Source: Lentisphaerota bacterium
GTDB taxonomy: Bacteria; Verrucomicrobiota; Lentisphaeria; Victivallales; Victivallaceae
Assembly: GCA_015061885.1 (NCBI GenBank)
Contig: SUVS01000001.1
Span: 124,001 to 188,000 of the forward strand
Direction: 5' to 3'
DNA: 64,000 nucleotides
Shown here in pieces: positions 1-64,000 of this stretch; positions within the stretch are counted from its first letter, which is position 1, and the number at the start of each line of letters is the position of its first letter. Below the pieces are notes generated by a model. It was not told the origin of the DNA, did not search any database, and saw only the letters and a program-made list of their open reading frames with translations. Both the position numbers and the translations under genes were made by a program.

Positions 1-855
1 CCGGTGCGTTTTAAATGGAAAGCTCCGGGCAGGGCGTTGCTGAAAATCAGCGAACAAGCCGACTTGAGCAATGCAGAAACTTATTGCAGTATAAATGACT
101 GCCGGGTTTACAATCTTCTGCCGGGTAAAAAATATTATTTTCAGGTACAATGCGGCGATCAGGTTTCGGATATACGCGGTTTTTCGATCGCTATGGAACT
201 GCCGAGAGTCATTCATCTACCTTGTGTGACCAATGTCCGCGATTGCGGCGGCTGGCAGCTCAACAACGGCAGACGCTATAAATTCAATATGCTCTACCGC
301 GGGGCACAGTTTGAGCCGTGGACGGTTCTGCCGCACGGTTGCGGTATCAACGCCGAAGGCGAAAAACTGTTGAAAGAGTTGAAAATAAAAACCGAACTTG
401 ATTTGCGGTCAGACGGCGAATGCTTTTTTTCGGCCGGAACCGTACTTTATTGCAAGATACCTTCCACAGCATACGCCACATGGCTGGATCAGGGCATTTT
501 TGCTCCGGAGGCTATGGAGCAGATCCGCAAGATATTTATATTGCTGGCTGATAAACTTGTCTATCCGCTTTATTTTCATTGTCAGGGCGGCGGTGACCGT
601 ACCGGTACGCTGGCTTTTCTGCTTGGAGCGATGCTGGGGATGAGTTACGAAAACCTGCTTACTGATTATGAGTTCAGCAATTTTTCGGTTTCCGGCGAGC
701 GGATACGCTATTCAACGGTCTGGAAAAAGTTTGAAGAGCGTCTGCACAGTTTTGCCCCGAACGGAAGTATTCAGCAGCAGGTTGTAAACTATCTCGGTCA
801 ATGCGGGGTGGGCGATATACTGCTGGAAAAAATCAGAGAAAACCTTACGGAGTAA
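1..855 (+). CDS. Tyrosine-phosphatase-like protein (5' end outside window)
   Basis: Protein tyrosine/serine phosphatase of the Y_phosphatase3 type. The reading frame is open from base 1, and the residues before the first GTG (P-V-R-F-K-W) align with P-L-K-W inside the paralogue at 1888-2940, so the real start lies upstream and GTG at 4 is probably internal. The family's N-terminal signature is present as NVRDCGGW, and the catalytic loop C-X5-R reads HCQGGGDRT (Cys codon 580-582, Arg codon 598-600), so the protein looks active. A region before the phosphatase domain resembles a small beta-sandwich (KKYYFQV). It sits 4 bp before a LacI-type regulator. The physiological substrate is unknown; secretion is inferred only from the paralogue, which has a signal peptide. 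Confidence 0.82.
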   Translation, partial: PVRFKWKAPGRALLKISEQADLSNAETYCSINDCRVYNLLPGKKYYFQVQCGDQVSDIRGFSIAMELPRVIHLPCVTNVRDCGGWQLNNGRRYKFNMLYRGAQFEPWTVLPHGCGINAEGEKLLKELKIKTELDLRSDGECFFSAGTVLYCKIPSTAYATWLDQGIFAPEAMEQIRKIFILLADKLVYPLYFHCQGGGDRTGTLAFLLGAMLGMSYENLLTDYEFSNFSVSGERIRYSTVWKKFEERLHSFAPNGSIQQQVVNYLGQCGVGDILLEKIRENLTE

Positions 856-859
856 TGTC

Positions 860-1882
860 ATGGTAAGTTTGTCAGATATAGCCCGCGAGGTAAAGTTGAA
901 TATTTCGGTGGTTTCCAGAGCATTGAGCCCCAATCCGGAGCAGAATGCCAAAGTAAAACCCGAAACCCGGGAACGTATCCGGCAGACCGCAGAACGCATG
1001 AATTATATTCCCAACCGTCAGGCGTCATTTATGGGGCGTAAAGGCAATGCAACTATTTTCTGCTTCATGCCGCAAAACAGTGACCGTCTGACGGCGGATC
1101 TGATGTATGGTATATCCGAAGCGGCTCGCCGGGAAAACTTTCCGGTTACTTTTTTTCAGAGCAATGTAAGCGATGATTTCCGCCGTTTTTTCAGTGAGCT
1201 GGATGACAGTTCACACAGCGGAGTTATCTCTTTTCCTTCGCTGGCTCTGGCTGATGATTTGAAAGATATGCTCAAGATTTACGCTCAACGCCGCAAAACT
1301 CTGGTACTGCTCAACCCCAACACTAATGCTTCCAAAGGTATGCTTGAAGAAGAATACAGTTCCATAACCCAGCTTATTATGGATGATGCTTACGGTGGAG
1401 AATTAGCCGCCAGACATTTGTGGGAGCAGGGGTGCAGAAAGTTCTATTTCACTTATCTGCCCGGTCAGCCTTTTATGCACCGCTTAAAGGGATTTCAGGC
1501 GTTTCTGGCAGAAAAAGGCATTGAAGTCGGTTCATTTGATAAACCCGAGGCATTGAAAGCAGCTGTTGCAGGCGATGAAAAAGTGGGGATTTATGCCGAT
1601 AGAGATGTTCATGCTCTTAATGTACTTATCCACCTTGCCCATCTGGGGATAACTCCCGGCAAAAGAGTTTTGCTTGCGGGCAATGACGATAAACAGCAGA
1701 GCCGTTTTTCGGTTCCGACTTTAACGACAGTGCATCAACCGATGAAAGAAGAAGGTGCATTGGCGGTTAAGAAGCTGATAAACCTGATTTTCGGCGGCAC
1801 GGAACAAAATGAATTTGTAAAACCCCATTTGATCGTGCGGCAGAGTACGGGCAATATGGGGGATGAATATATTATAAGGTAA
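860..1882 (+). CDS. LacI-family transcriptional regulator
   Basis: A 340-residue DNA-binding regulator, the usual length for LacI/GalR proteins. The N-terminal helix-turn-helix starts at residue 3 (SLSDIAREVKLNISVVSRAL) and is followed by the hinge-like stretch MNYIPNRQA. From about residue 60 to the end there is a periplasmic-binding-protein-like effector domain. It starts 4 bp after one phosphatase-like gene and ends 5 bp before another, so the three are probably co-transcribed. By family analogy it should respond to a sugar or sugar phosphate and control the downstream glycan cluster, but the ligand and operator cannot be read from the sequence. Confidence 0.9.
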   Translation: MVSLSDIAREVKLNISVVSRALSPNPEQNAKVKPETRERIRQTAERMNYIPNRQASFMGRKGNATIFCFMPQNSDRLTADLMYGISEAARRENFPVTFFQSNVSDDFRRFFSELDDSSHSGVISFPSLALADDLKDMLKIYAQRRKTLVLLNPNTNASKGMLEEEYSSITQLIMDDAYGGELAARHLWEQGCRKFYFTYLPGQPFMHRLKGFQAFLAEKGIEVGSFDKPEALKAAVAGDEKVGIYADRDVHALNVLIHLAHLGITPGKRVLLAGNDDKQQSRFSVPTLTTVHQPMKEEGALAVKKLINLIFGGTEQNEFVKPHLIVRQSTGNMGDEYIIR

Positions 1883-1887
1883 AAAAT

Positions 1888-2940
1888 ATGAAAAAAAGAT
1901 TTTTGATTGCAATGTGCATGTTTATTGCCGGCGGGGCTTGTCCGGGGCAGTTTGAAGATATATCCGGCAATGCGGGGATCAAACACGAATTGCGGAAAAA
2001 TTTTCATATCAACTTTGTCAGCAAAGATAAAGCGAGCACGCTTTTGTATAAACGCCAGCTTATGGAAGCGGCGACCAGTCCGATGGCGGTTCCGCTGAAA
2101 TGGTATTTCTCCGGCAAAGCCCCCCGCGAATATGTTGTGGAATTGGCAACTGATAAGAGTTTTGCCGATACCAGAAAGATCGTCAGCAATGTAAATACTG
2201 TATCGGTGGATAACCTTCTACTGGCAACAACTTACTACTGGCGGGTGTCGGGCGTGGTTGATGGTAAAAAGGTGGTTTCAGATATTTATACATTTCAAAC
2301 AGCTGATACTCCGCCGCGTTGGATACGCGTTCCCGGTGCAGGGAACTTCCGGGATATGGGCGGTTGGAGTGTACCCGGCGGAAAAGTTAAACAGGGTATG
2401 GTTTATCGCGGTACCCGTATTGACCGCGAACCGTGGAAGGCAACTGAAGAAGGCTTGAATATATTGCTTAAAGATTTGAAAATCAAGACCGAACTGGATT
2501 TACGCGGATCGAAAAAGAATCCGTTTATACTCAAAAAGTATGGTGTAAATGTTATTGCCGAACCTTATCAGGCGTATATGATCGGTCTTAAACACGAAAA
2601 AATTCGCAAGCTGACCATTAAGCTGCTGGAAAAATTTGCCGATCCGGAGTTTTATCCGGTATATGTTCATTGCGACGGAGGGGCTGACCGTACCGGCATA
2701 TTGATATTTTTCCTTGAAGCCATTCTGGGCGTAAGCGAAGATGACCTTTTGCTGGATTATGAATACACCACCTTTTTCGGCTACCGCCACCGCAGTACCA
2801 AAGAGATGAAACCTTTTCTGGATATGCTGGCGGCCAAACCGGGAAAAAATCTGACCGAAAAAGCAGTGGCGTTCCTGAAAGAAGAAGGTTTGAGCGATGA
2901 ATGTATCAATAAGATTCGGAACATACTTATAAACAAATAA
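1888..2940 (+). CDS. Secreted tyrosine-phosphatase-like protein
   Basis: 350 residues. The N-terminus is a signal peptide (MKKRFLIAMCMFIAGG) with a Cys at residue 18 that could mark a lipoprotein, although the surrounding lipobox is poor. A fibronectin-like beta region (about residues 65-135) precedes a Y_phosphatase3 domain with NFRDMGGW and the catalytic loop HCDGGADRTG (Cys262). It is a full-length paralogue of the protein encoded at 1-855, the two genes flanking the lacI-type gene. An exported phosphatase in a glycan gene cluster might act on phosphorylated polysaccharide or phosphoprotein; this is inference. Confidence 0.83.
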   Translation: MKKRFLIAMCMFIAGGACPGQFEDISGNAGIKHELRKNFHINFVSKDKASTLLYKRQLMEAATSPMAVPLKWYFSGKAPREYVVELATDKSFADTRKIVSNVNTVSVDNLLLATTYYWRVSGVVDGKKVVSDIYTFQTADTPPRWIRVPGAGNFRDMGGWSVPGGKVKQGMVYRGTRIDREPWKATEEGLNILLKDLKIKTELDLRGSKKNPFILKKYGVNVIAEPYQAYMIGLKHEKIRKLTIKLLEKFADPEFYPVYVHCDGGADRTGILIFFLEAILGVSEDDLLLDYEYTTFFGYRHRSTKEMKPFLDMLAAKPGKNLTEKAVAFLKEEGLSDECINKIRNILINK

Positions 2941-2955
2941 GAGGAGTTTTGCGAG

Positions 2956-3702
2956 ATGAGAACGGGAAAAAATTTTACATTGATCGAACTTTTGGTGGTA
3001 ATTGCCATCATCGCAATTCTGGCGGCAATGCTGCTGCCGGCGTTGTCCGCTGCGCGGGAACGGGCAAAAATGTCCAGTTGTTCAGGAAATCTTAAGCAGC
3101 TTGCATTGGCTTTTACCCAATACATTGATGACAATAAAGAATATGTACCCAACAGCTCCGGATATAAAAACTCAAGTGCCCAGGGCAACAGCAATACCAA
3201 AGGTCCGTCTTATTGGAGCCGTGGATTTTATAACTACAAAACTACCTTGAGAAATTATTTCTGGCACACCCAACTTATATGGTATGTCAACGAAGCATAC
3301 GAAGTTATGACCTGTCCGGGGATTCCGCAAATCGGCACAGCCAGCAACAAAGCTACCGATATTATCGGCTCCAGCTATGGTTACAGCGGTATGTTGAGCA
3401 GTCCAGGCCCGAATTATGGCGGTGAAGTCGGACATACTGTCGGCGAAATCGAAGAACCTTCCGATACCGGAGTGTTTTCCGAAACCAAAAACATTACCGG
3501 ACACCGTTTCAAGATCAAACCTTCCTGCAACCGGAATTATAAGGATGGTTATAACGAAATGCACGATGCTCACAGCGGTAATAAAAACGGTAATGCGGTA
3601 ACTGCCGACGGTGCGGTTCAGGTACGCAAAGCCCTTACTCAAATCACCTCAGGCAATATCGACTATGTAAAACGATTTTATGATCTTAAAAAGGAGGATT
3701 GA
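2956..3702 (+). CDS. Pseudopilin-like protein (prepilin-type N-terminal methylation domain)
   Basis: 248 residues. A short basic leader (MRTGKN) is followed by the type IV prepilin signature [13 protein letters not shown] and a hydrophobic helix ending AARERAK; cleavage is expected just before Phe. The C-terminal part has the DUF1559-like ending [12 protein letters not shown], resembling the H-x9-DG element of planctomycete/lentisphaerote proteins. A GAGGAG ribosome site lies at 2941-2946. The next gene, encoding a giant secreted protein, starts 3 bp after the stop, and its AAGGAGG site lies inside this gene's end. No other type II secretion or type IV pilus genes are present in the window. 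Confidence 0.88.
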
Positions 3703-3705
3703 TAT

Positions 3706-6700
3706 ATGATAACTTGCAAAAAAATGCTGGCGGCAATGCTGACCGCCGGGGTAGGGGCAACAGCTTCTGCCGGTATGTTTGAACTTTTTGACAATGTACC
3801 GGTCAACGGTACACTGCGTACCGGAGCAGCTCTCATCAAACCCGGCGGGCAGGATGGAATCGGGGCATTACAAATCACCGGTAACGGCAAAATTGCCCAA
3901 TATGGTTACAGTTATTGGTTCAAAGTTACCCCCGGCAAAGAGTATGGCATGAGTTTTGCCTATTCCACCAGCAGTAAAATTGGTTTGAAAAATAATGGTT
4001 CAGCGGTGGTAATGGTCAACTTTGCCAATGCTAAAAAGGCAGTTGATCCAAAGTTGACCAAGAGCTTCAGTCTTATTCCGACTAAAGGCGAGTGGAAACA
4101 CCGGCAGATACAAGTTACCGCTCCCGAAGGTGCGGTTTGGGGCGAAATGGTGATCCGGCTGATCAAAGTCCCGGCAACCGAAAATATTGTGGTTGATAAC
4201 TTTCGCTGGGCTCCGCTTGCCGGCGACAGAAACTTTTTCAATGCCCGCAAGCTGGATACCATTTTTGACGATTGGCGATTCCTCGGTCAACAGCACTTTG
4301 AACACTATATTCTCGGAAAAAGTGCCAAAGTTGTCATGGAGTGGAAAAAGGCCAAAGCCGGTGAATCATTTTTGCAGATCAATGGCGACGGCGGCAAGAT
4401 GCAGTATCCATTCAAGATCGAAAATCTTACTGTTACCGGCGATCGCAACTACCGTTTCAGTTGCTGGATCAAGACGACCAAACACTTCAAAAGCGGCATC
4501 AAGATGTTTATGTTTACCTGCTATGATAAAAAAGGTAAAGTAATTGGTCAGCCCCGTAAATCGGTCTGGTTCACCAATGGCGAATGGCAGGAACTGGTTT
4601 TTGATTTCACGACTCCCGCCGGTGCGGAAAAAATGGATATCTGGTTCAATATGCGGCTGCATCCCAAAGAAGCGGAAATCTGCATTGACCAGTTGAAGTT
4701 TGAAGAAGGCTCCGTCGGCCCCGAAATGCGGCAGGAATTCAATACTGTCAAAAAGACCATGACCATTGCCTGCCCAGTATTGGGTGATCTCGGTCAGGAC
4801 AGCGTAGAAAAAACTGTTTTCACTATTACCGATAAAGCCGGTAAACAGGTTAAAGTTATTGAAGATAAAACCTATAAACCGTTGACCTTGAGTGTCAATG
4901 AGTTTGCCGACGGCGAGTATCGTATCAAAGCCGATGTGCATCTCAAGTCCGGTAAAATCATGAGTACCACACCGCGTAAATACGGCATATACAAAAATCC
5001 CTATTGGGCAAACAATAAGATCGGGGTGCTTGAAAATACCGCTCCTGCTCCTGCACCGTGGAAAGATTTGGTTTTGACCGGCAACTGCGTGCAGACCTGG
5101 AATGTCAAGTATGATTTTACCCCTGCATTGGGTATTGCTCAAGTTACCGATAAAGACGGCAACAAACTTTTGAAGCAACCGCTGAATATCACCGTCAATG
5201 GCAAAACAGTTACTCCTGCCGGAAAAATCAAATGGACTTTCGGCAAAGCCCGTACATCCGCAACCGTGCCGGTCAAGGGCAACAACTGGAGCGGCAAACT
5301 TACGGTATTGGTCGATTACATCGGCTTTATCCGCTATGGTCTTGAGTTTGACGGCAAATCAGGTGAGATCAACAGCTGCAGTGTCAATTATACTCTCAAC
5401 GAGGCTGAATTTATTCACCGTGCCGATGCCAGCTGGTCAAATGTCGGAGCGGTGGATTTGACTGCCAAAAAATCTTACAAGACCAAACACCGCTATCACG
5501 AAGTGATTTTCGGTTCGATCGACCGCGGTCTGCTCTGGTATGCTCCGCGGCTTTATCCGGCGGGCGATAATTTTGATAATGTGGTTACCGCTGCGGATAT
5601 TGACGGCAACTTTACCATGAATATAGTCAATGCTCCGCTCAAGCTCGACGGCAAAAGTTACAAGATGGAATTTGCCATCTGTGCATATCCGACCCGTCCG
5701 GCGGGCGATAATTGGAAAAAACTGCGATTCCGAGCCGGAAAAAAATACCGCAACTTCGATATGATGAGCAGCATGAAAGCCATGGGATACTGCGGCTTGC
5801 CTGCCAGCAGAAACGATGAGCTTACTCAAAAACAGCTTTCCAGTCTTCCTGAAGGCGGGATGATGACGCTTTATCAGATCCCGTTCTATATCACGGACTT
5901 TATGCCGGAATTCCGCTACTTTGAAAAAGCGTGGACCGGTTATCCTGCCCGTTATTATAACATCCGCTCATGGAAAGATGAGCCCAATGCCAAGATGCGT
6001 AAATGCGATCCGCGTGAAATGCTCTGGCACGACCTCTACTGCTACATGATGCAGGAATATCTCAAAAAATTCAAGTGGGGCGGTTTCTATTACGACTGCT
6101 ACGGCTCGGATCTTTACAGCAAAAACGGCGTGAGTATGCACCCGACTTTTGAAGTACGCACCTTCCATGAACGCGTTTATCTGACCGGCAAAGCCGCTGA
6201 TAAGGATTTCTTTACCATCACTCACATGGGAGCCCAGCAGGGGTGTACATCCATGCCCTTTACCGATGTGGCTCTGATGGGTGAACAGTACCGGGCACAG
6301 TGCATGCAAAATGACTATGTGCTGGACTTCCTGACTCTGAACGAGTTCCGGTACGAAAACGCAGTAAATATGGGGCCCGATCGCATGTTCCTGCCGCAGT
6401 ACCGCCAGATCGACAAGATCAACAGTCCGGTGTTGGCATCGCATAACATTGCGTTGGCTTTTGCTCACAAAAACATGCTTTATCCGAGCTTTATCAACGA
6501 AAAAGTCAAGATGGCATGTATGAACAAAATCAATGACTTCAATCTGGAAAATGCCACTTTCCACGGCTATTGGGAAAAGAAAAATCCTGATAACATCACC
6601 AGCAGTAACGATAAGGTCAAAGCCAGTTACTACAAAAATAATAAAGGTTTCTTTATTGTACTGCTCAACAGCGTAAAGAGCAAGCAGAATACCAAAGTGA

Positions 6701-6828
6701 ATATCCCGGCAAAATACACTTCTGCCAAAGTCTATGATCCCATCGACAACAGCGAAGTCGATCTGCCGAAAGACGGCAGTGTGGGGCTGGGTGAATATGC
6801 CGGTAAATTTATAATTGTAACACTCTGA
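3706..6828 (+). CDS. Large secreted putative glycoside hydrolase (GH123/DUF6067-like)
   Basis: 1040 residues with a signal peptide (basic MITCKK, hydrophobic stretch, cleavage near TASA). Two carbohydrate-binding-like beta domains occupy roughly residues 25-340, with recurring patterns such as EWKHRQIQV and EWQELVFDF. The C-terminal half has the DRGLLWYAP element and RPAGDNW stretch typical of GH123-like/DUF6067 proteins, followed by a barrel-like region with acidic motifs YYDCYGSDL (about 790-800) as candidate catalytic residues. It is translated from a strong AAGGAGG site 8 nt upstream and sits directly behind a pseudopilin gene. The substrate is unknown; a polysaccharide is inferred from the neighbours. 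Confidence 0.7.
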   Translation: MITCKKMLAAMLTAGVGATASAGMFELFDNVPVNGTLRTGAALIKPGGQDGIGALQITGNGKIAQYGYSYWFKVTPGKEYGMSFAYSTSSKIGLKNNGSAVVMVNFANAKKAVDPKLTKSFSLIPTKGEWKHRQIQVTAPEGAVWGEMVIRLIKVPATENIVVDNFRWAPLAGDRNFFNARKLDTIFDDWRFLGQQHFEHYILGKSAKVVMEWKKAKAGESFLQINGDGGKMQYPFKIENLTVTGDRNYRFSCWIKTTKHFKSGIKMFMFTCYDKKGKVIGQPRKSVWFTNGEWQELVFDFTTPAGAEKMDIWFNMRLHPKEAEICIDQLKFEEGSVGPEMRQEFNTVKKTMTIACPVLGDLGQDSVEKTVFTITDKAGKQVKVIEDKTYKPLTLSVNEFADGEYRIKADVHLKSGKIMSTTPRKYGIYKNPYWANNKIGVLENTAPAPAPWKDLVLTGNCVQTWNVKYDFTPALGIAQVTDKDGNKLLKQPLNITVNGKTVTPAGKIKWTFGKARTSATVPVKGNNWSGKLTVLVDYIGFIRYGLEFDGKSGEINSCSVNYTLNEAEFIHRADASWSNVGAVDLTAKKSYKTKHRYHEVIFGSIDRGLLWYAPRLYPAGDNFDNVVTAADIDGNFTMNIVNAPLKLDGKSYKMEFAICAYPTRPAGDNWKKLRFRAGKKYRNFDMMSSMKAMGYCGLPASRNDELTQKQLSSLPEGGMMTLYQIPFYITDFMPEFRYFEKAWTGYPARYYNIRSWKDEPNAKMRKCDPREMLWHDLYCYMMQEYLKKFKWGGFYYDCYGSDLYSKNGVSMHPTFEVRTFHERVYLTGKAADKDFFTITHMGAQQGCTSMPFTDVALMGEQYRAQCMQNDYVLDFLTLNEFRYENAVNMGPDRMFLPQYRQIDKINSPVLASHNIALAFAHKNMLYPSFINEKVKMACMNKINDFNLENATFHGYWEKKNPDNITSSNDKVKASYYKNNKGFFIVLLNSVKSKQNTKVNIPAKYTSAKVYDPIDNSEVDLPKDGSVGLGEYAGKFIIVTL

Positions 6829-6859
6829 ATTTTAACATATAAGGAAAGGGGTATTTGTT

Positions 6860-7687
6860 ATGAAGTCAGAAACTGTACACGCCGCCCATGGGCGGGTAAA
6901 GCACCTGTGCTTTACCCTTATAGAACTTCTTGTGGTTATCGCCATCATCGCAATTCTGGCAGCGATGTTGCTCCCCGCACTTTCGGCGGCACGGGAGCGG
7001 GCAAAAAGTTCAACATGTGCCGCCAATCTGAAGCAGATTGGAGTATCAGGGGCGATGTACCGTGGAGAAAATGGAGGTTTTTTTAATTTGGTAAGGGATT
7101 TATCCAACCCAAAAAAGGTTTCCTATAATACCTGTTATTGGCCGTGGTATTTTATGCAAAGCTACATGCCGGGAGACAGACAAACTGTCAATTCTCTTAA
7201 TTGTCCTAATAGTTATGCAGGAAAAAAGACTACCGATACTTATGTTATCGGGGAACGCTCCGGATATTCGTATGGAATGAATTATGGCGGATTATGTGCT
7301 GTTTTTGTAAAAGATAAAAGTGTATCAAAGTCCAATGCTAATCCGGATTATTTGAAGTCGCTTAATGAAAGCGAAGTAAATTTACCGGATGCTGTAATTT
7401 TTTGCGGAGATTCGCAGTTACCTGCCGATTCAACTAGAAAAGATATGGGATACTACCAGCTGGCGACTTATGAAACGACCGGTGGCGGGCAGTTAATGGG
7501 GATTCATAATGGAGTGGGACAGGTGGTAATGGCTGACGGACATGTTGAGTCTTTCCAAAGTTCAGCAAAGCAAACCTACTTTTATCCCTGGTGTTACAAA
7601 TATACTGGCAAGTTTGGGAATGAAGCTGGAGTTTCCGGAACAAGTTATTTTGCTGGGAAAGGTACATCCCGTCAAGGATCTTATTGA
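6860..7687 (+). CDS. Pseudopilin-like protein with H-x9-DG-type C-terminus
   Basis: 275 residues. The leader is unusually long ([17 protein letters not shown]) before the prepilin signature [13 protein letters not shown] and the conserved AARERAK helix end. The C-terminal part holds [18 protein letters not shown], a good match to the H-x9-DG element of the DUF1559-type family. The ribosome site AAGGAAAGGGG is at 6841-6851. It follows one large secreted protein gene and precedes a putative lipoprotein gene by 13 bp. Probably membrane-anchored by the uncleaved helix after prepilin peptidase processing; whether it assembles into a pseudopilus is not known. Confidence 0.87.
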
Positions 7688-7700
7688 TAAAAGGCAGGGT

Positions 7701-8531
7701 ATGTTGAAAAGTTGTTTTATAACTTTGTTCTGTGCGGTTTTAAGTGGTTTGATCGGTTCCGGATGCAGTACGACGACTCCGGAACCATTCAAGCAAGAAT
7801 GGCCAAAGGATAAAACGCTCAAACTTACCAGCGGCGATTATACCGTTACCACCGGTAAACGCTTTAATGGGAAGATTGCCGGGTTGGCGTTTCAGGGTAA
7901 AGAGCTTTTTACCAAAGCCGGAACTACCCAGCTCGGAACGCTTTATGAAGCACCGTTCCCCAAAGATAAAAATGCACAGTATATTGTGGTGGTCGATGGT
8001 AAGATACCGGAAGTTGTTGGCGACAGACTTGCCGGCAGGGAAATCGAAATCTACCGCTGGTCGGATTACGGCGATTTGAAAATATTTGCCAATTACACAT
8101 TAACCAATGAAGGTTTGACTTGGAGAGTCCGTTACAAAATCGTTTCCGAAAAACACAAGGCAAAGTATTTTTATTTGTTCACTCTGCCGTGGAGCAGTAA
8201 ATTCAGTGAATTTGTTTATTGGAACAAAGATGTGCAGAAATCCGGCAAATTCAGCAATTCAAAAAAATGGCTTGTCTGTGATAATATGGATGCCTTGCTC
8301 TTGTATTCGCCTGAATTGAAAGTTGCAGCGGTTACAGAAGTGGTCGGCAATATACCAGTGGAGAGCAGAAAACACACCTTGTGGGATCTGCCGAATTTCC
8401 ATAAATATTTTCTTTTCCACGCCCTTCCGGAGTGGAAAGTAGGCTGTGAGTCGCCGACATATACATTGAAAATCCGGGCTTTTGCCGCCAATGAAAATAA
8501 TTACATTCAAAAATCAAATATATTAAAGTAA
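7701..8531 (+). CDS. Secreted 'SGDY' family protein, putative lipoprotein
   Basis: 276 residues from the ATG at 7701; an upstream in-frame start at 7542 would overlap the previous gene by about 145 bp and lacks a signal sequence. The N-terminus MLKSCFITLFCAVLSGLIGSGCS is an export signal with a possible lipoprotein Cys, though Gly at -3 is atypical. The mature part begins KLTSGDYTVTTG and ends ESPTYTLKIRAFA. It is clearly paralogous to the next gene: shared motifs include SGDYTVT, KELF, YGDLKI/YGDVKI, EGLTW/EGLSW, SKFSEFVY/PKFKEFVY and FHKYF/YHKYF. I recognise no named family; a beta-rich carbohydrate-associated fold is only a guess. Confidence 0.75.
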   Translation: MLKSCFITLFCAVLSGLIGSGCSTTTPEPFKQEWPKDKTLKLTSGDYTVTTGKRFNGKIAGLAFQGKELFTKAGTTQLGTLYEAPFPKDKNAQYIVVVDGKIPEVVGDRLAGREIEIYRWSDYGDLKIFANYTLTNEGLTWRVRYKIVSEKHKAKYFYLFTLPWSSKFSEFVYWNKDVQKSGKFSNSKKWLVCDNMDALLLYSPELKVAAVTEVVGNIPVESRKHTLWDLPNFHKYFLFHALPEWKVGCESPTYTLKIRAFAANENNYIQKSNILK

Positions 8532-8542
8532 AGGAAAAAAAG

Positions 8543-9370
8543 ATGTTGAAAAAACTTTCAATCTTTGCTGCCATTGCTGCCTGTGGTATGTGTATGGCAA
8601 ATGAAGCCGCTCCGGCGGTGCAAACTCTGCCCAAAGTTGGCTATGTAACATTGAACAGCGGTGACTACACAGTTACTGTTATGCCCACAAGCAATTACCG
8701 TATCAGCGGATTTGCTTATCAGAACAAAGAACTTTTTCTCTCCCGTGGAGCCGCTTCCGGCACCAATATTGCTCCGGCAGTTGCCGAAAAACTGCTTTCG
8801 GCAAAAATAACTGTTGACGGTACAGTGCCCGCTAAAGTAACTGCCGCCCCGGTCAAGGGTAATAAAGTGGAACTGGAGCGGGAAGCTCTTTACGGCGATG
8901 TAAAAATCACTTCCAAATACACTGTAACAGCCGAAGGTTTGAGTTGGAGCATCAAATACAAATTGGAAAGTGCCGCTAAAAAGCCCTCTTACTTTTACTT
9001 ATATACCATGGCGTGGAGTCCCAAGTTCAAAGAATTTGTTTACAGCAAAAAAGGCGTGAACAAGTCCGGCAAACTGACCAGCTCCGGAGCGTGGGTAATC
9101 AATGATGATTTTGATTATATGGGCGTTTTTGACCCGGAACGCAAAGTTGCGGCAATTTCGATCATGAAAAGTGCCGTCCCCGGCGAAATGCGTAAAAACG
9201 CCATCTGGGATCATAAGAGCTATCACAAATATTTTATGATGCACAAACGCCCCGCATGGAAAGCCGGTTATGAGTCGCCGGAATACACCATGCAGTTTGC
9301 CGCAATCAATACCGATGCCGCCGACTGGCAGAAAAATGTTGACGAGTTTATTAAAGCGAAAGGTAAATAA
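8543..9370 (+). CDS. Secreted 'SGDY' family protein
   Basis: 275 residues with a typical signal peptide (MLKKLSIFAAIAACGMCMANEA). It is the second of three paralogues in the cluster, the others being at 7701-8531 and 12148-13047. Shared landmarks run through the whole length: SGDYTVTV near the start, KELFLS, YGDVKITSKY, EGLSW, PKFKEFVY, and the ending ESPEYTMQFAAI. AAGGAAAA at 8532-8539 is the ribosome site. It starts 11 bp after the previous paralogue and ends 3 bp before a large putative glycoside hydrolase gene, so it is probably in the same transcript. Function unknown; likely periplasmic or surface carbohydrate-related by context. Confidence 0.78.
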   Translation: MLKKLSIFAAIAACGMCMANEAAPAVQTLPKVGYVTLNSGDYTVTVMPTSNYRISGFAYQNKELFLSRGAASGTNIAPAVAEKLLSAKITVDGTVPAKVTAAPVKGNKVELEREALYGDVKITSKYTVTAEGLSWSIKYKLESAAKKPSYFYLYTMAWSPKFKEFVYSKKGVNKSGKLTSSGAWVINDDFDYMGVFDPERKVAAISIMKSAVPGEMRKNAIWDHKSYHKYFMMHKRPAWKAGYESPEYTMQFAAINTDAADWQKNVDEFIKAKGK

Positions 9371-9373
9371 TAT

Positions 9374-12142
9374 ATGATGCTCAAACATCTTTTGCCTGCG
9401 GCTTTATTGGCCGCCGCAGTCAGCGTAAGTGCCGCTGATGCAGTAAAGCCGGCGGTATTTATGGATTTTGAAAACGATAAACCCGAACATGTTGCCGATA
9501 ATCCTTATGAAGGAAGTAAATGTTACAAGTTTGCCGGAGTTGGAAAATACACCATCCGCAAACTGCCGCTTGTTTTACAGGACGGAATAACTTATAAGCT
9601 GACAGTAAATATCCGCAAAGATATTTGTACGCCGGATGTGGCAAAAAAAATGGACTTTGTTGTCGGTGCATACATCAACGGCAGTAAGAAATTTTCGGTT
9701 TACACTGCCGGCGGTTCGACCGTACTGGGCGAAGATAAGTGGAACACCGTAACGCGGACATTCAAAGTTCCTGCCAGCGGCGGCAAATGTTCGCTGATGC
9801 TCTATAACCGTACCGATAAAGATTTTTATGTTGACAGTGTAAAACTTGTTGCTCTGGATGCCCAAGCCGCCAAAGTTGCCGCGGTCAACGCTAAAGCCGA
9901 AGCCTCCGGCAGTAAAAAAGTGGTGCGTCCGCTGCCGCCGATAACTGATGAAGAAGCCGCCGCCGAAGATTGGCTGACCAACCGCCGCGGTATTGAGGCT
10001 TTGGATGATGATTTTATTCTGCCGCCATTTTCGCCGATTGAATGGAACGGTAAAACAGCCGGAGTATGGGGACGGAATTACACTTTCAATAAATTCGGTT
10101 TGCTGGATAAAGTAAGTATTCTGCAAAGCAATTTCCTTGCCGGAGCTATGGAGTTTTCAGCCAGAGTAAACGGCAAACAAGTAAAATTCAAGCCCGATAA
10201 TCAGGTGGTTTTACGGCAGAAAAAAGGCGTAGTTGAGCTTTTCAGCCGTGCAACTTCGCCGGATGTGGATATAGAAGTAAGAACCACCGTGGAATACGAT
10301 GGTATGATAAAAGTTGATTTCACCTTTGCCCCGCGCGGTACGGTGGAAATCGAAAACTTCAATTATTCGATACCTTATCCCGAAAAATATGCTCAATTCA
10401 TCCATTACACCGGAGCCCGCGAAGGCGGATTGTCGCTGAATGTACCGCGTATAAGCAATACCCGCCGTCTGCCCGAAGGCGACGGGGTGATCTGGGAAGC
10501 ACCTTTTAAAATTCTCGTCTGGCTGGGCAGTTACGACCGCGGCTTGCTCTGGTTCTGCGAATCAGAACAATATTGGAGCCCCCACAAGCGTGAAGCCCGC
10601 AAAGGCGGTCTTAAAGTTATACGCGACAACGGCATGGTCAAACTGGTGGTTACGCCGGTTTCCGAACCGCGTCTGTTCAGTAAACGCACTACTTACACTT
10701 TCGGTTTGATGGCGACTCCGGTGCGTCCGCGTACACCGGGATGGCGGGTTACGGATATGAATTACGAGTATTTTGCCAAAACAGCCAAACGCAAGTATGG
10801 GGCAGAGACTCCGGTGATTTACAGCTCCGGCAGCTACGATTATGTTCCTCCGCAGCTCACCAACCCGGCGGCGGCATCGTTCTATCCGCGTATTTATAAT
10901 CAGGAGGCTTATAAAAAACGTGTTGAAAATGCTCATAAAAACGGGGCGGTCTTTGCATTGTATATTGACCCGATCCTTTTCAATCTGGGTATCTACAAAG
11001 ATATGGCAAGCTACAACAACAAAGGCTGGGACCCCACCACCGACAACGCCGACGGCGGCGACGTGAAAGTCGATGCTCCGTTCCAGTGGGAAAGCCCCGA
11101 AAAGAAACGCTTTTTTGCTGAATGGCGTAAAGAACCGCTTGCCACAGCTCCTTACAGCAAAAGCAAAGGTGAACGGCAGTTCCAGGTCGGCCTGGGGAGC
11201 CGTTATCAGGATTTCTTCTGCTACTTGATGGAAAAACATGCCGAACTCGGCTGCGATGGTATTGCCAATCTCGACGAATGGGGCCCCGTGCCGGATCAGA
11301 ACCCGCGTCATGATATGGGTTATTATGACCGCGACGGCAAGCGTTATCCTGAATATGACTGGTTCGGCAGACGCGATTTTATCAAACGCATGTGTGCTGT
11401 ATTTTACAAAAAGCATGGCAGACTGCCCATTATGCGGGTGCATCTGGCGGCAACGCTGGTGGTGCCGATCGCCAGTTTCTGCGACAGCGTGGTTACCGGC
11501 GAAAATATCAACTCTGCATATTTCAATGGAGTGAGTCTGCTGGATAAATACACGGTCAACCGCAAAGAAATCACCCGGAGCTTGCAGGAAGGCGGCAGAG
11601 ATTTCCTCTATTACGCTTCCACCCCCGACCGCTGGGCGATCGAGTATGGCGGGCAGGCGTTCGGCTGGAATGTCTGTGTAATGAGCAACGCCACCAAGAG
11701 TCCGAAATTCGATAAAAAATATGCTTCCAGCGATGAAGCCACCCGCGATTACCTTGCCATGTGCATTGCCCATGACAATACGCTGTGGCCGGTGTTCTGC
11801 AAGCCGGATGAAGCATATAAACTTATGAAGATCAAGCAGGATTTCAAGATCGGCGATCCGGAAGTCAAGTTCTATGCCTACTGGGGAAAAGAACACCCCG
11901 TAACGGTCAACGGCAAAGAAGTCTATGCTGTAACCTGGGAAAATAAAGGCAAATATCTGCTGGCCGTTACCAATTTGTCCTTGCAGGATCAGACTTTGAA
12001 CATTACTCTCGATCGCAAATTCTTTAATGGGGCATATAAAGTGATCGACGCTGAAACGCAAACTCCGGTCAAGCTCAACAGCAACAGCTTTGCTGAAAAA
12101 ATCACCCGCAGAAACTATAAACTCTACATGATCGAAAAATAA
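9374..12142 (+). CDS. Large secreted putative glycoside hydrolase (GH123/DUF6067-like)
   Basis: 922 residues with a signal peptide (MMLKHLLPAALLAAAVSVSAADA). A carbohydrate-binding-like N-terminal domain (to about residue 160) leads through an Ala/Lys-rich linker into a long catalytic-looking region. It contains YDRGLLWFCESEQYWSPHKR and TYTFGLMATPVRPRTPGW, the landmarks of the GH123-N/DUF6067-like group, then DGIANLDEWGP near residue 630, which provides candidate acidic residues. It shares the RGLLW and RP...W pattern with the 1040-residue protein upstream but is otherwise diverged. Genes of the small SGDY family lie on both sides. Substrate and mechanism cannot be assigned from sequence alone. 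Confidence 0.72.
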   Translation: MMLKHLLPAALLAAAVSVSAADAVKPAVFMDFENDKPEHVADNPYEGSKCYKFAGVGKYTIRKLPLVLQDGITYKLTVNIRKDICTPDVAKKMDFVVGAYINGSKKFSVYTAGGSTVLGEDKWNTVTRTFKVPASGGKCSLMLYNRTDKDFYVDSVKLVALDAQAAKVAAVNAKAEASGSKKVVRPLPPITDEEAAAEDWLTNRRGIEALDDDFILPPFSPIEWNGKTAGVWGRNYTFNKFGLLDKVSILQSNFLAGAMEFSARVNGKQVKFKPDNQVVLRQKKGVVELFSRATSPDVDIEVRTTVEYDGMIKVDFTFAPRGTVEIENFNYSIPYPEKYAQFIHYTGAREGGLSLNVPRISNTRRLPEGDGVIWEAPFKILVWLGSYDRGLLWFCESEQYWSPHKREARKGGLKVIRDNGMVKLVVTPVSEPRLFSKRTTYTFGLMATPVRPRTPGWRVTDMNYEYFAKTAKRKYGAETPVIYSSGSYDYVPPQLTNPAAASFYPRIYNQEAYKKRVENAHKNGAVFALYIDPILFNLGIYKDMASYNNKGWDPTTDNADGGDVKVDAPFQWESPEKKRFFAEWRKEPLATAPYSKSKGERQFQVGLGSRYQDFFCYLMEKHAELGCDGIANLDEWGPVPDQNPRHDMGYYDRDGKRYPEYDWFGRRDFIKRMCAVFYKKHGRLPIMRVHLAATLVVPIASFCDSVVTGENINSAYFNGVSLLDKYTVNRKEITRSLQEGGRDFLYYASTPDRWAIEYGGQAFGWNVCVMSNATKSPKFDKKYASSDEATRDYLAMCIAHDNTLWPVFCKPDEAYKLMKIKQDFKIGDPEVKFYAYWGKEHPVTVNGKEVYAVTWENKGKYLLAVTNLSLQDQTLNITLDRKFFNGAYKVIDAETQTPVKLNSNSFAEKITRRNYKLYMIEK

Positions 12143-12147
12143 GAATT

Positions 12148-13047
12148 ATGAAAAAATATCTTTTAACCGTGCTTTTGGCCGCTATCGGTGTATATGCCGG
12201 AGCATACGAGTATTTTATGGAAAGCGGTGATTACCGCATCCGGATCAATGAAAAATATAAACACACCATCCGCGAAGTTGTCTGGAAAGGCAATGTACTT
12301 GCCACACAGTCCGGTTATTACGGAGCGATCCTCTGTCCGGCTTCCGGCAAATATATCGGGGCAGGGCATACCGAAGGCGGGGCGGAAAAGGTTTTGAGTG
12401 TCAAAGTTACCTGCGACGGCAAAGAAGTTACCCCGGCGGCTAAAGCTGTGTTTAAAGGCAGCAGAGTTACAGTGGAAAAACTTTCCATGTTTGACAAACT
12501 CCTGTTTCGCATAGTTCTGGAGCTTACGCCGGAAGGCCTGGTGGAAACCAAGCGTTTTGTAGCGACTGCCGAACAGAATGTGCATCTCTTTTATGCACAT
12601 ATTTACTGCTTCGGCAAAGGGTTTACTGATTATTATGCCTTGACCGAAGATAACAAAGTCGTCAGCGGCAAATTTGAGCTGCCCCGCGATAACCCCAAAG
12701 CCCGTAAGACTTCCTGGAAAGTCCGGAAAAATGTAAAGTACATTGCCGAATATGATGCGGCAAAGAAGATCGGTGTGGTACTCTGGTATCCGGAAGTTAT
12801 CAAAGGTATTACCCACAAAGCCGCTATCTGGGAGTGTCCGTGGGCGTACATGAAGTTTTACATGATGACTGCTCTGCCGAAGAAAATCGCCGCCAACTGG
12901 GAGTCACCGGTTTATACGGTGATATTGCGGGGATTTGCCGCCGAAACTCTTGAAGCGATCCCCGAAGCGGTCAAAAAAGAGGCTCTTGCTGCCGAAAAAA
13001 TAAAATTTGTTCAAGTAACCAAACCGGTAATACCGGAAAATAAATAA
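12148..13047 (+). CDS. Secreted 'SGDY' family protein, divergent member
   Basis: 299 residues with a signal peptide (MKKYLLTVLLAAIGVYAGA) and the mature start YEYFMESGDYRIRI. It is the most divergent of the three SGDY paralogues but keeps the N-terminal SGDY, the central EGLVETKRF (matching EGLTW/EGLSW), the AIWEC element (matching LWDLP/IWDHK) and the ending ESPVYTVILRGFA. It follows the 922-residue putative glycoside hydrolase by 5 bp. No known family was recognised. Three copies interleaved with hydrolase genes suggest an accessory role in binding or processing a carbohydrate, but that is inference. Confidence 0.72.
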   Translation: MKKYLLTVLLAAIGVYAGAYEYFMESGDYRIRINEKYKHTIREVVWKGNVLATQSGYYGAILCPASGKYIGAGHTEGGAEKVLSVKVTCDGKEVTPAAKAVFKGSRVTVEKLSMFDKLLFRIVLELTPEGLVETKRFVATAEQNVHLFYAHIYCFGKGFTDYYALTEDNKVVSGKFELPRDNPKARKTSWKVRKNVKYIAEYDAAKKIGVVLWYPEVIKGITHKAAIWECPWAYMKFYMMTALPKKIAANWESPVYTVILRGFAAETLEAIPEAVKKEALAAEKIKFVQVTKPVIPENK

Positions 13048-13062
13048 AGGAAGTATATAAAA

Positions 13063-14151
13063 ATGGCAAACGATCAATATCAGATCAAACAACTTGATTC
13101 TTACAGCGTATTTCTGCCGCCGGTCGGCTATTGTGATACGCCCGAATCTTTGGCACGGCGTGCCGCCAGAGCCGAAGCCAACCGCATCTATACCGAAGAA
13201 CACGCAACCGAAAAAGCTCAAGGTCAGATCACCGGGAGTTTTATCTACGCCCATCCGCCGAACTATCGCGGGGCCGAAGCGGTAACTTATTCGCAAAGCG
13301 ATTGGAAGCGTGAACTTTCGCGTTTAAAAGGGTTCGGCATTGATACAGTTATCTTTCAGGCTTCGGTCTGGGATGAATTGCATGAGTGTTACTATAAGAG
13401 CGAACTTTTCAAGGATTACAAATATTTCAATGTCGTTGAGCCGATGCTTGCCGCCGCCAACGAACTGGGATTGACCGTTTTTCTGGGTGCAGTCGGTTCA
13501 GTTACCTGCTGGCACGAAAAGCTCAACAATCAGATCATTGACGGCGAAGTTGCCAAACAGATCGGCTGTTTTGACGAATTGTGCAAGAGTTTTTCGGGAA
13601 TGTTCAACGGTATTTACTTTTCGCCGGAATCGACATATCCAGGGTTCCGCGATGCTGATCTGGAAAATTTCCTCGGCGACCTTTACGGCAGATTTTTCAA
13701 CGAGATCCGTTCGCGGAACGATAAACTCAAGATCATGATGTCGCCGGCAACATTCTATCACGCCGGTAAAATGGATGATATGAAAGGTGCGTGGCTGGGC
13801 ATGTTCAGCAAAGCACACCCCGATATTCTTGCTCCGCAGGACTCCATCGGCTGCGGCTGTATCACGCTGGATAAACAAATCGAGGCATTGAAGATCTGGC
13901 GGAGCATCTGCGACGAAGCGAATATCGAATTCTGGAGCAATGTGGAAGTCTTTGAGTGTTGTGCCCCGTACATCGACGAAACTTCCCGCCGGATCGCTCC
14001 GCATGACCGCGTGGTGGCACAGATCAATAACGCCGCACCGTATGTCAGCAAATTCATCACCTGGGAACTGCTCTGGTACGGCAACCCCATGTATCCGCAG
14101 TCCGGCGGCAAGTTGAGTCCCCGCTGGTTCGGCGGAGCTGAAGTGGATTAA
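13063..14151 (+). CDS. DUF4434-like putative glycoside hydrolase
   Basis: 362 residues without a signal peptide, so probably cytoplasmic, unlike its neighbours. The order of motifs fits DUF4434-type TIM-barrel proteins: GSFIYAHPPN, then WKRELSRLKGFGIDTVIFQ, then FLGAVGS, FNGIYFSPEST and DILAPQDSIGCG. Those acidic positions (SPEST, APQDS, SNVEVFE) lie where the barrel's catalytic residues would be. The ribosome site AAGGAAG is at 13047-13053, overlapping the previous stop. In this cluster it may act on oligosaccharides after uptake; no transporter gene is visible nearby, so that is speculative. Confidence 0.72.
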   Translation: MANDQYQIKQLDSYSVFLPPVGYCDTPESLARRAARAEANRIYTEEHATEKAQGQITGSFIYAHPPNYRGAEAVTYSQSDWKRELSRLKGFGIDTVIFQASVWDELHECYYKSELFKDYKYFNVVEPMLAAANELGLTVFLGAVGSVTCWHEKLNNQIIDGEVAKQIGCFDELCKSFSGMFNGIYFSPESTYPGFRDADLENFLGDLYGRFFNEIRSRNDKLKIMMSPATFYHAGKMDDMKGAWLGMFSKAHPDILAPQDSIGCGCITLDKQIEALKIWRSICDEANIEFWSNVEVFECCAPYIDETSRRIAPHDRVVAQINNAAPYVSKFITWELLWYGNPMYPQSGGKLSPRWFGGAEVD

Positions 14152-14162
14152 GTGGTGTTTTT

Positions 14163-15665
14163 ATGAAAAAATCTATTGCATTACTTTTATGTTCAGGGGC
14201 AGTCTGTTGCAGTGCGGCGATCCAGCCGGCAGTGGCGTTCCGGTTTGACGATAATCACAATATCCGTATCTGGGATACTTTGTCGGATGTTTTCCGCAGG
14301 AACAATGTGCGTTTCAGTTGTTCGATAATTCCTTATTGGAGCAACGATTTGAATAAAGCCGATTGGTGCAAAAAGATTTGCCAGCTGGAAAGCGAAGGCT
14401 TTGAGATAATGGATCACACTCCGAATCACAACACGTCAGCAATAACGCTGCCGGAGGACGATCCGCGTTGGGGTACGCTGAAAGATGCACCGTTTGTTGA
14501 CCATATTAACGGGCGGAAAGTCTGTTTGAAGTATTCTGTCGGTAACAGCACTTTCAGCAAGCCTTTTACAATCAAAATATTTGATAAAAATAAAGTTACC
14601 AGCTCAAGTAAACTCGCCCGCCGCATGAATCTTGAAATTGACGGCAAACACTATTATCTTGACCCCACCAAAGATAAAAATGTCTTTAAGCTGGTTACTA
14701 TATGGAACGAAGGCAATGTGAATCTGCCTGACGGCGAAAAAACTGTCCGGCGTTGTTTGAAAGAGCGTTTTCTGCTTGCTGACGGCGGATATGATTTTAT
14801 GATCCAGTGTTCGCAGGACGGTTTCCGCAAGATCGGTTTGAAGAAAATGCCGCGGGTGTGGATCCAGCCCGGCGGATTTTATCCGCATTTGAGCATTGAT
14901 AAACTTATGGCGGCGTTGCGTCGGCATAACTATATCTCTGCTTCCTGTGCGGAAAATGCTTCGATGAAGGGTTTTGCTGATCCGGGGATCGAACAGAGCA
15001 GATTTTCTATGCGTTGGGGCGACTTCAATCTGGAAAAATTGAACTTGCAGCCAGCCAAAACCAGAATCGCCAATACGATAGCCTGCCGCCGGGTTGCGAT
15101 CTGTTCCAGTCATGTAGCACCGGAACGGAAATACGGCAAGCTCAAAGAGTACGCTGCAATGTATGAGCAGATTCTGCCGTGGCTTAAAGAAAACAATATC
15201 AAGGTCATGACCCAGGGCGAACTTGCTGAATATCTGATGACAGCCCAAGTCGATCCGGATGAAAATATTATGCCCGCCATGAATAAAGATATTGACGAAA
15301 ATAATATTCCTGACGGTTATCTGATAAAAAAATCCTGCAAGTGGAACAAAGCAGAGCAGTCTTTATTGCTTAAAGGCAAAGGCTTACTGCTTTCAGTCAA
15401 AGAGCTGTGCGGTTTGCCCCGCGGCAAAGTCAGATTTACCGTGGAAGTCAAGGGCAAAGTCAATGGTTCTATTGCAATAAACTTGCTTGATTCACTGAAA
15501 AATAATTGCGGAAAAGCATTGATAGAGTTGAAAGACTCAAACGAATGGCAAAAGTATGAAGCAATGTTTTCAATACCGGAAAATTGTGCGGCATTGAATC
15601 TTGATTTCATCGCCAAACTTGCCGATTGCAATATCCGCAATCCGGAACTGCGGACTGTAAAGTAA
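14163..15665 (+). CDS. Secreted polysaccharide-deacetylase-like protein with C-terminal beta domain
   Basis: 500 residues with a signal peptide (MKKSIALLLCSGAVCCSAA). The mature start PAVAFRFDDNHNIRIWDTL matches NodB-type deacetylases with the paired aspartates, and MDHTPNH provides the H-x3-H metal motif. A late stretch (PRVWIQPGGFYPH, about residues 235-250, and later ICSSHV) plausibly holds the remaining active-site positions. Residues about 375-500 form a separate domain (LPRGKVRFTVEVKG, NEWQKYEAMFSIP) resembling a carbohydrate-binding module. It is the last gene of the + strand cluster and is followed by a strong terminator. A divergent deacetylase of envelope or extracellular polysaccharide is the most likely role. 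Confidence 0.7.
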   Translation: MKKSIALLLCSGAVCCSAAIQPAVAFRFDDNHNIRIWDTLSDVFRRNNVRFSCSIIPYWSNDLNKADWCKKICQLESEGFEIMDHTPNHNTSAITLPEDDPRWGTLKDAPFVDHINGRKVCLKYSVGNSTFSKPFTIKIFDKNKVTSSSKLARRMNLEIDGKHYYLDPTKDKNVFKLVTIWNEGNVNLPDGEKTVRRCLKERFLLADGGYDFMIQCSQDGFRKIGLKKMPRVWIQPGGFYPHLSIDKLMAALRRHNYISASCAENASMKGFADPGIEQSRFSMRWGDFNLEKLNLQPAKTRIANTIACRRVAICSSHVAPERKYGKLKEYAAMYEQILPWLKENNIKVMTQGELAEYLMTAQVDPDENIMPAMNKDIDENNIPDGYLIKKSCKWNKAEQSLLLKGKGLLLSVKELCGLPRGKVRFTVEVKGKVNGSIAINLLDSLKNNCGKALIELKDSNEWQKYEAMFSIPENCAALNLDFIAKLADCNIRNPELRTVK

Positions 15666-15677
15666 ACTTTACTGCAC

Positions 15678-15723
15678 AAAAAAAATGGTGTTCAGTAGCA
15701 AACTCCTGAACACCATTTTTTTT
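15678..15723. terminator. Strong bidirectional rho-independent terminator
   Basis: Perfect 18-bp inverted repeat (15678-15695 with 15706-15723) around a 10-nt loop. The core TGGTGTTCAG is flanked by A8 on one side and T8 on the other, so it can stop transcription on either strand. It lies between the convergent deacetylase-like gene (+) and aminopeptidase gene (-). Confidence 0.93.
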
Positions 15724-15750
15724 ATAAATTGATTTCAATTACACATTATC

Positions 15751-16971
15751 TTATATCGCCCAGGAGCCGTTGCGGAAAACTGCGATTCTTTCGTCATCCT
15801 GTGTGATGCCGGTGATTTCCAGATCGCGGCTGCCGATCATGAAATCCACATGGATCATACTGTCGTTCACACCTTTGGCTTTCAATTCATCGTGGGTGTA
15901 TTTTTCGTAATCTTTTACGCAGACATCAAAGCCTCTGCCCAGAGCCATGTGGCAGCTGGCGTTTTCGTCGTACAACGTACTGTAAAAGAGTATATTCATA
16001 TTGTTGATCGGCGAATTGCAGTCGATCAGAGCACATTCGCCGAGATAGGGAGCGTTTTCATCCATGGCGATCATACGCTCCAATGCGTCCTGACCTTTGG
16101 CGGCTTTTACTTCCACGGCTTTGCCATCTTCAAAGCGGATGGAAAAATCTTCGATCAGACTGCCCTGCCACGAAAGCGGCTTGGTTGCTACCAGCAAGCC
16201 TTCAGCTTTGCCTTTTTCCGGAGTGGTAAAGATTTCTTCCGACGGGATATTGGGGTTGAATGCCCGACCGGAAAGATCAGTTTCTTCCGCACCGGCAAAT
16301 ATGCCTTCTTTCATCAGGCCGACCCGGAAGTCGGTACCGTTGGAAGATTTATATTCCAAACTCTTGAAGTTGTATTTATTAAGTTTGTCGGTCAACTCAT
16401 GGATACGCCGATTGTGTTTCTGCCAATTTTCAATGGCTCCGTCTTTGGCTCTTGCAGCAGTAAGGATGGCGTCCCAGAGTTTTTCCACTGCTTCGTCATC
16501 GCTTACACCGGGGAAAACTTTGTTTGCCCATTTTACTCCGGGTACACCGGCAATGCACCACTGATATTTGTTTTCCATAGCATCGCGGAATGGTTTGATC
16601 TTGGGGAACCGTGCCATTTGGGCTCTTGCCCGTTTGCCCTGATCTATACCGTCCATGCCGTCGGGATCATCGGAATCCAGCCAGAGAAATGCCGGGAGCG
16701 TTTCGCTGCGCCACTTCAGCTTGGCAAGTTCCCAGTCTTCGATAGTTGAAAGTTTTTCTTCGCTCTGATAAAGCTGTGCAAGTTTGGCTGTGGGCATATC
16801 CTGCCAATCGACCTGAACTTTACTTGCACCTTCTTTGTAACAAAGTTCGACTACCAGCCGTACAAATTCCGGCTGATCCAAGCCTGCCATAATGATTACT
16901 TCCTGACCCTTTGCCGGACGGATGCCCATTTTTACGATCAGTTCGGCGTATTCAATCAATCGCTTATCCAT
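15751..16971 (-). CDS. M29-family metalloaminopeptidase
   Basis: 406 residues, the normal length for M29 (thermophilic aminopeptidase/AmpS) enzymes, which are cytoplasmic dimers removing N-terminal residues with two metal ions. The N-terminus (DKRLIEYAELIVKMGIRPAKGQEV) and the VELCYKEGASKVQVDW stretch are typical. The C-terminal metal-binding region is seen as GECALIDCNSPI, FYSTLYDENASCHMALGRGF and a closing HVDFMIGSRDLEITG, matching the conserved E, E, H, H and D ligands. It starts 22 bp after the stop of the polyferredoxin gene and is probably at the end of that operon, although a functional link is not obvious. Confidence 0.9.
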   Translation of the reverse strand: MDKRLIEYAELIVKMGIRPAKGQEVIIMAGLDQPEFVRLVVELCYKEGASKVQVDWQDMPTAKLAQLYQSEEKLSTIEDWELAKLKWRSETLPAFLWLDSDDPDGMDGIDQGKRARAQMARFPKIKPFRDAMENKYQWCIAGVPGVKWANKVFPGVSDDEAVEKLWDAILTAARAKDGAIENWQKHNRRIHELTDKLNKYNFKSLEYKSSNGTDFRVGLMKEGIFAGAEETDLSGRAFNPNIPSEEIFTTPEKGKAEGLLVATKPLSWQGSLIEDFSIRFEDGKAVEVKAAKGQDALERMIAMDENAPYLGECALIDCNSPINNMNILFYSTLYDENASCHMALGRGFDVCVKDYEKYTHDELKAKGVNDSMIHVDFMIGSRDLEITGITQDDERIAVFRNGSWAI

Positions 16972-16993
16972 TTTTGTTCAACTCTTTTCTGCG

Positions 16994-18535
16994 TCAAAAC
17001 GGTATGCTTGACGGTGCTTTTTTTATGGTTTCTTTTTTATAATAAACTTCAGGAGAAACTGCTTTTTCCTGTTTGTTTACTGCTTTAATAATAATTGCCT
17101 GCGGCGTGACCGGGCAGGCGTACTGGCAGTTGCCGCATCCGATACACAGTTCGGCGGTTATCCGGGGAACTGTGGCACTTTTATGCGGCCCCGGCACCAT
17201 TTTCAATGCTCCGGTGGGGCAGTGTTCGGCACAAGCCCCGCAGGGTTCGCCATCCATGTATGCAAGACATCTTTTCGGGAAAAATTCTGCCATGCCTATG
17301 CGGCAGAGCTTTTTCTCTTTCAAGCTCATTTTTTTCAAAGCTCCGGTGGGGCAGTTGGCTATACATTTACGACATTCGTATTCGCATTTGCCCGGATGTG
17401 TGCCGGAAAACTTCATTACCGGCAGTAAGAATCCCCGCCAGCCGTATTCATTGCCTGCCGGCTGTAAACAGTTGCCGCGGCAGTTGGCTATACAAAGACC
17501 GCATCCCGTACAGCGGGCAAGAAATTCTTCTTCACTCCCGGCTCCCGGCGGCAGTATTGCTGTTTTTGGGCAAGGTGATTTTTTCTGCAATATCTTACTG
17601 GCGGCAAAACCGGCGATTCCGGCAACACCGGCGGCTATAAGCATTTTACGCCGTTCCGGTTCGCTCGGTAAATCGGCATGGAGCAAATCATTTTTCCGGC
17701 GGCGGACAAGTTTTATAGCATCAACCGGGCATACCGTTGCACACTCCATACACATAAAGCAACGCGTAAAATCAATATTTTGACCATCGGCAATATTTAT
17801 ACAGTTGGCATTGCACGCTTTTTCGCACTTGCGGCATTTTACGCATTTATCCACATCTATGGCAAGGCGTTTTCCGCTCCGGGCGGCGAGGGCGGCTAAT
17901 ATACTGCCTGCCGGACAGACCGTATTGCAGAAAAGCCGTCCTTTCCAGATGGTCAGGATAATCAGAGTCAGCAATGCTCCGCCGGAAACCGCCAGCGCTG
18001 TACTCCATGCTTCGGTGGCTTCGATCGCCGAATGGGGCAGTTTGGTTGTTGAGCCGTTCAGCCAGACCAGAAACTGACGGACTGTGTTGGATGTGATTTT
18101 CCCGAAAAGTGAATATGGTTCAACATACCCCAACGGCAGGGCGATGCCGCCAAACAGCAATGCAAGCAACAGTACCAGAAAAGCCGCCCGGAAAACATTG
18201 TGACCTCTGCGGTAAGTGCGAACTTTTCCAGGGAAGATTTTACGGTCAAGCCGTTCAATGACTTCCTGCAATAAACCCAGCGGACAGCACCACGAACAAT
18301 AGACTCTTCCGCAAAAAGCGGTTATTGCCGCGATCAAAAGCATAAAACCGAAGGCTCCAGCCATCCCCAGAGCCGCCATGCTTAATATACCCGGCATAAA
18401 CTGATAATCCGCCATCTGATACAACTGTGAGCGGCGGACTATGAATCCGCTGAAAATCGCGGTAAAACCTGCCAACAGCAACAGTATGACGCCCCATCTG
18501 ACAATACGGAGGCTTTTCAGAGAAAATATTTTCAT
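16994..18535 (-). CDS. Membrane polyferredoxin, NapH-NapG-like fusion
   Basis: 513 residues from the ATG at 18535; a TTG at 18556 would overlap the upstream gene. The N-terminal half has about five membrane helices, the NapH/NosR signature CRVYCSWCCPLG, a second CNTVCPAGS and then two 4Fe-4S clusters (CVKCRKCEKAC, CFMCMECATVCP). A further hydrophobic segment (LIAAGVAGIAGFAA) follows, then a NapG/MauM-like half with four more cluster motifs (CTGCGLC, CEYECRKCIANCP, CGACAEHCP, CIGCGNCQYACP). NapH and NapG are usually separate proteins passing electrons from quinol to a periplasmic reductase. It follows a Tat-exported DUF362 protein gene by 10 bp. No nitrate reductase gene is in view. Confidence 0.87.
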   Translation of the reverse strand: MKIFSLKSLRIVRWGVILLLLAGFTAIFSGFIVRRSQLYQMADYQFMPGILSMAALGMAGAFGFMLLIAAITAFCGRVYCSWCCPLGLLQEVIERLDRKIFPGKVRTYRRGHNVFRAAFLVLLLALLFGGIALPLGYVEPYSLFGKITSNTVRQFLVWLNGSTTKLPHSAIEATEAWSTALAVSGGALLTLIILTIWKGRLFCNTVCPAGSILAALAARSGKRLAIDVDKCVKCRKCEKACNANCINIADGQNIDFTRCFMCMECATVCPVDAIKLVRRRKNDLLHADLPSEPERRKMLIAAGVAGIAGFAASKILQKKSPCPKTAILPPGAGSEEEFLARCTGCGLCIANCRGNCLQPAGNEYGWRGFLLPVMKFSGTHPGKCEYECRKCIANCPTGALKKMSLKEKKLCRIGMAEFFPKRCLAYMDGEPCGACAEHCPTGALKMVPGPHKSATVPRITAELCIGCGNCQYACPVTPQAIIIKAVNKQEKAVSPEVYYKKETIKKAPSSIPF

Positions 18536-18545
18536 ATAAGTTTTT

Positions 18546-19448
18546 TCAGAGTTCAATGCGTTTGATATTGAGTTTAGTCAAATCTTTACAGCCCAACTTT
18601 CTGTCGGCGGCTTCCTGTAAATACAGCACATCGTTTTCGTTGAACTGCAAAAGTTTGACTGCGGCGGCATCGGCGGCTACCGGATCGGCGGAGATAAGCA
18701 TGAATTTACCCAATGCCACATCCCGCAAGTTACCACCGCGCGGCCCGTGTGCCATCATCATGCGGTAAGCATCGACCACATTCAGATCCGGTTTGCGGTA
18801 ATAGAGCAGATCGGGTATGGTGTTACGCAGATTCTTTTTGTGCATGATGCGGCGATCCCAAACCATGCCCATCAGGTTTTTCATTGCTCCGGTCATTTGG
18901 GCTCCGCCGTGGTGTTTCAGGATCGGTACATTTATAAAAGTATCGCAATCCAGCACTGCCGAAAAGACTTCAGCCGAAGTCAATGCCTTCGCCTGCGTTT
19001 TTTCCACTTTCCGGTATGTTTTGCGGTCAGTAGCGTGCAATACTTTTGCTCCCGCACCGGTGGCGGCATCTGCTACACCGCTTACACGGTAGCAATCAGG
19101 GCCGTTATCGCAGCTGTGATCAAATACGATCACTTCAGAAGCCCCGGCTTTGAGTACATCCCGCACGATGGCGGCAACCAGTTCTGGATTGGTGTTGGCG
19201 GCATATTCCGGCGGCTGAGTCCAGGCTATATTGGGTTTGACAACGACTTTGGAGCCTTTTTTGACAAATTTTTCTATGCCGCCCATTGCTTTGATGCCTT
19301 CCTGCCACATGATTTCAGGCGTTCCGCCGTGAATGGCGACCAGATCGGGAGCGGATTCGTTTTTTTCTGCGGCATTGACGGTTTTGCCGATTGCGGAAAC
19401 TGCAAGTGCGGAAAGAAATCCGGTTTTCAAAAAATCGCGTCTGTTCAT
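18546..19448 (-). CDS. Tat-exported DUF362 protein
   Basis: 300 residues starting at 19448, where GGAG lies 9 nt upstream; the in-frame ATG at 19463 lacks a ribosome site. The N-terminus MNRRDFLKTGFLSALAVSAIG is a twin-arginine signal (RRDFLK). The mature protein matches DUF362: VVVKPNIAW, TNPELVAAIVRDVLKAGA, VIVFDHSCD, NVPILKHHGGAQMTGAMKNLMGM and SADPVAADAAAVKLL. It lacks an added ferredoxin domain, which here may be supplied by the next gene, a polyferredoxin. The export signal, and tatA/tatC transcribed divergently next door, point to a folded periplasmic redox-associated protein of unknown reaction. Confidence 0.87.
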   Translation of the reverse strand: MNRRDFLKTGFLSALAVSAIGKTVNAAEKNESAPDLVAIHGGTPEIMWQEGIKAMGGIEKFVKKGSKVVVKPNIAWTQPPEYAANTNPELVAAIVRDVLKAGASEVIVFDHSCDNGPDCYRVSGVADAATGAGAKVLHATDRKTYRKVEKTQAKALTSAEVFSAVLDCDTFINVPILKHHGGAQMTGAMKNLMGMVWDRRIMHKKNLRNTIPDLLYYRKPDLNVVDAYRMMMAHGPRGGNLRDVALGKFMLISADPVAADAAAVKLLQFNENDVLYLQEAADRKLGCKDLTKLNIKRIEL

Positions 19449-19471
19449 CGTTAAAAACTCCATGCTTAAAT

Positions 19472-19485
19472 TTGCAATATTGCAA
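19472..19485. promoter_or_regulatory. Perfect palindrome overlapping the tatA -35 box
   Basis: TTGCAATATTGCAA, a perfect 14-bp dyad in the divergent gap between the DUF362 gene and tatA. Its right half supplies the TTGCAA that fits as the tatA -35 hexamer. A one-mismatch copy lies at 29690-29703. It is a candidate operator; the regulator is unknown. Confidence 0.45.
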
Positions 19486-19508
19486 GTTTGTGATAAAGTT
19501 AATATTAA
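19480..19508 (+). promoter_or_regulatory. Candidate tatA promoter
   Basis: TTGCAA at 19480-19485, a 17-bp spacer, then TATTAA at 19503-19508, about 55 bp before the tatA start codon. Good sigma-70-like spacing, and the -35 box overlaps a perfect palindrome. Confidence 0.5.
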
Positions 19509-19563
19509 AAGTTGTTTTTTTCAAATTTATTAGACTGTTTTTTTAAAAAAAAGGAGATTTTTT

Positions 19564-19785
19564 ATGGGTATTGGAGCAACAGAATGGCTGCTTATCATCG
19601 TAGTGGTGGTTTTACTTTTCGGTGCCAAGCGTATTCCGGAACTTGCCCGTTCGCTGGGCAAAGCCAGTCATGAATTTAAAAAAGCCAAAGAAGACCTCTC
19701 GCGCGAATCGGAAGAGCTTATGAAGGCCGCCGAAAAAAAAGCTGAAGCGGAAGATAAGGCGGAAAAAAGCGATAAGTCTGCCTGA
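19564..19785 (+). CDS. tatA: Twin-arginine translocase subunit TatA/E
   Basis: 73 residues, typical for TatA/TatE. A short periplasmic N-terminus (GIGATEW) precedes one membrane helix ([12 protein letters not shown]), the FG hinge, and an amphipathic helix with the conserved [13 protein letters not shown]-x-HEFKKA pattern, then a Lys/Glu-rich tail. In the membrane it oligomerises to form the passage for folded proteins. AAGGAG (19551-19556) is the ribosome site. tatC follows about 40 bp downstream and no tatB is seen, so this is a minimal TatAC system within the window. A Tat-signal protein is encoded divergently next door. Confidence 0.95.
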
Positions 19786-19827
19786 ATAAAGTTTTTGCTT
19801 TGATTTTTTACCGGGTGTTTGTCTTTT

Positions 19828-20715
19828 ATGACTGCTGAAGGATTTCTCTCGCATCTTGAAGCCTTACGCAAGGCGGTGCTGGAAATATTGGCTGTATTTA
19901 CTATACTGCTGATTCCGGCGTGGTATTTTGCACCCGATTTTCTGCATTTTCTGCAAAATATTGCCGGCGAGGCGGCAAAATCAAATGGAGAAAATTTTGA
20001 ATTACGCTATTTTACCTTGATGGAACCGTTTATTGTTGAGCTGAAAAGCGGTATGCTGCTGGCTTTTGCCGCCGGTCTGCCGATCTATTTCTGGCGGTTC
20101 TGGCATTTTATTGCTCCGGCTCTTTACTGCCATGAAAGACGGTTTCTGCTTGCCGGTGCGATTGCCGCGTGGGGGCTTTTTATTGCGGGAGCGGCGTTGG
20201 GGCTTTTCGGCGTTATGCCGCTGCTGGTGAAGTTTTCGATCTCTTTTGCCAGAGAAGGCTTGACTCCGCTGATCGGTTTGAACAACTTTGTCGGCTTGCT
20301 GATGACTGTGGTGCTGGCGTTCGGAGCCATGTTTGAGTTGCCGATAGTATTGCTGGCGTTGCTCAAAGCCGGTATAATTGAGCTTGATACATTGAAAAAA
20401 CAGCGTCCGCTGGTGTTGGTTATAATCTTGATACTGGCGGCAGTTCTGACTCCGCCGGATGTAATAAGCCAGCTGATGTTGGGGATTCCGACCTATTTAT
20501 TGTTTGAAGCTACTCTTATTTTCGGCAGATTTTTGACTCTGCCGAAAAAAAATGATGTTATCAATAATGATGAAAATGTGGAAAATGAGAGCGATTGCGA
20601 AACGGAATCTGAAACTGCTCCGGAAGTGGATGCTCCCTGCATTATAAATAATTGTTATCATCGCAGAAAAAAGCGGCGGAAATCTCCGGTGGTTCGCAAA
20701 AAGGTACGAAAATAA
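19828..20715 (+). CDS. tatC: Twin-arginine translocase subunit TatC
   Basis: 295 residues from the ATG at 19828; a TTG at 19819 is possible and neither has a clear ribosome site. It is the Tat signal receptor, with the conserved N-terminal FLSHLEALRKAVLE, about six membrane helices, and the conserved element FWRFWHFIAPALYCHERR in the first half. The loop motif ALLKAGIIELDTLKKQRPLVLVIILI is also family-typical. Oddly, after the last helix there is a roughly 55-residue tail, first acidic (NDENVENESDCETESETAPE) and then strongly basic (HRRKKRRKSPVVRKKVRK), which standard TatC proteins lack. Confidence 0.94.
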   Translation: MTAEGFLSHLEALRKAVLEILAVFTILLIPAWYFAPDFLHFLQNIAGEAAKSNGENFELRYFTLMEPFIVELKSGMLLAFAAGLPIYFWRFWHFIAPALYCHERRFLLAGAIAAWGLFIAGAALGLFGVMPLLVKFSISFAREGLTPLIGLNNFVGLLMTVVLAFGAMFELPIVLLALLKAGIIELDTLKKQRPLVLVIILILAAVLTPPDVISQLMLGIPTYLLFEATLIFGRFLTLPKKNDVINNDENVENESDCETESETAPEVDAPCIINNCYHRRKKRRKSPVVRKKVRK

Positions 20716-20727
20716 GGTGAGCTGTTT

Positions 20728-21753
20728 ATGACAGTAAAAGCAAAAAAGAAAAACGCATCGCCGTCATCCGGCGGCAAGGCGGGCAAAAAAAGTGCGGGGT
20801 TATTCAATTTTTTCCGCATATCGTTAGTTTATCTGTTGGCTTTTTACGGTTTGCACTGTATTCTGCGTGATAATGTGCAAAGTTACCGGAGTTTTACTCA
20901 AAAGCAATATAAAAATATACAGCAGGGCAAAGTCACGGTCAGTGAATCGCTTGCTCCCAACCCGACGATCACCATCAAAAACACTGCTGATCTGGCAAAA
21001 ACTCCGTATGATAATCTTGCACTTGGCGCACCGGGGTATAACTGCGATGTTATCATTGACCGTATGGGCTACGCTCTGGGCTATTCGGAAAAATACGAAC
21101 AGCCGTTGTGGGTCACTTATAAACTTACCGCCGATGAGGTGAAAAGCAAAAAAGCCAAGCGATCCGGAGATTTCCGCATTGATGAATATATCCCGACCGG
21201 ATCGGCAACGCCTGATGATTATAAAAAATCTTATTTTGACCGTGGTCATCTGGCACCGGCGGCGGATATGAGCTTTTCTTTGCAAGCCATGAGCGAGAGT
21301 TTTTATATGTCCAACATGTCCCCGCAGCGGCCGGAATTCAATCGCGGTATCTGGAAAGATCTTGAAGAAAAAGTCCGCGATATTGCTGTTGCCTGCGGTT
21401 CGGTGTATGTAGTTACCGGGCCGGTTTTTGAACCGCATCTGCCGTGTATAACCATTGGCAGAAACAAAGTGGCAGTGCCGGATAAATACTATAAAATCAT
21501 ATTCGATGCCAATGCCAAAAATCCCAAAGCCATCGGTTTTATTATTCCCAATAGCAATGTAAAAGAAGACCTGGCAAATTTTGCCGTTAGTGTTGATGCA
21601 GTCGAAGAAGCCTCCGGACTGGATTTTTTTCCGGCTTTGAACAAAGCTGACGAAATGAAAATTGAAAGCTCCTGTGATTATTCAGCGTGGGAACGGCTGT
21701 TGCCGAAGAAAAGCAAGAAAAAAAACACATCTTCCAAGCGTTCAAAAAAGTGA
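20728..21753 (+). CDS. Membrane-anchored DNA/RNA non-specific endonuclease (NUC1 family)
   Basis: 341 residues. A Lys-rich N-terminus and one hydrophobic segment (FFRISLVYLLAFYGL) suggest an uncleaved membrane anchor with the catalytic domain outside. The endonuclease domain carries the metal-finger motif FDRGHLAPAADM (His near residue 172), and the following NMSPQRPEFNRGIWKDLE has the conserved Asn that coordinates Mg2+ in this family, so it looks catalytically intact. The C-terminus is polybasic. It starts 12 bp after tatC and probably shares its transcript. A role in degrading extracellular nucleic acid is likely. The last 12 bp overlap the convergent U32-like gene. Confidence 0.88.
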   Translation: MTVKAKKKNASPSSGGKAGKKSAGLFNFFRISLVYLLAFYGLHCILRDNVQSYRSFTQKQYKNIQQGKVTVSESLAPNPTITIKNTADLAKTPYDNLALGAPGYNCDVIIDRMGYALGYSEKYEQPLWVTYKLTADEVKSKKAKRSGDFRIDEYIPTGSATPDDYKKSYFDRGHLAPAADMSFSLQAMSESFYMSNMSPQRPEFNRGIWKDLEEKVRDIAVACGSVYVVTGPVFEPHLPCITIGRNKVAVPDKYYKIIFDANAKNPKAIGFIIPNSNVKEDLANFAVSVDAVEEASGLDFFPALNKADEMKIESSCDYSAWERLLPKKSKKKNTSSKRSKK

Positions 21754-22746
21754 ACGGAGTGCTTTTGCGGCAATCTTGTCGCATTTGCCGCATTCAGTGC
21801 AGAAACTGCCGCATTTGCCGGGCAGTTCCACATTGTCAAGTAATTTATTGTCCAATATCTGCGGAGCAAAGGCTCCGGCAAAGCACGGTTCGGTAAGGTC
21901 AAGAACATTGCCGGAAAAATTTCCACTGCAATATGCCGCCATTACCATACGCGGATTGCTGTGCTGGCGGGTGGCAAGTTTCATCAGTGAGCAATAAGGC
22001 TCGTAGCGTTTTACATCTTCCGGCCGCAGCCAGCTTGAGCGGATGAAATCGGTAATATTACCGCAGTGATTATAACGCTCCCAGCAGAGGTGCGGCATGA
22101 ACTCTTTTACATTTTTCTGTTTGCGGAGTTGCGAGTCATGTGCCACAAGATTGTCGTGGAATGTCTGGTAGGGGCAGTTGCGTAAACAACCGCTGTTGGC
22201 AAGCAGACAGAGTTTTTTGCCATGAGTTTTACTCCACTCCGAAAAAAGTTTTACTGTTTCCAGATCACGCTGAAGATCACGCCGCAGATAGAAACTGTCG
22301 AACTTATCAGCAAGGTATTCCAGTGCGGTCAGCGAATCTATCCGCATATTTACCGAGGCACGGATTTCAATTTCACGGTAACGGTTTTTTATGATATGAG
22401 CGGCAAACGGCGAGGTCGTTGTAACCACCTCCGGCAAAAGACCTTCGTGTTTAAACCATTCAAGCATATTGTTTATGCGATCGGCAAAATCATGGCTTAC
22501 AGCGTGTTCGCCATAGCAATTTCCGTTTAACAGCAAATCGAGTTTTATATTCATCCTCCGGAGTATTTTCAACTCATAAATCAGCTGTTCCAATGCCTGG
22601 GTACTGTATTGCGAAGCATCCGGTCGGCCGGAGGCAAACCCCGGCGGGGCAAAATAAACCTCTTTGATATTTTCACGGTAATCAGATACCATGTCAGTAA
22701 AGAGTTCGCCGCTGCTGCGATATTGATAACCGACTGCCAATTGCAT
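21742..22746 (-). CDS. Peptidase U32-like protein with C-terminal cysteine cluster
   Basis: 334 residues. The fold pattern resembles U32-family TIM-barrel proteins: EVYFAPPGFASGRPDAS near the start, the IRASVNMRIDSLTALEYLAD repeat-like middle, then LCLLANSGCLRNCPYQTFHDNLVAHD, a Cys pattern common in this family. It ends in a compact cluster CGSFCTECGKCDKIA, which could bind a metal or an Fe-S cluster. Bona fide U32 members act in collagen degradation or in tRNA/ubiquinone hydroxylation; which applies here is unknown. It starts 3 bp after the IclR-type regulator stop, so it is the last gene of a three-gene operon. Confidence 0.62.
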   Translation of the reverse strand: MQLAVGYQYRSSGELFTDMVSDYRENIKEVYFAPPGFASGRPDASQYSTQALEQLIYELKILRRMNIKLDLLLNGNCYGEHAVSHDFADRINNMLEWFKHEGLLPEVVTTTSPFAAHIIKNRYREIEIRASVNMRIDSLTALEYLADKFDSFYLRRDLQRDLETVKLFSEWSKTHGKKLCLLANSGCLRNCPYQTFHDNLVAHDSQLRKQKNVKEFMPHLCWERYNHCGNITDFIRSSWLRPEDVKRYEPYCSLMKLATRQHSNPRMVMAAYCSGNFSGNVLDLTEPCFAGAFAPQILDNKLLDNVELPGKCGSFCTECGKCDKIAAKALRSLF

Positions 22747-22749
22747 ATT

Positions 22750-23475
22750 TTACCACACCATTGATTGAAATTCTTTTGCCGCCATCTGCCGCAATTCCAC
22801 TTGCGAAAGGGTGTTTTGCATTGCACTGGTGCCGCTGAAACTGAAGCCCAGAACAAAACCTTCCGGCAGGATAAATGCCGCTGCCCACTGACCGGGTTTC
22901 TGCCGCCAGCAAAATCCCTGCCGGGCGATCTTCTGCAATTCTTCGTTGAAAAACTCTTCATCGCCCCAGATCGCTTCGCCGTATTCCTCCCAGGGGTATT
23001 GCTGTTTTATAAGATCGCTCTGCTCCGGATTGGCCGCTTGCAGTGCCAATGCTGTTACTGATAAATACGGAGGAAAATTACGGTTGGGCAAATATTGCAC
23101 TTTTCCGGGGTTATCCGGCGAAAAACGCAGCTTAACTTTTACCGCACCATTTTCCAACGCCGCAAAGATCAATACATCATCCGGGTATTTTTGCTGAATA
23201 TGCTGCAATGCCGCTGCCGCCCGTTCCAGCAGTGCCGCATTTTTGCCATCCAGCACCAAAGCATTGAGTGCTATACCGCAACAGAAGCGATTTTGAGCGT
23301 TCTTTTCCAGAAAACCCTTTGCACAAAGTGTACGCAATAGATTATATACCGTACTTTTTTGCAAACCTGATCTTTGAGTTATTTCGCTCAAAGTCAGACC
23401 TTCCGGCTCGGCGGCGGTGATTTGCAGCAGCTCCAGCCCGCGAAGCAGTGATTGTACCAAATCTGATCCAGGCAT
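22750..23475 (-). CDS. IclR-family transcriptional regulator
   Basis: 241 residues from the ATG at 23475, giving the N-terminus MPGSDLVQSLLRGLELLQ; a longer frame to 23610 overlaps the upstream gene and adds an unconserved stretch. The winged helix-turn-helix is clear (LTLSEITQRSGLQKSTVYNLLRTLCAKGFLEK), followed by the effector domain usual for IclR proteins. Its start lies 4 bp behind the stop of the Fe-S protein gene, so it likely regulates its own operon. A repeated 13-bp palindrome just upstream of the operon (24561-24573) is a candidate operator. The ligand is unknown. Confidence 0.88.
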   Translation of the reverse strand: MPGSDLVQSLLRGLELLQITAAEPEGLTLSEITQRSGLQKSTVYNLLRTLCAKGFLEKNAQNRFCCGIALNALVLDGKNAALLERAAAALQHIQQKYPDDVLIFAALENGAVKVKLRFSPDNPGKVQYLPNRNFPPYLSVTALALQAANPEQSDLIKQQYPWEEYGEAIWGDEEFFNEELQKIARQGFCWRQKPGQWAAAFILPEGFVLGFSFSGTSAMQNTLSQVELRQMAAKEFQSMVW

Positions 23476-23479
23476 AAAA

Positions 23480-24538
23480 TCAATCAATACCTTCGTCGTC
23501 GCTGTTGCGGAATTTAGTACCGGAGGCGTACTCCGGCGGTGTTGACCAGTCGATCGACCATACCGGACGGCGGCGGAACTTTTCTTTGAATGTATTCTGC
23601 AATACACCACGGCTTTCCAGACTTATCATACATGCACGGGTACAGCCGCGGGAACCGCATACTGCCTGTCCGGTCTTATACAAATTCTTGGGCTTGCGGA
23701 AAAATGGCGACCATTCACCGGGAACCGAAGTCGGGCAGGGATCATGATAGGGTTTTTCCTGAACTTCGCCGCTGTCTTTGCATCCGCGGAAAGCAAAACT
23801 GCATTTTGCCATATCAAGGTCAGACCATTCCACATCGTGTCCGGCAAGATTTACTTTTACGGTTTTGTCGGTCGGGAACGCCTGTGCCGGACATGCTTTA
23901 ACACATGCCATACAGCGGTTGCAGAGCTGCGGACCGTCATAGATCGGATCAGGTTCCAGCTCCACATCGGTCATGATGATGCCTACGCGGCAGCGAGGGC
24001 CGAATTGCGGACTCAAAAACATCTTGCTGAACCCGATTTCGCCGAGCCCGCACAAATAGGCGGCAATACGCAGCTGGATCATTACATCCGGCTGTGCCTG
24101 TCCGGGACGGGCAGGGCGACTGAAGTTGGGCAAAGCATATCCTTCGTTGTCAATACCCCGCCAGTCGCTCTGATGACCCATGGGGATCGCTTCGTACCCC
24201 TGATCTTCGATGAATTTACTTAAATTGATTACCGTCATGGGCATGTAAAGATAGGTAATACCGCCGTAACCCATAGCGGAATAATTGCTCATGTAAGTAC
24301 CTTCTTCCACGCCGCGCAAACTGCCGCGTTCCACCCGGAACACCATACCGATAATACTTTTGCACTCCGGCATGATCTGCTTGGGGTCCATCTGCAGAGG
24401 AGCAGTATCCCAGCGTTCTATATTGCCGATACCCACTGCGTCAGCTCCCAACTCCAGAGCTTTGCGTTTTACTGCCAGTGCGGCTGCTTTGGGGTCGGAA
24501 AGATCCACTGCATTGAAATCCCGGGTCATGATTGCCAT
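23480..24538 (-). CDS. QueG/reductive-dehalogenase-like 4Fe-4S protein
   Basis: 352 residues starting MAIMTRDF at 24538 with AAGGAA about 9 nt upstream. The N-terminal half matches the cobalamin-dependent epoxyqueuosine-reductase/reductive-dehalogenase superfamily (KALELGADAVGIGNIERW, GEIGFSKMFLSPQFGPRCRVGIIMTD). A ferredoxin-like motif CNRCMACVKACP follows, and the C-terminal part has more cysteines (CSFAFRGC, CGSRGCTRACM). No Tat or Sec signal is present, so it is probably cytoplasmic, unlike respiratory dehalogenases. It heads the operon with an IclR regulator and a U32-like gene. It is not a typical QueG; the substrate is unknown. Confidence 0.72.
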   Translation of the reverse strand: MAIMTRDFNAVDLSDPKAAALAVKRKALELGADAVGIGNIERWDTAPLQMDPKQIMPECKSIIGMVFRVERGSLRGVEEGTYMSNYSAMGYGGITYLYMPMTVINLSKFIEDQGYEAIPMGHQSDWRGIDNEGYALPNFSRPARPGQAQPDVMIQLRIAAYLCGLGEIGFSKMFLSPQFGPRCRVGIIMTDVELEPDPIYDGPQLCNRCMACVKACPAQAFPTDKTVKVNLAGHDVEWSDLDMAKCSFAFRGCKDSGEVQEKPYHDPCPTSVPGEWSPFFRKPKNLYKTGQAVCGSRGCTRACMISLESRGVLQNTFKEKFRRRPVWSIDWSTPPEYASGTKFRNSDDEGID

Positions 24539-24560
24539 AATTGATATTCCTTTATATTGT

Positions 24561-24573
24561 TCATCAATGATGA
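24561..24573. promoter_or_regulatory. 13-bp palindrome, candidate operator (copy 1)
   Basis: TCATCAATGATGA, perfect dyad arms around a central A, 22 bp upstream of the Fe-S/IclR/U32-like operon start. The same 13-mer on the opposite strand lies at 24687-24699, in the same gap. Such placement fits autoregulation by the IclR protein, but this is inference. Confidence 0.4.
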
Positions 24574-24659
24574 GTTTGTTTTTTGTTTTTTCAATTATAA
24601 ATTACATGCTTTCCGGACGGTTTTCCAGTTTTATATTTTTGCAAATACACGATTTTAAC

Positions 24660-24707
24660 AAAAAAACATCACCAATGAATTAAAATTCATCATTGATGAT
24701 GTTTTTA
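24660..24707 (-). terminator. Terminator after the fucosidase gene
   Basis: Imperfect inverted repeat: AAAAACATCA and CAATG plus AATT pair with AATTCATCATTGATGATGTTTTT, with one mismatch and a small bulge. Read on the minus strand it ends in a T run, just past the stop at 24729. It contains the second copy of the 13-bp palindrome (24687-24699). Confidence 0.7.
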
Positions 24708-24728
24708 TCGTTTTATCAAAGATTTTTA

Positions 24729-26000
24729 TCAGCGTACGATCCACTCTGCAAGATCCGGTTCGGCCTGCAAACGGGGTACATCTTCAAACTCCACTTCGAT
24801 TACGGAGCAATGGCGATCCGGCGGCAGTACCGGCAGGCCTTTGATCGTCATCTTGCCGGCTTTTTCATCGTAGCCAACAGTCAATTCTTTGCCGGTAGCC
24901 AGCAATCTGGCACTTACCGGACGCGTGCCGACCCGCACGGCAGTTGCTTCACATCCCGGATAACGGAATATGAGCCAGTAGCCGGTCTTGCCTTTGCGGG
25001 TCCACGGGCCTTGCAGATTCAAATCCACCACGCCGGGCACCGAGGTTCCGATAAGTTCGCAACGCTGACTGCTGCGGATGGCTTTTTCGTTGGCGTTCAG
25101 CCATGTGCCGACATCCATCAGGCGGTCATATTCTTCGGTGCGGACTCTGCCATCGGGCATGGGGCCGATATTCAAAAGGTAATTGGCTTCGCCTTGAGCG
25201 GCGTTGACCAGATGTTGAATGAGCTGGGTGGATGTCTTCCAATTCGGGTTGTTTCGGGTATAACCCCAACAGCAGGTGTCGCCGATACACATACAGCTTT
25301 CGCATCCTCTGCCGGGAACTGCGGCTTTGATTACCTGTTCAGGCGTATCAAGGTCTTCGGGCAGACCGGAACGGTTGTTGATGATAATATCAGGCTGCAG
25401 ACTGCGTACCATGGCGTTCAATTCTCTTGCCCGCCAGAAGTTGATCTGGTATTCTTTATCCGGATTGAGGTCTGCCATCCAGCCGCCATCGTATTCCAAA
25501 AGCGAGATTTCGCCGTAATTGGTCATCAGTTCCCGCACCTGATTGTGAACATATTCTACGAGAGATTCTTTATTTTCCGGATATTTTTCCGGATTGAAAT
25601 ACCCCGGATAACGCCAATCCAGCAATGAGTAATAAAGTCCGACTTTCAAGCCTTCGGCTCTGGCGGCATCTACATACTCCCGCACAATATCGCGTTTACA
25701 GCCGCGTTTGGCACTGGTAAAATCAGAATATTTACTGTCGAACAGCGAAAAACCTTCGTGATGCCGGGTGGTCAGAACTATGTATTTGGCTCCGGCGGCT
25801 TTGGCTATGCGGCACCATTCAGCCGCCGCTCCCGGACGGGGATTGAACAAGTCTGCCAGATAATCATAATCTTTTGGGGCAATGCGTTCGGAATACATCG
25901 TCCACTCGCCGCGTTCCAGCAAACTGTACAAGCCGAAATGCACATAAATGCCGAATCTTGCTTCGTGAAACCATTTGAGCCGTTCTTCATAACTTTTCAT
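24729..26000 (-). CDS. Alpha-L-fucosidase, GH29
   Basis: 423 residues starting at the ATG at 26000, preceded by AAGGAA; a TTG nine bases earlier is too close to that site. GH29 retaining enzymes release alpha-linked L-fucose. Family landmarks are present: RLKWFHEARFGIYVHFGLYSLLERGEW at the N-terminus, YIVLTTRHHEGFSLFDS, and SLLEYDGGW, whose Asp corresponds to the catalytic nucleophile. There is no signal peptide, so it probably acts on imported fucosylated oligosaccharide in the cytoplasm. It is 28 bp downstream of dnaG and appears to be in the nagB-dnaG-fucosidase transcript, linking it to amino-sugar use. Confidence 0.92.
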   Translation of the reverse strand: MKSYEERLKWFHEARFGIYVHFGLYSLLERGEWTMYSERIAPKDYDYLADLFNPRPGAAAEWCRIAKAAGAKYIVLTTRHHEGFSLFDSKYSDFTSAKRGCKRDIVREYVDAARAEGLKVGLYYSLLDWRYPGYFNPEKYPENKESLVEYVHNQVRELMTNYGEISLLEYDGGWMADLNPDKEYQINFWRARELNAMVRSLQPDIIINNRSGLPEDLDTPEQVIKAAVPGRGCESCMCIGDTCCWGYTRNNPNWKTSTQLIQHLVNAAQGEANYLLNIGPMPDGRVRTEEYDRLMDVGTWLNANEKAIRSSQRCELIGTSVPGVVDLNLQGPWTRKGKTGYWLIFRYPGCEATAVRVGTRPVSARLLATGKELTVGYDEKAGKMTIKGLPVLPPDRHCSVIEVEFEDVPRLQAEPDLAEWIVR

Positions 26001-26028
26001 AATCTGCAATTCCTTTTTTGAATCGGTG

Positions 26029-27846
26029 TTAATTATTATCCCGTAACTTTTTCAATTCTTCCAGTATAGCCGCCTGACGCACTACATCCCGGGTTTCCCG
26101 CAACTCGTACAGCAGTTCCTGCCGCTTGCGTTGCAGATACTCTTTGCGTAATTCAGCGGGGCAGTCTTCCAGTATCTGCCGGATCTGTGCATCAGTTAAT
26201 TTGCTGTCATCAGCCATCAGCAATTTTACCACGCCGGGTGTTTGTGCTAAATCTTCGGGCAGATGATTCAGTAATTCTGAACCGCTGAACCATTCGCCAT
26301 TGAGAGCCATATTCATCAATTCTTTAATGATTTTTGCCGCCGGGGCATCGCTCAAAAGATTTTCGTCGAGCTTTTCGGCGATCAAACGCGGTCCATCGGG
26401 CGAATGCAGTGCCAGCAAAAGCAGTGAGGCTTCCGCATGGCGGATATTTTCCGGCCGCATATCGTTGTAAACCACAGCGGATGCCGCATCGGGTGTTTGA
26501 GTTTCGTCCGGTCGTGAATTGTATGCTCCATAGTTTTTCTGTTTGCGGTAATACTCAAACAAACGGTTTACCGGCAGACGCAAAGCGGAGGCTATTTCTT
26601 CAAAATATGCTTCCCGCAACATGGGATTGGGTACTGTGCCAAGCAATTTTACGGCTTGTTCTGCGGCGGCTACTTTGCCGTTGGGAGTGGTTATATCATA
26701 ACTCTTCTGCAAACCGTTTATAATGACCTGTGTCAGGGGCAGGGCATTCTTTAACGCATCGTGCAAAACCTCCGCACCTTGAGTCCGCATGATTTCATCG
26801 GGGTCTTTGCCGCCGGCAATATTGAATGAATATATTTCAAAATTCATCGGTAGCAGAAATTCCAGTACCCGCAATGTCCCCTGCTGACCGGCGGCATCGG
26901 AGTCAAAACAAAGATAAAGTTTATCTGTATAGCGTTTCAGCAATTCAGCCTGTTCACTGCGGAATGCCAAGCCCTGCGGAGCTACTGCCATATCCAACCC
27001 CGCCCGGTGCAGTGCTATCGTATCGAGTTGACCTTCGCAAACGATGGCAAACTTATTGCGGCGGATGGAATCTCTGGCTTGAGCAAGCCCGTAAAGGATA
27101 CTGCCTTTGTGAAAGATCGGAGTTTCCGGACTGTTTACATACTTCGGAGAGTTATCATCTTTTACAATAATACGGGCACTGAAACCGATCACCCGGTTGT
27201 TTTCGTCGGTAATTGAAAAAACCAGCCGGTTGCGGAAACGGTCGTAGATCCTGCCGCCGGGAGTTTTTTCGATCGCCACCCCGGCAGTTACTATTTCATG
27301 TTCGGTAAAACCGGATTGTTTCAGAAAATTTATGCTTGCATCCCAACTGTCCGGGGCGGCTCCTATACGGAATTTTTCGGCATATTCTGCGGGAATTGCC
27401 CGCGTTGCAAAATATTCCGCCACCGGCGAATCGGGGTTATTCAATAGTTCCCGCCGGTAAAATCCCGCCAGAGCTTCGTGCAAATCATAAAGTCTGCCGG
27501 CTTCGGAACGCTTGCGGCGGTAGGCCTGTTCTTCCTCGGGACTTACATTTTCCGGTATGTTTATGCCGTAACGCTGTGCCAGCTGCCGGATGGCTTCGAT
27601 GTAATCCAAATTCAAATATTCACGCATGAATTTGACCACATCGCCGCCTTTCTGACAACCGAAACAGTAATAAAGCTGTTTGCTTTCGCTGACATGGAAC
27701 GATGGTGTCTTTTCCTGATGAAAGGGACAACACGCCTTCCAACTGTCGTTGCCGGATTTTTTTAACGGCACATAAGAATTTATCACCTCAACGATATTGC
27801 TCCGCTGGATGACTTCTGCAATTATGCTTTCCGGAATCAATGCCAT
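26029..27846 (-). CDS. dnaG: DNA primase DnaG
   Basis: 605 residues, usual for bacterial primase. The CHC2 zinc-binding domain is at residues about 38-65 (CCPFHQEKTPSFHV, then CFGCQKGG), the primase core follows (YVNSPETPIFHKG), and the TOPRIM motif is seen as IVCEGQLDTIALHRAGL and LCFDSDAAGQQG with the expected acidic residues. The C-terminal third is the helical helicase-interaction region. It makes RNA primers at the replication fork. Unusually it lies between nagB (26 bp upstream) and a GH29 fucosidase (28 bp downstream) rather than in the rpsU-dnaG-rpoD arrangement. Confidence 0.97.
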   Translation of the reverse strand: MALIPESIIAEVIQRSNIVEVINSYVPLKKSGNDSWKACCPFHQEKTPSFHVSESKQLYYCFGCQKGGDVVKFMREYLNLDYIEAIRQLAQRYGINIPENVSPEEEQAYRRKRSEAGRLYDLHEALAGFYRRELLNNPDSPVAEYFATRAIPAEYAEKFRIGAAPDSWDASINFLKQSGFTEHEIVTAGVAIEKTPGGRIYDRFRNRLVFSITDENNRVIGFSARIIVKDDNSPKYVNSPETPIFHKGSILYGLAQARDSIRRNKFAIVCEGQLDTIALHRAGLDMAVAPQGLAFRSEQAELLKRYTDKLYLCFDSDAAGQQGTLRVLEFLLPMNFEIYSFNIAGGKDPDEIMRTQGAEVLHDALKNALPLTQVIINGLQKSYDITTPNGKVAAAEQAVKLLGTVPNPMLREAYFEEIASALRLPVNRLFEYYRKQKNYGAYNSRPDETQTPDAASAVVYNDMRPENIRHAEASLLLLALHSPDGPRLIAEKLDENLLSDAPAAKIIKELMNMALNGEWFSGSELLNHLPEDLAQTPGVVKLLMADDSKLTDAQIRQILEDCPAELRKEYLQRKRQELLYELRETRDVVRQAAILEELKKLRDNN

Positions 27847-27872
27847 AACTGTGTTTGCTTTTTTTTAAGTTC

Positions 27873-28658
27873 TTACCGGTAAGGTTCCCAGCAGGGTTCG
27901 TTGTTAAAGCTCCAGTTATAGTAATCTCTGCCCTGCAGACAACCTGCCGCCGCTTCGTCAAGAATCACCACAGCATTGGTGTGGAACTGAATGGCGGAAG
28001 CTGTTACCATGCTTGACACCGGACCTTCAACAGCCCTGGCGATGATTTGAGCTTTGCGTTCGCCCGTAACCAGCATCACGATCCGGCGGGCATCAAGAAT
28101 CGTGCCCACCCCCATGGTAAATGCCCGGCGGGGCATGCTTTCCGGCGGATCAAAGTAAATTCCGTTCTGTTCAAGCGTAAGCGGCGTAAGCGATTTGTCG
28201 CGGGTTCTGGAGTTCAACGACGAAAGCGGTTCGTTGAAGCCGATATGGCCATCCTGACCGATACCCAGCAGTTGCAGATCAATACCGCCGACTGCTTTGA
28301 TTGCCGCTTCGTAACGGGCTCCTTCGCCGGCAATATCATTGGTCATGCCGTCAGGAAGATGTGTATTGGCCTTCTTTATATTAATATGGTTAAAAAGGTG
28401 GTTATCCATATAGTAACGGTAGGAGTTTTTATCTTCCGGCGGCAAACCGATATATTCATCGAGGTTAAATGTTTTGGCGTTGGCAAAATCCAGTTTTTCT
28501 TCGCGATGCATTCTTACCAATTCAGCATAAACTGATTCCATGGTCGCTCCGGTTGCCAGACCAAATACCATTTCGGGGTTTCTCCGCAGTGCATCCCCCA
28601 GCACCCGGGCAGTTAATTTTACAGCGGCTTCTGCTGTCGGCTGAATTATTACTTCCAT
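27873..28658 (-). CDS. nagB: Glucosamine-6-phosphate deaminase
   Basis: 261 residues. Converts glucosamine-6-phosphate to fructose-6-phosphate and ammonia in amino-sugar catabolism. Visible motifs: LGLATG-type stretch (VFGLATGATMESVYAELV), FNLDEYIGL with the catalytic Asp-Glu, GIGQDGHIGFNEP with the active-site His, and the C-terminal VTASAIQFH. The ribosome site GAGGAG lies about 9 nt upstream. The leader between the upstream DciA-like gene and nagB is filled by a large inverted-repeat element (28690-28799) that could fold in the nagB transcript. It appears to head a transcript with dnaG and a fucosidase gene. Confidence 0.95.
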   Translation of the reverse strand: MEVIIQPTAEAAVKLTARVLGDALRRNPEMVFGLATGATMESVYAELVRMHREEKLDFANAKTFNLDEYIGLPPEDKNSYRYYMDNHLFNHINIKKANTHLPDGMTNDIAGEGARYEAAIKAVGGIDLQLLGIGQDGHIGFNEPLSSLNSRTRDKSLTPLTLEQNGIYFDPPESMPRRAFTMGVGTILDARRIVMLVTGERKAQIIARAVEGPVSSMVTASAIQFHTNAVVILDEAAAGCLQGRDYYNWSFNNEPCWEPYR

Positions 28659-28689
28659 GATCTTATCTCCTCAAAAAACTTTTATATCC

Positions 28690-28799
28690 GAGGTGATTTC
28701 AAAAGTCATTCCCAATAAAGGCAAAGAGCAAAACCACGCTCCTTTTACCGGGCTGAAGTTATGCCTTTGGCGACTTTTGAGGACTTTTGAAATCCCCTC
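28690..28799. repeat. 110-bp nested inverted-repeat element in the nagB leader
   Basis: Outer arms of 18 bp (28690-28707 and 28782-28799) pair with one mismatch. An inner AAAGGCA (28717-28723) pairs with TGCCTTT (28762-28768), and GAGC (726-729 of the same kb) with GCTC (738-741). GACTTTTGA is present twice in tandem (28772-28780 and 28782-28790). No T run follows, so it is not a simple terminator. It could be a structured leader of nagB or a small mobile REP/MITE-type element. Confidence 0.75.
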
Positions 28800-28804
28800 A
28801 TTCA

Positions 28805-29248
28805 TCAATCGGGGCGGTACTGCCCCGCCGGAACAAAAACTATTTCGGTTATTTCAAGCTCCGGACATGCCTGTGTGATTTTTTTCAACACCGCCTGATC
28901 GTTATTTTTTTTACGCAATTCCATCAAAAAAGCCGGATGCTTCACTTCTACAAAAACTTTGTTCTCTTTTACCGCCGCCAATGCTGTAAACTGATTTAAC
29001 GGGGGCCCGATTATCTGCTGCCAGTTTTCCTGCAGAGCAAAGTTTTTCATACTGCTTCCGGTCAAATACCTGTCAATTACTTCATCCAGAGAATCTGCCA
29101 GCGGGCGGGCTTCTTCGGTGCGTTTGGTTATTTCCAACGCGGCAACTCTGCTGCCATACCACTCGCTCATGAGGTCTTCAAGTTCACGGCGGTCAGCATT
29201 GTTTTTGAATTTGGGATCATAAACTCCGGGATGATGACGGTATGCCAT
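28805..29248 (-). CDS. DciA-like (DUF721) protein
   Basis: 147 residues, the expected size for DUF721/DciA proteins. The C-terminal domain pattern is typical: LDEVIDRYL, NWQQIIGPPLNQFT, VFVEVKHPAFLMELRKKNNDQAVLKKI, and the closing ITEIVFVPAG. DciA proteins load the replicative helicase DnaB in bacteria lacking DnaC/DnaI. It is encoded two genes upstream of dnaG on the same strand, consistent with a replication role. An N-terminal extension of about 45 residues precedes the conserved domain. It starts 19 bp after a small secreted protein gene. Confidence 0.8.
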   Translation of the reverse strand: MAYRHHPGVYDPKFKNNADRRELEDLMSEWYGSRVAALEITKRTEEARPLADSLDEVIDRYLTGSSMKNFALQENWQQIIGPPLNQFTALAAVKENKVFVEVKHPAFLMELRKKNNDQAVLKKITQACPELEITEIVFVPAGQYRPD

Positions 29249-29267
29249 AGCTTTACCTGCATACGGT

Positions 29268-29639
29268 TTATAAGTTTACGCCGAAAAGAGCAAACGGCAG
29301 GACTAATATATTTCCTACCATCTTGACCGGGGCAATCGCCCCCTTGGCTATATTACTCACTCCGTCCCCGAAAAAGCCGAACGGTGCACCTAATGTCATT
29401 TGTATAGCCCCCAATGGCAAGCGGAAAATATCCACCAGATTAGCCCCGATCTGAAGCATTTTTCTGCCGCCGGCGGCGGCACCGCGAACCAGACGGGGTT
29501 CGGCGGCTTCGTAAACTTTAAGAGCCACCGGAGCAAGCAATGCCACTGTTATCGGCTCAAAAGCGACCGCCCGGGGCGTAAACACGCCCGGTATGACCAA
29601 CATAAATGTCAGTATTACTAAAATTATTGATCGCTTCAA
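29268..29639 (-). CDS. Small exported hydrophobic protein of unknown function
   Basis: 123 residues. Starts with TTG at 29639, supported by GGAG 7 nt upstream. The N-terminus is a good signal peptide (MKRSIILVILTFMLVIPGVFTPRAVA), and the mature part is rich in Ala, Gly and hydrophobic residues with weak helices (ITVALLAPVALKVYEAAEPRLVRGAAAGG, LGAPFGFFGDGV, ILVLPFALFG). I do not recognise a family. A promoter-like pair TTGCAA-17-TATATT (minus strand 29703-29675) lies upstream and overlaps a near-palindrome also found next to tatA. Function not assignable. Confidence 0.65.
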   Translation of the reverse strand: MKRSIILVILTFMLVIPGVFTPRAVAFEPITVALLAPVALKVYEAAEPRLVRGAAAGGRKMLQIGANLVDIFRLPLGAIQMTLGAPFGFFGDGVSNIAKGAIAPVKMVGNILVLPFALFGVNL

Positions 29640-29674
29640 TTTATTACTCCGGTAAAAAGTTTGATGTTTGATGC

Positions 29675-29703
29675 AATATAATACCTGTTTTGTAATATTG
29701 CAA
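29675..29703 (-). promoter_or_regulatory. Candidate promoter and near-palindrome
   Basis: On the minus strand TTGCAA (29703-29698), a 17-bp spacer and TATATT (29680-29675), driving the small exported protein gene. The -35 box is part of the dyad TTGTAATATTGCAA (29690-29703), one mismatch from the palindrome at 19472-19485. Confidence 0.5.
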
Positions 29704-29730
29704 GATTTATCCGTAATAAACTTGTTAAAC

Positions 29731-30102
29731 TTAATCGCGGCGGCGGCCTTTACGCTGGATTATATCGTTATTTTCGTTCAAAACAACGATTTTCGGCTCG
29801 TAAGTCAAAGCCTCTTTTTCTTCATAAACCGAAAAAGCCATAATGGTTATCACATCGCCGACATTACCTTTGTGTGCCGCCGGACCGTTCAGGCAGAATA
29901 CTTTGCTGTTTGCCTTGCCGGGAATGGCGTAAGTTTCCAATCGCTCGCCGTTGTTACGGTTTACCACCAGGATTTTTTCGTATGGCAAAATTCCGGCTTC
30001 TTCGAGTATTGCCGGGTCGATTTCCAGCGAACCTTCATAATCAAGTTCGCACGCTGTTATCCGGGCAAGGTGGATCTTGCCGCTCAACATGATTTTCTGC
30101 AT
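29731..30102 (-). CDS. panD: Aspartate 1-decarboxylase PanD
   Basis: 123 residues. Makes beta-alanine from aspartate for pantothenate and CoA synthesis using a pyruvoyl group formed by self-cleavage. The key residues are at standard positions: Lys9, Tyr22, the Gly24-Ser25 cleavage site (DYEGSLEID), Arg54 and Tyr58 (NNGERLETY), and FCLNGPAAHKGNVGDVITI. The C-terminus ends with a basic RKGRRRD. The proenzyme looks functional. AAAGGA provides the ribosome site. Other pantothenate genes are not in the window. Confidence 0.96.
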   Translation of the reverse strand: MQKIMLSGKIHLARITACELDYEGSLEIDPAILEEAGILPYEKILVVNRNNGERLETYAIPGKANSKVFCLNGPAAHKGNVGDVITIMAFSVYEEKEALTYEPKIVVLNENNDIIQRKGRRRD

Positions 30103-30182
30103 AAAAAATTCCTTTCAAACAAAATTGCAGTGTCTTTTCTGTAATTAATATAGCCCGCATAAAAAAAATTGCCCATTCTTTG

Positions 30183-30211
30183 TTGCATTTTATCAAAAAA
30201 AGTAATATATT
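30183..30211 (+). promoter_or_regulatory. Candidate promoter for the small membrane protein gene
   Basis: TTGCAT (30183-30188), 17-bp spacer, TATATT (30206-30211). Transcription would begin near 30218, which rules out an in-frame start at 30169 and leaves GTG 30238 or ATG 30277. Confidence 0.55.
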
Positions 30212-30276
30212 ATATAAAATTCAAGAGAGTGTGCGGGGTGAAACTGCACCTTGTAAACGATATTTTCAGGTTTTTT

Positions 30277-30666
30277 ATGGGAACAGCATCTACAATTACT
30301 GATTGGGCGATTGCTTTTGCAATCGGTTATTTGCCGGGGGCTTTTATTGCTCTTATAATTTGGCTGATCGCTAAACGTTCGGCGGCAATGCCGCTTTTCC
30401 GGGCTGATATTATAAGTTTTCTGCTGCCACCGGTTGTCTGGCTGGTGATGTATAAGTATAACTGGAGCTTTGCCCGGAATGTGCATAACGGTATGCATGA
30501 GCTTATATTGCTGGGGTGGATATGGAGCATTTGTGTTATTGCCCGATTGCTGATTCCGCGTTTTACCCATAAACTGCGTTTCCGTCTGGCAGCTATCCAT
30601 GTCGGCAGTATTACACTGCTGGCGGCGGTATTGCTGGCTCTTTTCTTCCAAGGTTTCTGTAAATAA
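30277..30666 (+). CDS. Small integral membrane protein of unknown function
   Basis: 129 residues from the ATG at 30277, with AGG six bases upstream; GTG at 30238 is an alternative adding 13 residues. Four hydrophobic helices are visible (ITDWAIAFAIGYLPGAFIALIIWLI, ISFLLPPVVWLVMY, LILLGWIWSICVIARLLI, ITLLAAVLLALFF), so nearly the whole protein is in the membrane. No family recognised. It lies 12 bp before tyrA on the same strand and could be co-transcribed, but no role in aromatic amino acid synthesis is evident. Confidence 0.7.
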   Translation: MGTASTITDWAIAFAIGYLPGAFIALIIWLIAKRSAAMPLFRADIISFLLPPVVWLVMYKYNWSFARNVHNGMHELILLGWIWSICVIARLLIPRFTHKLRFRLAAIHVGSITLLAAVLLALFFQGFCK

Positions 30667-30678
30667 TAATTATTTTAT

Positions 30679-31590
30679 ATGACTTCTCTGGCTGATAAAA
30701 AAGTTGCGATCATCGGGCTGGGGTTGCTGGGGGCTTCGCTCGGTCTGGCGTTGCAGAAAAGCGGCATCCGCCGTTTGGGCTGGGCACGCAAAAGCGAAAC
30801 CCGCAGTTGGTGTCTGGAACATAATGTAATTGACGAAACCGCAGAAAATGTAACAGATGTACTCCGGGACGCCGATATTACCGTGCTTTGTCTGCCGATA
30901 CCGGCAATCTCGCAGTTTATCGTTGAACACGCCTCCGAGTTCAAGACCGGGTCAATCGTTACAGATATAGGCAGCGATAAAGGAGTTATTGTTGATGCCG
31001 GAGAAAAAGCCTTGAAGCCATACGGAGTATATTTTATCGGCTCACACCCCATGGCAGGAACCGAAAAGAGCGGTTGTCAGGCGGCTTTTGCCGAACTTTA
31101 TGACAATGCGGAAATATTTGTTACTTACACTCCGGAGAGCGATCCGGCGGCGTTGGATACCATTGAACAGTTCTGGCATTTGCTCAAGATAGCCCGCGTA
31201 AAGCGTATATCGCCGGAAGTGCATGATGATCTGGTGGCTCACACCAGCCATATATCGCATCTGCTGGCGTTGGCACTGACGCTTTCAGTCCTTGACTGCA
31301 ACAGTCAGGAAGAAGAAGCCTTGAGATATAACGGCTGTGCCACCGGGTTCCGGGATACATCGAGAATCGTTTCCAGCTCGCCGGTCATGTGGCGGGAGAT
31401 CATCGAAAACAACCAAAGTGCCGTCGTTGCCGCCGCCAGAAAATGCGAACATATTTACCACGAAATCGTAAGCAGTATCGAAGAAGGTGATTTTGACCGC
31501 TTTGAAATGCTCTTCGGAAGAGGTAAATTCTTACGCGATAAATGGATGGACTATAAGAAGGCCCAGCGGGATCAGCTTGAGCAAAAGTGA
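30679..31590 (+). CDS. tyrA: Prephenate dehydrogenase
   Basis: 303 residues. Oxidises prephenate (or arogenate) with NAD(P) in tyrosine synthesis. The N-terminal Rossmann motif is KVAIIGLGLLGASLGLAL, followed by TDIGSDKG and the family hallmark FIGSHPMAGTEKSG. The helical C-terminal domain contains HDDLVAHTSHISHLLALAL and GFRDTSRI, both diagnostic for the family. There is no chorismate mutase or ACT domain. The last 19 bp overlap the 3' end of the convergent oxidoreductase gene, with no terminator between them. Confidence 0.94.
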   Translation: MTSLADKKVAIIGLGLLGASLGLALQKSGIRRLGWARKSETRSWCLEHNVIDETAENVTDVLRDADITVLCLPIPAISQFIVEHASEFKTGSIVTDIGSDKGVIVDAGEKALKPYGVYFIGSHPMAGTEKSGCQAAFAELYDNAEIFVTYTPESDPAALDTIEQFWHLLKIARVKRISPEVHDDLVAHTSHISHLLALALTLSVLDCNSQEEEALRYNGCATGFRDTSRIVSSSPVMWREIIENNQSAVVAAARKCEHIYHEIVSSIEEGDFDRFEMLFGRGKFLRDKWMDYKKAQRDQLEQK

Positions 31591-32702
31591 TGATTAAGGA
31601 TTATCGAGTAAAGTTCTCCGGCATCCTGAATATTTCCTATAAGCATGCAACCGACCAATTTGTTTTGCCGGTAAAAAAGTTTTTTCAATGATTTTCCGGA
31701 GCGTTCCGCCGCCGCTTCGCATATTTTTTCATCGCAAAAACCGGCACTGTAAAATGCTGTATTATTAAGTATGCTCCGGCATTCTTCCGGCAATGCGTTG
31801 TATTTTTTCATTCCCCCGGTAATATTTTCACCGGCGATCCTGCCTTGCATACAGGCACTCTTGTAATAGCAATTCATCTGGTTGCAGATAACGGCACAAT
31901 CTCCGGCGGCATAGATATTGTTACTGCCTCTGATCCTTAAAAATTCATCCGTTGCCAACTCTATACCCAGATCACGGGCAGGGGATAACCCGATGGAGCT
32001 TATTATAAAATCAGTATAAATTGTTCTGGTTGTGTTATTTAAAGAACATGCAAGCTGCCGGTTGTGCAAGCTGATATTTGCAAGTGAAGAATTTGTGTAA
32101 ATCGTTAAATTACTGTCAAGCAGGAGTTGTTTTTGCAGGAATGCACTGCATTCTGAATCAAGTGTGCCACGCAAAATGGAGTTATTTTGTTCAATAACAG
32201 TTACTTGCAAATTTCTTTTCAGCAATGCTTCTGCACATTCCAAGCCCAACACGCCGCCGCCGATAACAACTGCACTTGTAGCTTGTTGCAGAGTTTGTTC
32301 GATTTTTTCTACATCATCTACGGTATGCAGAGAAAATATTCTGTCGCTGACCACCGGCGGTGCAGTCAATTTCCGAGCCGGTCTGCCGGTTGCCACCAGT
32401 AAACGGTCAAACGGTTTGACTTTTCCGGATTGCAGAATAACAGTGTTATGCCGTGTATCAATTCCGGTTACAGATTCTGCCTGGTGGATATTTATATTGT
32501 GTTGGCGGTAAAACTCTGCCGGATGGATCTGCAAGCGTTCCAACGGAATTGTTTTTGCCAGCACTGCGGGCAGCAACAGCCGACGGTAAGGCAGAACATT
32601 TTCTTCGGAATAAATATCAACAGAACTGATTTGATCGTATTGGCGGATAGTTACAGCCGCTTCAACTGCGGCAGGGCCGCCGCCGGCAATTATTATACGC
32701 AT
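31572..32702 (-). CDS. FAD-dependent pyridine nucleotide-disulfide-type oxidoreductase
   Basis: 376 residues. Dinucleotide-binding motifs are at the N-terminus (IIIAGGGPAAVEAA, FAD) and mid-protein (AVVIGGGVLGLECAEALLKR, NAD(P)H), with LLVATGRPAR and NNIYAAGDCAVI as the standard second FAD elements. The pattern fits rubredoxin/ferredoxin reductases and NirB-type N-terminal domains rather than disulfide reductases, as no CxxxxC redox pair is present. YRRLLLPAVL near residue 40 is also typical. Electron acceptor unknown. Its 3' end overlaps tyrA. Confidence 0.87.
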   Translation of the reverse strand: MRIIIAGGGPAAVEAAVTIRQYDQISSVDIYSEENVLPYRRLLLPAVLAKTIPLERLQIHPAEFYRQHNINIHQAESVTGIDTRHNTVILQSGKVKPFDRLLVATGRPARKLTAPPVVSDRIFSLHTVDDVEKIEQTLQQATSAVVIGGGVLGLECAEALLKRNLQVTVIEQNNSILRGTLDSECSAFLQKQLLLDSNLTIYTNSSLANISLHNRQLACSLNNTTRTIYTDFIISSIGLSPARDLGIELATDEFLRIRGSNNIYAAGDCAVICNQMNCYYKSACMQGRIAGENITGGMKKYNALPEECRSILNNTAFYSAGFCDEKICEAAAERSGKSLKKLFYRQNKLVGCMLIGNIQDAGELYSIILNHHFCSS

Positions 32703-32806
32703 AAAAATTTCTCCGTAATATGGAACTTTCTGAATTTCCGGTTATATTATATCTGTAATGGGGAAGCCCATAAACAAAAATATAATAATATTATTAGATG
32801 GTTTTT

Positions 32807-34564
32807 ATGAAAAAATTGTTCCATTTCAGCGAATATTTAAGAGAAAAATATAACTTTTCTTTACAGCGTATCCCGATTGACCTTGCATTGGGGTGCCCAA
32901 ACCGCAGCAATGGCGGCTTTGGTTCCGGGTGTATATTCTGTTCTGAAGATGGAGCCAGAGCCCGCCACCTTTCGCGTACCGGATTGGATTTGTCCGAACA
33001 GGTCAGACGCGGTATTGAATATGTAAAAACGCGTTACGGCTCCGGTTCGCAATATATAGCTTATTTTCAGAGTTTTACCTCAACTTACGCTCCGGTGGCG
33101 AAACTGCGGGAACTTTACGGAGAAGTTTTGAAAAGTGCTGATTTCAAACTCTTGATAATTTCCACCCGCCCCGATGCCTTGCCGGATGATGTGCTGGATT
33201 ACCTTGAAGAACTCAACACCCGGTATGATGTTATTGTGGAGCTGGGTATTCAAACTGCCCGCGACCGGACTTTGGCAGAAATAAACCGCGGACACAACTT
33301 TGATTCGGTAAAACAAGCCTGTTCGGAATTACACCGCCGCAAGCTGAAAATTGCCGGACATTTTATTCTCGGCTTGCCGGGCGAGAGTTTGGAGGATTGG
33401 TTATACACCGCAAAAGAAGCGGCAAAACTCCCTTTATGCGGAGTAAAAATACATCAGCTTATGGTGCTGAAAAATACTGTACTCGCCCGACGGTATGGCG
33501 AAAACCCCAATTATATAATGCCGCTGAATGAATACGAATACGCCGCCGGTCTGAAGGCGTTTTTGCAACAGCTTCCCGAAGGCTGGATGCTTATGCGTCT
33601 GATGGCAGATGCCGATGATAATTTGCTGGAAGCACCAAAGTGGTGGATGAAAAAAGGTCAATTCCTGAACTTTTTTGAAAATTATTTTTATAATGAAAAT
33701 CCCCTTGCCGGAGCCTTTGTTGCCACGCAGACTGCCGACGGCACCCCGACTTTGTACCACCCGACTTACAAACAGCATTTTCACAGTCTTGCCGGAGCGG
33801 GCAGCGAAGCCGAAAAGAAATTTGCCGAGCCGTCGGAGTTGTCCGAACGGCTCCGGTCATCAGCCCGCAGCGGCGAGCCGGTGCGTTTGCTGGATATAGG
33901 TTTCGGACTGGGCGGCAACGCCTTTGCGGCCACAGCATGTGCGGAAAAAGTTCCGGAAAGCAGACTTGAGATCGTTTCGCTGGAAAATGACGAACGCACA
34001 TTACAGGCGGCAATGAGCCTTTACGGCAATGATTCGCATCAGAAAAACATTCTTGCTTCGCTTATAAAAGAGCGGGTTGCAGTATATAAAAATACCCGCA
34101 TAACTCTTTTGCTGGATGACGGCAGAAAATCGGTTCAAACTTTACCGGCAGACAGCTTTGATCTGGTGTGGCTGGATGCGTTTTCTTCGGAAGTAAATCC
34201 GGAGTTGTGGACCTGGCAGTTTTTACAGGCATGTTACAAATGCATGAAGAATGAAAATTCACTGTTGCTGACTTACAGCAGTGCCCCCGGGGTTCGCGGA
34301 GCCTTATACAAAGTAGGCTTCGCCGTGGGTGAAACCCCATCATTCGGACGCAAACGCGGCGGAACGCTGGCGGCAAAAATGTATAATGAAAAAATCGTAC
34401 CGCTGCCGGAAAAGGAACAGCACATCATCAAAGATTCCACCGCCGGAACGCCTTACAGTGATCCGGATTTGAACAAATCTGCGGAGTGGATCATCGAACA
34501 CAGGAAAAAACTGATTGAAAAATTACGAAAAAAAGGTGTTCCAAAGTGGTATAAAGCCAAATAA
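32807..34564 (+). CDS. Radical SAM protein (TIGR01212/YtqA type) fused to MnmC-type methyltransferase
   Basis: 585 residues from the ATG at 32807 (ATG 32798 is also possible). Residues about 5-310 match the TIGR01212 radical SAM family, called MnmL/YtqA in Bacillus: [11 protein letters not shown] with Cys30, then Cys42 and Cys45 in the C-x11-C-x2-C spacing, and [20 protein letters not shown]. Residues about 355-530 match the MnmC2 (DUF752) methyltransferase: [39 protein letters not shown] and FGRKRGG. In E. coli MnmC the same methyltransferase is fused to an FAD oxidase, and the pair converts cmnm5U34 of tRNA to mnm5U34. Here a radical SAM domain takes the oxidase's place. Co-function in this tRNA pathway is inferred. 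Confidence 0.85.
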
Positions 34565-34601
34565 GTTATATAGTTATATTGTATATAACGGAGAGCTGTA
34601 T

Positions 34602-35372
34602 ATGAAAAAAACAAAAAAATTTACACTGATCGAACTTTTAGTTGTGATTGCCATCATCGCAATATTAGCCGCCATGCTGTTGCCGGCACTTTCGGCGGCA
34701 AGAGAACGGGCACGCAGTACGCTTTGTTTATCAAAACTGAAAAATCTCGGTTTGGTTCAGAATCTTTATGCTCAAGATAACAAAGACTCCATTGCGGTAT
34801 CATTTCATCACGAAACTTCCGAAGAAATGGCACGCATGTGCGGTTACGGCAGTTCTTGCCGGATCGTCAGCGGCCGTCATGCCATACCCAATTTGCTGTT
34901 TTGCGGCGGATACTTCGGCGTAATGCCCAATGAGGATGCCAGCAATCTGACCAGAGGCGATATTGAACCGTTTTTCCGCTGTCCGAGCGACAGTGTGCTT
35001 TTCGGTACTGTATCTGCGGAAGAAAATTATTATGTAAATACCTCTTATATATACTTGTATCACTCGCCGGCACAAGCGGCGGATGAAACCGAAACCTTTT
35101 CGTCTTATACCCTAAAAGATCAATCCGGCAACGGTATCGGCAGACGCATCATCAGCCGCGATAATCCGATGGCAATGATCGCACACGATGTGCCCGGCAG
35201 TATGGCGGCAAAACTTTCGCAGAAAAGCGGTTCAACGCCGATCCATCCCGGAAGTATAAATTTTCTTGAACTTAACGGCAGAGCCGGAATTATAAATATT
35301 TCTGCCGGCGATCAGGCTAAAGATTGGAATTGGGCGGGTTTTGCCGCCTGTTATGAAGAAATAAGTAAATGA
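34602..35372 (+). CDS. Pseudopilin-like protein
   Basis: 256 residues from the ATG at 34602, where GGAGAG lies six bases upstream; an in-frame start at 34515 falls inside the previous gene. Leader MKKTKK, then [13 protein letters not shown] and the helix ending SAARERARS. The C-terminus ends [19 protein letters not shown], a weak version of the DG-type element in the other pseudopilins. It is followed after 9 bp by a copper P-type ATPase gene rather than a secreted enzyme. The short upstream gap carries an AT-rich inverted repeat (34565-34589). Confidence 0.86.
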
Positions 35373-35381
35373 TGGAGCTTT

Positions 35382-37586
35382 ATGATTACAGACCCGGTAT
35401 GCAAGATGACTTTTCCGCCTGAAAAAGCGGCGGCAACTTTTGTTTATAACAATACGACCTACTATTTCTGCAATATAAAATGCAAAGAGAAGTTTGCGGC
35501 AGAACCTGAACTTTATTTAAGCGGCAATGCCCCCGCTGAATCATGCTGCTGTTGTTCCGAAGCCTTTGAAGATGACGATGAAAAAATCAGGAAACGCCTG
35601 AAAAAACTCTTTTTCAGCTTTTGCTTTGCAAGTTGCTCGGCAGTTGTGATCGCACTTTTGAATCATGAAAAATTTTTCAGTGTTCAGGTAAACAATTATG
35701 TGCAGTTTGCTCTGGCAACGCTTACGGTATCCGGTGCGGGCGGATTTCTGCTGGTGCGCGGCGTTAAATCGCTGAAAAACTTTAAGCTCAACATGTTCAC
35801 ATTGATAAGTCTGGGGATCGCTTCAGCTTATTTTTACAGTGTGTATGCACTCTTTTTTGTCCACACTCTGCCTGAAGCGTTGCTGGATGCTCAAGGCATG
35901 GCAAAGTTGCATTTTCAGGCGGCGGCAATGATAACGGCTCTGGTTATACTTGGGCAGTTTCTGGAAGGCAAAGCCAGCCGCGGGGCAGGGCAGGCCATAC
36001 GCTCTTTAATGGAACAACTGCCCGCGATCGCCCACCGGGTGAAAAAATGCTGCGGCACGGTCAGCGATGTAAAACTCCAGGAGGTTGTTCCAGGCGATCA
36101 CCTTAAAATCCTGCCGCATGAAAGGATTCCGGTGGATGGAGTGGTGATCGAAGGTTCCGGATCGGTGGATGAATCCATGCTTACCGGAGAAGCTGTTTTG
36201 ATAGAAAAAACAATCGGTTCACCGCTGGCGGCAGGCACACTCAACGGAAACACCATCCTGCTGATGCGGGCGGAAAAAGTCGGCAGCGATACTTTGCTTT
36301 CCCAAATAACCGGACTGGTAAAATCTGCCCGCAATGCAAAATTGCCTGTTCACAAATTGGCGGATAAGGTTTCGGCAATATTTGTGCCGTCGGTTTTAGC
36401 TGTGGCTCTGCTTTCGCTGATGTATTGGGGCTTGATCGCCAAAGATTGGTCTATGGCATTGAGTAATTTTATTTCGGTACTGCTGGCGGCGTGTCCGTGT
36501 TCGCTGGGGTTGGCGGCTCCGCTGGCGGTAACAGTGGGAACAGGGTGTGCCGCCGGGCAGGGGATCTTGATAAAAAATCCGTCGGCATTGGAAAATCTGC
36601 GTAAAATTGATACGCTTATGCTGGATAAAACCGGCACTTTGACCGAAAATAAACTGATAGTCAGTAAGGTTTATACCGCCGATGATACAGACCGGGAGCT
36701 TTTCCTGAAAACCTTGTTTGCTCTGGAACAGAACAGCAATCACCCGCTTGCCGGAACCGTTTGCAGTATGAATGAATTTGCACTGTATAGCAACGACTTG
36801 CCGGAAGTCGAAGATTTTTCCAGTATTGCCGGTAAGGGTATCTCCGGGATCGTCAACGATATTAAGTTTGTACTGGGCAATGTTGAATATCTGCAAAGTG
36901 AATTTATTGATACAGAAAGTTTCCTCAAGAAATATGAGCTTGATATTGGCAAAACAGACAATTCTCTCCTGCTGTTGGGAACAATGGGTAAAGTATGGGG
37001 GGCGGTTGCGGTCAGCGATGTTTTACGCCCCGATGCAGGCAAAGCCGTTGCCGGTTTGAAGAATAACGGCTTGGATCTGGTCATTGTTTCCGGCGACAAC
37101 GCTCCAGCGGTCAAACATTGTGCTTATACACTGGGAATTGAAGAGTATTATGCAAAACTCACCCCGCAGGACAAACTTCAGAAAGTCCGCAACCGTCAAC
37201 AGTTCGGCAGAGGCGTTGTCATGGTGGGCGACGGAGTGAACGATGCCGCGGCTCTGGCGGCCGCCGATGTAAGTATAGCTATGGGAAGCGGCTCCGCTCC
37301 GGCGTTGGCAAATGCCGATATTACCCTGCTGGAAGGCAGTATCGGAAAACTGTGTAAACTTTTTGCTGTCAGTAATGCGGTAAACGAGACCATACGCCAG
37401 AATTTGTATCTTGCTTTTGCGTATAATATAACCCTTATACCATTGGCAGCTGGGGTATTCTACAATGTGCTGAACTGGCAATTCAGCCCGGTTTTAAGCA
37501 GTATAGCTATGTCGGGCTCGTGTTTGCTGGTAGTATTTAATTCTTTGAAACTTAAATATTTATTCGCTAAAAAAGCAGTCTGCTGA
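35382..37586 (+). CDS. Copper/silver-exporting P1B-type ATPase with N-terminal YHS domain
   Basis: 734 residues. The N-terminus is a YHS metal-binding domain (DPVCKM, CNIKCKEKF; residues 1-48) followed by a Cys run (ESCCCCSE), instead of the usual CxxC heavy-metal domains. About eight membrane helices, the actuator TGEA (near residue 264), the metal-binding CPC (Cys371-Pro-Cys373), the phosphorylated DKTGT (Asp415), the nucleotide-binding SNHPLAG and the hinge GDGVNDAAAL are all intact. CPC with HP and YHS points to Cu(+) or Ag(+) export. No CopY/CueR-type regulator is adjacent. It follows a pseudopilin gene by 9 bp. Confidence 0.94.
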   Translation: MITDPVCKMTFPPEKAAATFVYNNTTYYFCNIKCKEKFAAEPELYLSGNAPAESCCCCSEAFEDDDEKIRKRLKKLFFSFCFASCSAVVIALLNHEKFFSVQVNNYVQFALATLTVSGAGGFLLVRGVKSLKNFKLNMFTLISLGIASAYFYSVYALFFVHTLPEALLDAQGMAKLHFQAAAMITALVILGQFLEGKASRGAGQAIRSLMEQLPAIAHRVKKCCGTVSDVKLQEVVPGDHLKILPHERIPVDGVVIEGSGSVDESMLTGEAVLIEKTIGSPLAAGTLNGNTILLMRAEKVGSDTLLSQITGLVKSARNAKLPVHKLADKVSAIFVPSVLAVALLSLMYWGLIAKDWSMALSNFISVLLAACPCSLGLAAPLAVTVGTGCAAGQGILIKNPSALENLRKIDTLMLDKTGTLTENKLIVSKVYTADDTDRELFLKTLFALEQNSNHPLAGTVCSMNEFALYSNDLPEVEDFSSIAGKGISGIVNDIKFVLGNVEYLQSEFIDTESFLKKYELDIGKTDNSLLLLGTMGKVWGAVAVSDVLRPDAGKAVAGLKNNGLDLVIVSGDNAPAVKHCAYTLGIEEYYAKLTPQDKLQKVRNRQQFGRGVVMVGDGVNDAAALAAADVSIAMGSGSAPALANADITLLEGSIGKLCKLFAVSNAVNETIRQNLYLAFAYNITLIPLAAGVFYNVLNWQFSPVLSSIAMSGSCLLVVFNSLKLKYLFAKKAVC

Positions 37587-37606
37587 AAAAAATCTTTGCA
37601 GACTGC
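37568..37606 (-). terminator. Terminator of the connector-like gene
   Basis: GCAGTCTGC (37575-37583) pairs with GCAGACTGC (37598-37606). On the minus strand the hairpin is followed by TTTTTT, so it ends transcription coming from the capsid cassette. It overlaps the stop codon of the convergent copper ATPase gene. Confidence 0.8.
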
Positions 37607-37616
37607 CTGCTCTTAT

Positions 37617-38006
37617 TTATCCGCGGCTGAAACGGTTGGCTCCGAATCCCGGCAGACGGGAGAGAAAAAGTTCACTGCGCGGTGAAAGAGTTCCGGCTAT
37701 ATGCCCCTGATCGGTTGTTTGCTCGTAGTATTCTCTTTTGCCTACGCCTTCGATGCTTTCGCTTTTCAGCCGTTCACTGCCGGCTTTTTGCAGATAATGT
37801 TCGGCAAGATACAACGCCTGTTCGCAAATTGCACAGAATACCAGCAGATCGCCGATGTCAAGTTTATCGGAGCCGATAGCGAGCATTATATCATCTTCCG
37901 CCATTTTTACTGCGGCTGTTTGGGTTTCTTTATCCAGCGATTGCCAGAATTTCTGCTGTAAATGGCATTTGAAATATTCATGTATCTGTATCATTGATGA
38001 CTGCAT
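37617..38006 (-). CDS. Phage gp6-like head-tail connector-like protein
   Basis: 129 residues from the ATG at 38006, which has GGAGG five to seven bases upstream; a longer frame to 38117 adds an unlikely extension. The helical N-terminus (DIMLAIGSDKLDIGDLLVFCAICEQALYLAEHYLQ) followed by SESIEGVGKREYY and SPRSELFLSRL resembles the gp6/gp15-type connector or completion proteins of tailed phages, which close the capsid vertex. It lies downstream of a major capsid gene on the same strand, but a terminator separates them and it has its own ribosome site. The identification is by pattern and moderate in strength. Confidence 0.55.
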   Translation of the reverse strand: MQSSMIQIHEYFKCHLQQKFWQSLDKETQTAAVKMAEDDIMLAIGSDKLDIGDLLVFCAICEQALYLAEHYLQKAGSERLKSESIEGVGKREYYEQTTDQGHIAGTLSPRSELFLSRLPGFGANRFSRG

Positions 38007-38026
38007 ACATACCTCCGTAAAGTTGT

Positions 38027-38066
38027 AAAAAAACTCCGGAACGAAAAAAAATGTTCCGCTCCGGAG
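38027..38066 (-). terminator. Terminator after the capsid gene
   Basis: On the minus strand CTCCGGAGCGGAAC pairs with GTTCCGGAG (a five-base bulge), followed by TTTTTTT. It lies 17 bp past the capsid stop, between capsid and connector-like genes, and may reduce expression of the latter. Confidence 0.7.
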
Positions 38067-38082
38067 CCGGATAAACTTAAAT

Positions 38083-39231
38083 TTATGCGTTACGCATTGC
38101 CTTGAGTGCTTCGGCACTGCTCATGACATTATGAATACGGCAAAGACGCTGTTTGGCGTTTTTGAATTCAAAAGTAAGTTCGCCGATAGCCATGCGTTTT
38201 ACGCCGTCAAAGCCCTGCGGAGTGGCATCCACATCAGTAATACCCCGGCCTTTCAGGCTCGACATGCCCAGACCGGTGGTATCCATCACCCAGATGTCGC
38301 AATCCGGCACATCGGGATCTGCCATAATAGTCATGCTTCTGCCGGAAATTTCATTGACCACAGTAGCAACGTAAGCTCCACGCCGTTCATCACTGCGTAA
38401 AACCTGCAGCGAGGGTTTGTATTCGTTGGAAAGCACCCGTGCCTGACCGGGACTGCAAAGGATCTGCATGGGCTCGCCGCCTTCGGCAAGAATAGCCTGT
38501 GCCGCATCGTTGATCATAAAGCTGTCAAGAGTTATGCCTTCGCCGTTGACAGCCAGAGCATTTTCGCCGGTGGCAAAACAGTAAAGCCCGCCGGCTTCGC
38601 CACGCACATCAGCACCCGGTTCGCGGCGGACACCGAAAAGTGCCACGCGGTTGAGGTCGCGGGCAAGTTCGCTCATGGCAAATGCGGTCTGCCGGTTGAT
38701 CTGATTATCTATAGAGCCATACACATTTACCGCCAGAGCCGTGCCGGTAAGCACGATATCTTTGCGGAAGATCTGCATGTAATTGTATCCGGTATTGCTC
38801 GAATGGCTGGTTTCTTCGCCATCGCCATTGGCAGAACCTTCCGCCATGGGCGAACTTACGATGTTAAGCACATCGCCTTCAGATGCCATAACAGTTTCCG
38901 AACCGTTAGCTCCGGCAAGCTCCAGGGTAAAATTGTCGCTGTTGACGGCGGTAACGCGGAAAAGGGCAGGGGAATTCTGAATTACCAGCAAGGTGCCGAT
39001 CTTGAGTTTTGCTACATCGGCAGCTGCCGCAGTAACCGTATTACCGGCAACACCCAGAACTTTTACACTGCGGCCGGTGATCTGATCTTCCAGCCACTCA
39101 TGTTTCTGGGCAGTGCCGTCGGCAACTGCGGTGAAATTGGAAATAAAACGGGGTTCATCCTTTACCACGGTGGAAAGAATGTCAGCAAGATCGCGTTTTT
39201 TGTTAAGAAAACTGTAAGCGTAAATAGCCAT
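38083..39231 (-). CDS. Major capsid protein, SU10/DUF5309 type
   Basis: 382 residues from the ATG at 39231 (AAGGA seven bases upstream; a frame extending to 39279 adds a non-conserved lead). The N-terminus MAIYAYSFLNKKRDLADILSTVVKDEPRF, with FTAVADGTAQKHEWLEDQI just after, matches the DUF5309 major capsid family of SU10-like tailed phages, and so does DIVLTGTALAVNVYGS and the C-terminal GELTFEFKNAKQRLCRIHN. Length is normal for an HK97-fold capsid subunit, and the frame is intact. A scaffold-like gene is immediately upstream. No terminase, portal, protease or tail gene is in the window. Confidence 0.78.
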   Translation of the reverse strand: MAIYAYSFLNKKRDLADILSTVVKDEPRFISNFTAVADGTAQKHEWLEDQITGRSVKVLGVAGNTVTAAAADVAKLKIGTLLVIQNSPALFRVTAVNSDNFTLELAGANGSETVMASEGDVLNIVSSPMAEGSANGDGEETSHSSNTGYNYMQIFRKDIVLTGTALAVNVYGSIDNQINRQTAFAMSELARDLNRVALFGVRREPGADVRGEAGGLYCFATGENALAVNGEGITLDSFMINDAAQAILAEGGEPMQILCSPGQARVLSNEYKPSLQVLRSDERRGAYVATVVNEISGRSMTIMADPDVPDCDIWVMDTTGLGMSSLKGRGITDVDATPQGFDGVKRMAIGELTFEFKNAKQRLCRIHNVMSSAEALKAMRNA

Positions 39232-39265
39232 AAAAAAATCCTTTTTGTTTTGATTGGGGGTGTTT

Positions 39266-39799
39266 TCAGATAATTTCACGGGCGTTGGAAATCATAACTT
39301 CCAACGCATCCATGCGTTTCAGATTGCCGCCGGGAAAAACATTTTCCACTGCATTGCCGGGGCGGCTGCCGGCACCGGGTTTAAGCGGCAGATTGAAAAA
39401 TTTCGGTTTCTCTGTTTTCAACTGCTGCATAAACGATTTTACCGCTTGGGGATCGTCAAGCTGAACATGATTTTTCTGCAAGATAAATTCCAGATATTCA
39501 ACATCGTTGAAGCTGTAGTCATTTGCAATACTGTTCAATGATTGATCCTGTTTGAGCTTTTTCAATTCAGCGGCATGATTATCACGCTCCTGAAGTGTTT
39601 CATGCAATTCTTTACGCATCCGGTCGATTTCCGGAGCCGTGTGCATGTAATCAGCAAAAGCCCGTTTCAGGTCGGCAACTTCCTGCTGTAAATCGCTTTT
39701 GCCGGGCAGGGGAGGCTCCGGCGGAAATTTTTCAGCAGTTTCGGGGATCTTGGTGTCGCAAGGCGGAGCTTCCGCCGCGATAAATGACTCATCTACCAT
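39266..39799 (-). CDS. Scaffold-like coiled-coil protein of the capsid cassette
   Basis: 177 residues from the ATG at 39799, with AGGAGA five bases upstream. The protein is acidic and Pro-rich at the N-terminus (PPEPPLPGK), then has a coiled coil (about residues 35-85: LQQEVADLKRAF, MRKELHETLQERDNHAAELKKL) and a helical C-terminus. Order, size and composition fit a phage scaffolding protein that directs capsid assembly; no single conserved domain is recognised. It ends 34 bp before the major capsid gene. It shows no protease motif. Confidence 0.62.
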   Translation of the reverse strand: MVDESFIAAEAPPCDTKIPETAEKFPPEPPLPGKSDLQQEVADLKRAFADYMHTAPEIDRMRKELHETLQERDNHAAELKKLKQDQSLNSIANDYSFNDVEYLEFILQKNHVQLDDPQAVKSFMQQLKTEKPKFFNLPLKPGAGSRPGNAVENVFPGGNLKRMDALEVMISNAREII

Positions 39800-39828
39800 A
39801 TTTTCTCCTGTTAGTAAATGATTAAAAA

Positions 39829-39873
39829 AAGCATCCTGCAAACCGCCGTTTGCGGCTTGTATTGCTTTTCGTT
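39829..39873 (-). terminator. Terminator-like hairpin before the capsid cassette
   Basis: GCAAAC (39838-39843) pairs with GTTTGC (39848-39853), with outer AAAAGCA/TGCTTTT arms. On the minus strand a T run follows (complement of A at 39824-39830). It lies between the leuD terminator and the scaffold-like gene start, so it may act as an attenuator or a second insulator. Confidence 0.5.
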
Positions 39874-39913
39874 AATCATGGCAGATTTGTCAACATAAAA
39901 CACTTTTCAAGCA

Positions 39914-39950
39914 CAAAAAAAGTCCGGCAGTGCATTTACACCACCGGACT
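39914..39950 (-). terminator. Terminator of the leuC-leuD transcript
   Basis: AGTCCGG (39921-39927) pairs with CCGGACT (39944-39950). Read on the minus strand the hairpin is followed by TTTTTTT. It lies about 50 bp past the leuD stop. Confidence 0.85.
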
Positions 39951-40000
39951 GAAAAAGCCTGTATCAACTGATTTTCAGGGTGTATTATCCCCAGCACGCA

Positions 40001-40525
40001 TCAATATTTTTTATCGGCATAAGCTACCCAGCCGCCAGCCTTGACCAGCTCAAGATCAAAGGGAGCGATTTCAAACTTATAAACTTTGGTAAGTTTATCG
40101 TTGCTGATGGTAAACTCAAATTTTTCAAGATCAGTTTTACATTCAGCTTCGCTGTTGGCAAAGTTGGCAAAAATATCATCAATGCTTGCTTCGTCAAGCT
40201 GAATTGCCGCCAAGCCGCAGTTGAACATATTCTGGCGGAAAATACGTGCAAAATTGACCGCGATCACCAGATTGATATTGTTGCATTCCAGCACCCACGG
40301 AGCGTGTTCACGGGAAGAACCGCAACCGAAATTGGCACGGGTAACAATGACCGCTTTGCCTTCAATATCTTTTTTGGGGTCAAAGCCTTCCAGCGAAAGA
40401 TCCTCCAGACAATACGGTTTGAGAGCGGCTTTGGTAAGCTCGGTCAGATACTTTGCCGGAATGATTTCATCGGTATTGATGTCGGAACGGTCAAGAAAAA
40501 GAATTTTACCATTAAAATTTTTCAT
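40001..40525 (-). CDS. leuD: 3-Isopropylmalate dehydratase small subunit
   Basis: 174 residues, the short form typical of bacterial and archaeal LeuD2-type subunits. Signature motifs: DRSDINTDEIIPAKYLTE, ANFGCGSSREHAPW with the substrate-binding Ser-Arg pair, and FARIFRQNMFNCGL. Together with LeuC it isomerises 2-isopropylmalate in leucine synthesis. It lies 27 bp downstream of leuC and ends at a clear terminator. A homoaconitase-type role is possible for this subfamily but less likely. Confidence 0.94.
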   Translation of the reverse strand: MKNFNGKILFLDRSDINTDEIIPAKYLTELTKAALKPYCLEDLSLEGFDPKKDIEGKAVIVTRANFGCGSSREHAPWVLECNNINLVIAVNFARIFRQNMFNCGLAAIQLDEASIDDIFANFANSEAECKTDLEKFEFTISNDKLTKVYKFEIAPFDLELVKAGGWVAYADKKY

Positions 40526-40552
40526 GATTTTTATACCTCAATAACAATATTT

Positions 40553-41839
40553 TCAGCCTTTGTAAAGCGGTGAGTTGGTTATCACTCCGGCAACTGCTGT
40601 GGCTGCCGCCGTGGCAGGACTCATCAAATGCACCATGCCGCCTTTACCCATACGACCGTTAAAGTTACGGTTGGTGGTCGATGCACAGACTTCACCGTTG
40701 GCAAGCACACCGTTGCTCATGCCCAGACAGGCTCCGCAAGTGGGGTTGGTCACGCAGAATCCGGCTTCCATAAATATATCGATCAAACCTTCTTTAAGAG
40801 CCTGGCGGTAAATAAGCGGAGTTGCTGGCGAAACTACAGCACGCACTTTTTCGCTGACTTTCTTGCCTTTAAGAATAGCGGCGGCAATCCGCAAGTCTTC
40901 CAAACGGCCGTTGGTACAGCTGCCGATATAGACCTGATCGACCGGGGTGCCGGTCATTTCGCGGACACTCTTGACCTGATCGGGCTTGTAGTTGAAAGTT
41001 ACCATCGGTTCCAAATCTGTAACATCAAAGTCGATGACTTTGGCATAAACCGCATCAGCATCCGGGCGGAATTTGCTGTATTCAGCCAGAGCAGCTTCTT
41101 TGCTGGCAAATTCATCCTGAATAAAGGGCCACAGATAATCAACTGTAACCATATCCGGGTAACAGATACCGCAAGTGCCGCCGGCTTCGATCGCCATGTT
41201 GCACAAGGTCATGCGGGCATCCATTTTCATGGCATCAACAGCTTCGCCGGCAAATTCAATAACATGGTCGGTAGCGCCATTAACGGTCAGCATCTTGATA
41301 ACCGCCAGGATAACATCTTTGGCATAAACACCTTCGGGGAGTTTACCGGTAATGTTGACCTTGATGGTTTCAGGTTCACGCATAGTGCAGACACCTTTGA
41401 GAATACCGACTTCCAGGTCAGTAGTGCCAACCCCGGCGGCAAAAGCACCGAATGCACCGTGCGTACAGGTATGCGAATCACCCATGATAACTGTAAAACC
41501 GGGACGGACAAAACCCTTTTCCGGGAAAATAGCATGGCAGACGCCGTTATGACCGATATCGAAAAAGTCCTTGATATTGTGGCGGCGTGCCCAATCACGC
41601 AACGTTTTACCCTGTTCGGCTGTTTTGGAGTCTTTGGCCGGGGTAACATGGTCGATCACAGCCTTGATTTTGGTTGGATCGAACACCCGGTCGCGGCCGA
41701 TGGCAACCAGATCGTTGATTGCGATCGGAGTGGTGATTTCATGGCAGAAAACACGGTCAAGACTCAATACCGCCACACCAGGGGCAGGGGTATCTATACG
41801 GTGAGCATCAAAAATCTTTTGTGCTGCGGTTTTACCCAT
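40553..41839 (-). CDS. leuC: 3-Isopropylmalate dehydratase large subunit
   Basis: 428 residues from the ATG at 41839 with AAGGAG upstream; the extension to 41926 is not conserved. The aconitase-superfamily motifs are intact: DSHTCTHGAFGAF, the first cluster cysteine in YIGSCTNGR, and the cysteine pair in NPTCGACLG, which together hold a 4Fe-4S cluster. AGTGTTDLEVG-like (AAGVGTTDLEVGI) is also typical. It catalyses the stereospecific isomerisation of isopropylmalate. Transcribed with leuD; an IGPS-like pseudo-enzyme gene lies upstream. Confidence 0.95.
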   Translation of the reverse strand: MGKTAAQKIFDAHRIDTPAPGVAVLSLDRVFCHEITTPIAINDLVAIGRDRVFDPTKIKAVIDHVTPAKDSKTAEQGKTLRDWARRHNIKDFFDIGHNGVCHAIFPEKGFVRPGFTVIMGDSHTCTHGAFGAFAAGVGTTDLEVGILKGVCTMREPETIKVNITGKLPEGVYAKDVILAVIKMLTVNGATDHVIEFAGEAVDAMKMDARMTLCNMAIEAGGTCGICYPDMVTVDYLWPFIQDEFASKEAALAEYSKFRPDADAVYAKVIDFDVTDLEPMVTFNYKPDQVKSVREMTGTPVDQVYIGSCTNGRLEDLRIAAAILKGKKVSEKVRAVVSPATPLIYRQALKEGLIDIFMEAGFCVTNPTCGACLGMSNGVLANGEVCASTTNRNFNGRMGKGGMVHLMSPATAAATAVAGVITNSPLYKG

Positions 41840-41959
41840 AATATATTCTCCTTGAAATTGATAAAAACACTGTTCGATAAAAAAACGCATTTTGTTTAAT
41901 TTAACTCCGCAAATGCGTTTTGTCAATCCATAAATACTATTTATACAGATAATATTCGC

Positions 41960-42688
41960 TTATTGAATGGCTTTTTGAAAAAGCACAGCTCCTTTGAACG
42001 GGCAGTTTTCTATTTTACTGCAATCGACTGCATCGCCGTTAAGCAGGGCAGGGGCAGAATACGGAAGTTTTTTCATGATGCTTTCTGCCGCAGTTAGATC
42101 CGGTGAATCTCCATCCAGATAAAGTATGCGTGATTGCTCAAATCCGGCAATGCGTTCCGCATCGGCGGCTGAATGTACTTCCCAAATCAATTCCAAATCA
42201 AGCTCCAAAGCCTTTTTATACAAATCAGCCAACTCAATTTGATCGAGCAGGGGCACTATCACCCGTACAGCGTCAGCTCCCCAGAGCTTTGACTGCATAA
42301 GCTGGTAAGGTTCCACAATAAAATCCCAACGGATAATCGGCAGATCGACCAGATGAGCTACTCCGGAGAGCATACACGGTTCGCCGCAGTAATAATGCTT
42401 TTCGGTAGCAACCGCCAATGCGGAGGCCTTTTTTGCGGCAAATGACTTTGCCAGTTCCAGAGCATTAAAATTGGCAGTTTCAGTGCCGGAGCACGGAAAA
42501 GCCTTTTGTATAGCGTATATATATACAGGTTCATTAGCGGAAACAAGTTTTTCGCCAAGATCACGATGTTTGCGGTGGTGCTGCGAACAAAGCCCGGCAA
42601 TGGTATCCACCGGCAGAAGCATCTTCTGTTTTTTAAGATCCTGCCGGACAATTTCAGCAACACTCTGATAAAACTCCAAAAGTTTCAT
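41960..42688 (-). CDS. Indole-3-glycerol-phosphate-synthase-like protein with altered active site
   Basis: 242 residues, close to normal TrpC length. The TIM-barrel framework is clear: KASALAVATEKHYYCGE (cf. SVLTDEKYFQGS), IIRWDFIVEPYQL (cf. LCKDFIIDPYQ), GADAVRVIVPLL and IWEVHSAADAERI (cf. TEV). However, by alignment to E. coli TrpC the catalytic Glu53 and Lys55 (FILECKKASPS) become Ala and Gln (YIYAIQKAFPC), Lys114 becomes Trp, and Glu215-Ser216 (ISESGI) become Asn-Gly. Only the Glu163 equivalent is kept. It therefore probably does not make indole-glycerol phosphate and may bind a related phosphate ligand or be regulatory. No other trp gene is nearby. Confidence 0.78.
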   Translation of the reverse strand: MKLLEFYQSVAEIVRQDLKKQKMLLPVDTIAGLCSQHHRKHRDLGEKLVSANEPVYIYAIQKAFPCSGTETANFNALELAKSFAAKKASALAVATEKHYYCGEPCMLSGVAHLVDLPIIRWDFIVEPYQLMQSKLWGADAVRVIVPLLDQIELADLYKKALELDLELIWEVHSAADAERIAGFEQSRILYLDGDSPDLTAAESIMKKLPYSAPALLNGDAVDCSKIENCPFKGAVLFQKAIQ

Positions 42689-43342
42689 ATAACACCCTAT
42701 CCTTTTTTGTTACAAATTTTCAGGCTCAAAAAATAGCACGCCCCAGAGCATTTGTCAAATATTTCTCCAATTAAAAAAAGTTGACAAACTCTTTTTTTTA
42801 CAGAACAATGAAAAATTGAATTTGAAAGACCTCCGAAGGATTGACCGGATAAAATGTATAAAAACAATAAAAAAGTTAACAACAAGTTATTAACAGGTAA
42901 TAACTTCACACAATCTAACCTACTGATAAACAACTCTTTATAAAGCCATCATCTCTTGTAAACAACAACATTCCACTTAACATAACATGTATTATGCGAC
43001 ATAATATTTTAACCGGAAAAGCCCTTCTGACGCGAGTTGTTGTTGCCGAGTACTGACTATAGGGTTGTGCTTTATCACTGCTTCTACGGCGATTTGCATT
43101 TGTTTTGCAAACTTGCGTTTTTTTTCAAAAAAAATCAAAGTGCAGGCGGCGTATCGCTGATAAAAATTCAATCGGATCATACAACCTTTCAAGTTATGCT
43201 ATATGGTAAAAGTTTATCCGGATTTTGAGATTTTCTCTATTTTGGTAAATTTTTTCTCCATTTTGCTATTTACATTGCTTCAGCTTGTGTTATACTATAT
43301 ATTGACACGGGATAATTTTTTTTTACCATGAGGAGGTTCTTT
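42689..43342. other. 654-bp gap, AT-rich, with a possible small-RNA terminator
   Basis: No convincing protein gene: the frames at 42697-42933 (-), 42992-43192 (-) and 43037-43228 (+) lack ribosome sites and resemble no family. The left part is very AT-rich. TTTGCA (43093-43098) and TGCAAA (43106-43111) form a hairpin followed by T8 (43118-43125), which could end a short unannotated + strand transcript. A direct repeat of TTTTCTCyATTTTG occurs at about 43233-43265. The right end carries the promoter of the next gene. Confidence 0.5.
43269..43296 (+). promoter_or_regulatory. Candidate promoter for the pseudopilin/secreted-protein pair
   Basis: TTTACA (43269-43274), 16-bp spacer, TATACT (43291-43296), about 47 bp before the start codon at 43343. 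Confidence 0.6.
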
Positions 43343-44071
43343 ATGAAACAGCGGAAAAATTTTACCCTTATAGAATTGTTGGTTGTAATTGCCATTATCG
43401 CCATTCTTGCAGCGATGCTGCTGCCGGCACTTTCGGCGGCAAGAACTTCGGCAAACACTTCGGCCTGTACCAATAATATGAAAAACATTGCGTTGGCTTC
43501 GGTCATGTACACCAATGAAAATAAGGATTGGCTGCTGCCGGGTAAACAATATGGTTCAGCTTACTGGTCGGGAGCTGTATCAGCCCGTCCGTGGTTTGAA
43601 TTTCTGGGTAAATACGGCGACCATTCACCCAGCGATTATGGGATCGTCATGAAGTACAAAAATTATATGAACGGGCACATTTATTGCCCCGGCGAATCAC
43701 AAATGGACTCTTTTGCCTATCCCACTTACGCTATCAACACCTGGGTTTCCGGCGACATCACTCAAACCGGCAAAACGACTTTGAGCATGAGCCAGATCGC
43801 CCTGCCCGACAAAACCATACATTTTACCGATCAGGGGCGGATCGACACTTATGAAATATCTTATCCGTGGGATGCCGGCAATAAAAATTATACCATTGAC
43901 AAATCCGAATGTGCCTGTACCCTCGCCCGTCACGGCGGCAAAACCAATATCGGTTATATTGACGGACACGCCCGTACTGTCGTGAGCAAAGATTACTGGG
44001 GTAACAACGGCAATCACAAACTCCGTTGCGGTGTACCGGGATTTGAAGCTAATTGGCATCTTGGTGATTGA
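43343..44071 (+). CDS. Pseudopilin-like protein with DG-type C-terminus
   Basis: 242 residues from the ATG at 43343, supported by AGGAGG (43331-43336); an upstream ATG at 43328 precedes that site. Leader MKQRKN, prepilin signature [13 protein letters not shown], helix end [10 protein letters not shown]. The C-terminal [19 protein letters not shown] is a clear H-x9-DG element. It has its own promoter-like sequence and is followed by a 1207-residue secreted protein gene after 46 bp, repeating the arrangement at 2956-6828. Confidence 0.88.
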
Positions 44072-44117
44072 GGTTATATTATATATATTGTTATATAAAC
44101 AAATGAAAGGATTTTTT

Positions 44118-47100
44118 ATGAAGAAACTCTCCACTGTTTTCGGTTTGATTGCGGCGGCGGCATTACCGGCAGCGGTACAGGTTGCAGAATCACCTGACGC
44201 TGTAACGATTGCCAATGATCACCTCTCGGCAGTCATCACATCCACCGGCGGCAAACTTGCCAGCTTGAAAGTGCTGAAAAAAAACATTGAATACGCTCAC
44301 GGTTTTTCTGAAGCCAAATTAAAAAGCAATGCACTTGCCCCCGGCGATGGTTTTGCCAAAAGCCGGATATTTGATACCCCCAGCGATATAACGCTCTACA
44401 ATGCCAAGTATAAATTGCGTGTTGTCCGGAAAAGTGCCGAGTCGGTAGTTGTTGAAGCTGTTACCCGGGCAGTTTCCGGTCATATCAAAGGTTTGGAAAT
44501 CATCCACCGTTATACATTGAACGATGGCGAACAGCGGTTGCTCTTTGAACAGCTTTTCCGTTCTGACAACACCAATGTAACTTTTTCGCCGTGGCTGCAT
44601 AATGCTCCTCAACTGCCGGACAGCGTTGCCGAAAAGAACACCGTCCGGATCTTTGCCCGCAGTAAACAGGGTATTTACAGTACACCTGCCATCAAATCGC
44701 CGCAGGTGCATAATATGCTTGTGGATGCCGCTGAAGGCTGGCTGGGGTTTGCCGGAACCAACAATGAAGGTATCTGTATGGTCAGCGATGTCCGCAAGAT
44801 CGGTCATTTTTACTGCTGGCTGGGCAGCGAATACTTTTGCAGTACCGAATTTATTTTTGCTCCGGTAAAAATGGCGGACGGCGGGAATGTTTCCAATCAG
44901 CTCTGCTTTATTCCGGTAAGCGGGCTGGATAACTTCAAACTGGCCGGCAATGAGTATGTAGCAGGGCTTGCCGGTAATGAGCTTAAACTCTTTGCCGCCG
45001 CACCGGCAAAAACGCTGAAGATCACTTGCACTCTCAACGGAAAAACAGTCAGCAGGAGTTTCAGCAATGTAAAAGCGGCAAGTTGCGTAACGCTTCCCCT
45101 GCCCGCCTGGAAAGATACTGTCAATGGCAATGTAAAAATAGAGTTCAACGGCAAAACATACAATCACGATGCCCGTTTTAATGCTGATCGCAATTACAAC
45201 GAAGTGAAAACTTCCAATGATTATAAGCAGAAGAATATCAGAACCGGGCTCAACATGACCCATGCAACGGAAGTTCTCTATCTGGCAAACAACATAAGCA
45301 ACCCGGTGCATTTCGGTTTACAAGCCAATTATAAAGGTAAAAAAGCCCCTAAAAGCCAGCTTTATCTGGAAGTACCTGATTGTATTAAAGTCAGCAATCC
45401 CTCCCCGGCTGCCGATAAAACAGCTGAAATCACCCGTAACGGCAAGTCATATACCCAATATGTATTCAATATGAACCGCGGCAGCTACTATGGCGTGGTA
45501 AGTATGTTTATGACAACCGCCCTGCCCGCCGGTGAAAAATCTGCGGTGTATTATTATGCAAAAAGCCCGCTGGGGAATCAGAAGCCCCAGACTTTGCCGG
45601 TGGTTTCTGTTGATTTCCGCCCGGTAAAGCGTATTCCCAAACGGCTGGTTGCCGGTATCGGCTTCTACAGTGCCGAAGTATGCCGCCGCTGGCCGGATAT
45701 TTTCAGCAATCTGAACAAATGCGGCATGAATGTTATTTCGCTTTCCGGTTATGATGTAAATCCGGAAAAATTCCGCGATCTGGTGCTGGATGCCAAAGCA
45801 AAGAACTTTTATGTAACCGGCAACACCAGCCCTACTCATAAAGTACAGGGGTTGCAATATGAACCGGATGGCTGGGTGATGAATCTGGAAGGCAAACGGG
45901 AAATGATGCTCTGCCCCACCTACCGCGGCAATGCTTATGCTGCGGAAGTAGATAAAGTAACCAAACACGCCGAGGCTGGCGTGGCGATAGCGTTCTGGGA
46001 TACCGAAAACTGGACCCGCCGGGAATATTGCTTCTGCCCGCGTTGTATAAGCAAGTTTGAAGTATTCTTCAAAAATAAATACCCCCAAGAACAATATCTC
46101 TCGCCGCTGAAGTTCGAGCTTGATCCGGGTAAATATCCCAAACTTCATTCTGCATGGAGTGATTTCCGTCTGGCGATCGGAGCTGAATTTTTCAACAGCA
46201 TTACTCAGGAATACCGCCGCAAGCTCACCGCTTCGGGCATAAAAGGCATGGCTCCGGAGGGTGATACACTCATTACCGGACTTTATAATGTAACACCCAA
46301 GAAAATCTACCACCACTTCATGCGTTACGAAGAGCTTGCCGCTGCCGGTGCTGTCAACATTACCATGCCCAGTTACTATTACAGCGGCGATGCATTCCGT
46401 ACCGGTCAGGCAGTTAAAGGCGTCCGGGAGTTTGTAAAAAACTCCCGCATCATACCGTGGATCACCGGTGGAGCCGGGCCTGAATACGAAAGTATTGCCA
46501 TCAATCACAAATTCGTTTTGCTGGAAATTTTCTTCAACGGCTGTATGGGCTTTACCACCTGGCCGTGGATGGGGTGGGATGCACTCGATCTCAAATATGT
46601 TGCCGAAGTAATGAACATGGCTGTTCCGCTGGAAAATATCATCGTTGACGGCAAAGTCGATAATTCGCTCAAGAGCGATCAGGAACATGTGCGGATAGCG
46701 GCTCTGCGTTTGAAGGACGAAATGACCATTCTGTTGAGTGATTATTATCACGATCATCTGGTTGCCGGCAAACTTACACTTCAGGTCAATAAAGATTGCA
46801 AACTCTTTGATGTGGAATCCGGCGAGGTTATCGCCAAGTTGAAAAAAGGTGTCAATACCGTTGCCATTCCATCACATAAAGAAAATGCCCGGTTGTTCTA
46901 TGCGGGCGACCAGGCTCCACGCACCGACTTCAATATCCCGCTCCAAAAGTTTGTCAAAAACAGCAAAAACACCAATACCGCCTTCCCCGGTGTTGCCGGA
47001 GATAAAATGCTTGCAAGCGAACAAGCAAAACCGCAACGCATTATTTTTGAAAATTCCTTCTACCGGGTGGGAATTGAAAAGAAAACCGGGCATTTTTCAC

Positions 47101-47741
47101 TGCTGGAATGGAAAAATAGCGGCAAAAAATATGATTTCTACTGGATGAATCTGGACGCTCTGGCATTTTCGGTCGATGGTGTGCTGGGGAGAATCAACAA
47201 AGCTCCGGCAAGGAAACTGGAAGTTGTAACCAATACTCCGGAAAAGATGGTTCTGGAGGTCATTTCCGACGGTGGCTTGCCCGCCAGCGGCATTACCGCA
47301 AAAATCCGTTACACCTTTACCGCAGGCTCACCGCTTATCCGTTGCCGGATATTGTTTGATAATCCGCAGCTCAAGCAAAGCAAAGGTATGCGGCTCAATC
47401 AGTTTGCGTTTGAAAAAGCCAACTGGAAATACGCTTTATTGAGTGAACCGCTTTCGGAGAAGGATCTGGCAAATACCACCGGCACCCATACCCTCCGGAG
47501 CAGTAAAGCAAAATATTCCTGGAGTGGTTTTTCCGACGGTCAGAACGCATTCGCCATCATTGCTATCGGTACCCAGCGGAAGAGTTTTGTGCATGTGTAT
47601 AATCAGACCAAACAGTATTGCAACGGTTATATGAGCAGTACTGCCGATAGAAAAATTGAACTCGATCAATATATTTATGTAGGTAATGGCGGTAATGCCG
47701 AAGTAAAAAAATGGGCAGAATACGCTGCCGCACTTGATTGA
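44118..47741 (+). CDS. Giant secreted putative glycoside hydrolase
   Basis: 1207 residues from the ATG at 44118, where GAAAGGA gives the ribosome site and the N-terminus is a signal peptide (MKKLSTVFGLIAAAALPAAVQVA). A beta-rich N-terminal domain (IANDHLSAVITSTGGKLASLKVL) resembles the supersandwich domains of carbohydrate enzymes. About residues 510-800 look like a TIM barrel with candidate acidic sites (AFWDTENWTRREYC, MAPEGDTLI, FTTWPWMGWDALD) and a CxxC pair (CFCPRCISKF). A further beta domain (RVGIEKKTGHFSLLEWKNSG) closes the protein. I cannot name a GH family. It is paired with the pseudopilin gene upstream and ends at a terminator. Confidence 0.68.
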   Translation: MKKLSTVFGLIAAAALPAAVQVAESPDAVTIANDHLSAVITSTGGKLASLKVLKKNIEYAHGFSEAKLKSNALAPGDGFAKSRIFDTPSDITLYNAKYKLRVVRKSAESVVVEAVTRAVSGHIKGLEIIHRYTLNDGEQRLLFEQLFRSDNTNVTFSPWLHNAPQLPDSVAEKNTVRIFARSKQGIYSTPAIKSPQVHNMLVDAAEGWLGFAGTNNEGICMVSDVRKIGHFYCWLGSEYFCSTEFIFAPVKMADGGNVSNQLCFIPVSGLDNFKLAGNEYVAGLAGNELKLFAAAPAKTLKITCTLNGKTVSRSFSNVKAASCVTLPLPAWKDTVNGNVKIEFNGKTYNHDARFNADRNYNEVKTSNDYKQKNIRTGLNMTHATEVLYLANNISNPVHFGLQANYKGKKAPKSQLYLEVPDCIKVSNPSPAADKTAEITRNGKSYTQYVFNMNRGSYYGVVSMFMTTALPAGEKSAVYYYAKSPLGNQKPQTLPVVSVDFRPVKRIPKRLVAGIGFYSAEVCRRWPDIFSNLNKCGMNVISLSGYDVNPEKFRDLVLDAKAKNFYVTGNTSPTHKVQGLQYEPDGWVMNLEGKREMMLCPTYRGNAYAAEVDKVTKHAEAGVAIAFWDTENWTRREYCFCPRCISKFEVFFKNKYPQEQYLSPLKFELDPGKYPKLHSAWSDFRLAIGAEFFNSITQEYRRKLTASGIKGMAPEGDTLITGLYNVTPKKIYHHFMRYEELAAAGAVNITMPSYYYSGDAFRTGQAVKGVREFVKNSRIIPWITGGAGPEYESIAINHKFVLLEIFFNGCMGFTTWPWMGWDALDLKYVAEVMNMAVPLENIIVDGKVDNSLKSDQEHVRIAALRLKDEMTILLSDYYHDHLVAGKLTLQVNKDCKLFDVESGEVIAKLKKGVNTVAIPSHKENARLFYAGDQAPRTDFNIPLQKFVKNSKNTNTAFPGVAGDKMLASEQAKPQRIIFENSFYRVGIEKKTGHFSLLEWKNSGKKYDFYWMNLDALAFSVDGVLGRINKAPARKLEVVTNTPEKMVLEVISDGGLPASGITAKIRYTFTAGSPLIRCRILFDNPQLKQSKGMRLNQFAFEKANWKYALLSEPLSEKDLANTTGTHTLRSSKAKYSWSGFSDGQNAFAIIAIGTQRKSFVHVYNQTKQYCNGYMSSTADRKIELDQYIYVGNGGNAEVKKWAEYAAALD

Positions 47742-47757
47742 CAGTTCAAGAAGCCCC

Positions 47758-47799
47758 AAGAGCTGCTGCAATATTTTCTGCCGCAGCTCTTTTTTTATT
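47758..47799 (+). terminator. Terminator of the giant secreted protein gene
   Basis: AAGAGCTGC (47758-47766) pairs with GCAGCTCTT (47783-47791), followed by a T run. Located between convergent genes. Confidence 0.88.
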
Positions 47800-47805
47800 G
47801 TTTTT

Positions 47806-48924
47806 TTAGAGAACACCTTCCAGATGGTCGATCATTACCCCTGCCCTGCGGTAAAAACTGCTGTTGTTCACCATCTGCATAGCTTTAGAAGTTTGTTCAG
47901 GAAGTGAATCAAGTGCATATAACAGGGCATTATTCAAATCGGTTTGTTCAAATGGTTCCGGAGTGACAAGTTGAGGTGATAATTCAGCCGTGTAATCGGC
48001 ATAGCCGCAAGTGCCAGAGGCTATCACCGGCACACCGACTGCCAGCGATTCCACTATAACCGTACCGGTGGCTTCTTTTCTGGCGGGGTGGATCATCAGG
48101 TCAGCGGCGGCAATCATTTCGCCTATATTACTGCAAGCTCCGGCAAAAACGACTTTATCCCCAACCCCGTGATTTTCAGCGATTTTCCGGTATTTCTCAA
48201 TCTCTCCGCCGCCGGCGACCAGCAAACGGCAGTCGTGTTCTGTTTTATCAAGCAAATGAGCCAAAGCGGCAATGGAGCGGTCAACCCCTTTTACACCAAA
48301 CTGGGCGGCTACTTGAATAAGCAGTAAAGCGTCTTGCGGGATATTATACTTTTTGCGGATATATTCCCGTATAAAGTTGGCGTTTTCCGGGCGGCGGCAT
48401 TTTTCATCTATTCCGGCAGGCATTACGCTGAACCGTTCCGGTTGTGTCCGGTAAAATTTCTGATAATCCGCAAGTTGTTTATGGGTCAAAGCCAGTATGT
48501 GAGTGGAACTTTCCGGTGCAAAAACTCCGCGTTCCAGTTTCAGAAAAGTCCGGTAACGCGGCAGAAGTTTCAAAGTCAGTTTACTGTGCAGTCTGCCCCA
48601 GTCTGCTGCCAGACAGTTATCGGCGGCAAAATAGAAATCGCCGCCGGGGATACGGCTGAACATCAATATCCGGTCATACTTTTTCTGCGAGACAAGCACT
48701 TTGACATTTTCAGCAAAAGATGCCATTTTTGCGTGATTGCTCCAGCCTTTGACCGGCACTTTTACAATATTGAATAAATCGTTTTCCGGCAAATCACCTT
48801 CCTGCACGGCAAAAAAAGCAGTAACTTTATGACCTCTGGCGACCGCCTCGTGCAAAGTACGCAAAAAGTCTTTCTGCAGTCCGCCATGCGGAAAATACCG
48901 ATATAAAACAAAAGCAAAATGCAT
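47806..48924 (-). CDS. WaaG-like glycosyltransferase (GT4)
   Basis: 372 residues from the ATG at 48924; the TTG at 48939 is an alternative. The N-terminus HFAFVLYRYFPHGGLQKDFLRTLHEAVARGHKVT is very close to the WaaG/RfaG pattern of lipopolysaccharide glucosyltransferase I. The C-terminal GT-B domain has the retaining GT4 motifs FVGxG-type VVFAGACSNIGEMIAAADLMIHPARKEATGTVIVESLAVGVPVIAS with the EAxxxxxxE-like acceptor/donor site. It probably adds a hexose to the lipopolysaccharide core at the inner membrane. It stands alone, without other LPS genes around it. Confidence 0.88.
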   Translation of the reverse strand: MHFAFVLYRYFPHGGLQKDFLRTLHEAVARGHKVTAFFAVQEGDLPENDLFNIVKVPVKGWSNHAKMASFAENVKVLVSQKKYDRILMFSRIPGGDFYFAADNCLAADWGRLHSKLTLKLLPRYRTFLKLERGVFAPESSTHILALTHKQLADYQKFYRTQPERFSVMPAGIDEKCRRPENANFIREYIRKKYNIPQDALLLIQVAAQFGVKGVDRSIAALAHLLDKTEHDCRLLVAGGGEIEKYRKIAENHGVGDKVVFAGACSNIGEMIAAADLMIHPARKEATGTVIVESLAVGVPVIASGTCGYADYTAELSPQLVTPEPFEQTDLNNALLYALDSLPEQTSKAMQMVNNSSFYRRAGVMIDHLEGVL

Positions 48925-49002
48925 AAAAAACGTTCTCAAAAAAAATATTTCATTCTATTGGATAGTTAATATAACGCCGCAGTCGTAAATTTGCAAACAA
49001 AG

Positions 49003-49037
49003 AAAAACTCCAATTCAAAGAGAACCGGAGTTTTTTT
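49003..49037 (-). terminator. Terminator of the NTF2-like protein gene
   Basis: AAAAACTCC (49003-49011) pairs with GGAGTTTTT (49027-49035); T-rich on the minus strand after the stop at 49069. Confidence 0.82.
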
Positions 49038-49068
49038 GTTGCGTTTTTTTTATAACAGCAATCAAACA

Positions 49069-49467
49069 CTATTCAATGACCCAAATATTATTACGCTTTT
49101 TCAAATTGAGTGTTTCTTTGGTGGTTTTCTTGCCTTTGGCATAAGTAAAAACGACCGTTGCTTTATTGCCGGTGATTTTTTCCGAAACGATTTTTGCATT
49201 GACCAGCGGCGTAAAATCTTTTTTTGTATCCTCTTTCAGAGACGGAACCTCTTTGATCAAAGTTTCCAGTGCGGCGATCATCTTTTTCATTTCGTCGGCT
49301 TCCACATATTTTTTTGCCGATGCAAAATCGCAGTTCGCCATTGCCGTATGGAATGCCTTGATGGTATCCGCCGGACTCAATACTTTCTTTTGAGCGGCAT
49401 AAAGATCAGAACCCGGCAGCATTGCAAGTACCGCAACAGCAAGAAGCAACAATGTTTTTTTCATCAT
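49069..49467 (-). CDS. Small secreted NTF2-like (DUF4878-type) protein
   Basis: 132 residues with a signal peptide (MMKKTLLLLAVAVLAMLPGSDLYAA). The mature part has the DUF4878-type start SPADTIKAFHTAMANCDFASAKKYV, a middle helix, and the closing beta strands KATVVFTYAKGKK and LKKRNNIWVIE, fitting a small NTF2-like fold. These are usually exported proteins of unknown role. It stands alone between a glycosyltransferase gene and the AAA/PD-(D/E)XK gene and has its own terminator. Confidence 0.78.
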   Translation of the reverse strand: MMKKTLLLLAVAVLAMLPGSDLYAAQKKVLSPADTIKAFHTAMANCDFASAKKYVEADEMKKMIAALETLIKEVPSLKEDTKKDFTPLVNAKIVSEKITGNKATVVFTYAKGKKTTKETLNLKKRNNIWVIE

Positions 49468-49628
49468 TTTCCACGCCTTTCTTTTTGGGAATGTAAATAC
49501 TATAACACTGTTTTTATACGCGGCAAATAAATGTTGAAATTTTTATGATTTTTTTGTGATTTTATGTAATAAAACGATTGGAAATACGGTCAATACAGTG
49601 TATATTACGCATACAGGAGTATATGATA

Positions 49629-51191
49629 ATGAAAGATATTACCAGCAGCGTTTACAACTTTGAGGATCTTATTCAGGGCAATTTCCTGTATGTGGACAAA
49701 ACCGAATACATCTGGCAGTTGATCAGACCTGCCAAGGAATCCTATTTTCTCTCCCGTCCGCGCCGTTTTGGTAAATCACTTACAATTTCAACCCTGAAGG
49801 CAGTCTTTGAAGGCAAAAAAGAGCTTTTCAAAGGGCTTGCCATTTATGATAAACCGTATGAGTGGAAAAAACATCCGGTGATCCATCTGGATATGAACGG
49901 TCGGGATTTCAGTACGCTCGAAAAAATGGAAGAGCGTTTCCGGCAGATACTGCTTGAACAGGCACTTGCCAATGGTATAAAATTACCGGTTTCAGCCTCC
50001 GATACGATGTTCCATGAATTGATAAAAGCATTGCACGACCGTGATGGTGATGTGGTTGTATTGTTAGATGAATACGATAAACCTATTTTGAACAACATCT
50101 CATCCAAAGACCGTTCCGCTTTCCTGGAAGCATTAAAAGTATTTTATTCGGTAATAAAAGAAAAATCTGATATGCTTCGTCTGGCATTCATTACAGGAGT
50201 CAGCAAGTTTTGCCATGTTTCGTTATTTTCTGATTTAAATAACCTGACCGACATCTCTATGGATGCTAAATATGCGGAGATGTTCGGTTATACTCAAGAG
50301 GAATTGGAAGCCAATTTCGGCGACCGCATTACCGCACTTGCCGGTGATCAGGATATTGAAGTTTATAAAGCTAAAATTAAAGATTGGTATAATGGTTACC
50401 GGTTTGAAGAAAATGCTAAAACAGTTTATAATCCGGTGTCATTCGCTAAATTTCTGGAGAGCGGTGGTAAGTTCAACAATTACTGGTTTTCAACCGGTAC
50501 TCCGTCATTTCTGATGGAACTGACCAAACAGAAAAATTTTGATTTTCAATCGGCACTGAAAGATGCGGTTCCGCAAGTTGCGTTCAATGCTTTTGAAATC
50601 GACAATATAGACCCTTTGACACTGCTTTTGCAAACCGGTTATATAACGATAAAAAGCACAGATGAACGCTTTGAACAGACCTGGTATTTTCTGGATTTTC
50701 CTAATAAGGAAGTCAGCACAGCATTCAGTGCTTATATATTAAACAGTTATGCCGGGAAAACTCAAACCGGCAGTGTGCAGTTTGTTGCAGAATTTGCCAC
50801 CAGTTTGATGAACGGGGATTTGAAACAGCTCCGCAAGGTTATAGAAATATTTTTTGCCGGAATACCGTATGATATTCACAAAAAACAGGAATCGACTTTC
50901 CAGACAATATTCTTTTCCATCTTCCGTTTGCTTGGGTCGTATATTGAAGCCGAATCCACCACCAATGACGGCAGGATCGATGCCGTTGTGCAGACACAAA
51001 ATGCTGTCTATATCTTTGAGTTCAAATTAGATGATGATCCGACCGCGTTGGAGCAGATCAAACAGAAAGAATATTACAAGAAGTATCTGTTGGATGAACG
51101 CGATATTTACATTGTCGGCGTAAATTTTGACTCCATAAAAGGCAATCTCATCGGCTGGGAAGAAGCAAAAATAGAGCGTTCAGCCAGATAA
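49629..51191 (+). CDS. AAA-ATPase-like / PD-(D/E)XK nuclease family protein
   Basis: 520 residues starting at the ATG at 49629, nine bases after AGGAG; ATG 49623 is too close to it. The N-terminal half is the AAA_ATPase-like domain: NFEDLIQGNFLYVDKTEYIW, a P-loop-like SRPRRFGKSLTIST and Walker B VVLLDEYDKPI. The C-terminus has the PD-(D/E)XK_9 core (GRIDAVVQTQNAVYIFEFKLD with catalytic Asp and ExK). These proteins are widespread in anaerobic Bacteroidota and Spirochaetota, often in many copies, and their role is unknown; mobility or defence has been suggested. The nuclease residues appear intact. Confidence 0.86.
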   Translation: MKDITSSVYNFEDLIQGNFLYVDKTEYIWQLIRPAKESYFLSRPRRFGKSLTISTLKAVFEGKKELFKGLAIYDKPYEWKKHPVIHLDMNGRDFSTLEKMEERFRQILLEQALANGIKLPVSASDTMFHELIKALHDRDGDVVVLLDEYDKPILNNISSKDRSAFLEALKVFYSVIKEKSDMLRLAFITGVSKFCHVSLFSDLNNLTDISMDAKYAEMFGYTQEELEANFGDRITALAGDQDIEVYKAKIKDWYNGYRFEENAKTVYNPVSFAKFLESGGKFNNYWFSTGTPSFLMELTKQKNFDFQSALKDAVPQVAFNAFEIDNIDPLTLLLQTGYITIKSTDERFEQTWYFLDFPNKEVSTAFSAYILNSYAGKTQTGSVQFVAEFATSLMNGDLKQLRKVIEIFFAGIPYDIHKKQESTFQTIFFSIFRLLGSYIEAESTTNDGRIDAVVQTQNAVYIFEFKLDDDPTALEQIKQKEYYKKYLLDERDIYIVGVNFDSIKGNLIGWEEAKIERSAR

Positions 51192-51227
51192 ATTGCCAAA
51201 GTTTTACCTGTCGCACTTTTGTTGATC

Positions 51228-51275
51228 GTATCCGGAAATTTTCAAGTAAAATTCCGGATACAGTTTTTCGGATTT
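51228..51275 (+). terminator. Terminator of the AAA/PD-(D/E)XK gene
   Basis: Perfect 10-bp stem, GTATCCGGAA (51228-51237) with TTCCGGATAC (51252-51261), followed by a T-rich tract. Confidence 0.85.
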
Positions 51276-51313
51276 TTTTCGGATTTTTTTTCAAAAAAAA
51301 TCAATTTTTCCAT

Positions 51314-51342
51314 TTGACAAAACACTTGTGTTATGGTATATT
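51314..51342 (+). promoter_or_regulatory. Near-consensus sigma-70 promoter of the SIMPL gene
   Basis: TTGACA (51314-51319), 17-bp spacer and TATATT (51337-51342). The best promoter match in the window, 63 bp ahead of the start codon. Confidence 0.82.
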
Positions 51343-51405
51343 CCACTCCCGCAAAATTCAGGGGAATTTTTATCAATCAAAACCATCAAAAAAAGGAGTG
51401 CCAGC

Positions 51406-52161
51406 ATGAAAAAATCCACCGTCGTCCTCATCTCATTTGCCATCGCCGCCGTTACAGTCGGAATGATCTGTTCCGCATTCATGTTGAGCCGTTTTATGCT
51501 TAAAATACAGCGTACCACCGAAAAGAGTATCACTGTAAAAGGTGTTGCCGAAAAGCAGGTAAAGTCCGATATTGCCGCATTCACATGCTCTATTACCATA
51601 AAGGCTAAAAACAAAGCCGACGGTTATGCAGTTTTGGATAAGGCTGCCAAAATTTTTTGTGCAAAACTTGACAGTCTGGGCTTTACCGCCGCGATGCGGG
51701 AAGATTGTGACATCAGCTGCAATACATTCTACCGCACGATTACAGTCAAAGAACGCGGCAAAGAAAGCAAAGAGGAGATTTTTGACCATTATGCTCTGAC
51801 TTATTCGACCCGGGTTCGTACTGACAAAGTAGATCTTGTAGTTAAAAACATGCTCAAAATCTACGAACTTACGGCCCGCAAACTGGATGTAAGCGTAAGT
51901 TCTGCCCAATATTTTATCAGTAATCCGGAACAGTACAAGCTGGAACTGGTCAACGCCGCCAGTGCTTCCGCCGCCGAGCGGGCACGAACCGCCGCCAATC
52001 ACAGCGGCAGCAAGCTCGGACCGCTGATGACCGCCCGGCAGGGAGTTATCCAGATCACCCGCCCCGCCAGCAGCGAAACCAGCGATTACGGCATGTACGA
52101 TACTTCGAGCGTGGAAAAAGTTATCCGTCTGGTAATGACCATGGAATTTGCCTTGAAGTAA
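51406..52161 (+). CDS. SIMPL-domain (DUF541) protein
   Basis: 251 residues from the ATG at 51406, with AAGGAG seven bases upstream. One N-terminal membrane segment (VVLISFAIAAVTVGMICSAFML) is followed by the SIMPL pattern: RTTEKSITVKGVAEKQVKSDIAAFTCSI, the YALTYSTRVRTDKVDLV stretch, then ISSAQYFIS-like (SVSSAQYFISNPEQYKLELVNAA) and the ending EKVIRLVMTMEFAL. Family members are periplasmic or membrane-associated and of uncertain function. It has a strong promoter and its own terminator, so it is probably a monocistronic, well-expressed gene. Confidence 0.88.
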   Translation: MKKSTVVLISFAIAAVTVGMICSAFMLSRFMLKIQRTTEKSITVKGVAEKQVKSDIAAFTCSITIKAKNKADGYAVLDKAAKIFCAKLDSLGFTAAMREDCDISCNTFYRTITVKERGKESKEEIFDHYALTYSTRVRTDKVDLVVKNMLKIYELTARKLDVSVSSAQYFISNPEQYKLELVNAASASAAERARTAANHSGSKLGPLMTARQGVIQITRPASSETSDYGMYDTSSVEKVIRLVMTMEFALK

Positions 52162-52180
52162 GATTTATCAAGCCAAAGAG

Positions 52181-52219
52181 AAACTCCACCGGATGCGTGA
52201 ACTCCGGCGGAGTTTTTTT
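52181..52219 (+). terminator. Terminator of the SIMPL gene
   Basis: AAACTCC-A-CCGG pairs with CCGG-C-GGAGTTT with one mismatch, then a T run to 52219. Confidence 0.88.
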
Positions 52220-52222
52220 CTT

Positions 52223-53932
52223 TTACCGGTAAAGGATACTTTTTATATATCCGGCATCCGCATCTGACAAGTTATAACAATGGTAAATCAATTTCTGCAA
52301 TTTATCCAGCAACTCTGTATTGCCGGATAACAGTTGATTTACGATTTCTTCTATTTCCTGCCGGCGATCTTTTGCTATATGCGGTAACGGCAGTTGTGTC
52401 AGATTGCCCTTCAAGACTTTTACATCGGCAAACTTCACCTTGTAATAAAACCGCAAAACTTCGCTGTTTAGCAGAGCCAACACGGTTTTTATACCCAAAT
52501 TGTCAATCTGCGGTATAAGTATGTTGGCACTGTTCAAAAAGAGACTGCCGCTGTTATCGTAGGCAAAGACAGGTTCTGACGAAATAAATTTATAAACCAG
52601 TTTCTCCCCTGCCCGGTAATATTCATCCGGTGCAGTTTGCTGCAATTTACTTCGTTCATAATTCAGAAACTTCCGCGGTTCTTTCATAGTATAAGGCGTT
52701 ATATCTTTACCGGTATAAACAGCTTCGCAGTATTCCTGTGGTTCATCTTTTAATATACTTTTATTATTGCCGGTAACAATACCAAGAGCAAATATACTTG
52801 CTGAAAGATCATATTTTTTTTGCGAAGCGATTTTATTTATCAATAAATCATCCCGATCGCTTTTATAACTCAATATATGAGCAGTATCTGCTATAATCGT
52901 ATCAGTCATTACCTGCTTGCAGTCGCCGTTTTTGCTGATAATAAAACTTTTTCCGGCAACATCTCTGCGGAGATTTATTTTTACATGACCGGTCATCACT
53001 CCGGTAAAACAGCCTTCGATATATTCGATTTTTTCCAGACAGCAACCGGTCAACAGAAAAGAGCGGATATTTTTATGCGTTTTTATATTCAACACCGCTT
53101 GCGGCAACAAAAAACTCAAACTGCCGTATTGTTCAAGCAAGTTGTATGCCTGCAATAAAAATAATGAAAAAGTATCTTTGATCTTGCCGTAAGCAGTACT
53201 GCGGGGAAGATTGTTTTTGGCTCCCCACGGCGGATTACCGACTATGCGGCCAAATTTCTGGTTAAAAAAATCGTTGGCGTCGCCGCTTAAAAAGTCCATA
53301 CAATAGATTTGCGGTGTAAATACACAGCTTTTATATTTACACAGCAAATTTACTTTGGCAATGAATACAGCAATTTTATCAAGGTCGCAACCGAAAAGTT
53401 GTTCCGGAAATGATGATTCAAAAGCCAGCAGAAATGAGCCGCTGCCGCAAGCAGGATCAAGGATTTTTTCGCCGGACGCAAGCATGCAGTTTTCAATCAC
53501 AGCCTTGACCTCTGTTTCCGGCGTATAGTATGAGCCGGAAGTGTTTTTTCTGCCTTCGCTTTGCATACATTGATAAATAAAACCCAATATATCCCATTCA
53601 TCCATCGGAATATACTGCAAGGCGGCAAGGGCTTTATCAGCACTCCAATCATATTCAGAAAGCACTTTTTTTACATGCTCACAGTGCAGAATATTGTGTT
53701 TTTTCAACAGTAAACACGCTATGGAAAAGATCGCATTTTCCGGCGGCAGTGAGTTTTTCCGGGCTATAGCCAATACCTTTTCTGCAAAAGCGAGATTTTC
53801 TTTGTTCCGCAGATATTCCAGCGGATATATCTTGCGTCGGGAACGGGTTTTGTTGGCTCCGTGCTGCAGCTTTTGTGCGGTATTGCTTTTCAGCCGTTGC
53901 CAATTAGCTTCAGTTGCCTGCGATAGAATCAT
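52223..53932 (-). CDS. Orphan adenine-specific DNA methyltransferase
   Basis: 569 residues. N6-adenine methyltransferase of the gamma type: the SAM-binding motif KILDPACGSGSFLLAFE is followed by the catalytic NPPWG (GRIVGNPPWGAKN), with SGSYYTPETEVKAVIENC just ahead, as in type I/IIG enzymes. The C-terminal part (about residues 360-560) matches TaqI-type specificity domains (YTGKDITPYTM, FLNSANILIPQ, LNSEVLRFYYK). A roughly 100-residue helical region lies at the N-terminus. No restriction nuclease is next to it; it is instead the last gene of an ileS operon, adjacent to a hydrolase gene with no gap. Could be an epigenetic or solitary methylase. Confidence 0.86.
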   Translation of the reverse strand: MILSQATEANWQRLKSNTAQKLQHGANKTRSRRKIYPLEYLRNKENLAFAEKVLAIARKNSLPPENAIFSIACLLLKKHNILHCEHVKKVLSEYDWSADKALAALQYIPMDEWDILGFIYQCMQSEGRKNTSGSYYTPETEVKAVIENCMLASGEKILDPACGSGSFLLAFESSFPEQLFGCDLDKIAVFIAKVNLLCKYKSCVFTPQIYCMDFLSGDANDFFNQKFGRIVGNPPWGAKNNLPRSTAYGKIKDTFSLFLLQAYNLLEQYGSLSFLLPQAVLNIKTHKNIRSFLLTGCCLEKIEYIEGCFTGVMTGHVKINLRRDVAGKSFIISKNGDCKQVMTDTIIADTAHILSYKSDRDDLLINKIASQKKYDLSASIFALGIVTGNNKSILKDEPQEYCEAVYTGKDITPYTMKEPRKFLNYERSKLQQTAPDEYYRAGEKLVYKFISSEPVFAYDNSGSLFLNSANILIPQIDNLGIKTVLALLNSEVLRFYYKVKFADVKVLKGNLTQLPLPHIAKDRRQEIEEIVNQLLSGNTELLDKLQKLIYHCYNLSDADAGYIKSILYR

Positions 53933-54925
53933 TTACTTTTCTGCAATAAAGGTTATCCCGGGAGAGCCTTGCGAATAATCAATGCAGTAACTGCCGCCGG
54001 TGACCGGATAAACTATCCGGCTCTGCCGTTCAAAATCGTCGGCTTTGACCAACTTCGCAAAACTGCCCTGCTCTGCTATGAATTTCTGACCGTATTTGGC
54101 AATAATATATGCCCGGTCGCCCAGCGTATGCCCGGTGCCGGTTACAATCAAGCCGTCAACCATTCCAGGCGTGATGAAATACCCTTCCGGCTTGAAGTTG
54201 GCTTGCAGCATATTGGCAAAGATTTTTGCTTTATCGGCACATGAGCAATAATCATCATCCACTCCATGCACAATCACCACCTGATTCTCCGGATTGCAAT
54301 CGTATTGGATCTTCAGATGCTCAAGATTGCCGAAATCCCGGATCTCCTGCATGTGCTTTGCCAGATAATTTTCCGCTTGCGGGTCTTTGGAATAACCGGC
54401 ATTGAGTCTGCCGACACCAAAGGCTATATCATCGGTCAAACCGGGCATACCGCACAAATCAATAATACAGCCGAAAGTATGCGGGGCAAACTTGTTGACC
54501 ATCTGCGATATATTGCCGCCGCCCGAAGCCCCGGCAGCATAGTTGCGGCGGCGGTTGAACGGCAAATTGTTTTCGAGCAAATATTTGCGTACTTCGTAAA
54601 ACGCCCGCAAACAGTCCATCGCTTGAATCTCGCCGTGGTCGTAAGTTGGATCACCGGCTTTCCAGCCGCTCTGATAGTAATCGGTATCAATACAAATCAG
54701 ATTGAACTTGTTGGCAAGAATATTGCACCACTCCCAGCACATCTCCCAGGTGCCGCCCCAGTTGTGCGATACAAGCATAAGTCCGGTATTTTCGTTCAAT
54801 CCCCGATCCGGTATTGCAATATGACTCTGCACCGCTCTTGCAGTATTGGAGTTAAAAAGTTTATGTCCCTCAAACTCAATTATTTCCGGAACAGCTTTCC
54901 CGGAATCTTTTTTGATTATCTGCAT
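53933..54925 (-). CDS. Alpha/beta-hydrolase-fold protein (DUF2920-like)
   Basis: 330 residues without a signal peptide. The nucleophile elbow is AAGASGGGN (Ser after GA), preceded by YYQSGWKAGDP and a helix RAFYEVRKYLLENN; later VIVHGVDDDYCS gives a likely acid Asp and GTGHTLGD the catalytic His. The set and order fit an active serine hydrolase of DUF2920-like type, some of which occur in flagellar or surface glycan loci. It lies between a GHMP kinase (10 bp upstream) and a DNA methyltransferase gene (adjacent). Substrate unknown. Confidence 0.75.
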   Translation of the reverse strand: MQIIKKDSGKAVPEIIEFEGHKLFNSNTARAVQSHIAIPDRGLNENTGLMLVSHNWGGTWEMCWEWCNILANKFNLICIDTDYYQSGWKAGDPTYDHGEIQAMDCLRAFYEVRKYLLENNLPFNRRRNYAAGASGGGNISQMVNKFAPHTFGCIIDLCGMPGLTDDIAFGVGRLNAGYSKDPQAENYLAKHMQEIRDFGNLEHLKIQYDCNPENQVVIVHGVDDDYCSCADKAKIFANMLQANFKPEGYFITPGMVDGLIVTGTGHTLGDRAYIIAKYGQKFIAEQGSFAKLVKADDFERQSRIVYPVTGGSYCIDYSQGSPGITFIAEK

Positions 54926-54935
54926 AGCAAACCTC

Positions 54936-55964
54936 TCACCAGTCGGCTTTTTCCACGCCGCCGGTAACGATATTGGGCTTTACGATCTCTATTTGATTGG
55001 CATTGAAAAGTTCTTTTAATGCGTTAAAGTGTTTATCATCATGATATATGCCGATGACCGCCCCGCCGGAACCGGTCAACTTTGCCGCCGCCCCGACACT
55101 GTGAGCAAGCTCCACCATACGGCGGTTTTTTACGCTTACGGTAGAAGCACAAACTTCACAACGCAATTCAAAATTACGCCGCAGACATTTTTCAACCGTG
55201 GAATAATCGTTTTTTTGCAAAGCATCAGCAACAGTATCGGTCAAACTTGCCCATTCTTTGATTGCCGATAATACGGCGGGAACTTTATTATTGTAATCTT
55301 CACGCAAACGGCTGTGGAGTATTTCGGAGCCTTCGGCAAGGTCGGTTCTGAAAGCTACAAACAAATTCAAATCAGATGGTATCGTCAATTCGCGGTAAAT
55401 GCCGTAACCGTGTTTTTTCATGTGTTCACGGTCAAAATCCATAAATACCGGCACATTGTATGCCTGTGCCACCCGATCCTGCAAACCGGCATCTATACCC
55501 AGTTCATCTGTTTCCACTGCCAGAATAAGATTGGCCAGCTCCGGCAGACTTATTTCAACGCCGTAAAACTCCTGCAAAGCTCTGATGCAGGCGGTAATGA
55601 TTGCCGACGAACCGGCCAACCCCAGACGGTTGGGTATGGTCGTACCGTAACGCATGGTAAAGTTGCGGTCATGCAAGGAGATATTGCACTCATCGCAATA
55701 TTGCACAAAGCGTTTTACACTTGCTTTAAGCAAGCGTATTCCGCCGTAGTACCCGTACAGTCCGACATCGTGAACCAGTTCACGCACATTGGCAAATTGG
55801 GGCTGATCCCGCAAGCCCGGCACCAGATTAAGCTCCGGAGTTTCGTAGAGCATGACCTGTGCGGCGTAGTTATCAAAGACAAACGCGATCGTTTTGCCGT
55901 AATAGCCATCCGACGGGTTGCCGATAAGGGCCGCCCGCGGAAATGCCTGCTTGCGGATAATCAT
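54936..55964 (-). CDS. GHMP-family kinase, glucuronokinase-like
   Basis: 342 residues. The GHMP ATP-binding motif is NRLGLAGSSAIITACI (P-x3-GLxSSA type), and the N-terminus ARAALIGNPSDGYYGKTIAF and the C-terminal AAAKLTGSGGAVIGI are typical for the superfamily. The N-terminal GNPSDGY and the GLAGSSA motif resemble plant glucuronokinase, which phosphorylates glucuronate at C1, more than galactokinase or mevalonate kinase. This would feed UDP-glucuronate synthesis, but a heptose kinase is also possible. It starts 3 bp after the ileS stop. Confidence 0.78.
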   Translation of the reverse strand: MIIRKQAFPRAALIGNPSDGYYGKTIAFVFDNYAAQVMLYETPELNLVPGLRDQPQFANVRELVHDVGLYGYYGGIRLLKASVKRFVQYCDECNISLHDRNFTMRYGTTIPNRLGLAGSSAIITACIRALQEFYGVEISLPELANLILAVETDELGIDAGLQDRVAQAYNVPVFMDFDREHMKKHGYGIYRELTIPSDLNLFVAFRTDLAEGSEILHSRLREDYNNKVPAVLSAIKEWASLTDTVADALQKNDYSTVEKCLRRNFELRCEVCASTVSVKNRRMVELAHSVGAAAKLTGSGGAVIGIYHDDKHFNALKELFNANQIEIVKPNIVTGGVEKADW

Positions 55965-55967
55965 ATT

Positions 55968-58900
55968 TTATGCCTTGCAGATGGTCAATGCCGCCATGTG
56001 CCCATTGAGATCGACCTCGCCGGAACCGGCTTCAACGGTCAGCTCCACTGCCAGAACTTCGTTTTTGATATAATCAGCAAAGTTGTTGGCGGCTTCAACA
56101 ATATTTTCATCACCGGCAACGGTCAGCTTGATGCGGTCAACCACTTCCAGATTGCTTTCTTTACGCAGATTCTGAACTTTGCTGACCAGCTCACGGGCCA
56201 GACCTTCAGCTTCCAGTTCGGCTGTCAATGCGGTATCCAAAGCGATTGTTACACCATTTTCGGTTGCCACGACCAGACCGGCTTTTTCGCTTCTCTGCAC
56301 CAGCAAGTCTTCGGCGGTCATCGCAAATACGGTGCCGTCAGCAAGTGTAATGCTGTAGGCTTCGCCGGCAAGTATCTTGCCGATGGTTGCCGAATCAAGT
56401 TTTTCGACCAACGCGGCGGCTTCTTTCATATTCTTGCCGAGCTTTTTGCCCATTACTTTGAAGTTAGCTTTGGCCGAGCGGGTCACCAGAGCATCTTCGT
56501 TGTCGGAGAACTCAATATTTTTCACATTAAGCTCTTCGCCGATAATATCCAATGTACCGTTCAGCAGTTTGGCTCCTTCGGCATCCGGAGCAAGCAACAC
56601 TGCACGGCTCAAAGGCTGACGCACTTTCAAGTTATGCTGGGTACGCAGGAAACGGCCCAGTTTGACCGCGGTCATGGTCAGATACATCTGCCGCTCCAAC
56701 GCTTCGTCGCGGCAGGCGGCATCAGCCACCGGGTAATCGCAGCAATGTACTGATTCCGGCATATCAGGAGTACGCAGATTGTTGTATATAGCTTCGGTAG
56801 TAAACGGGATAAAGGGTGCCGCCGCTTTGCAAAATTCAATAAGTACATAATGCAAAGTAGCATACGCTTCCTGCTTGTCGCCATCATCGGTACTCTTCCA
56901 GAAACGGCGGCGGCTGCGGCGGATATACCAGTTGGTCAGATCATCCACAAACTTTTCAAAGCGGTTTGCCGCTCTCTGCAAGTTGTAGTGATCCAGCTCA
57001 TAAGTGATCTCTTCAATCATCTGTGTGCAGCTGCTGATGATCCAGCGATCAAGAGCATTGGAGAGGTTCTTCGGCAGTTTCACTCCGTCTTTGGCTTCGT
57101 AACCATCGACATTGGCGTAAGTTACAAAGAAGCTGTAAGCGTTCCACATGGGGATCATCACATTACGCAGAACATCTTTGATGCCGTTTTCTGAAAACTT
57201 GAGGTCTTCGGCATGAACCACCTGACTGCCGAGCATGAAAAGACGCAACGCATCCGCTCCATACTTATTGACCACATCCATCGGGTCGGGGTAGTTCTTC
57301 AATCGCTTGGACATCTTCTGACCGTTTTCGGCAAGAATAAGCCCGTTGACCACCACATGTTTGAATGCCGGTTTATCAAAGAGCGCCGCACCCAGCACCA
57401 CCAAAGTATAGAACCAGCCGCGGGTCTGGTCAAGACCTTCGGCAATGAAGTCTGCCGGGTAGTTGGCTTCGAAGTGTTCTTTATTTTCAAAGGGATAATG
57501 CTGCTGGGCGTAGGGCATGGAGCCGGATTCAAACCAGCAGTCCAAAACTTCCGGGATACGCTTGAGCGGGCTCTTGCCGGTGGGGGAAGGTATTTCCAGC
57601 TTGTCAATAAAGTGCTTATGCAAGTCATCGACTTTCTGACCGGTAAGCTCTTCCAGCTCGGCAGCACTGCCAACGCAGATAACTTCGCCTTCTTCGTTCC
57701 GCCAGATCGGCAGCGGAGTACCCCAGTAGCGGTTGCGGCTGATCGCCCAGTCGCGGGCATTTTCCAGCCACTTGCCGAAACGGCCTTCCTTGAGGTGTTC
57801 CGGGAACCAGGTAATATCTTTATTGGCGGCGATCATTTTGGCTTTGACTTCGTCGATCTTGACAAACCAGGTGGAAATTGCCCGGTAGATCAGCGGATGG
57901 TCATCACGCCAGCAATGCGGATAGTTGTGCTTGATGGTTCCGCGATGGATAAGTTTGCCTTCCGCCTTCAAGCGGGCAATAACTTCGTTGTCAACATCCT
58001 TGACATATCTGCCCTGATAGTCGGGCACTTCGGCGGTAAAACAGCACTGGTCGTCGATCGGACATACTTCCGGCAGCCCGGCGGCATGGCACACAGCAGC
58101 GTCATCTTCACCGAAGCCCGGAGCAATATGCACGATACCGGAACCGTCTTCGGTGCTGACATAAGCTGCCGCCAGTACCTGAAATGCTCCATCCTTGCGT
58201 AAATCGGCAAAGTAGTTGAAAAGCGGTTCATAGGTTTTACCGGCAAGGTCGGAACCTTTGTAACGCTCCACGATTTCGGGCATATCATTTTTATAATACG
58301 CACTCAAACGGGCTTCCGCCATAATATAAAATTCGTCGCCATCCTTGATTTTTACATAGTCGATTTCCGGCCCGACCGCCAGAGCAAGGTTGCTCGGCAG
58401 AGTCCACGGAGTAGTTGTCCATGCCACAAAGTAGGTGTTTGCTTCTTCCAGACTCTTGAAGCGGATGGTGATTGCCGGGTCAACAACTTCCATGTAGCCC
58501 TGATTGGCTTCAAAGTTCGACAGCGGCGTGGCACAACGCGGGCAGTACGGCAGGATCTTGTAGCCTTCGTAGATCAAACCCTTATCCCACAGGCTTTTGA
58601 ACACCCACCAGATCGACTCCATATAATCTCGGTCCATGGTGCGGTAGCCGTTGCGGAAATCCACCCAGCGGCCCATGCGGTTGACCACGCGTTCCCACTC
58701 GGAGGTATAACGCAGAACAATGCCGCGGCACGCTTCGTTGAATTTGTCGATACCATATTCTTCGATGGCTTTTTTGTTGTTCAAAGCCAGAATTTTTTCC
58801 ATTTCGTTTTCCACCGGCAAGCCGTGGCAGTCCCAGCCGAAAGTACGCTTGACGAATTTGCCCCGCATGGTCTGATAACGCGGAACCACATCTTTGATGG

Positions 58901-59087
58901 TACCGGCCAGCAAATGGCCGTAATGCGGCATACCCGTTGCAAATGGTGGGCCGTCATAAAACACATATTCTTCGCAATTTTCACGCTGTTTGAGCGACTG
59001 GGCAAAACTGCCGTTTTCCTGCCAGAACTTGAGAACTTCTTCTTCAAGTTTCGGCAATGACACCTGATTATCTACCGGTTTGAACAT
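55968..59087 (-). CDS. ileS: Isoleucyl-tRNA synthetase
   Basis: 1039 residues. Class I synthetase that charges tRNA-Ile. The HIGH-type motif appears as PPFATGMPHYGHLLAGT near residue 50 and the KMSKS-type motif as NGQKMSKRLKNYPDP near residue 593. GWFYTLVVLG and the long editing domain with TTPWTLPSNLALAV are also present, and the C-terminal anticodon region is complete. The GMPHYGH form belongs to the eukaryote-like type II IleRS lineage, which is often less sensitive to mupirocin. Downstream genes follow with tiny gaps, giving an unusual operon. Confidence 0.97.
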   Translation of the reverse strand: MFKPVDNQVSLPKLEEEVLKFWQENGSFAQSLKQRENCEEYVFYDGPPFATGMPHYGHLLAGTIKDVVPRYQTMRGKFVKRTFGWDCHGLPVENEMEKILALNNKKAIEEYGIDKFNEACRGIVLRYTSEWERVVNRMGRWVDFRNGYRTMDRDYMESIWWVFKSLWDKGLIYEGYKILPYCPRCATPLSNFEANQGYMEVVDPAITIRFKSLEEANTYFVAWTTTPWTLPSNLALAVGPEIDYVKIKDGDEFYIMAEARLSAYYKNDMPEIVERYKGSDLAGKTYEPLFNYFADLRKDGAFQVLAAAYVSTEDGSGIVHIAPGFGEDDAAVCHAAGLPEVCPIDDQCCFTAEVPDYQGRYVKDVDNEVIARLKAEGKLIHRGTIKHNYPHCWRDDHPLIYRAISTWFVKIDEVKAKMIAANKDITWFPEHLKEGRFGKWLENARDWAISRNRYWGTPLPIWRNEEGEVICVGSAAELEELTGQKVDDLHKHFIDKLEIPSPTGKSPLKRIPEVLDCWFESGSMPYAQQHYPFENKEHFEANYPADFIAEGLDQTRGWFYTLVVLGAALFDKPAFKHVVVNGLILAENGQKMSKRLKNYPDPMDVVNKYGADALRLFMLGSQVVHAEDLKFSENGIKDVLRNVMIPMWNAYSFFVTYANVDGYEAKDGVKLPKNLSNALDRWIISSCTQMIEEITYELDHYNLQRAANRFEKFVDDLTNWYIRRSRRRFWKSTDDGDKQEAYATLHYVLIEFCKAAAPFIPFTTEAIYNNLRTPDMPESVHCCDYPVADAACRDEALERQMYLTMTAVKLGRFLRTQHNLKVRQPLSRAVLLAPDAEGAKLLNGTLDIIGEELNVKNIEFSDNEDALVTRSAKANFKVMGKKLGKNMKEAAALVEKLDSATIGKILAGEAYSITLADGTVFAMTAEDLLVQRSEKAGLVVATENGVTIALDTALTAELEAEGLARELVSKVQNLRKESNLEVVDRIKLTVAGDENIVEAANNFADYIKNEVLAVELTVEAGSGEVDLNGHMAALTICKA

Positions 59088-59150
59088 GATATATAAACTC
59101 CATATTTAGTTTAAAAAACAATATTCTCAATAATATAGCACCGAAAGCGT

Positions 59151-62100
59151 TTATTTGCCACTTGTTTTAAATAAAATAGTGAGTTTTGCCGGGTCGGAAA
59201 GTTCTTTTTGCAGATTTTCCAATAAAACATAGCCGGAACTGTCCAGATAAAATGGTGTGATATTGGCTTTTTCGCTGAAAATCAAAGTGTTATCAGCTGT
59301 TATTTCGCATTTTCTTGAAACACTGCTTTCTCCGCCGGGGAGCGAGCGTTCAACAGCCGGGGCAATAAGTTTGCAATCTTTCCAGTCTTTCAGCAGATTG
59401 ACTTCGCACACCAGAAATCTTGAATCTGTTGCCGACCGCAGGTACGGCAGCGTGCGTTTTCCGGCAGTACGGAACAGATTACTCAATACAGTCGGCAGTC
59501 TGAACGATACATAACCGCCGCTGTTTTGCCAGAAATCCGGATGTTTGACTTTATACGAGATCATTCCGGGGTATTTATCAAGTTCTTTTTTTACGCTTAC
59601 CAGTCTCGCACCCGCCAGAAATCCGGCAAGCTGCTGTTCCCAGTATTGCCGTTCTTTTTCCGGAGTGATCCGGTCGAAAAACTTCCGCACATCCGCCAGA
59701 GTCGTACCGTAAAAGTATTCATTAACAGTAATTTCCGCCGCGTTGCCGGCAAGACAGTTTATCTGCCAGTACTGACGGGTTCCGGCGGCATAGCCAACTG
59801 AAGAATTTATCGTAATCAATTCGCCATTGCTTAAATCCAGCCCCAGATGGTTTTCGTAACTGCAACTGCCAAGCTCGGCGTACTCATTGCAATCATTCAA
59901 ATAAAAATCTCCGCCCGCCAGAGAAACCCGGAGCAAAGCGGCTTTGAAACTGTTTTGCGGCAGTTCAAGATATTTATTGCGGAATACTTCCAGATCCGGC
60001 ATATCAGAAGCCAGCACCACTGCAATATTTTCAATGCCGGCATTTTTGAGTACACTGTAAAGCAAAACCGCACGGTCAATACTGTTGCCGTAACCATCAC
60101 GCAAAGTAACATCAGCAGGAGTAATATATTTACAACCCAGTACATCTGTTTCCAAACCCGCCGGACGGATTTTTTTGGCAACAAAATCACGGATAGCCCT
60201 CACCCGCTGGCGTAAATCAGGATATTTCTGCACAAAATCAGTTGCCAGCCGGGTTGCTTCCGGAGCCTTATCGGCGGCTTTTTTGAATGACTCCAGCACC
60301 GTTTCGGCATACTTTGCTGTATCAAAAGAACTTATTCCGGCAATCGGGGCAAAAAGCTTCACCGGCGGAACAGCCGGTTCTTCCTTATACATGGGTATAT
60401 TTTCAGCTTTAACTGCAACAATGTTATTTTTGCCGACACTTTTACGCTCAATATCAAACCCGGCAGCCGGCAGCAGAAGTTTGAAATATTTTTGCAGCGA
60501 TGCGGGGTAACTGAATACCGCAGTACCCGACATTACCGGCATAAACTCTGCCAAAGATACAATATTGCAGGCATTGTGCATACCCTTGAAGCTCATACGG
60601 TAAACATACTCGATCATACACCCCGGTTCGACACCGGGCAGCGGCAACACCAATCTTTTTGCGGCCGGATAACGCGGTGCCCCGGCTGAAACTGCCTCAT
60701 CCATGATTTTTGCCGTTTTTATATCAACATTGTTTTTCAGCTTGCCATCGGCAGTAAATACCCTTGCTGAAATAAATTCAGCAGTTAAAATATTTTCGAC
60801 AAAACTTAAACTCAATTCAGAGTGTTCCTTTACTCCAGCATAGTTGAGTATCTGTTTTTTTACCGTATATTCAGCGGTGTAATCGCTGCGGTTGCTGAAA
60901 GTTACCCGGCAAAGTTTGTCCAGCACAAGAGCCTTTGCCCCGTCTTTTGCGATATTTCCGAGTTCAATTTTCCGTTGGGCAACGACTTTGCGTTTATCCG
61001 CAAAACTTATATTCTGTACGGCTTTAATGAAACCGGCGTATTGAGCGGCAGAAACTTCCACCGTTTTAAGTTTGGTATTTCTTGAACCGACTAATTGCCC
61101 AGCGTTGAACTGTACTTTGAAATCAGACTCCAGCACCGGATCGGATAATTTTTTGTAAGCGGGCAAAGCAACCACTTTCAAATCGCCTTGCAGAGTTATT
61201 ACACAATCTTCAACAACTCCGGCGGTGGAGTCAAAACGCATGGGATATTTCCGACTCTTTAAAAGTTTATCACCAACCATAAAGTTGAAAAGCCCGAATT
61301 CCCTGCCAATAAAGGGCATGGAAATCAAACCGGAACTCCACTTTACATTGGCAATATCTTTTACGGTACATTCAATAAACATTTGGAACGGCTGCGAAAG
61401 ATCGCGGATGTTTTCCGGCAAAACCTTGAAATTTTTCAACTCCGCTCCCGGCAACGCTCTTTTGATTGCCGATGCAGCAAACTGTTCCTGATAATTTTTG
61501 CTCCAGCGGGCAAAAGCGGAACGGTAAATATTGTCGTTGACTCCAGCAAAAGTCAATTTACTGGATAAATGCAAGGTAAAATCCTTGTCTATAACGCCTT
61601 GAGATTTTATTTTTACAAGGTTTTTCTCTGCCGGAACAACTGCGGTCCGCCGTAAGGTATCACCTTTTTTTGTCGCACACAAAAAACTTTTATCCATGGC
61701 GTAACCGGGAAGCATATCAACAGAGTTTTCATCCGTAGGATCCATCAATATAAGCTCACCGGATGCAGTTTTTACTCCGGTAATGGCGTGATTGAAATAA
61801 TTGTTAGGTACTTCCGGGTCTTTGGGATCGCCCGCCATGAACAATACCGGAAAAGCGTCGAAACCCGCTTCCAAAAGCATCGCCGCTAACAAAGCTGCTT
61901 TGTCGCGGCAGACACCGTGTTTTTGAGCGAAGGTATCTTTTACATCGTGCGGTTCGTACCCCGGAGCAGTGTTTTCGTTGGTCACGCCGGTATAGCGTAT
62001 TTCTTTGGAAACAAAGTCAAACATGGCACGAATGGCGGCTTTTTCGTTCTTTCCTGCCGCCAGAGTTTTGGCTTTGGCGGTCAACTCCGGCGAAACCGCC

Positions 62101-62969
62101 TTTATGTGCGGCATACACAAATTGTAATACCAGCGTGAAACACTCTCCCAGTCAGGTGCTGTACTTGCCAATATCCGCATAGAGTGCAGATACCACGGCG
62201 GCATATCCGGTTCGGGCAATATCTGCGGAACATTTTTTGCTTCAAAGGTATATATTATTCTGCCGTCAACTCTTTTTTCGCTTCTGGATAGAGTGCCTTT
62301 GACTTCATCCTTTACCACCAGTTTGACAAGCGGAGTATTTTCAGGTGCCGAAATAGTGTAGGAGTAACTCAATATCGGCTCGGTCGTTTGCAGCAATGCA
62401 ATAGTACACCATACATTCTGCATCCGCGGGCGGATGGTTTCTTCAATATTTTTGCAGTAAAGTATATCGCCAACCTCCAGCCCCGGGATTCCGACAGTCA
62501 GCACCTTGTTTGCCGGATCATAAATATTGCTTTGCATTTGCGAGCTTTCCACCGAAACTTTTTCCTGCAAAACCGGTTTGACCACGGTACCGTCCGGCTT
62601 GATGATCTCAATAACGACTTGCGGCTTTTTTTCGTAAAAACTGTTGAAATGCCAAGAAAGAGTCCGGTGATCGTCCCGGCCTTTTTCTGTACGGATCAAA
62701 GTCCGGAACTTATCACTTCTGCGGTAAGTACCGTCGGCATTATAAACAACTTTTTCAATATCATCAAGCAGTATGGTATTGGCATTGGCGTACTTTGATA
62801 AATCAAGTTTCCGCCATTGTTTTGCCGGATCGGATAATGTTGGAGCGGCTTTTTTTGCCGCAGATATCATCGGTGCGGTCTTTCCGGTATCAGGGTTGCT
62901 TATAACCGAACACCCGGTCAACAACGCCCAAGCAAGCAGACAGCATATCACTGAACAGATTTTTTTCAT
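59151..62969 (-). CDS. Lipoprotein with two DUF3857-transglutaminase modules, the second inactive
   Basis: 1272 residues. A lipoprotein signal (MKKICSVICCLLAWALLTGC, lipobox LTGC) begins the protein. Module 1 (about residues 55-600): DUF3857 beta domain, then a transglutaminase-like core with KHGVCRDKAALLAAML (catalytic Cys), NYFNHAITGV (His) and LMDPTDEN (Asp). Module 2 (about 660-1270) repeats the layout, but its corresponding stretch is RDGYGNSIDRAVLLYSV and the His region reads GGDFYLNDCNEY, so the Cys and His are not kept. It is probably an outer-membrane or periplasmic-facing lipoprotein; substrate unknown. It is transcribed divergently from the small basic protein gene. Confidence 0.83.
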   Translation of the reverse strand: MKKICSVICCLLAWALLTGCSVISNPDTGKTAPMISAAKKAAPTLSDPAKQWRKLDLSKYANANTILLDDIEKVVYNADGTYRRSDKFRTLIRTEKGRDDHRTLSWHFNSFYEKKPQVVIEIIKPDGTVVKPVLQEKVSVESSQMQSNIYDPANKVLTVGIPGLEVGDILYCKNIEETIRPRMQNVWCTIALLQTTEPILSYSYTISAPENTPLVKLVVKDEVKGTLSRSEKRVDGRIIYTFEAKNVPQILPEPDMPPWYLHSMRILASTAPDWESVSRWYYNLCMPHIKAVSPELTAKAKTLAAGKNEKAAIRAMFDFVSKEIRYTGVTNENTAPGYEPHDVKDTFAQKHGVCRDKAALLAAMLLEAGFDAFPVLFMAGDPKDPEVPNNYFNHAITGVKTASGELILMDPTDENSVDMLPGYAMDKSFLCATKKGDTLRRTAVVPAEKNLVKIKSQGVIDKDFTLHLSSKLTFAGVNDNIYRSAFARWSKNYQEQFAASAIKRALPGAELKNFKVLPENIRDLSQPFQMFIECTVKDIANVKWSSGLISMPFIGREFGLFNFMVGDKLLKSRKYPMRFDSTAGVVEDCVITLQGDLKVVALPAYKKLSDPVLESDFKVQFNAGQLVGSRNTKLKTVEVSAAQYAGFIKAVQNISFADKRKVVAQRKIELGNIAKDGAKALVLDKLCRVTFSNRSDYTAEYTVKKQILNYAGVKEHSELSLSFVENILTAEFISARVFTADGKLKNNVDIKTAKIMDEAVSAGAPRYPAAKRLVLPLPGVEPGCMIEYVYRMSFKGMHNACNIVSLAEFMPVMSGTAVFSYPASLQKYFKLLLPAAGFDIERKSVGKNNIVAVKAENIPMYKEEPAVPPVKLFAPIAGISSFDTAKYAETVLESFKKAADKAPEATRLATDFVQKYPDLRQRVRAIRDFVAKKIRPAGLETDVLGCKYITPADVTLRDGYGNSIDRAVLLYSVLKNAGIENIAVVLASDMPDLEVFRNKYLELPQNSFKAALLRVSLAGGDFYLNDCNEYAELGSCSYENHLGLDLSNGELITINSSVGYAAGTRQYWQINCLAGNAAEITVNEYFYGTTLADVRKFFDRITPEKERQYWEQQLAGFLAGARLVSVKKELDKYPGMISYKVKHPDFWQNSGGYVSFRLPTVLSNLFRTAGKRTLPYLRSATDSRFLVCEVNLLKDWKDCKLIAPAVERSLPGGESSVSRKCEITADNTLIFSEKANITPFYLDSSGYVLLENLQKELSDPAKLTILFKTSGK

Positions 62970-63007
62970 AAAAACAATATTTCCTGTAAATTTATTTTCC
63001 AGCTTGC

Positions 63008-63090
63008 AATGTGTACTGCACTGTACATTTTATCGTAAGCATTGATTAAAATTTAACTCTAATTTGCGAAAATGAAAGTTTTTTCGCAAA
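63008..63090. promoter_or_regulatory. Two dyads in the divergent gap
   Basis: AATGTGTAC (63008-63016) with GTACATT (63023-63029), and a perfect 10-bp dyad TTTGCGAAAA (63063-63072) with TTTTCGCAAA (63081-63090). They lie between the divergent lipoprotein gene and small basic protein gene. Possible operators or short hairpins. Confidence 0.4.
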
Positions 63091-63204
63091 AATCTTCTTC
63101 ATTTTATTTGAAAAAAACGCTAAATGGATTACATTATGAAGATGTGAAACAGAAAATACATTTGTATTAAACAACAATAATTAAAAACATAAGGTTGGTT
63201 CATC

Positions 63205-63315
63205 ATGGGTCAGCAACACAACAAGATCATCAAACGCCGTCGCCGCAAGGCATACCTCGCCCGCTGCAAAGCCCGCGTGGCTGCTCTTATCAAGAGCGGT
63301 GCCAAACGCAAGTAA
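63205..63315 (+). CDS. 36-residue highly basic small protein
   Basis: A short open frame of 36 residues: MGQQHNKIIKRRRRKAYLAR, then a helix with Cys, ending SGAKRK. About 14 of the residues are Lys or Arg. AAGG lies 10 bases upstream and a strong terminator follows 45 bp after the stop, so it looks like a real monocistronic gene with its own transcript. The composition is like that of very small ribosome- or nucleic-acid-binding proteins. I recall similar short basic proteins in related bacteria, but this is not verified here. Confidence 0.72.
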   Translation: MGQQHNKIIKRRRRKAYLARCKARVAALIKSGAKRK

Positions 63316-63359
63316 TTGCCGCGTTTGATCTTCCGGTTTTCAATGAGCCGGACAGCTTC

Positions 63360-63394
63360 AGCCCGTCCATCACCGGTCGGGCTTTTGCTTTTTA
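63360..63394 (+). terminator. Terminator of the small basic protein gene
   Basis: AGCCCG (63360-63365) pairs with CGGGCT (63378-63383), followed by TTTGCTTTTT. A weaker CCGG/CCGG pair lies just before. Confidence 0.75.
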
Positions 63395-63407
63395 AGGAAA
63401 AGATAAA

Positions 63408-64000
63408 ATGCTGTTTCTTAAAAAACTTCTGAATGAACTGTGGGAATTCCCCTGCCCCTTGTGCGATTGCGACAATCCGCATAAACACGACTTCAACACC
63501 TTCTGCAGTGATTGCGTGCAAAAACTGCCGCTGTTGAGCGGTAAACGCTGTCCGGGGTGCGGCGGCGAAAATGACGGAGTTCTGGATTTGTGCCGCCAAT
63601 GTTTATCCATGCCGCCAAGACCGTGGAGTCAGGCGGTAAGTCTGCTGAAAATGGAAGGCAGCGGCGAAAAGGTGATCTATCAGCTGAAATTCTGCGGCAA
63701 CCCGGCAATAGCAAGAGCCATTGCCGAACTGGCATACCCGTTGCTGGACAATCCGGATTTCAGGAAGTGTGATATGCTCGTACCGGTACCGCTTTATTGG
63801 CAAAGATATATACTTCGGACTTACAATCAATCCGAAGTTCTGGCAAAGATGTTGAGCAAATACTTGAATATTCCGGTAAAAAAGCCGTTAAAACGCATCC
63901 GGAACACTACCCGTCAGGCAACTTTGAACCGGAATGAACGGCTGAAAAATCTGCAAAACGCCTTTACTGTACCTCATCCGGAAAAAGTTTCCGGCAAAAC
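63408..64000 (+). CDS. ComF-family phosphoribosyltransferase-like protein (3' end outside window)
   Basis: The frame is open from the ATG at 63408, with AAGGA nine bases upstream, to the window end (197 residues seen). An N-terminal zinc-ribbon-like set of cysteines (CPLCDCDNPHK, CSDCVQ, CPGCGG, CRQC) is followed by the ComF core: YQLKFCGNPAIARAIAELA, DMLVPVPLYWQRYILRTYNQSEVLAKMLSKYL, and KRIRNTTRQATLNRNERLKNLQNAF. ComF proteins take part in handling imported single-stranded DNA during transformation. The PRPP-binding motif expected further on lies beyond the window. It sits right after the small basic protein gene and its terminator. Confidence 0.9.
   Translation, partial: MLFLKKLLNELWEFPCPLCDCDNPHKHDFNTFCSDCVQKLPLLSGKRCPGCGGENDGVLDLCRQCLSMPPRPWSQAVSLLKMEGSGEKVIYQLKFCGNPAIARAIAELAYPLLDNPDFRKCDMLVPVPLYWQRYILRTYNQSEVLAKMLSKYLNIPVKKPLKRIRNTTRQATLNRNERLKNLQNAFTVPHPEKVSGK

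What the first reader, a model, noticed from the sequence alone, without database searches (positions are those of the whole stretch)
37617..39799. Orphan virus-type capsid cassette: scaffold, SU10/DUF5309-type capsid, gp6-like connector
Three intact genes on one strand have the order and look of a tailed-phage head module, each with its own ribosome site, and two terminators bracket the capsid and connector genes. No integrase, terminase, portal, protease or tail gene occurs in the 64 kb; neighbours are a copper ATPase and leuCD. Clean frames and insulated expression argue against simple decay. The set could be a domesticated particle (nanocompartment, gene transfer element part or satellite capsid). 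Family matching is by eye.
Basis: partly seen in the sequence, partly recalled or inferred. Interest (0 to 1): 0.8.

Follow-up and report, generated by a model that had tools for sequence, protein, structure and literature searches.

The report
Scattered, co-regulated virus-particle genes
The capsid genes in this window are not orphans: together with a portal, a DNA-packaging motor and tail genes scattered elsewhere in the same chromosome, and sharing one control sequence, they look like a virus-particle maker that a whole family of Lentisphaerota bacteria has inherited, probably to package and move host DNA.

Summary
Three intact minus-strand genes encode a scaffold, an SU10-type HK97-fold capsid protein and a head-tail adaptor. 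"Orphan" holds only for the 64 kb.

The window's own genome also holds one intact portal (next to a head-closure gene), one intact large terminase with motor and nuclease domains, and a diverged tail-tube/tail-terminator fusion, each on another contig. Across 46 genomes of the host family (Victivallaceae, Lentisphaerota), capsid, portal and terminase are all present in 37 and all absent in the same 9, although usually unlinked. Their trees agree with one another and with RpoB, and within the window's genus they sit in fixed sites under purifying selection.

The dispersed loci share an upstream TTGACA-type box. In closed genome zth2 the derived 13-base pattern occurs six times: five before known loci, the sixth before a tail-fibre operon found only through this search.

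Best reading: a vertically inherited, dispersed, jointly regulated gene-transfer-agent-like system, the first I could find for this phylum. DNA packaging and transfer are not shown here. Strain zth2 is reported to release hexagonal particles (PMC11361711); the published zth2-2 phage encodes none of the profiled proteins.

The parts
39266..39799 (-). Scaffold protein gene, 177 aa, first gene of locus A
   Evidence: Pfam PF06810 1.9e-7 (below cut-off), PHROG 194 head scaffolding 8.7e-7; conserved before the capsid gene in most loci
38083..39231 (-). Major capsid protein, 382 aa, SU10/DUF5309 type, HK97 fold
   Evidence: Pfam PF17236 6.8e-47; Foldseek vs VP1, Pa223 and SU10 capsids; dN/dS 0.10-0.15 in genus
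37617..38006 (-). Head-tail adaptor (connector), 129 aa, gp6/gp15/YqbG-like
   Evidence: Cluster of 34 homologues after the capsid gene; AF2 pLDDT 85.5; top PDB matches phage head-tail adaptors, weak E
39885..39896 (-). Shared upstream box ATGTTGACAAAT, about 90 bp before the scaffold start; best-scoring match to the genus box in the 64 kb
   Evidence: Same box precedes portal, terminase and tail loci
38032..38068 (-). Intrinsic terminator between capsid and adaptor genes (15 pairs, then T run)
39921..39950 (-). Intrinsic terminator ending the leuCD transcript upstream of the shared box
   Evidence: leuC/leuD at 41839-40001
37598..37610 (-). Weak terminator-like site after the adaptor gene
   Evidence: number of such sites in the region is near the shuffle expectation

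Best explanation
The trio is locus A of a virion-gene set that is scattered over the host chromosome and inherited vertically as one functional unit (a gene-transfer-agent-like element). Locus A makes the capsid and the adaptor. Locus B makes the portal and head closure. Locus C makes the terminase (with small terminase in some genera). Locus D makes a tail-tube/tail-terminator fusion. Locus E, found in zth2, makes a tail-fibre operon. A common promoter-proximal box switches the loci on together. The capsid assembles on the scaffold with the portal, the terminase fills it with DNA, a tail is added, and the particle is released. Because the genes are spread over about 1.9 Mb in zth2, a particle cannot carry its own full gene set, so the packaged DNA is most likely pieces of the host chromosome delivered to sister cells. 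Shown here: gene identities, intactness, dispersal, co-occurrence, vertical descent, purifying selection, shared box. Inferred: particle assembly, packaging of host DNA, transfer, and joint regulation by one factor.
For: Portal (C19) and TerL (C68) are single, intact genes in the window's genome; portal matches PHROG 145 at 4.3e-47 and TerL has Terminase_6N plus 6C domains. Capsid, portal and TerL are present together in 37 and absent together from 9 of 46 family genomes; in the RpoB tree and taxonomy several of these losses are independent. Portal sits with a head-closure gene in most genera. Tail fusion; in the window's genus, and profile-profile probability 96%, E 3e-9. Tree congruence: Mantel r 0.62-0.83 among the three, 0.56-0.61 with RpoB, all p 0.0005; r 0.39-0.51 with RpoB using one genome per genus. 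In-genus dN/dS about 0.10-0.18 for capsid, portal and TerL; fixed synteny. Shared box. In zth2 the pattern occurs 6 times genome-wide, 5 before known loci, the sixth before a tail-fibre operon, whose first gene lies beside TerL, tail terminator or tail tube in other genera.
Against: No experiment shows particles, host DNA in them, or transfer. No tape-measure homologue was found outside true prophages, nor the prophages' MuF-type minor head protein, so tails may be short, unusual or absent. The tail gene in the window's genus is very diverged and was not found in G004; no small terminase was seen beside TerL in that genus. Lysis genes were not identified. Closely related tailed prophages exist and partly interleave in the trees, so occasional exchange with phages, or more than one domestication, is possible. 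The box resembles a -35 hexamer and could in part be an ordinary strong promoter element. The pattern was derived from the five loci, so only its rarity and the sixth hit are independent evidence. dS is near saturation.
Confidence: 0.75

Rival explanations
1. A PBSX-like killing particle: the same dispersed genes make heads that package host DNA (or little DNA), but the selected function is killing competitors rather than gene transfer.
For: A complete-looking packaging set plus a tail-fibre operon would serve equally; PBSX is a known case that packages host DNA (PMC12946183).
Against: PBSX is encoded in one region (own knowledge); here the genes are dispersed, as GTA genes often are. No toxin or immunity gene was seen, but this was not searched for exhaustively.
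Confidence: 0.13
2. Remnants of a decayed prophage: pieces left by chance in different places, with no function.
For: Some lineages do show decay: V. vadensis DSM 14823 has a cut capsid gene; G030 has a truncated portal and a split tail fusion.
Against: Intact frames in most of about 20 genera, purifying selection, co-presence and co-loss of unlinked loci, and the shared box.
Confidence: 0.04
3. Protein nanocompartment (encapsulin-like) built by the trio alone.
For: HK97 fold; encapsulins appear among the fold matches.
Against: Scaffold and adaptor genes plus co-inherited portal and terminase point to DNA packaging; closest fold and sequence matches are phage capsids.
Confidence: 0.03
4. A scattered helper-dependent satellite, or a phage that is still alive in pieces.
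For: Related complete prophages exist in the same family (L070, L085, L087, G004:C27).
Against: Fixed syntenic sites with no integrase next to the trio, and host-congruent trees.
Confidence: 0.05

Closest known systems
Rhodobacter capsulatus gene transfer agent (RcGTA, Rhodogtaviriformidae)
   Same: Tailed-phage-derived structural and terminase genes, multiple loci (RcGTA: at least 24 genes in five loci, PMC10883770), vertical inheritance with the host
   Different: RcGTA keeps 17 genes in one head-tail cluster; here capsid, portal and terminase lie at separate loci in most genera. Different capsid type (SU10/DUF5309), different phylum; transfer unproven
Brachyspira GTA (VSH-1/BhGTA)
   Same: A single-copy terL outside the structural cluster, co-diversification with the host (PMC9662315)
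   Different: BhGTA structural genes form one 16.3-kb cluster; here they are split into about five or six loci
Bacteriophage SU10 / VP1 / Pa223 capsid proteins
   Same: Same capsid family and fold
   Different: Those are phages with contiguous genomes; identity is low (12-20% in the Foldseek alignments)
Victivallaceae prophages (L070, L083, L085, L087, L037)
   Same: Homologous scaffold-capsid-adaptor modules (capsid 53-65% identical), portals, terminases; tail proteins in the longer contigs
   Different: Contiguous modules with MuF minor head protein and, in those covering the region, tape measure; the dispersed set lacks detectable homologues of both
Phage zth2-2 (OL791268)
   Same: Tailed-phage genome from particles of strain zth2 (PMC11361711)
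   Different: Encodes none of the proteins profiled here

Membership tests
Gene transfer agent (definition in Kogay et al. 2022, PMC9662315) | Uses caudoviricete-derived proteins to form particles | tested here: met
   Capsid, portal, TerL, scaffold match phage families; particle formation itself not tested
Gene transfer agent (definition in Kogay et al. [quoted passage not shown]
   Separate loci in the window's genome and in closed genome zth2
Gene transfer agent (definition in Kogay et al. 2022, PMC9662315) | Mostly vertical inheritance, co-diversification with host | tested here: met
   Mantel correlations with RpoB, p 0.0005; syntenic sites in genus
Gene transfer agent (definition in Kogay et al. 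2022, PMC9662315) | Gene set cannot be fully packaged in its own particle | tested here: inconclusive
   In zth2 the loci span 0.74-2.60 Mb, which implies it; head size and packaged length are unknown
Gene transfer agent (definition in Kogay et al. 2022, PMC9662315) | Particles contain mostly random host DNA | not testable with these tools
   Needs sequencing of DNase-protected DNA
Gene transfer agent (definition in Kogay et al. 2022, PMC9662315) | Packaged DNA is delivered to other cells | not testable with these tools
   Needs a transfer assay
Prophage | Contiguous, excisable phage genome with integrase | tested here: not met
Encapsulin nanocompartment | Shell protein works with cargo, without portal, scaffold or terminase | tested here: not met
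   Scaffold and adaptor adjoin; portal and TerL co-occur with the capsid in 37/37 genomes
SU10_MCP capsid family (PF17236) | Score above Pfam's gathering cut-off and HK97 fold | tested here: met
   160.8 bits vs cut-off 24.1; Foldseek

The most novel reading that the evidence does not exclude
A gene transfer agent of independent origin in the PVC superphylum, dispersed gene-cluster by gene-cluster over the chromosome and held together only by a common control box, long maintained in a whole family, with further members predictable from that box.
Probability: 0.68. Interest if true: 0.87.

Novelty: new variant of a known kind. Interest (0 to 1): 0.82.

Why it matters
If true, this is an independent domestication of a tailed virus in a phylum for which I found no reported gene transfer agent (library searches), and unusually dispersed: capsid, portal, packaging motor and tail each in a separate place yet lost and kept together. 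Prophage finders depend on clustering and would miss such systems, so others may be hidden; phylogenetic co-occurrence of unlinked virion genes plus a shared promoter box is a usable way to find them. It also offers an alternative reading of some of the hexagonal particles reported from cultured Lentisphaerae (PMC11361711).

Tried and rejected
Orphan or nanocompartment reading: rejected once portal and terminase were found in the same genome. Decayed prophage: rejected on frames, dN/dS and co-occurrence. First RpoB comparison gave no correlation because wrong reading frames had been extracted for three genomes; redone correctly. Pfam and PHROGs gave little for the adaptor, head-closure and E1 proteins. 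Profile search with tail-tube proteins alone missed the window's genus; the fusion profile found a weak candidate, confirmed by genus-level homologues and a profile comparison. Tape-measure search gave only prophages and likely coiled-coil noise. Published Phage zth2-2 as the source of these proteins: no match.

Full report
What is in the window. Three minus-strand genes lie between leuD and a copper-ATPase gene: scaffold 39266-39799, capsid 38083-39231, adaptor 37617-38006. The capsid is a clear SU10_MCP member, with an HK97-type model matching VP1, Pa223 and SU10 capsids. The scaffold match is weaker. The 129-aa protein is not recognised by family models, but its predicted fold resembles phage head-tail adaptors and YqbG (weak E-values). 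A strong terminator separates capsid and adaptor genes.

Not an orphan. The host is a Lentisphaerota MAG (2.96 Mb, 98 contigs, 89% complete) whose relatives in the same family include Victivallis. Profiles built from related loci found, in the same genome, one intact portal gene (G000:C19:26843-28222, minus) and one intact large terminase gene (G000:C68:7908-9152, plus). The portal matches PHROG 145 (4.3e-47). The terminase has both motor and nuclease domains and a readable Walker A motif GGSRSGKT. A 110-aa head-closure homologue overlaps the end of the portal gene. A fourth locus encodes a 280-aa protein between thiC and a recQ-type gene that aligns with tail-tube/tail-terminator fusions of relatives (profile comparison probability 96%, E 3e-9). 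'Tail tube' is inferred from position in prophages and a match to PHROG 2175.

One functional unit. In the 46 family genomes examined in all three searches (G000-G045), capsid, portal and terminase are all found in 37 and all missing from the same nine: G006, G009, G015, G018, G020, G026, G032, G038, G041. Some hits are fragments at contig ends, and a few genomes hold a second, prophage copy. In the RpoB tree G006 and G020 are nested among carriers, and G041 belongs to a genus whose other members examined in all three searches carry the set, so the loss happened more than once. The trees of the three genes agree with each other (Mantel r 0.62-0.83) and with RpoB (r 0.56-0.61; one genome per genus r 0.39-0.51). 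Within the window's genus the loci keep the same chromosomal neighbours, and dN/dS is about 0.10-0.18 for capsid, portal and terminase; scaffold and head closure evolve faster and dS is close to saturation.

Anatomy across the family. Locus A is scaffold-capsid-adaptor. Locus B is portal-head closure in most genera. Locus C is terminase, with a small-terminase gene in genera g2 and g11 and in the sister family f2. Locus D is the tail fusion. Genus g16 (gut MAGs) has a compact version: S24-type repressor, small terminase, portal, scaffold, capsid, adaptor, a small gene of unknown function and terminase, with no tail genes beside it. Its portal and terminase group closer to prophages, so it may be a separate or younger domestication. 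Complete-looking prophages with homologous modules exist (L070, L085, L087, G004:C27). They carry a MuF-type minor head protein and tape measure, which are not detected in the dispersed set.

A shared control box. Unsupervised motif search in regions upstream of loci A-D of the window's genus found a TTGACA-centred box at nearly every locus (log-likelihood 96 versus 30-35 in shuffles). In the window its best match of all 64 kb is 39885-39896, upstream of the scaffold (17.6 versus at most 14.5 elsewhere). In closed genome zth2 the five known loci carry a distinct variant. The derived pattern WGGTTGACRWTTT occurs only six times in its 3.2 Mb; the reversed control pattern occurs twice. Five hits are the known loci, as expected from the derivation. 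The sixth, 51 bp before a 491-aa gene (E1), opens an operon with a 750-aa collagen-containing protein that matches phage tail fibres, also outside the collagen part. E1 homologues lie beside the terminase in genus g8, beside the tail terminator in g4 and near the tail tube in g7, which ties locus E to the system independently. The box resembles a -35 element, so a common sigma factor or activator is equally possible.

Mechanism. Established knowledge of tailed phages gives the order: capsid on scaffold with portal, terminase packaging, adaptor and head closure, tail attachment. The retained portal and terminase argue for DNA packaging. In zth2 the loci lie between 0.74 and 2.60 Mb, so a head cannot hold the whole set. 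The expected cargo is therefore host DNA, as in gene transfer agents. This step and delivery to recipients are inferred.

Comparison. By the published definition (PMC9662315) the genomic criteria are met: phage-derived proteins, multiple endogenised loci, vertical inheritance. The experimental criteria (random host DNA, delivery) are untested, so I call it gene-transfer-agent-like. RcGTA is spread over five loci but keeps 17 genes together (PMC10883770); Brachyspira has only terL apart. Separation of capsid, portal and terminase is the main difference. I found no report of such a system in this phylum in the library searched; subscription journals are largely missing from it.

Link to published work. 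Strain zth2 and a relative release filamentous and hexagonal particles when fed polysaccharides (PMC11361711). The authors assembled phage genomes outside the chromosome. The 40-kb zth2-2 genome has none of the proteins profiled here, so some hexagonal particles could come from the chromosomal system; this is a hypothesis.

Caveats. Most genomes are MAGs. Absence calls rest on one search method. Window-genome coverage is 89%. Trees used FastTree (IQ-TREE for the RpoB tree) and one host marker. Some lineages show decay (G030 portal and tail fusion; V. vadensis capsid), which makes the intactness elsewhere more telling.

Noticed in passing
L080:74-2031 (Victivallis vadensis DSM 14823): The capsid gene of the dispersed system is cut: only codons 296-382 remain, next to a 518-aa large serine recombinase gene on sequence running to the contig end; the 5' part of the gene was not found in the assembly.
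   Followed up: partly
L048, L054, L058-L073, L084 (genus g16 and one viral contig): Compact 6-7 kb head-only cluster in gut MAGs with a divergent S24-type repressor, terminase and portal but no tail genes beside it; possibly a second domestication.
   Followed up: partly
L309 / L299, L301 (G030:C162): A relative of zth2 with decayed portal (304-aa frame), split tail fusion and truncated E1 while scaffold and capsid stay intact: a lineage losing the system.
   Followed up: partly
L074, L076, L077, L082: Planctomycete MAGs hold capsid homologues at 38-40% identity; context not analysed.
   Followed up: no
window 31572-34564; L070:861-3901; L052, L072: Two neighbouring genes (an oxidoreductase-like and a radical-SAM-like gene) recur beside capsid loci in several genera and beside a prophage, possibly an old common neighbourhood.
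   Followed up: no
window 34515-35372 and 43328-44071: Two prepilin-like proteins with near-identical N-terminal [28 protein letters not shown] segments flank the region.
   Followed up: no
G016:C183:2566-3969: Portal homologue with an in-frame TGA, possible pseudogene or sequencing error.
   Followed up: no
L307:14840-15885 (zth2 locus E, downstream end): A 61-aa protein with one likely membrane helix and small lipoproteins follow the tail-fibre genes; possible lysis or anchoring functions.
   Followed up: no
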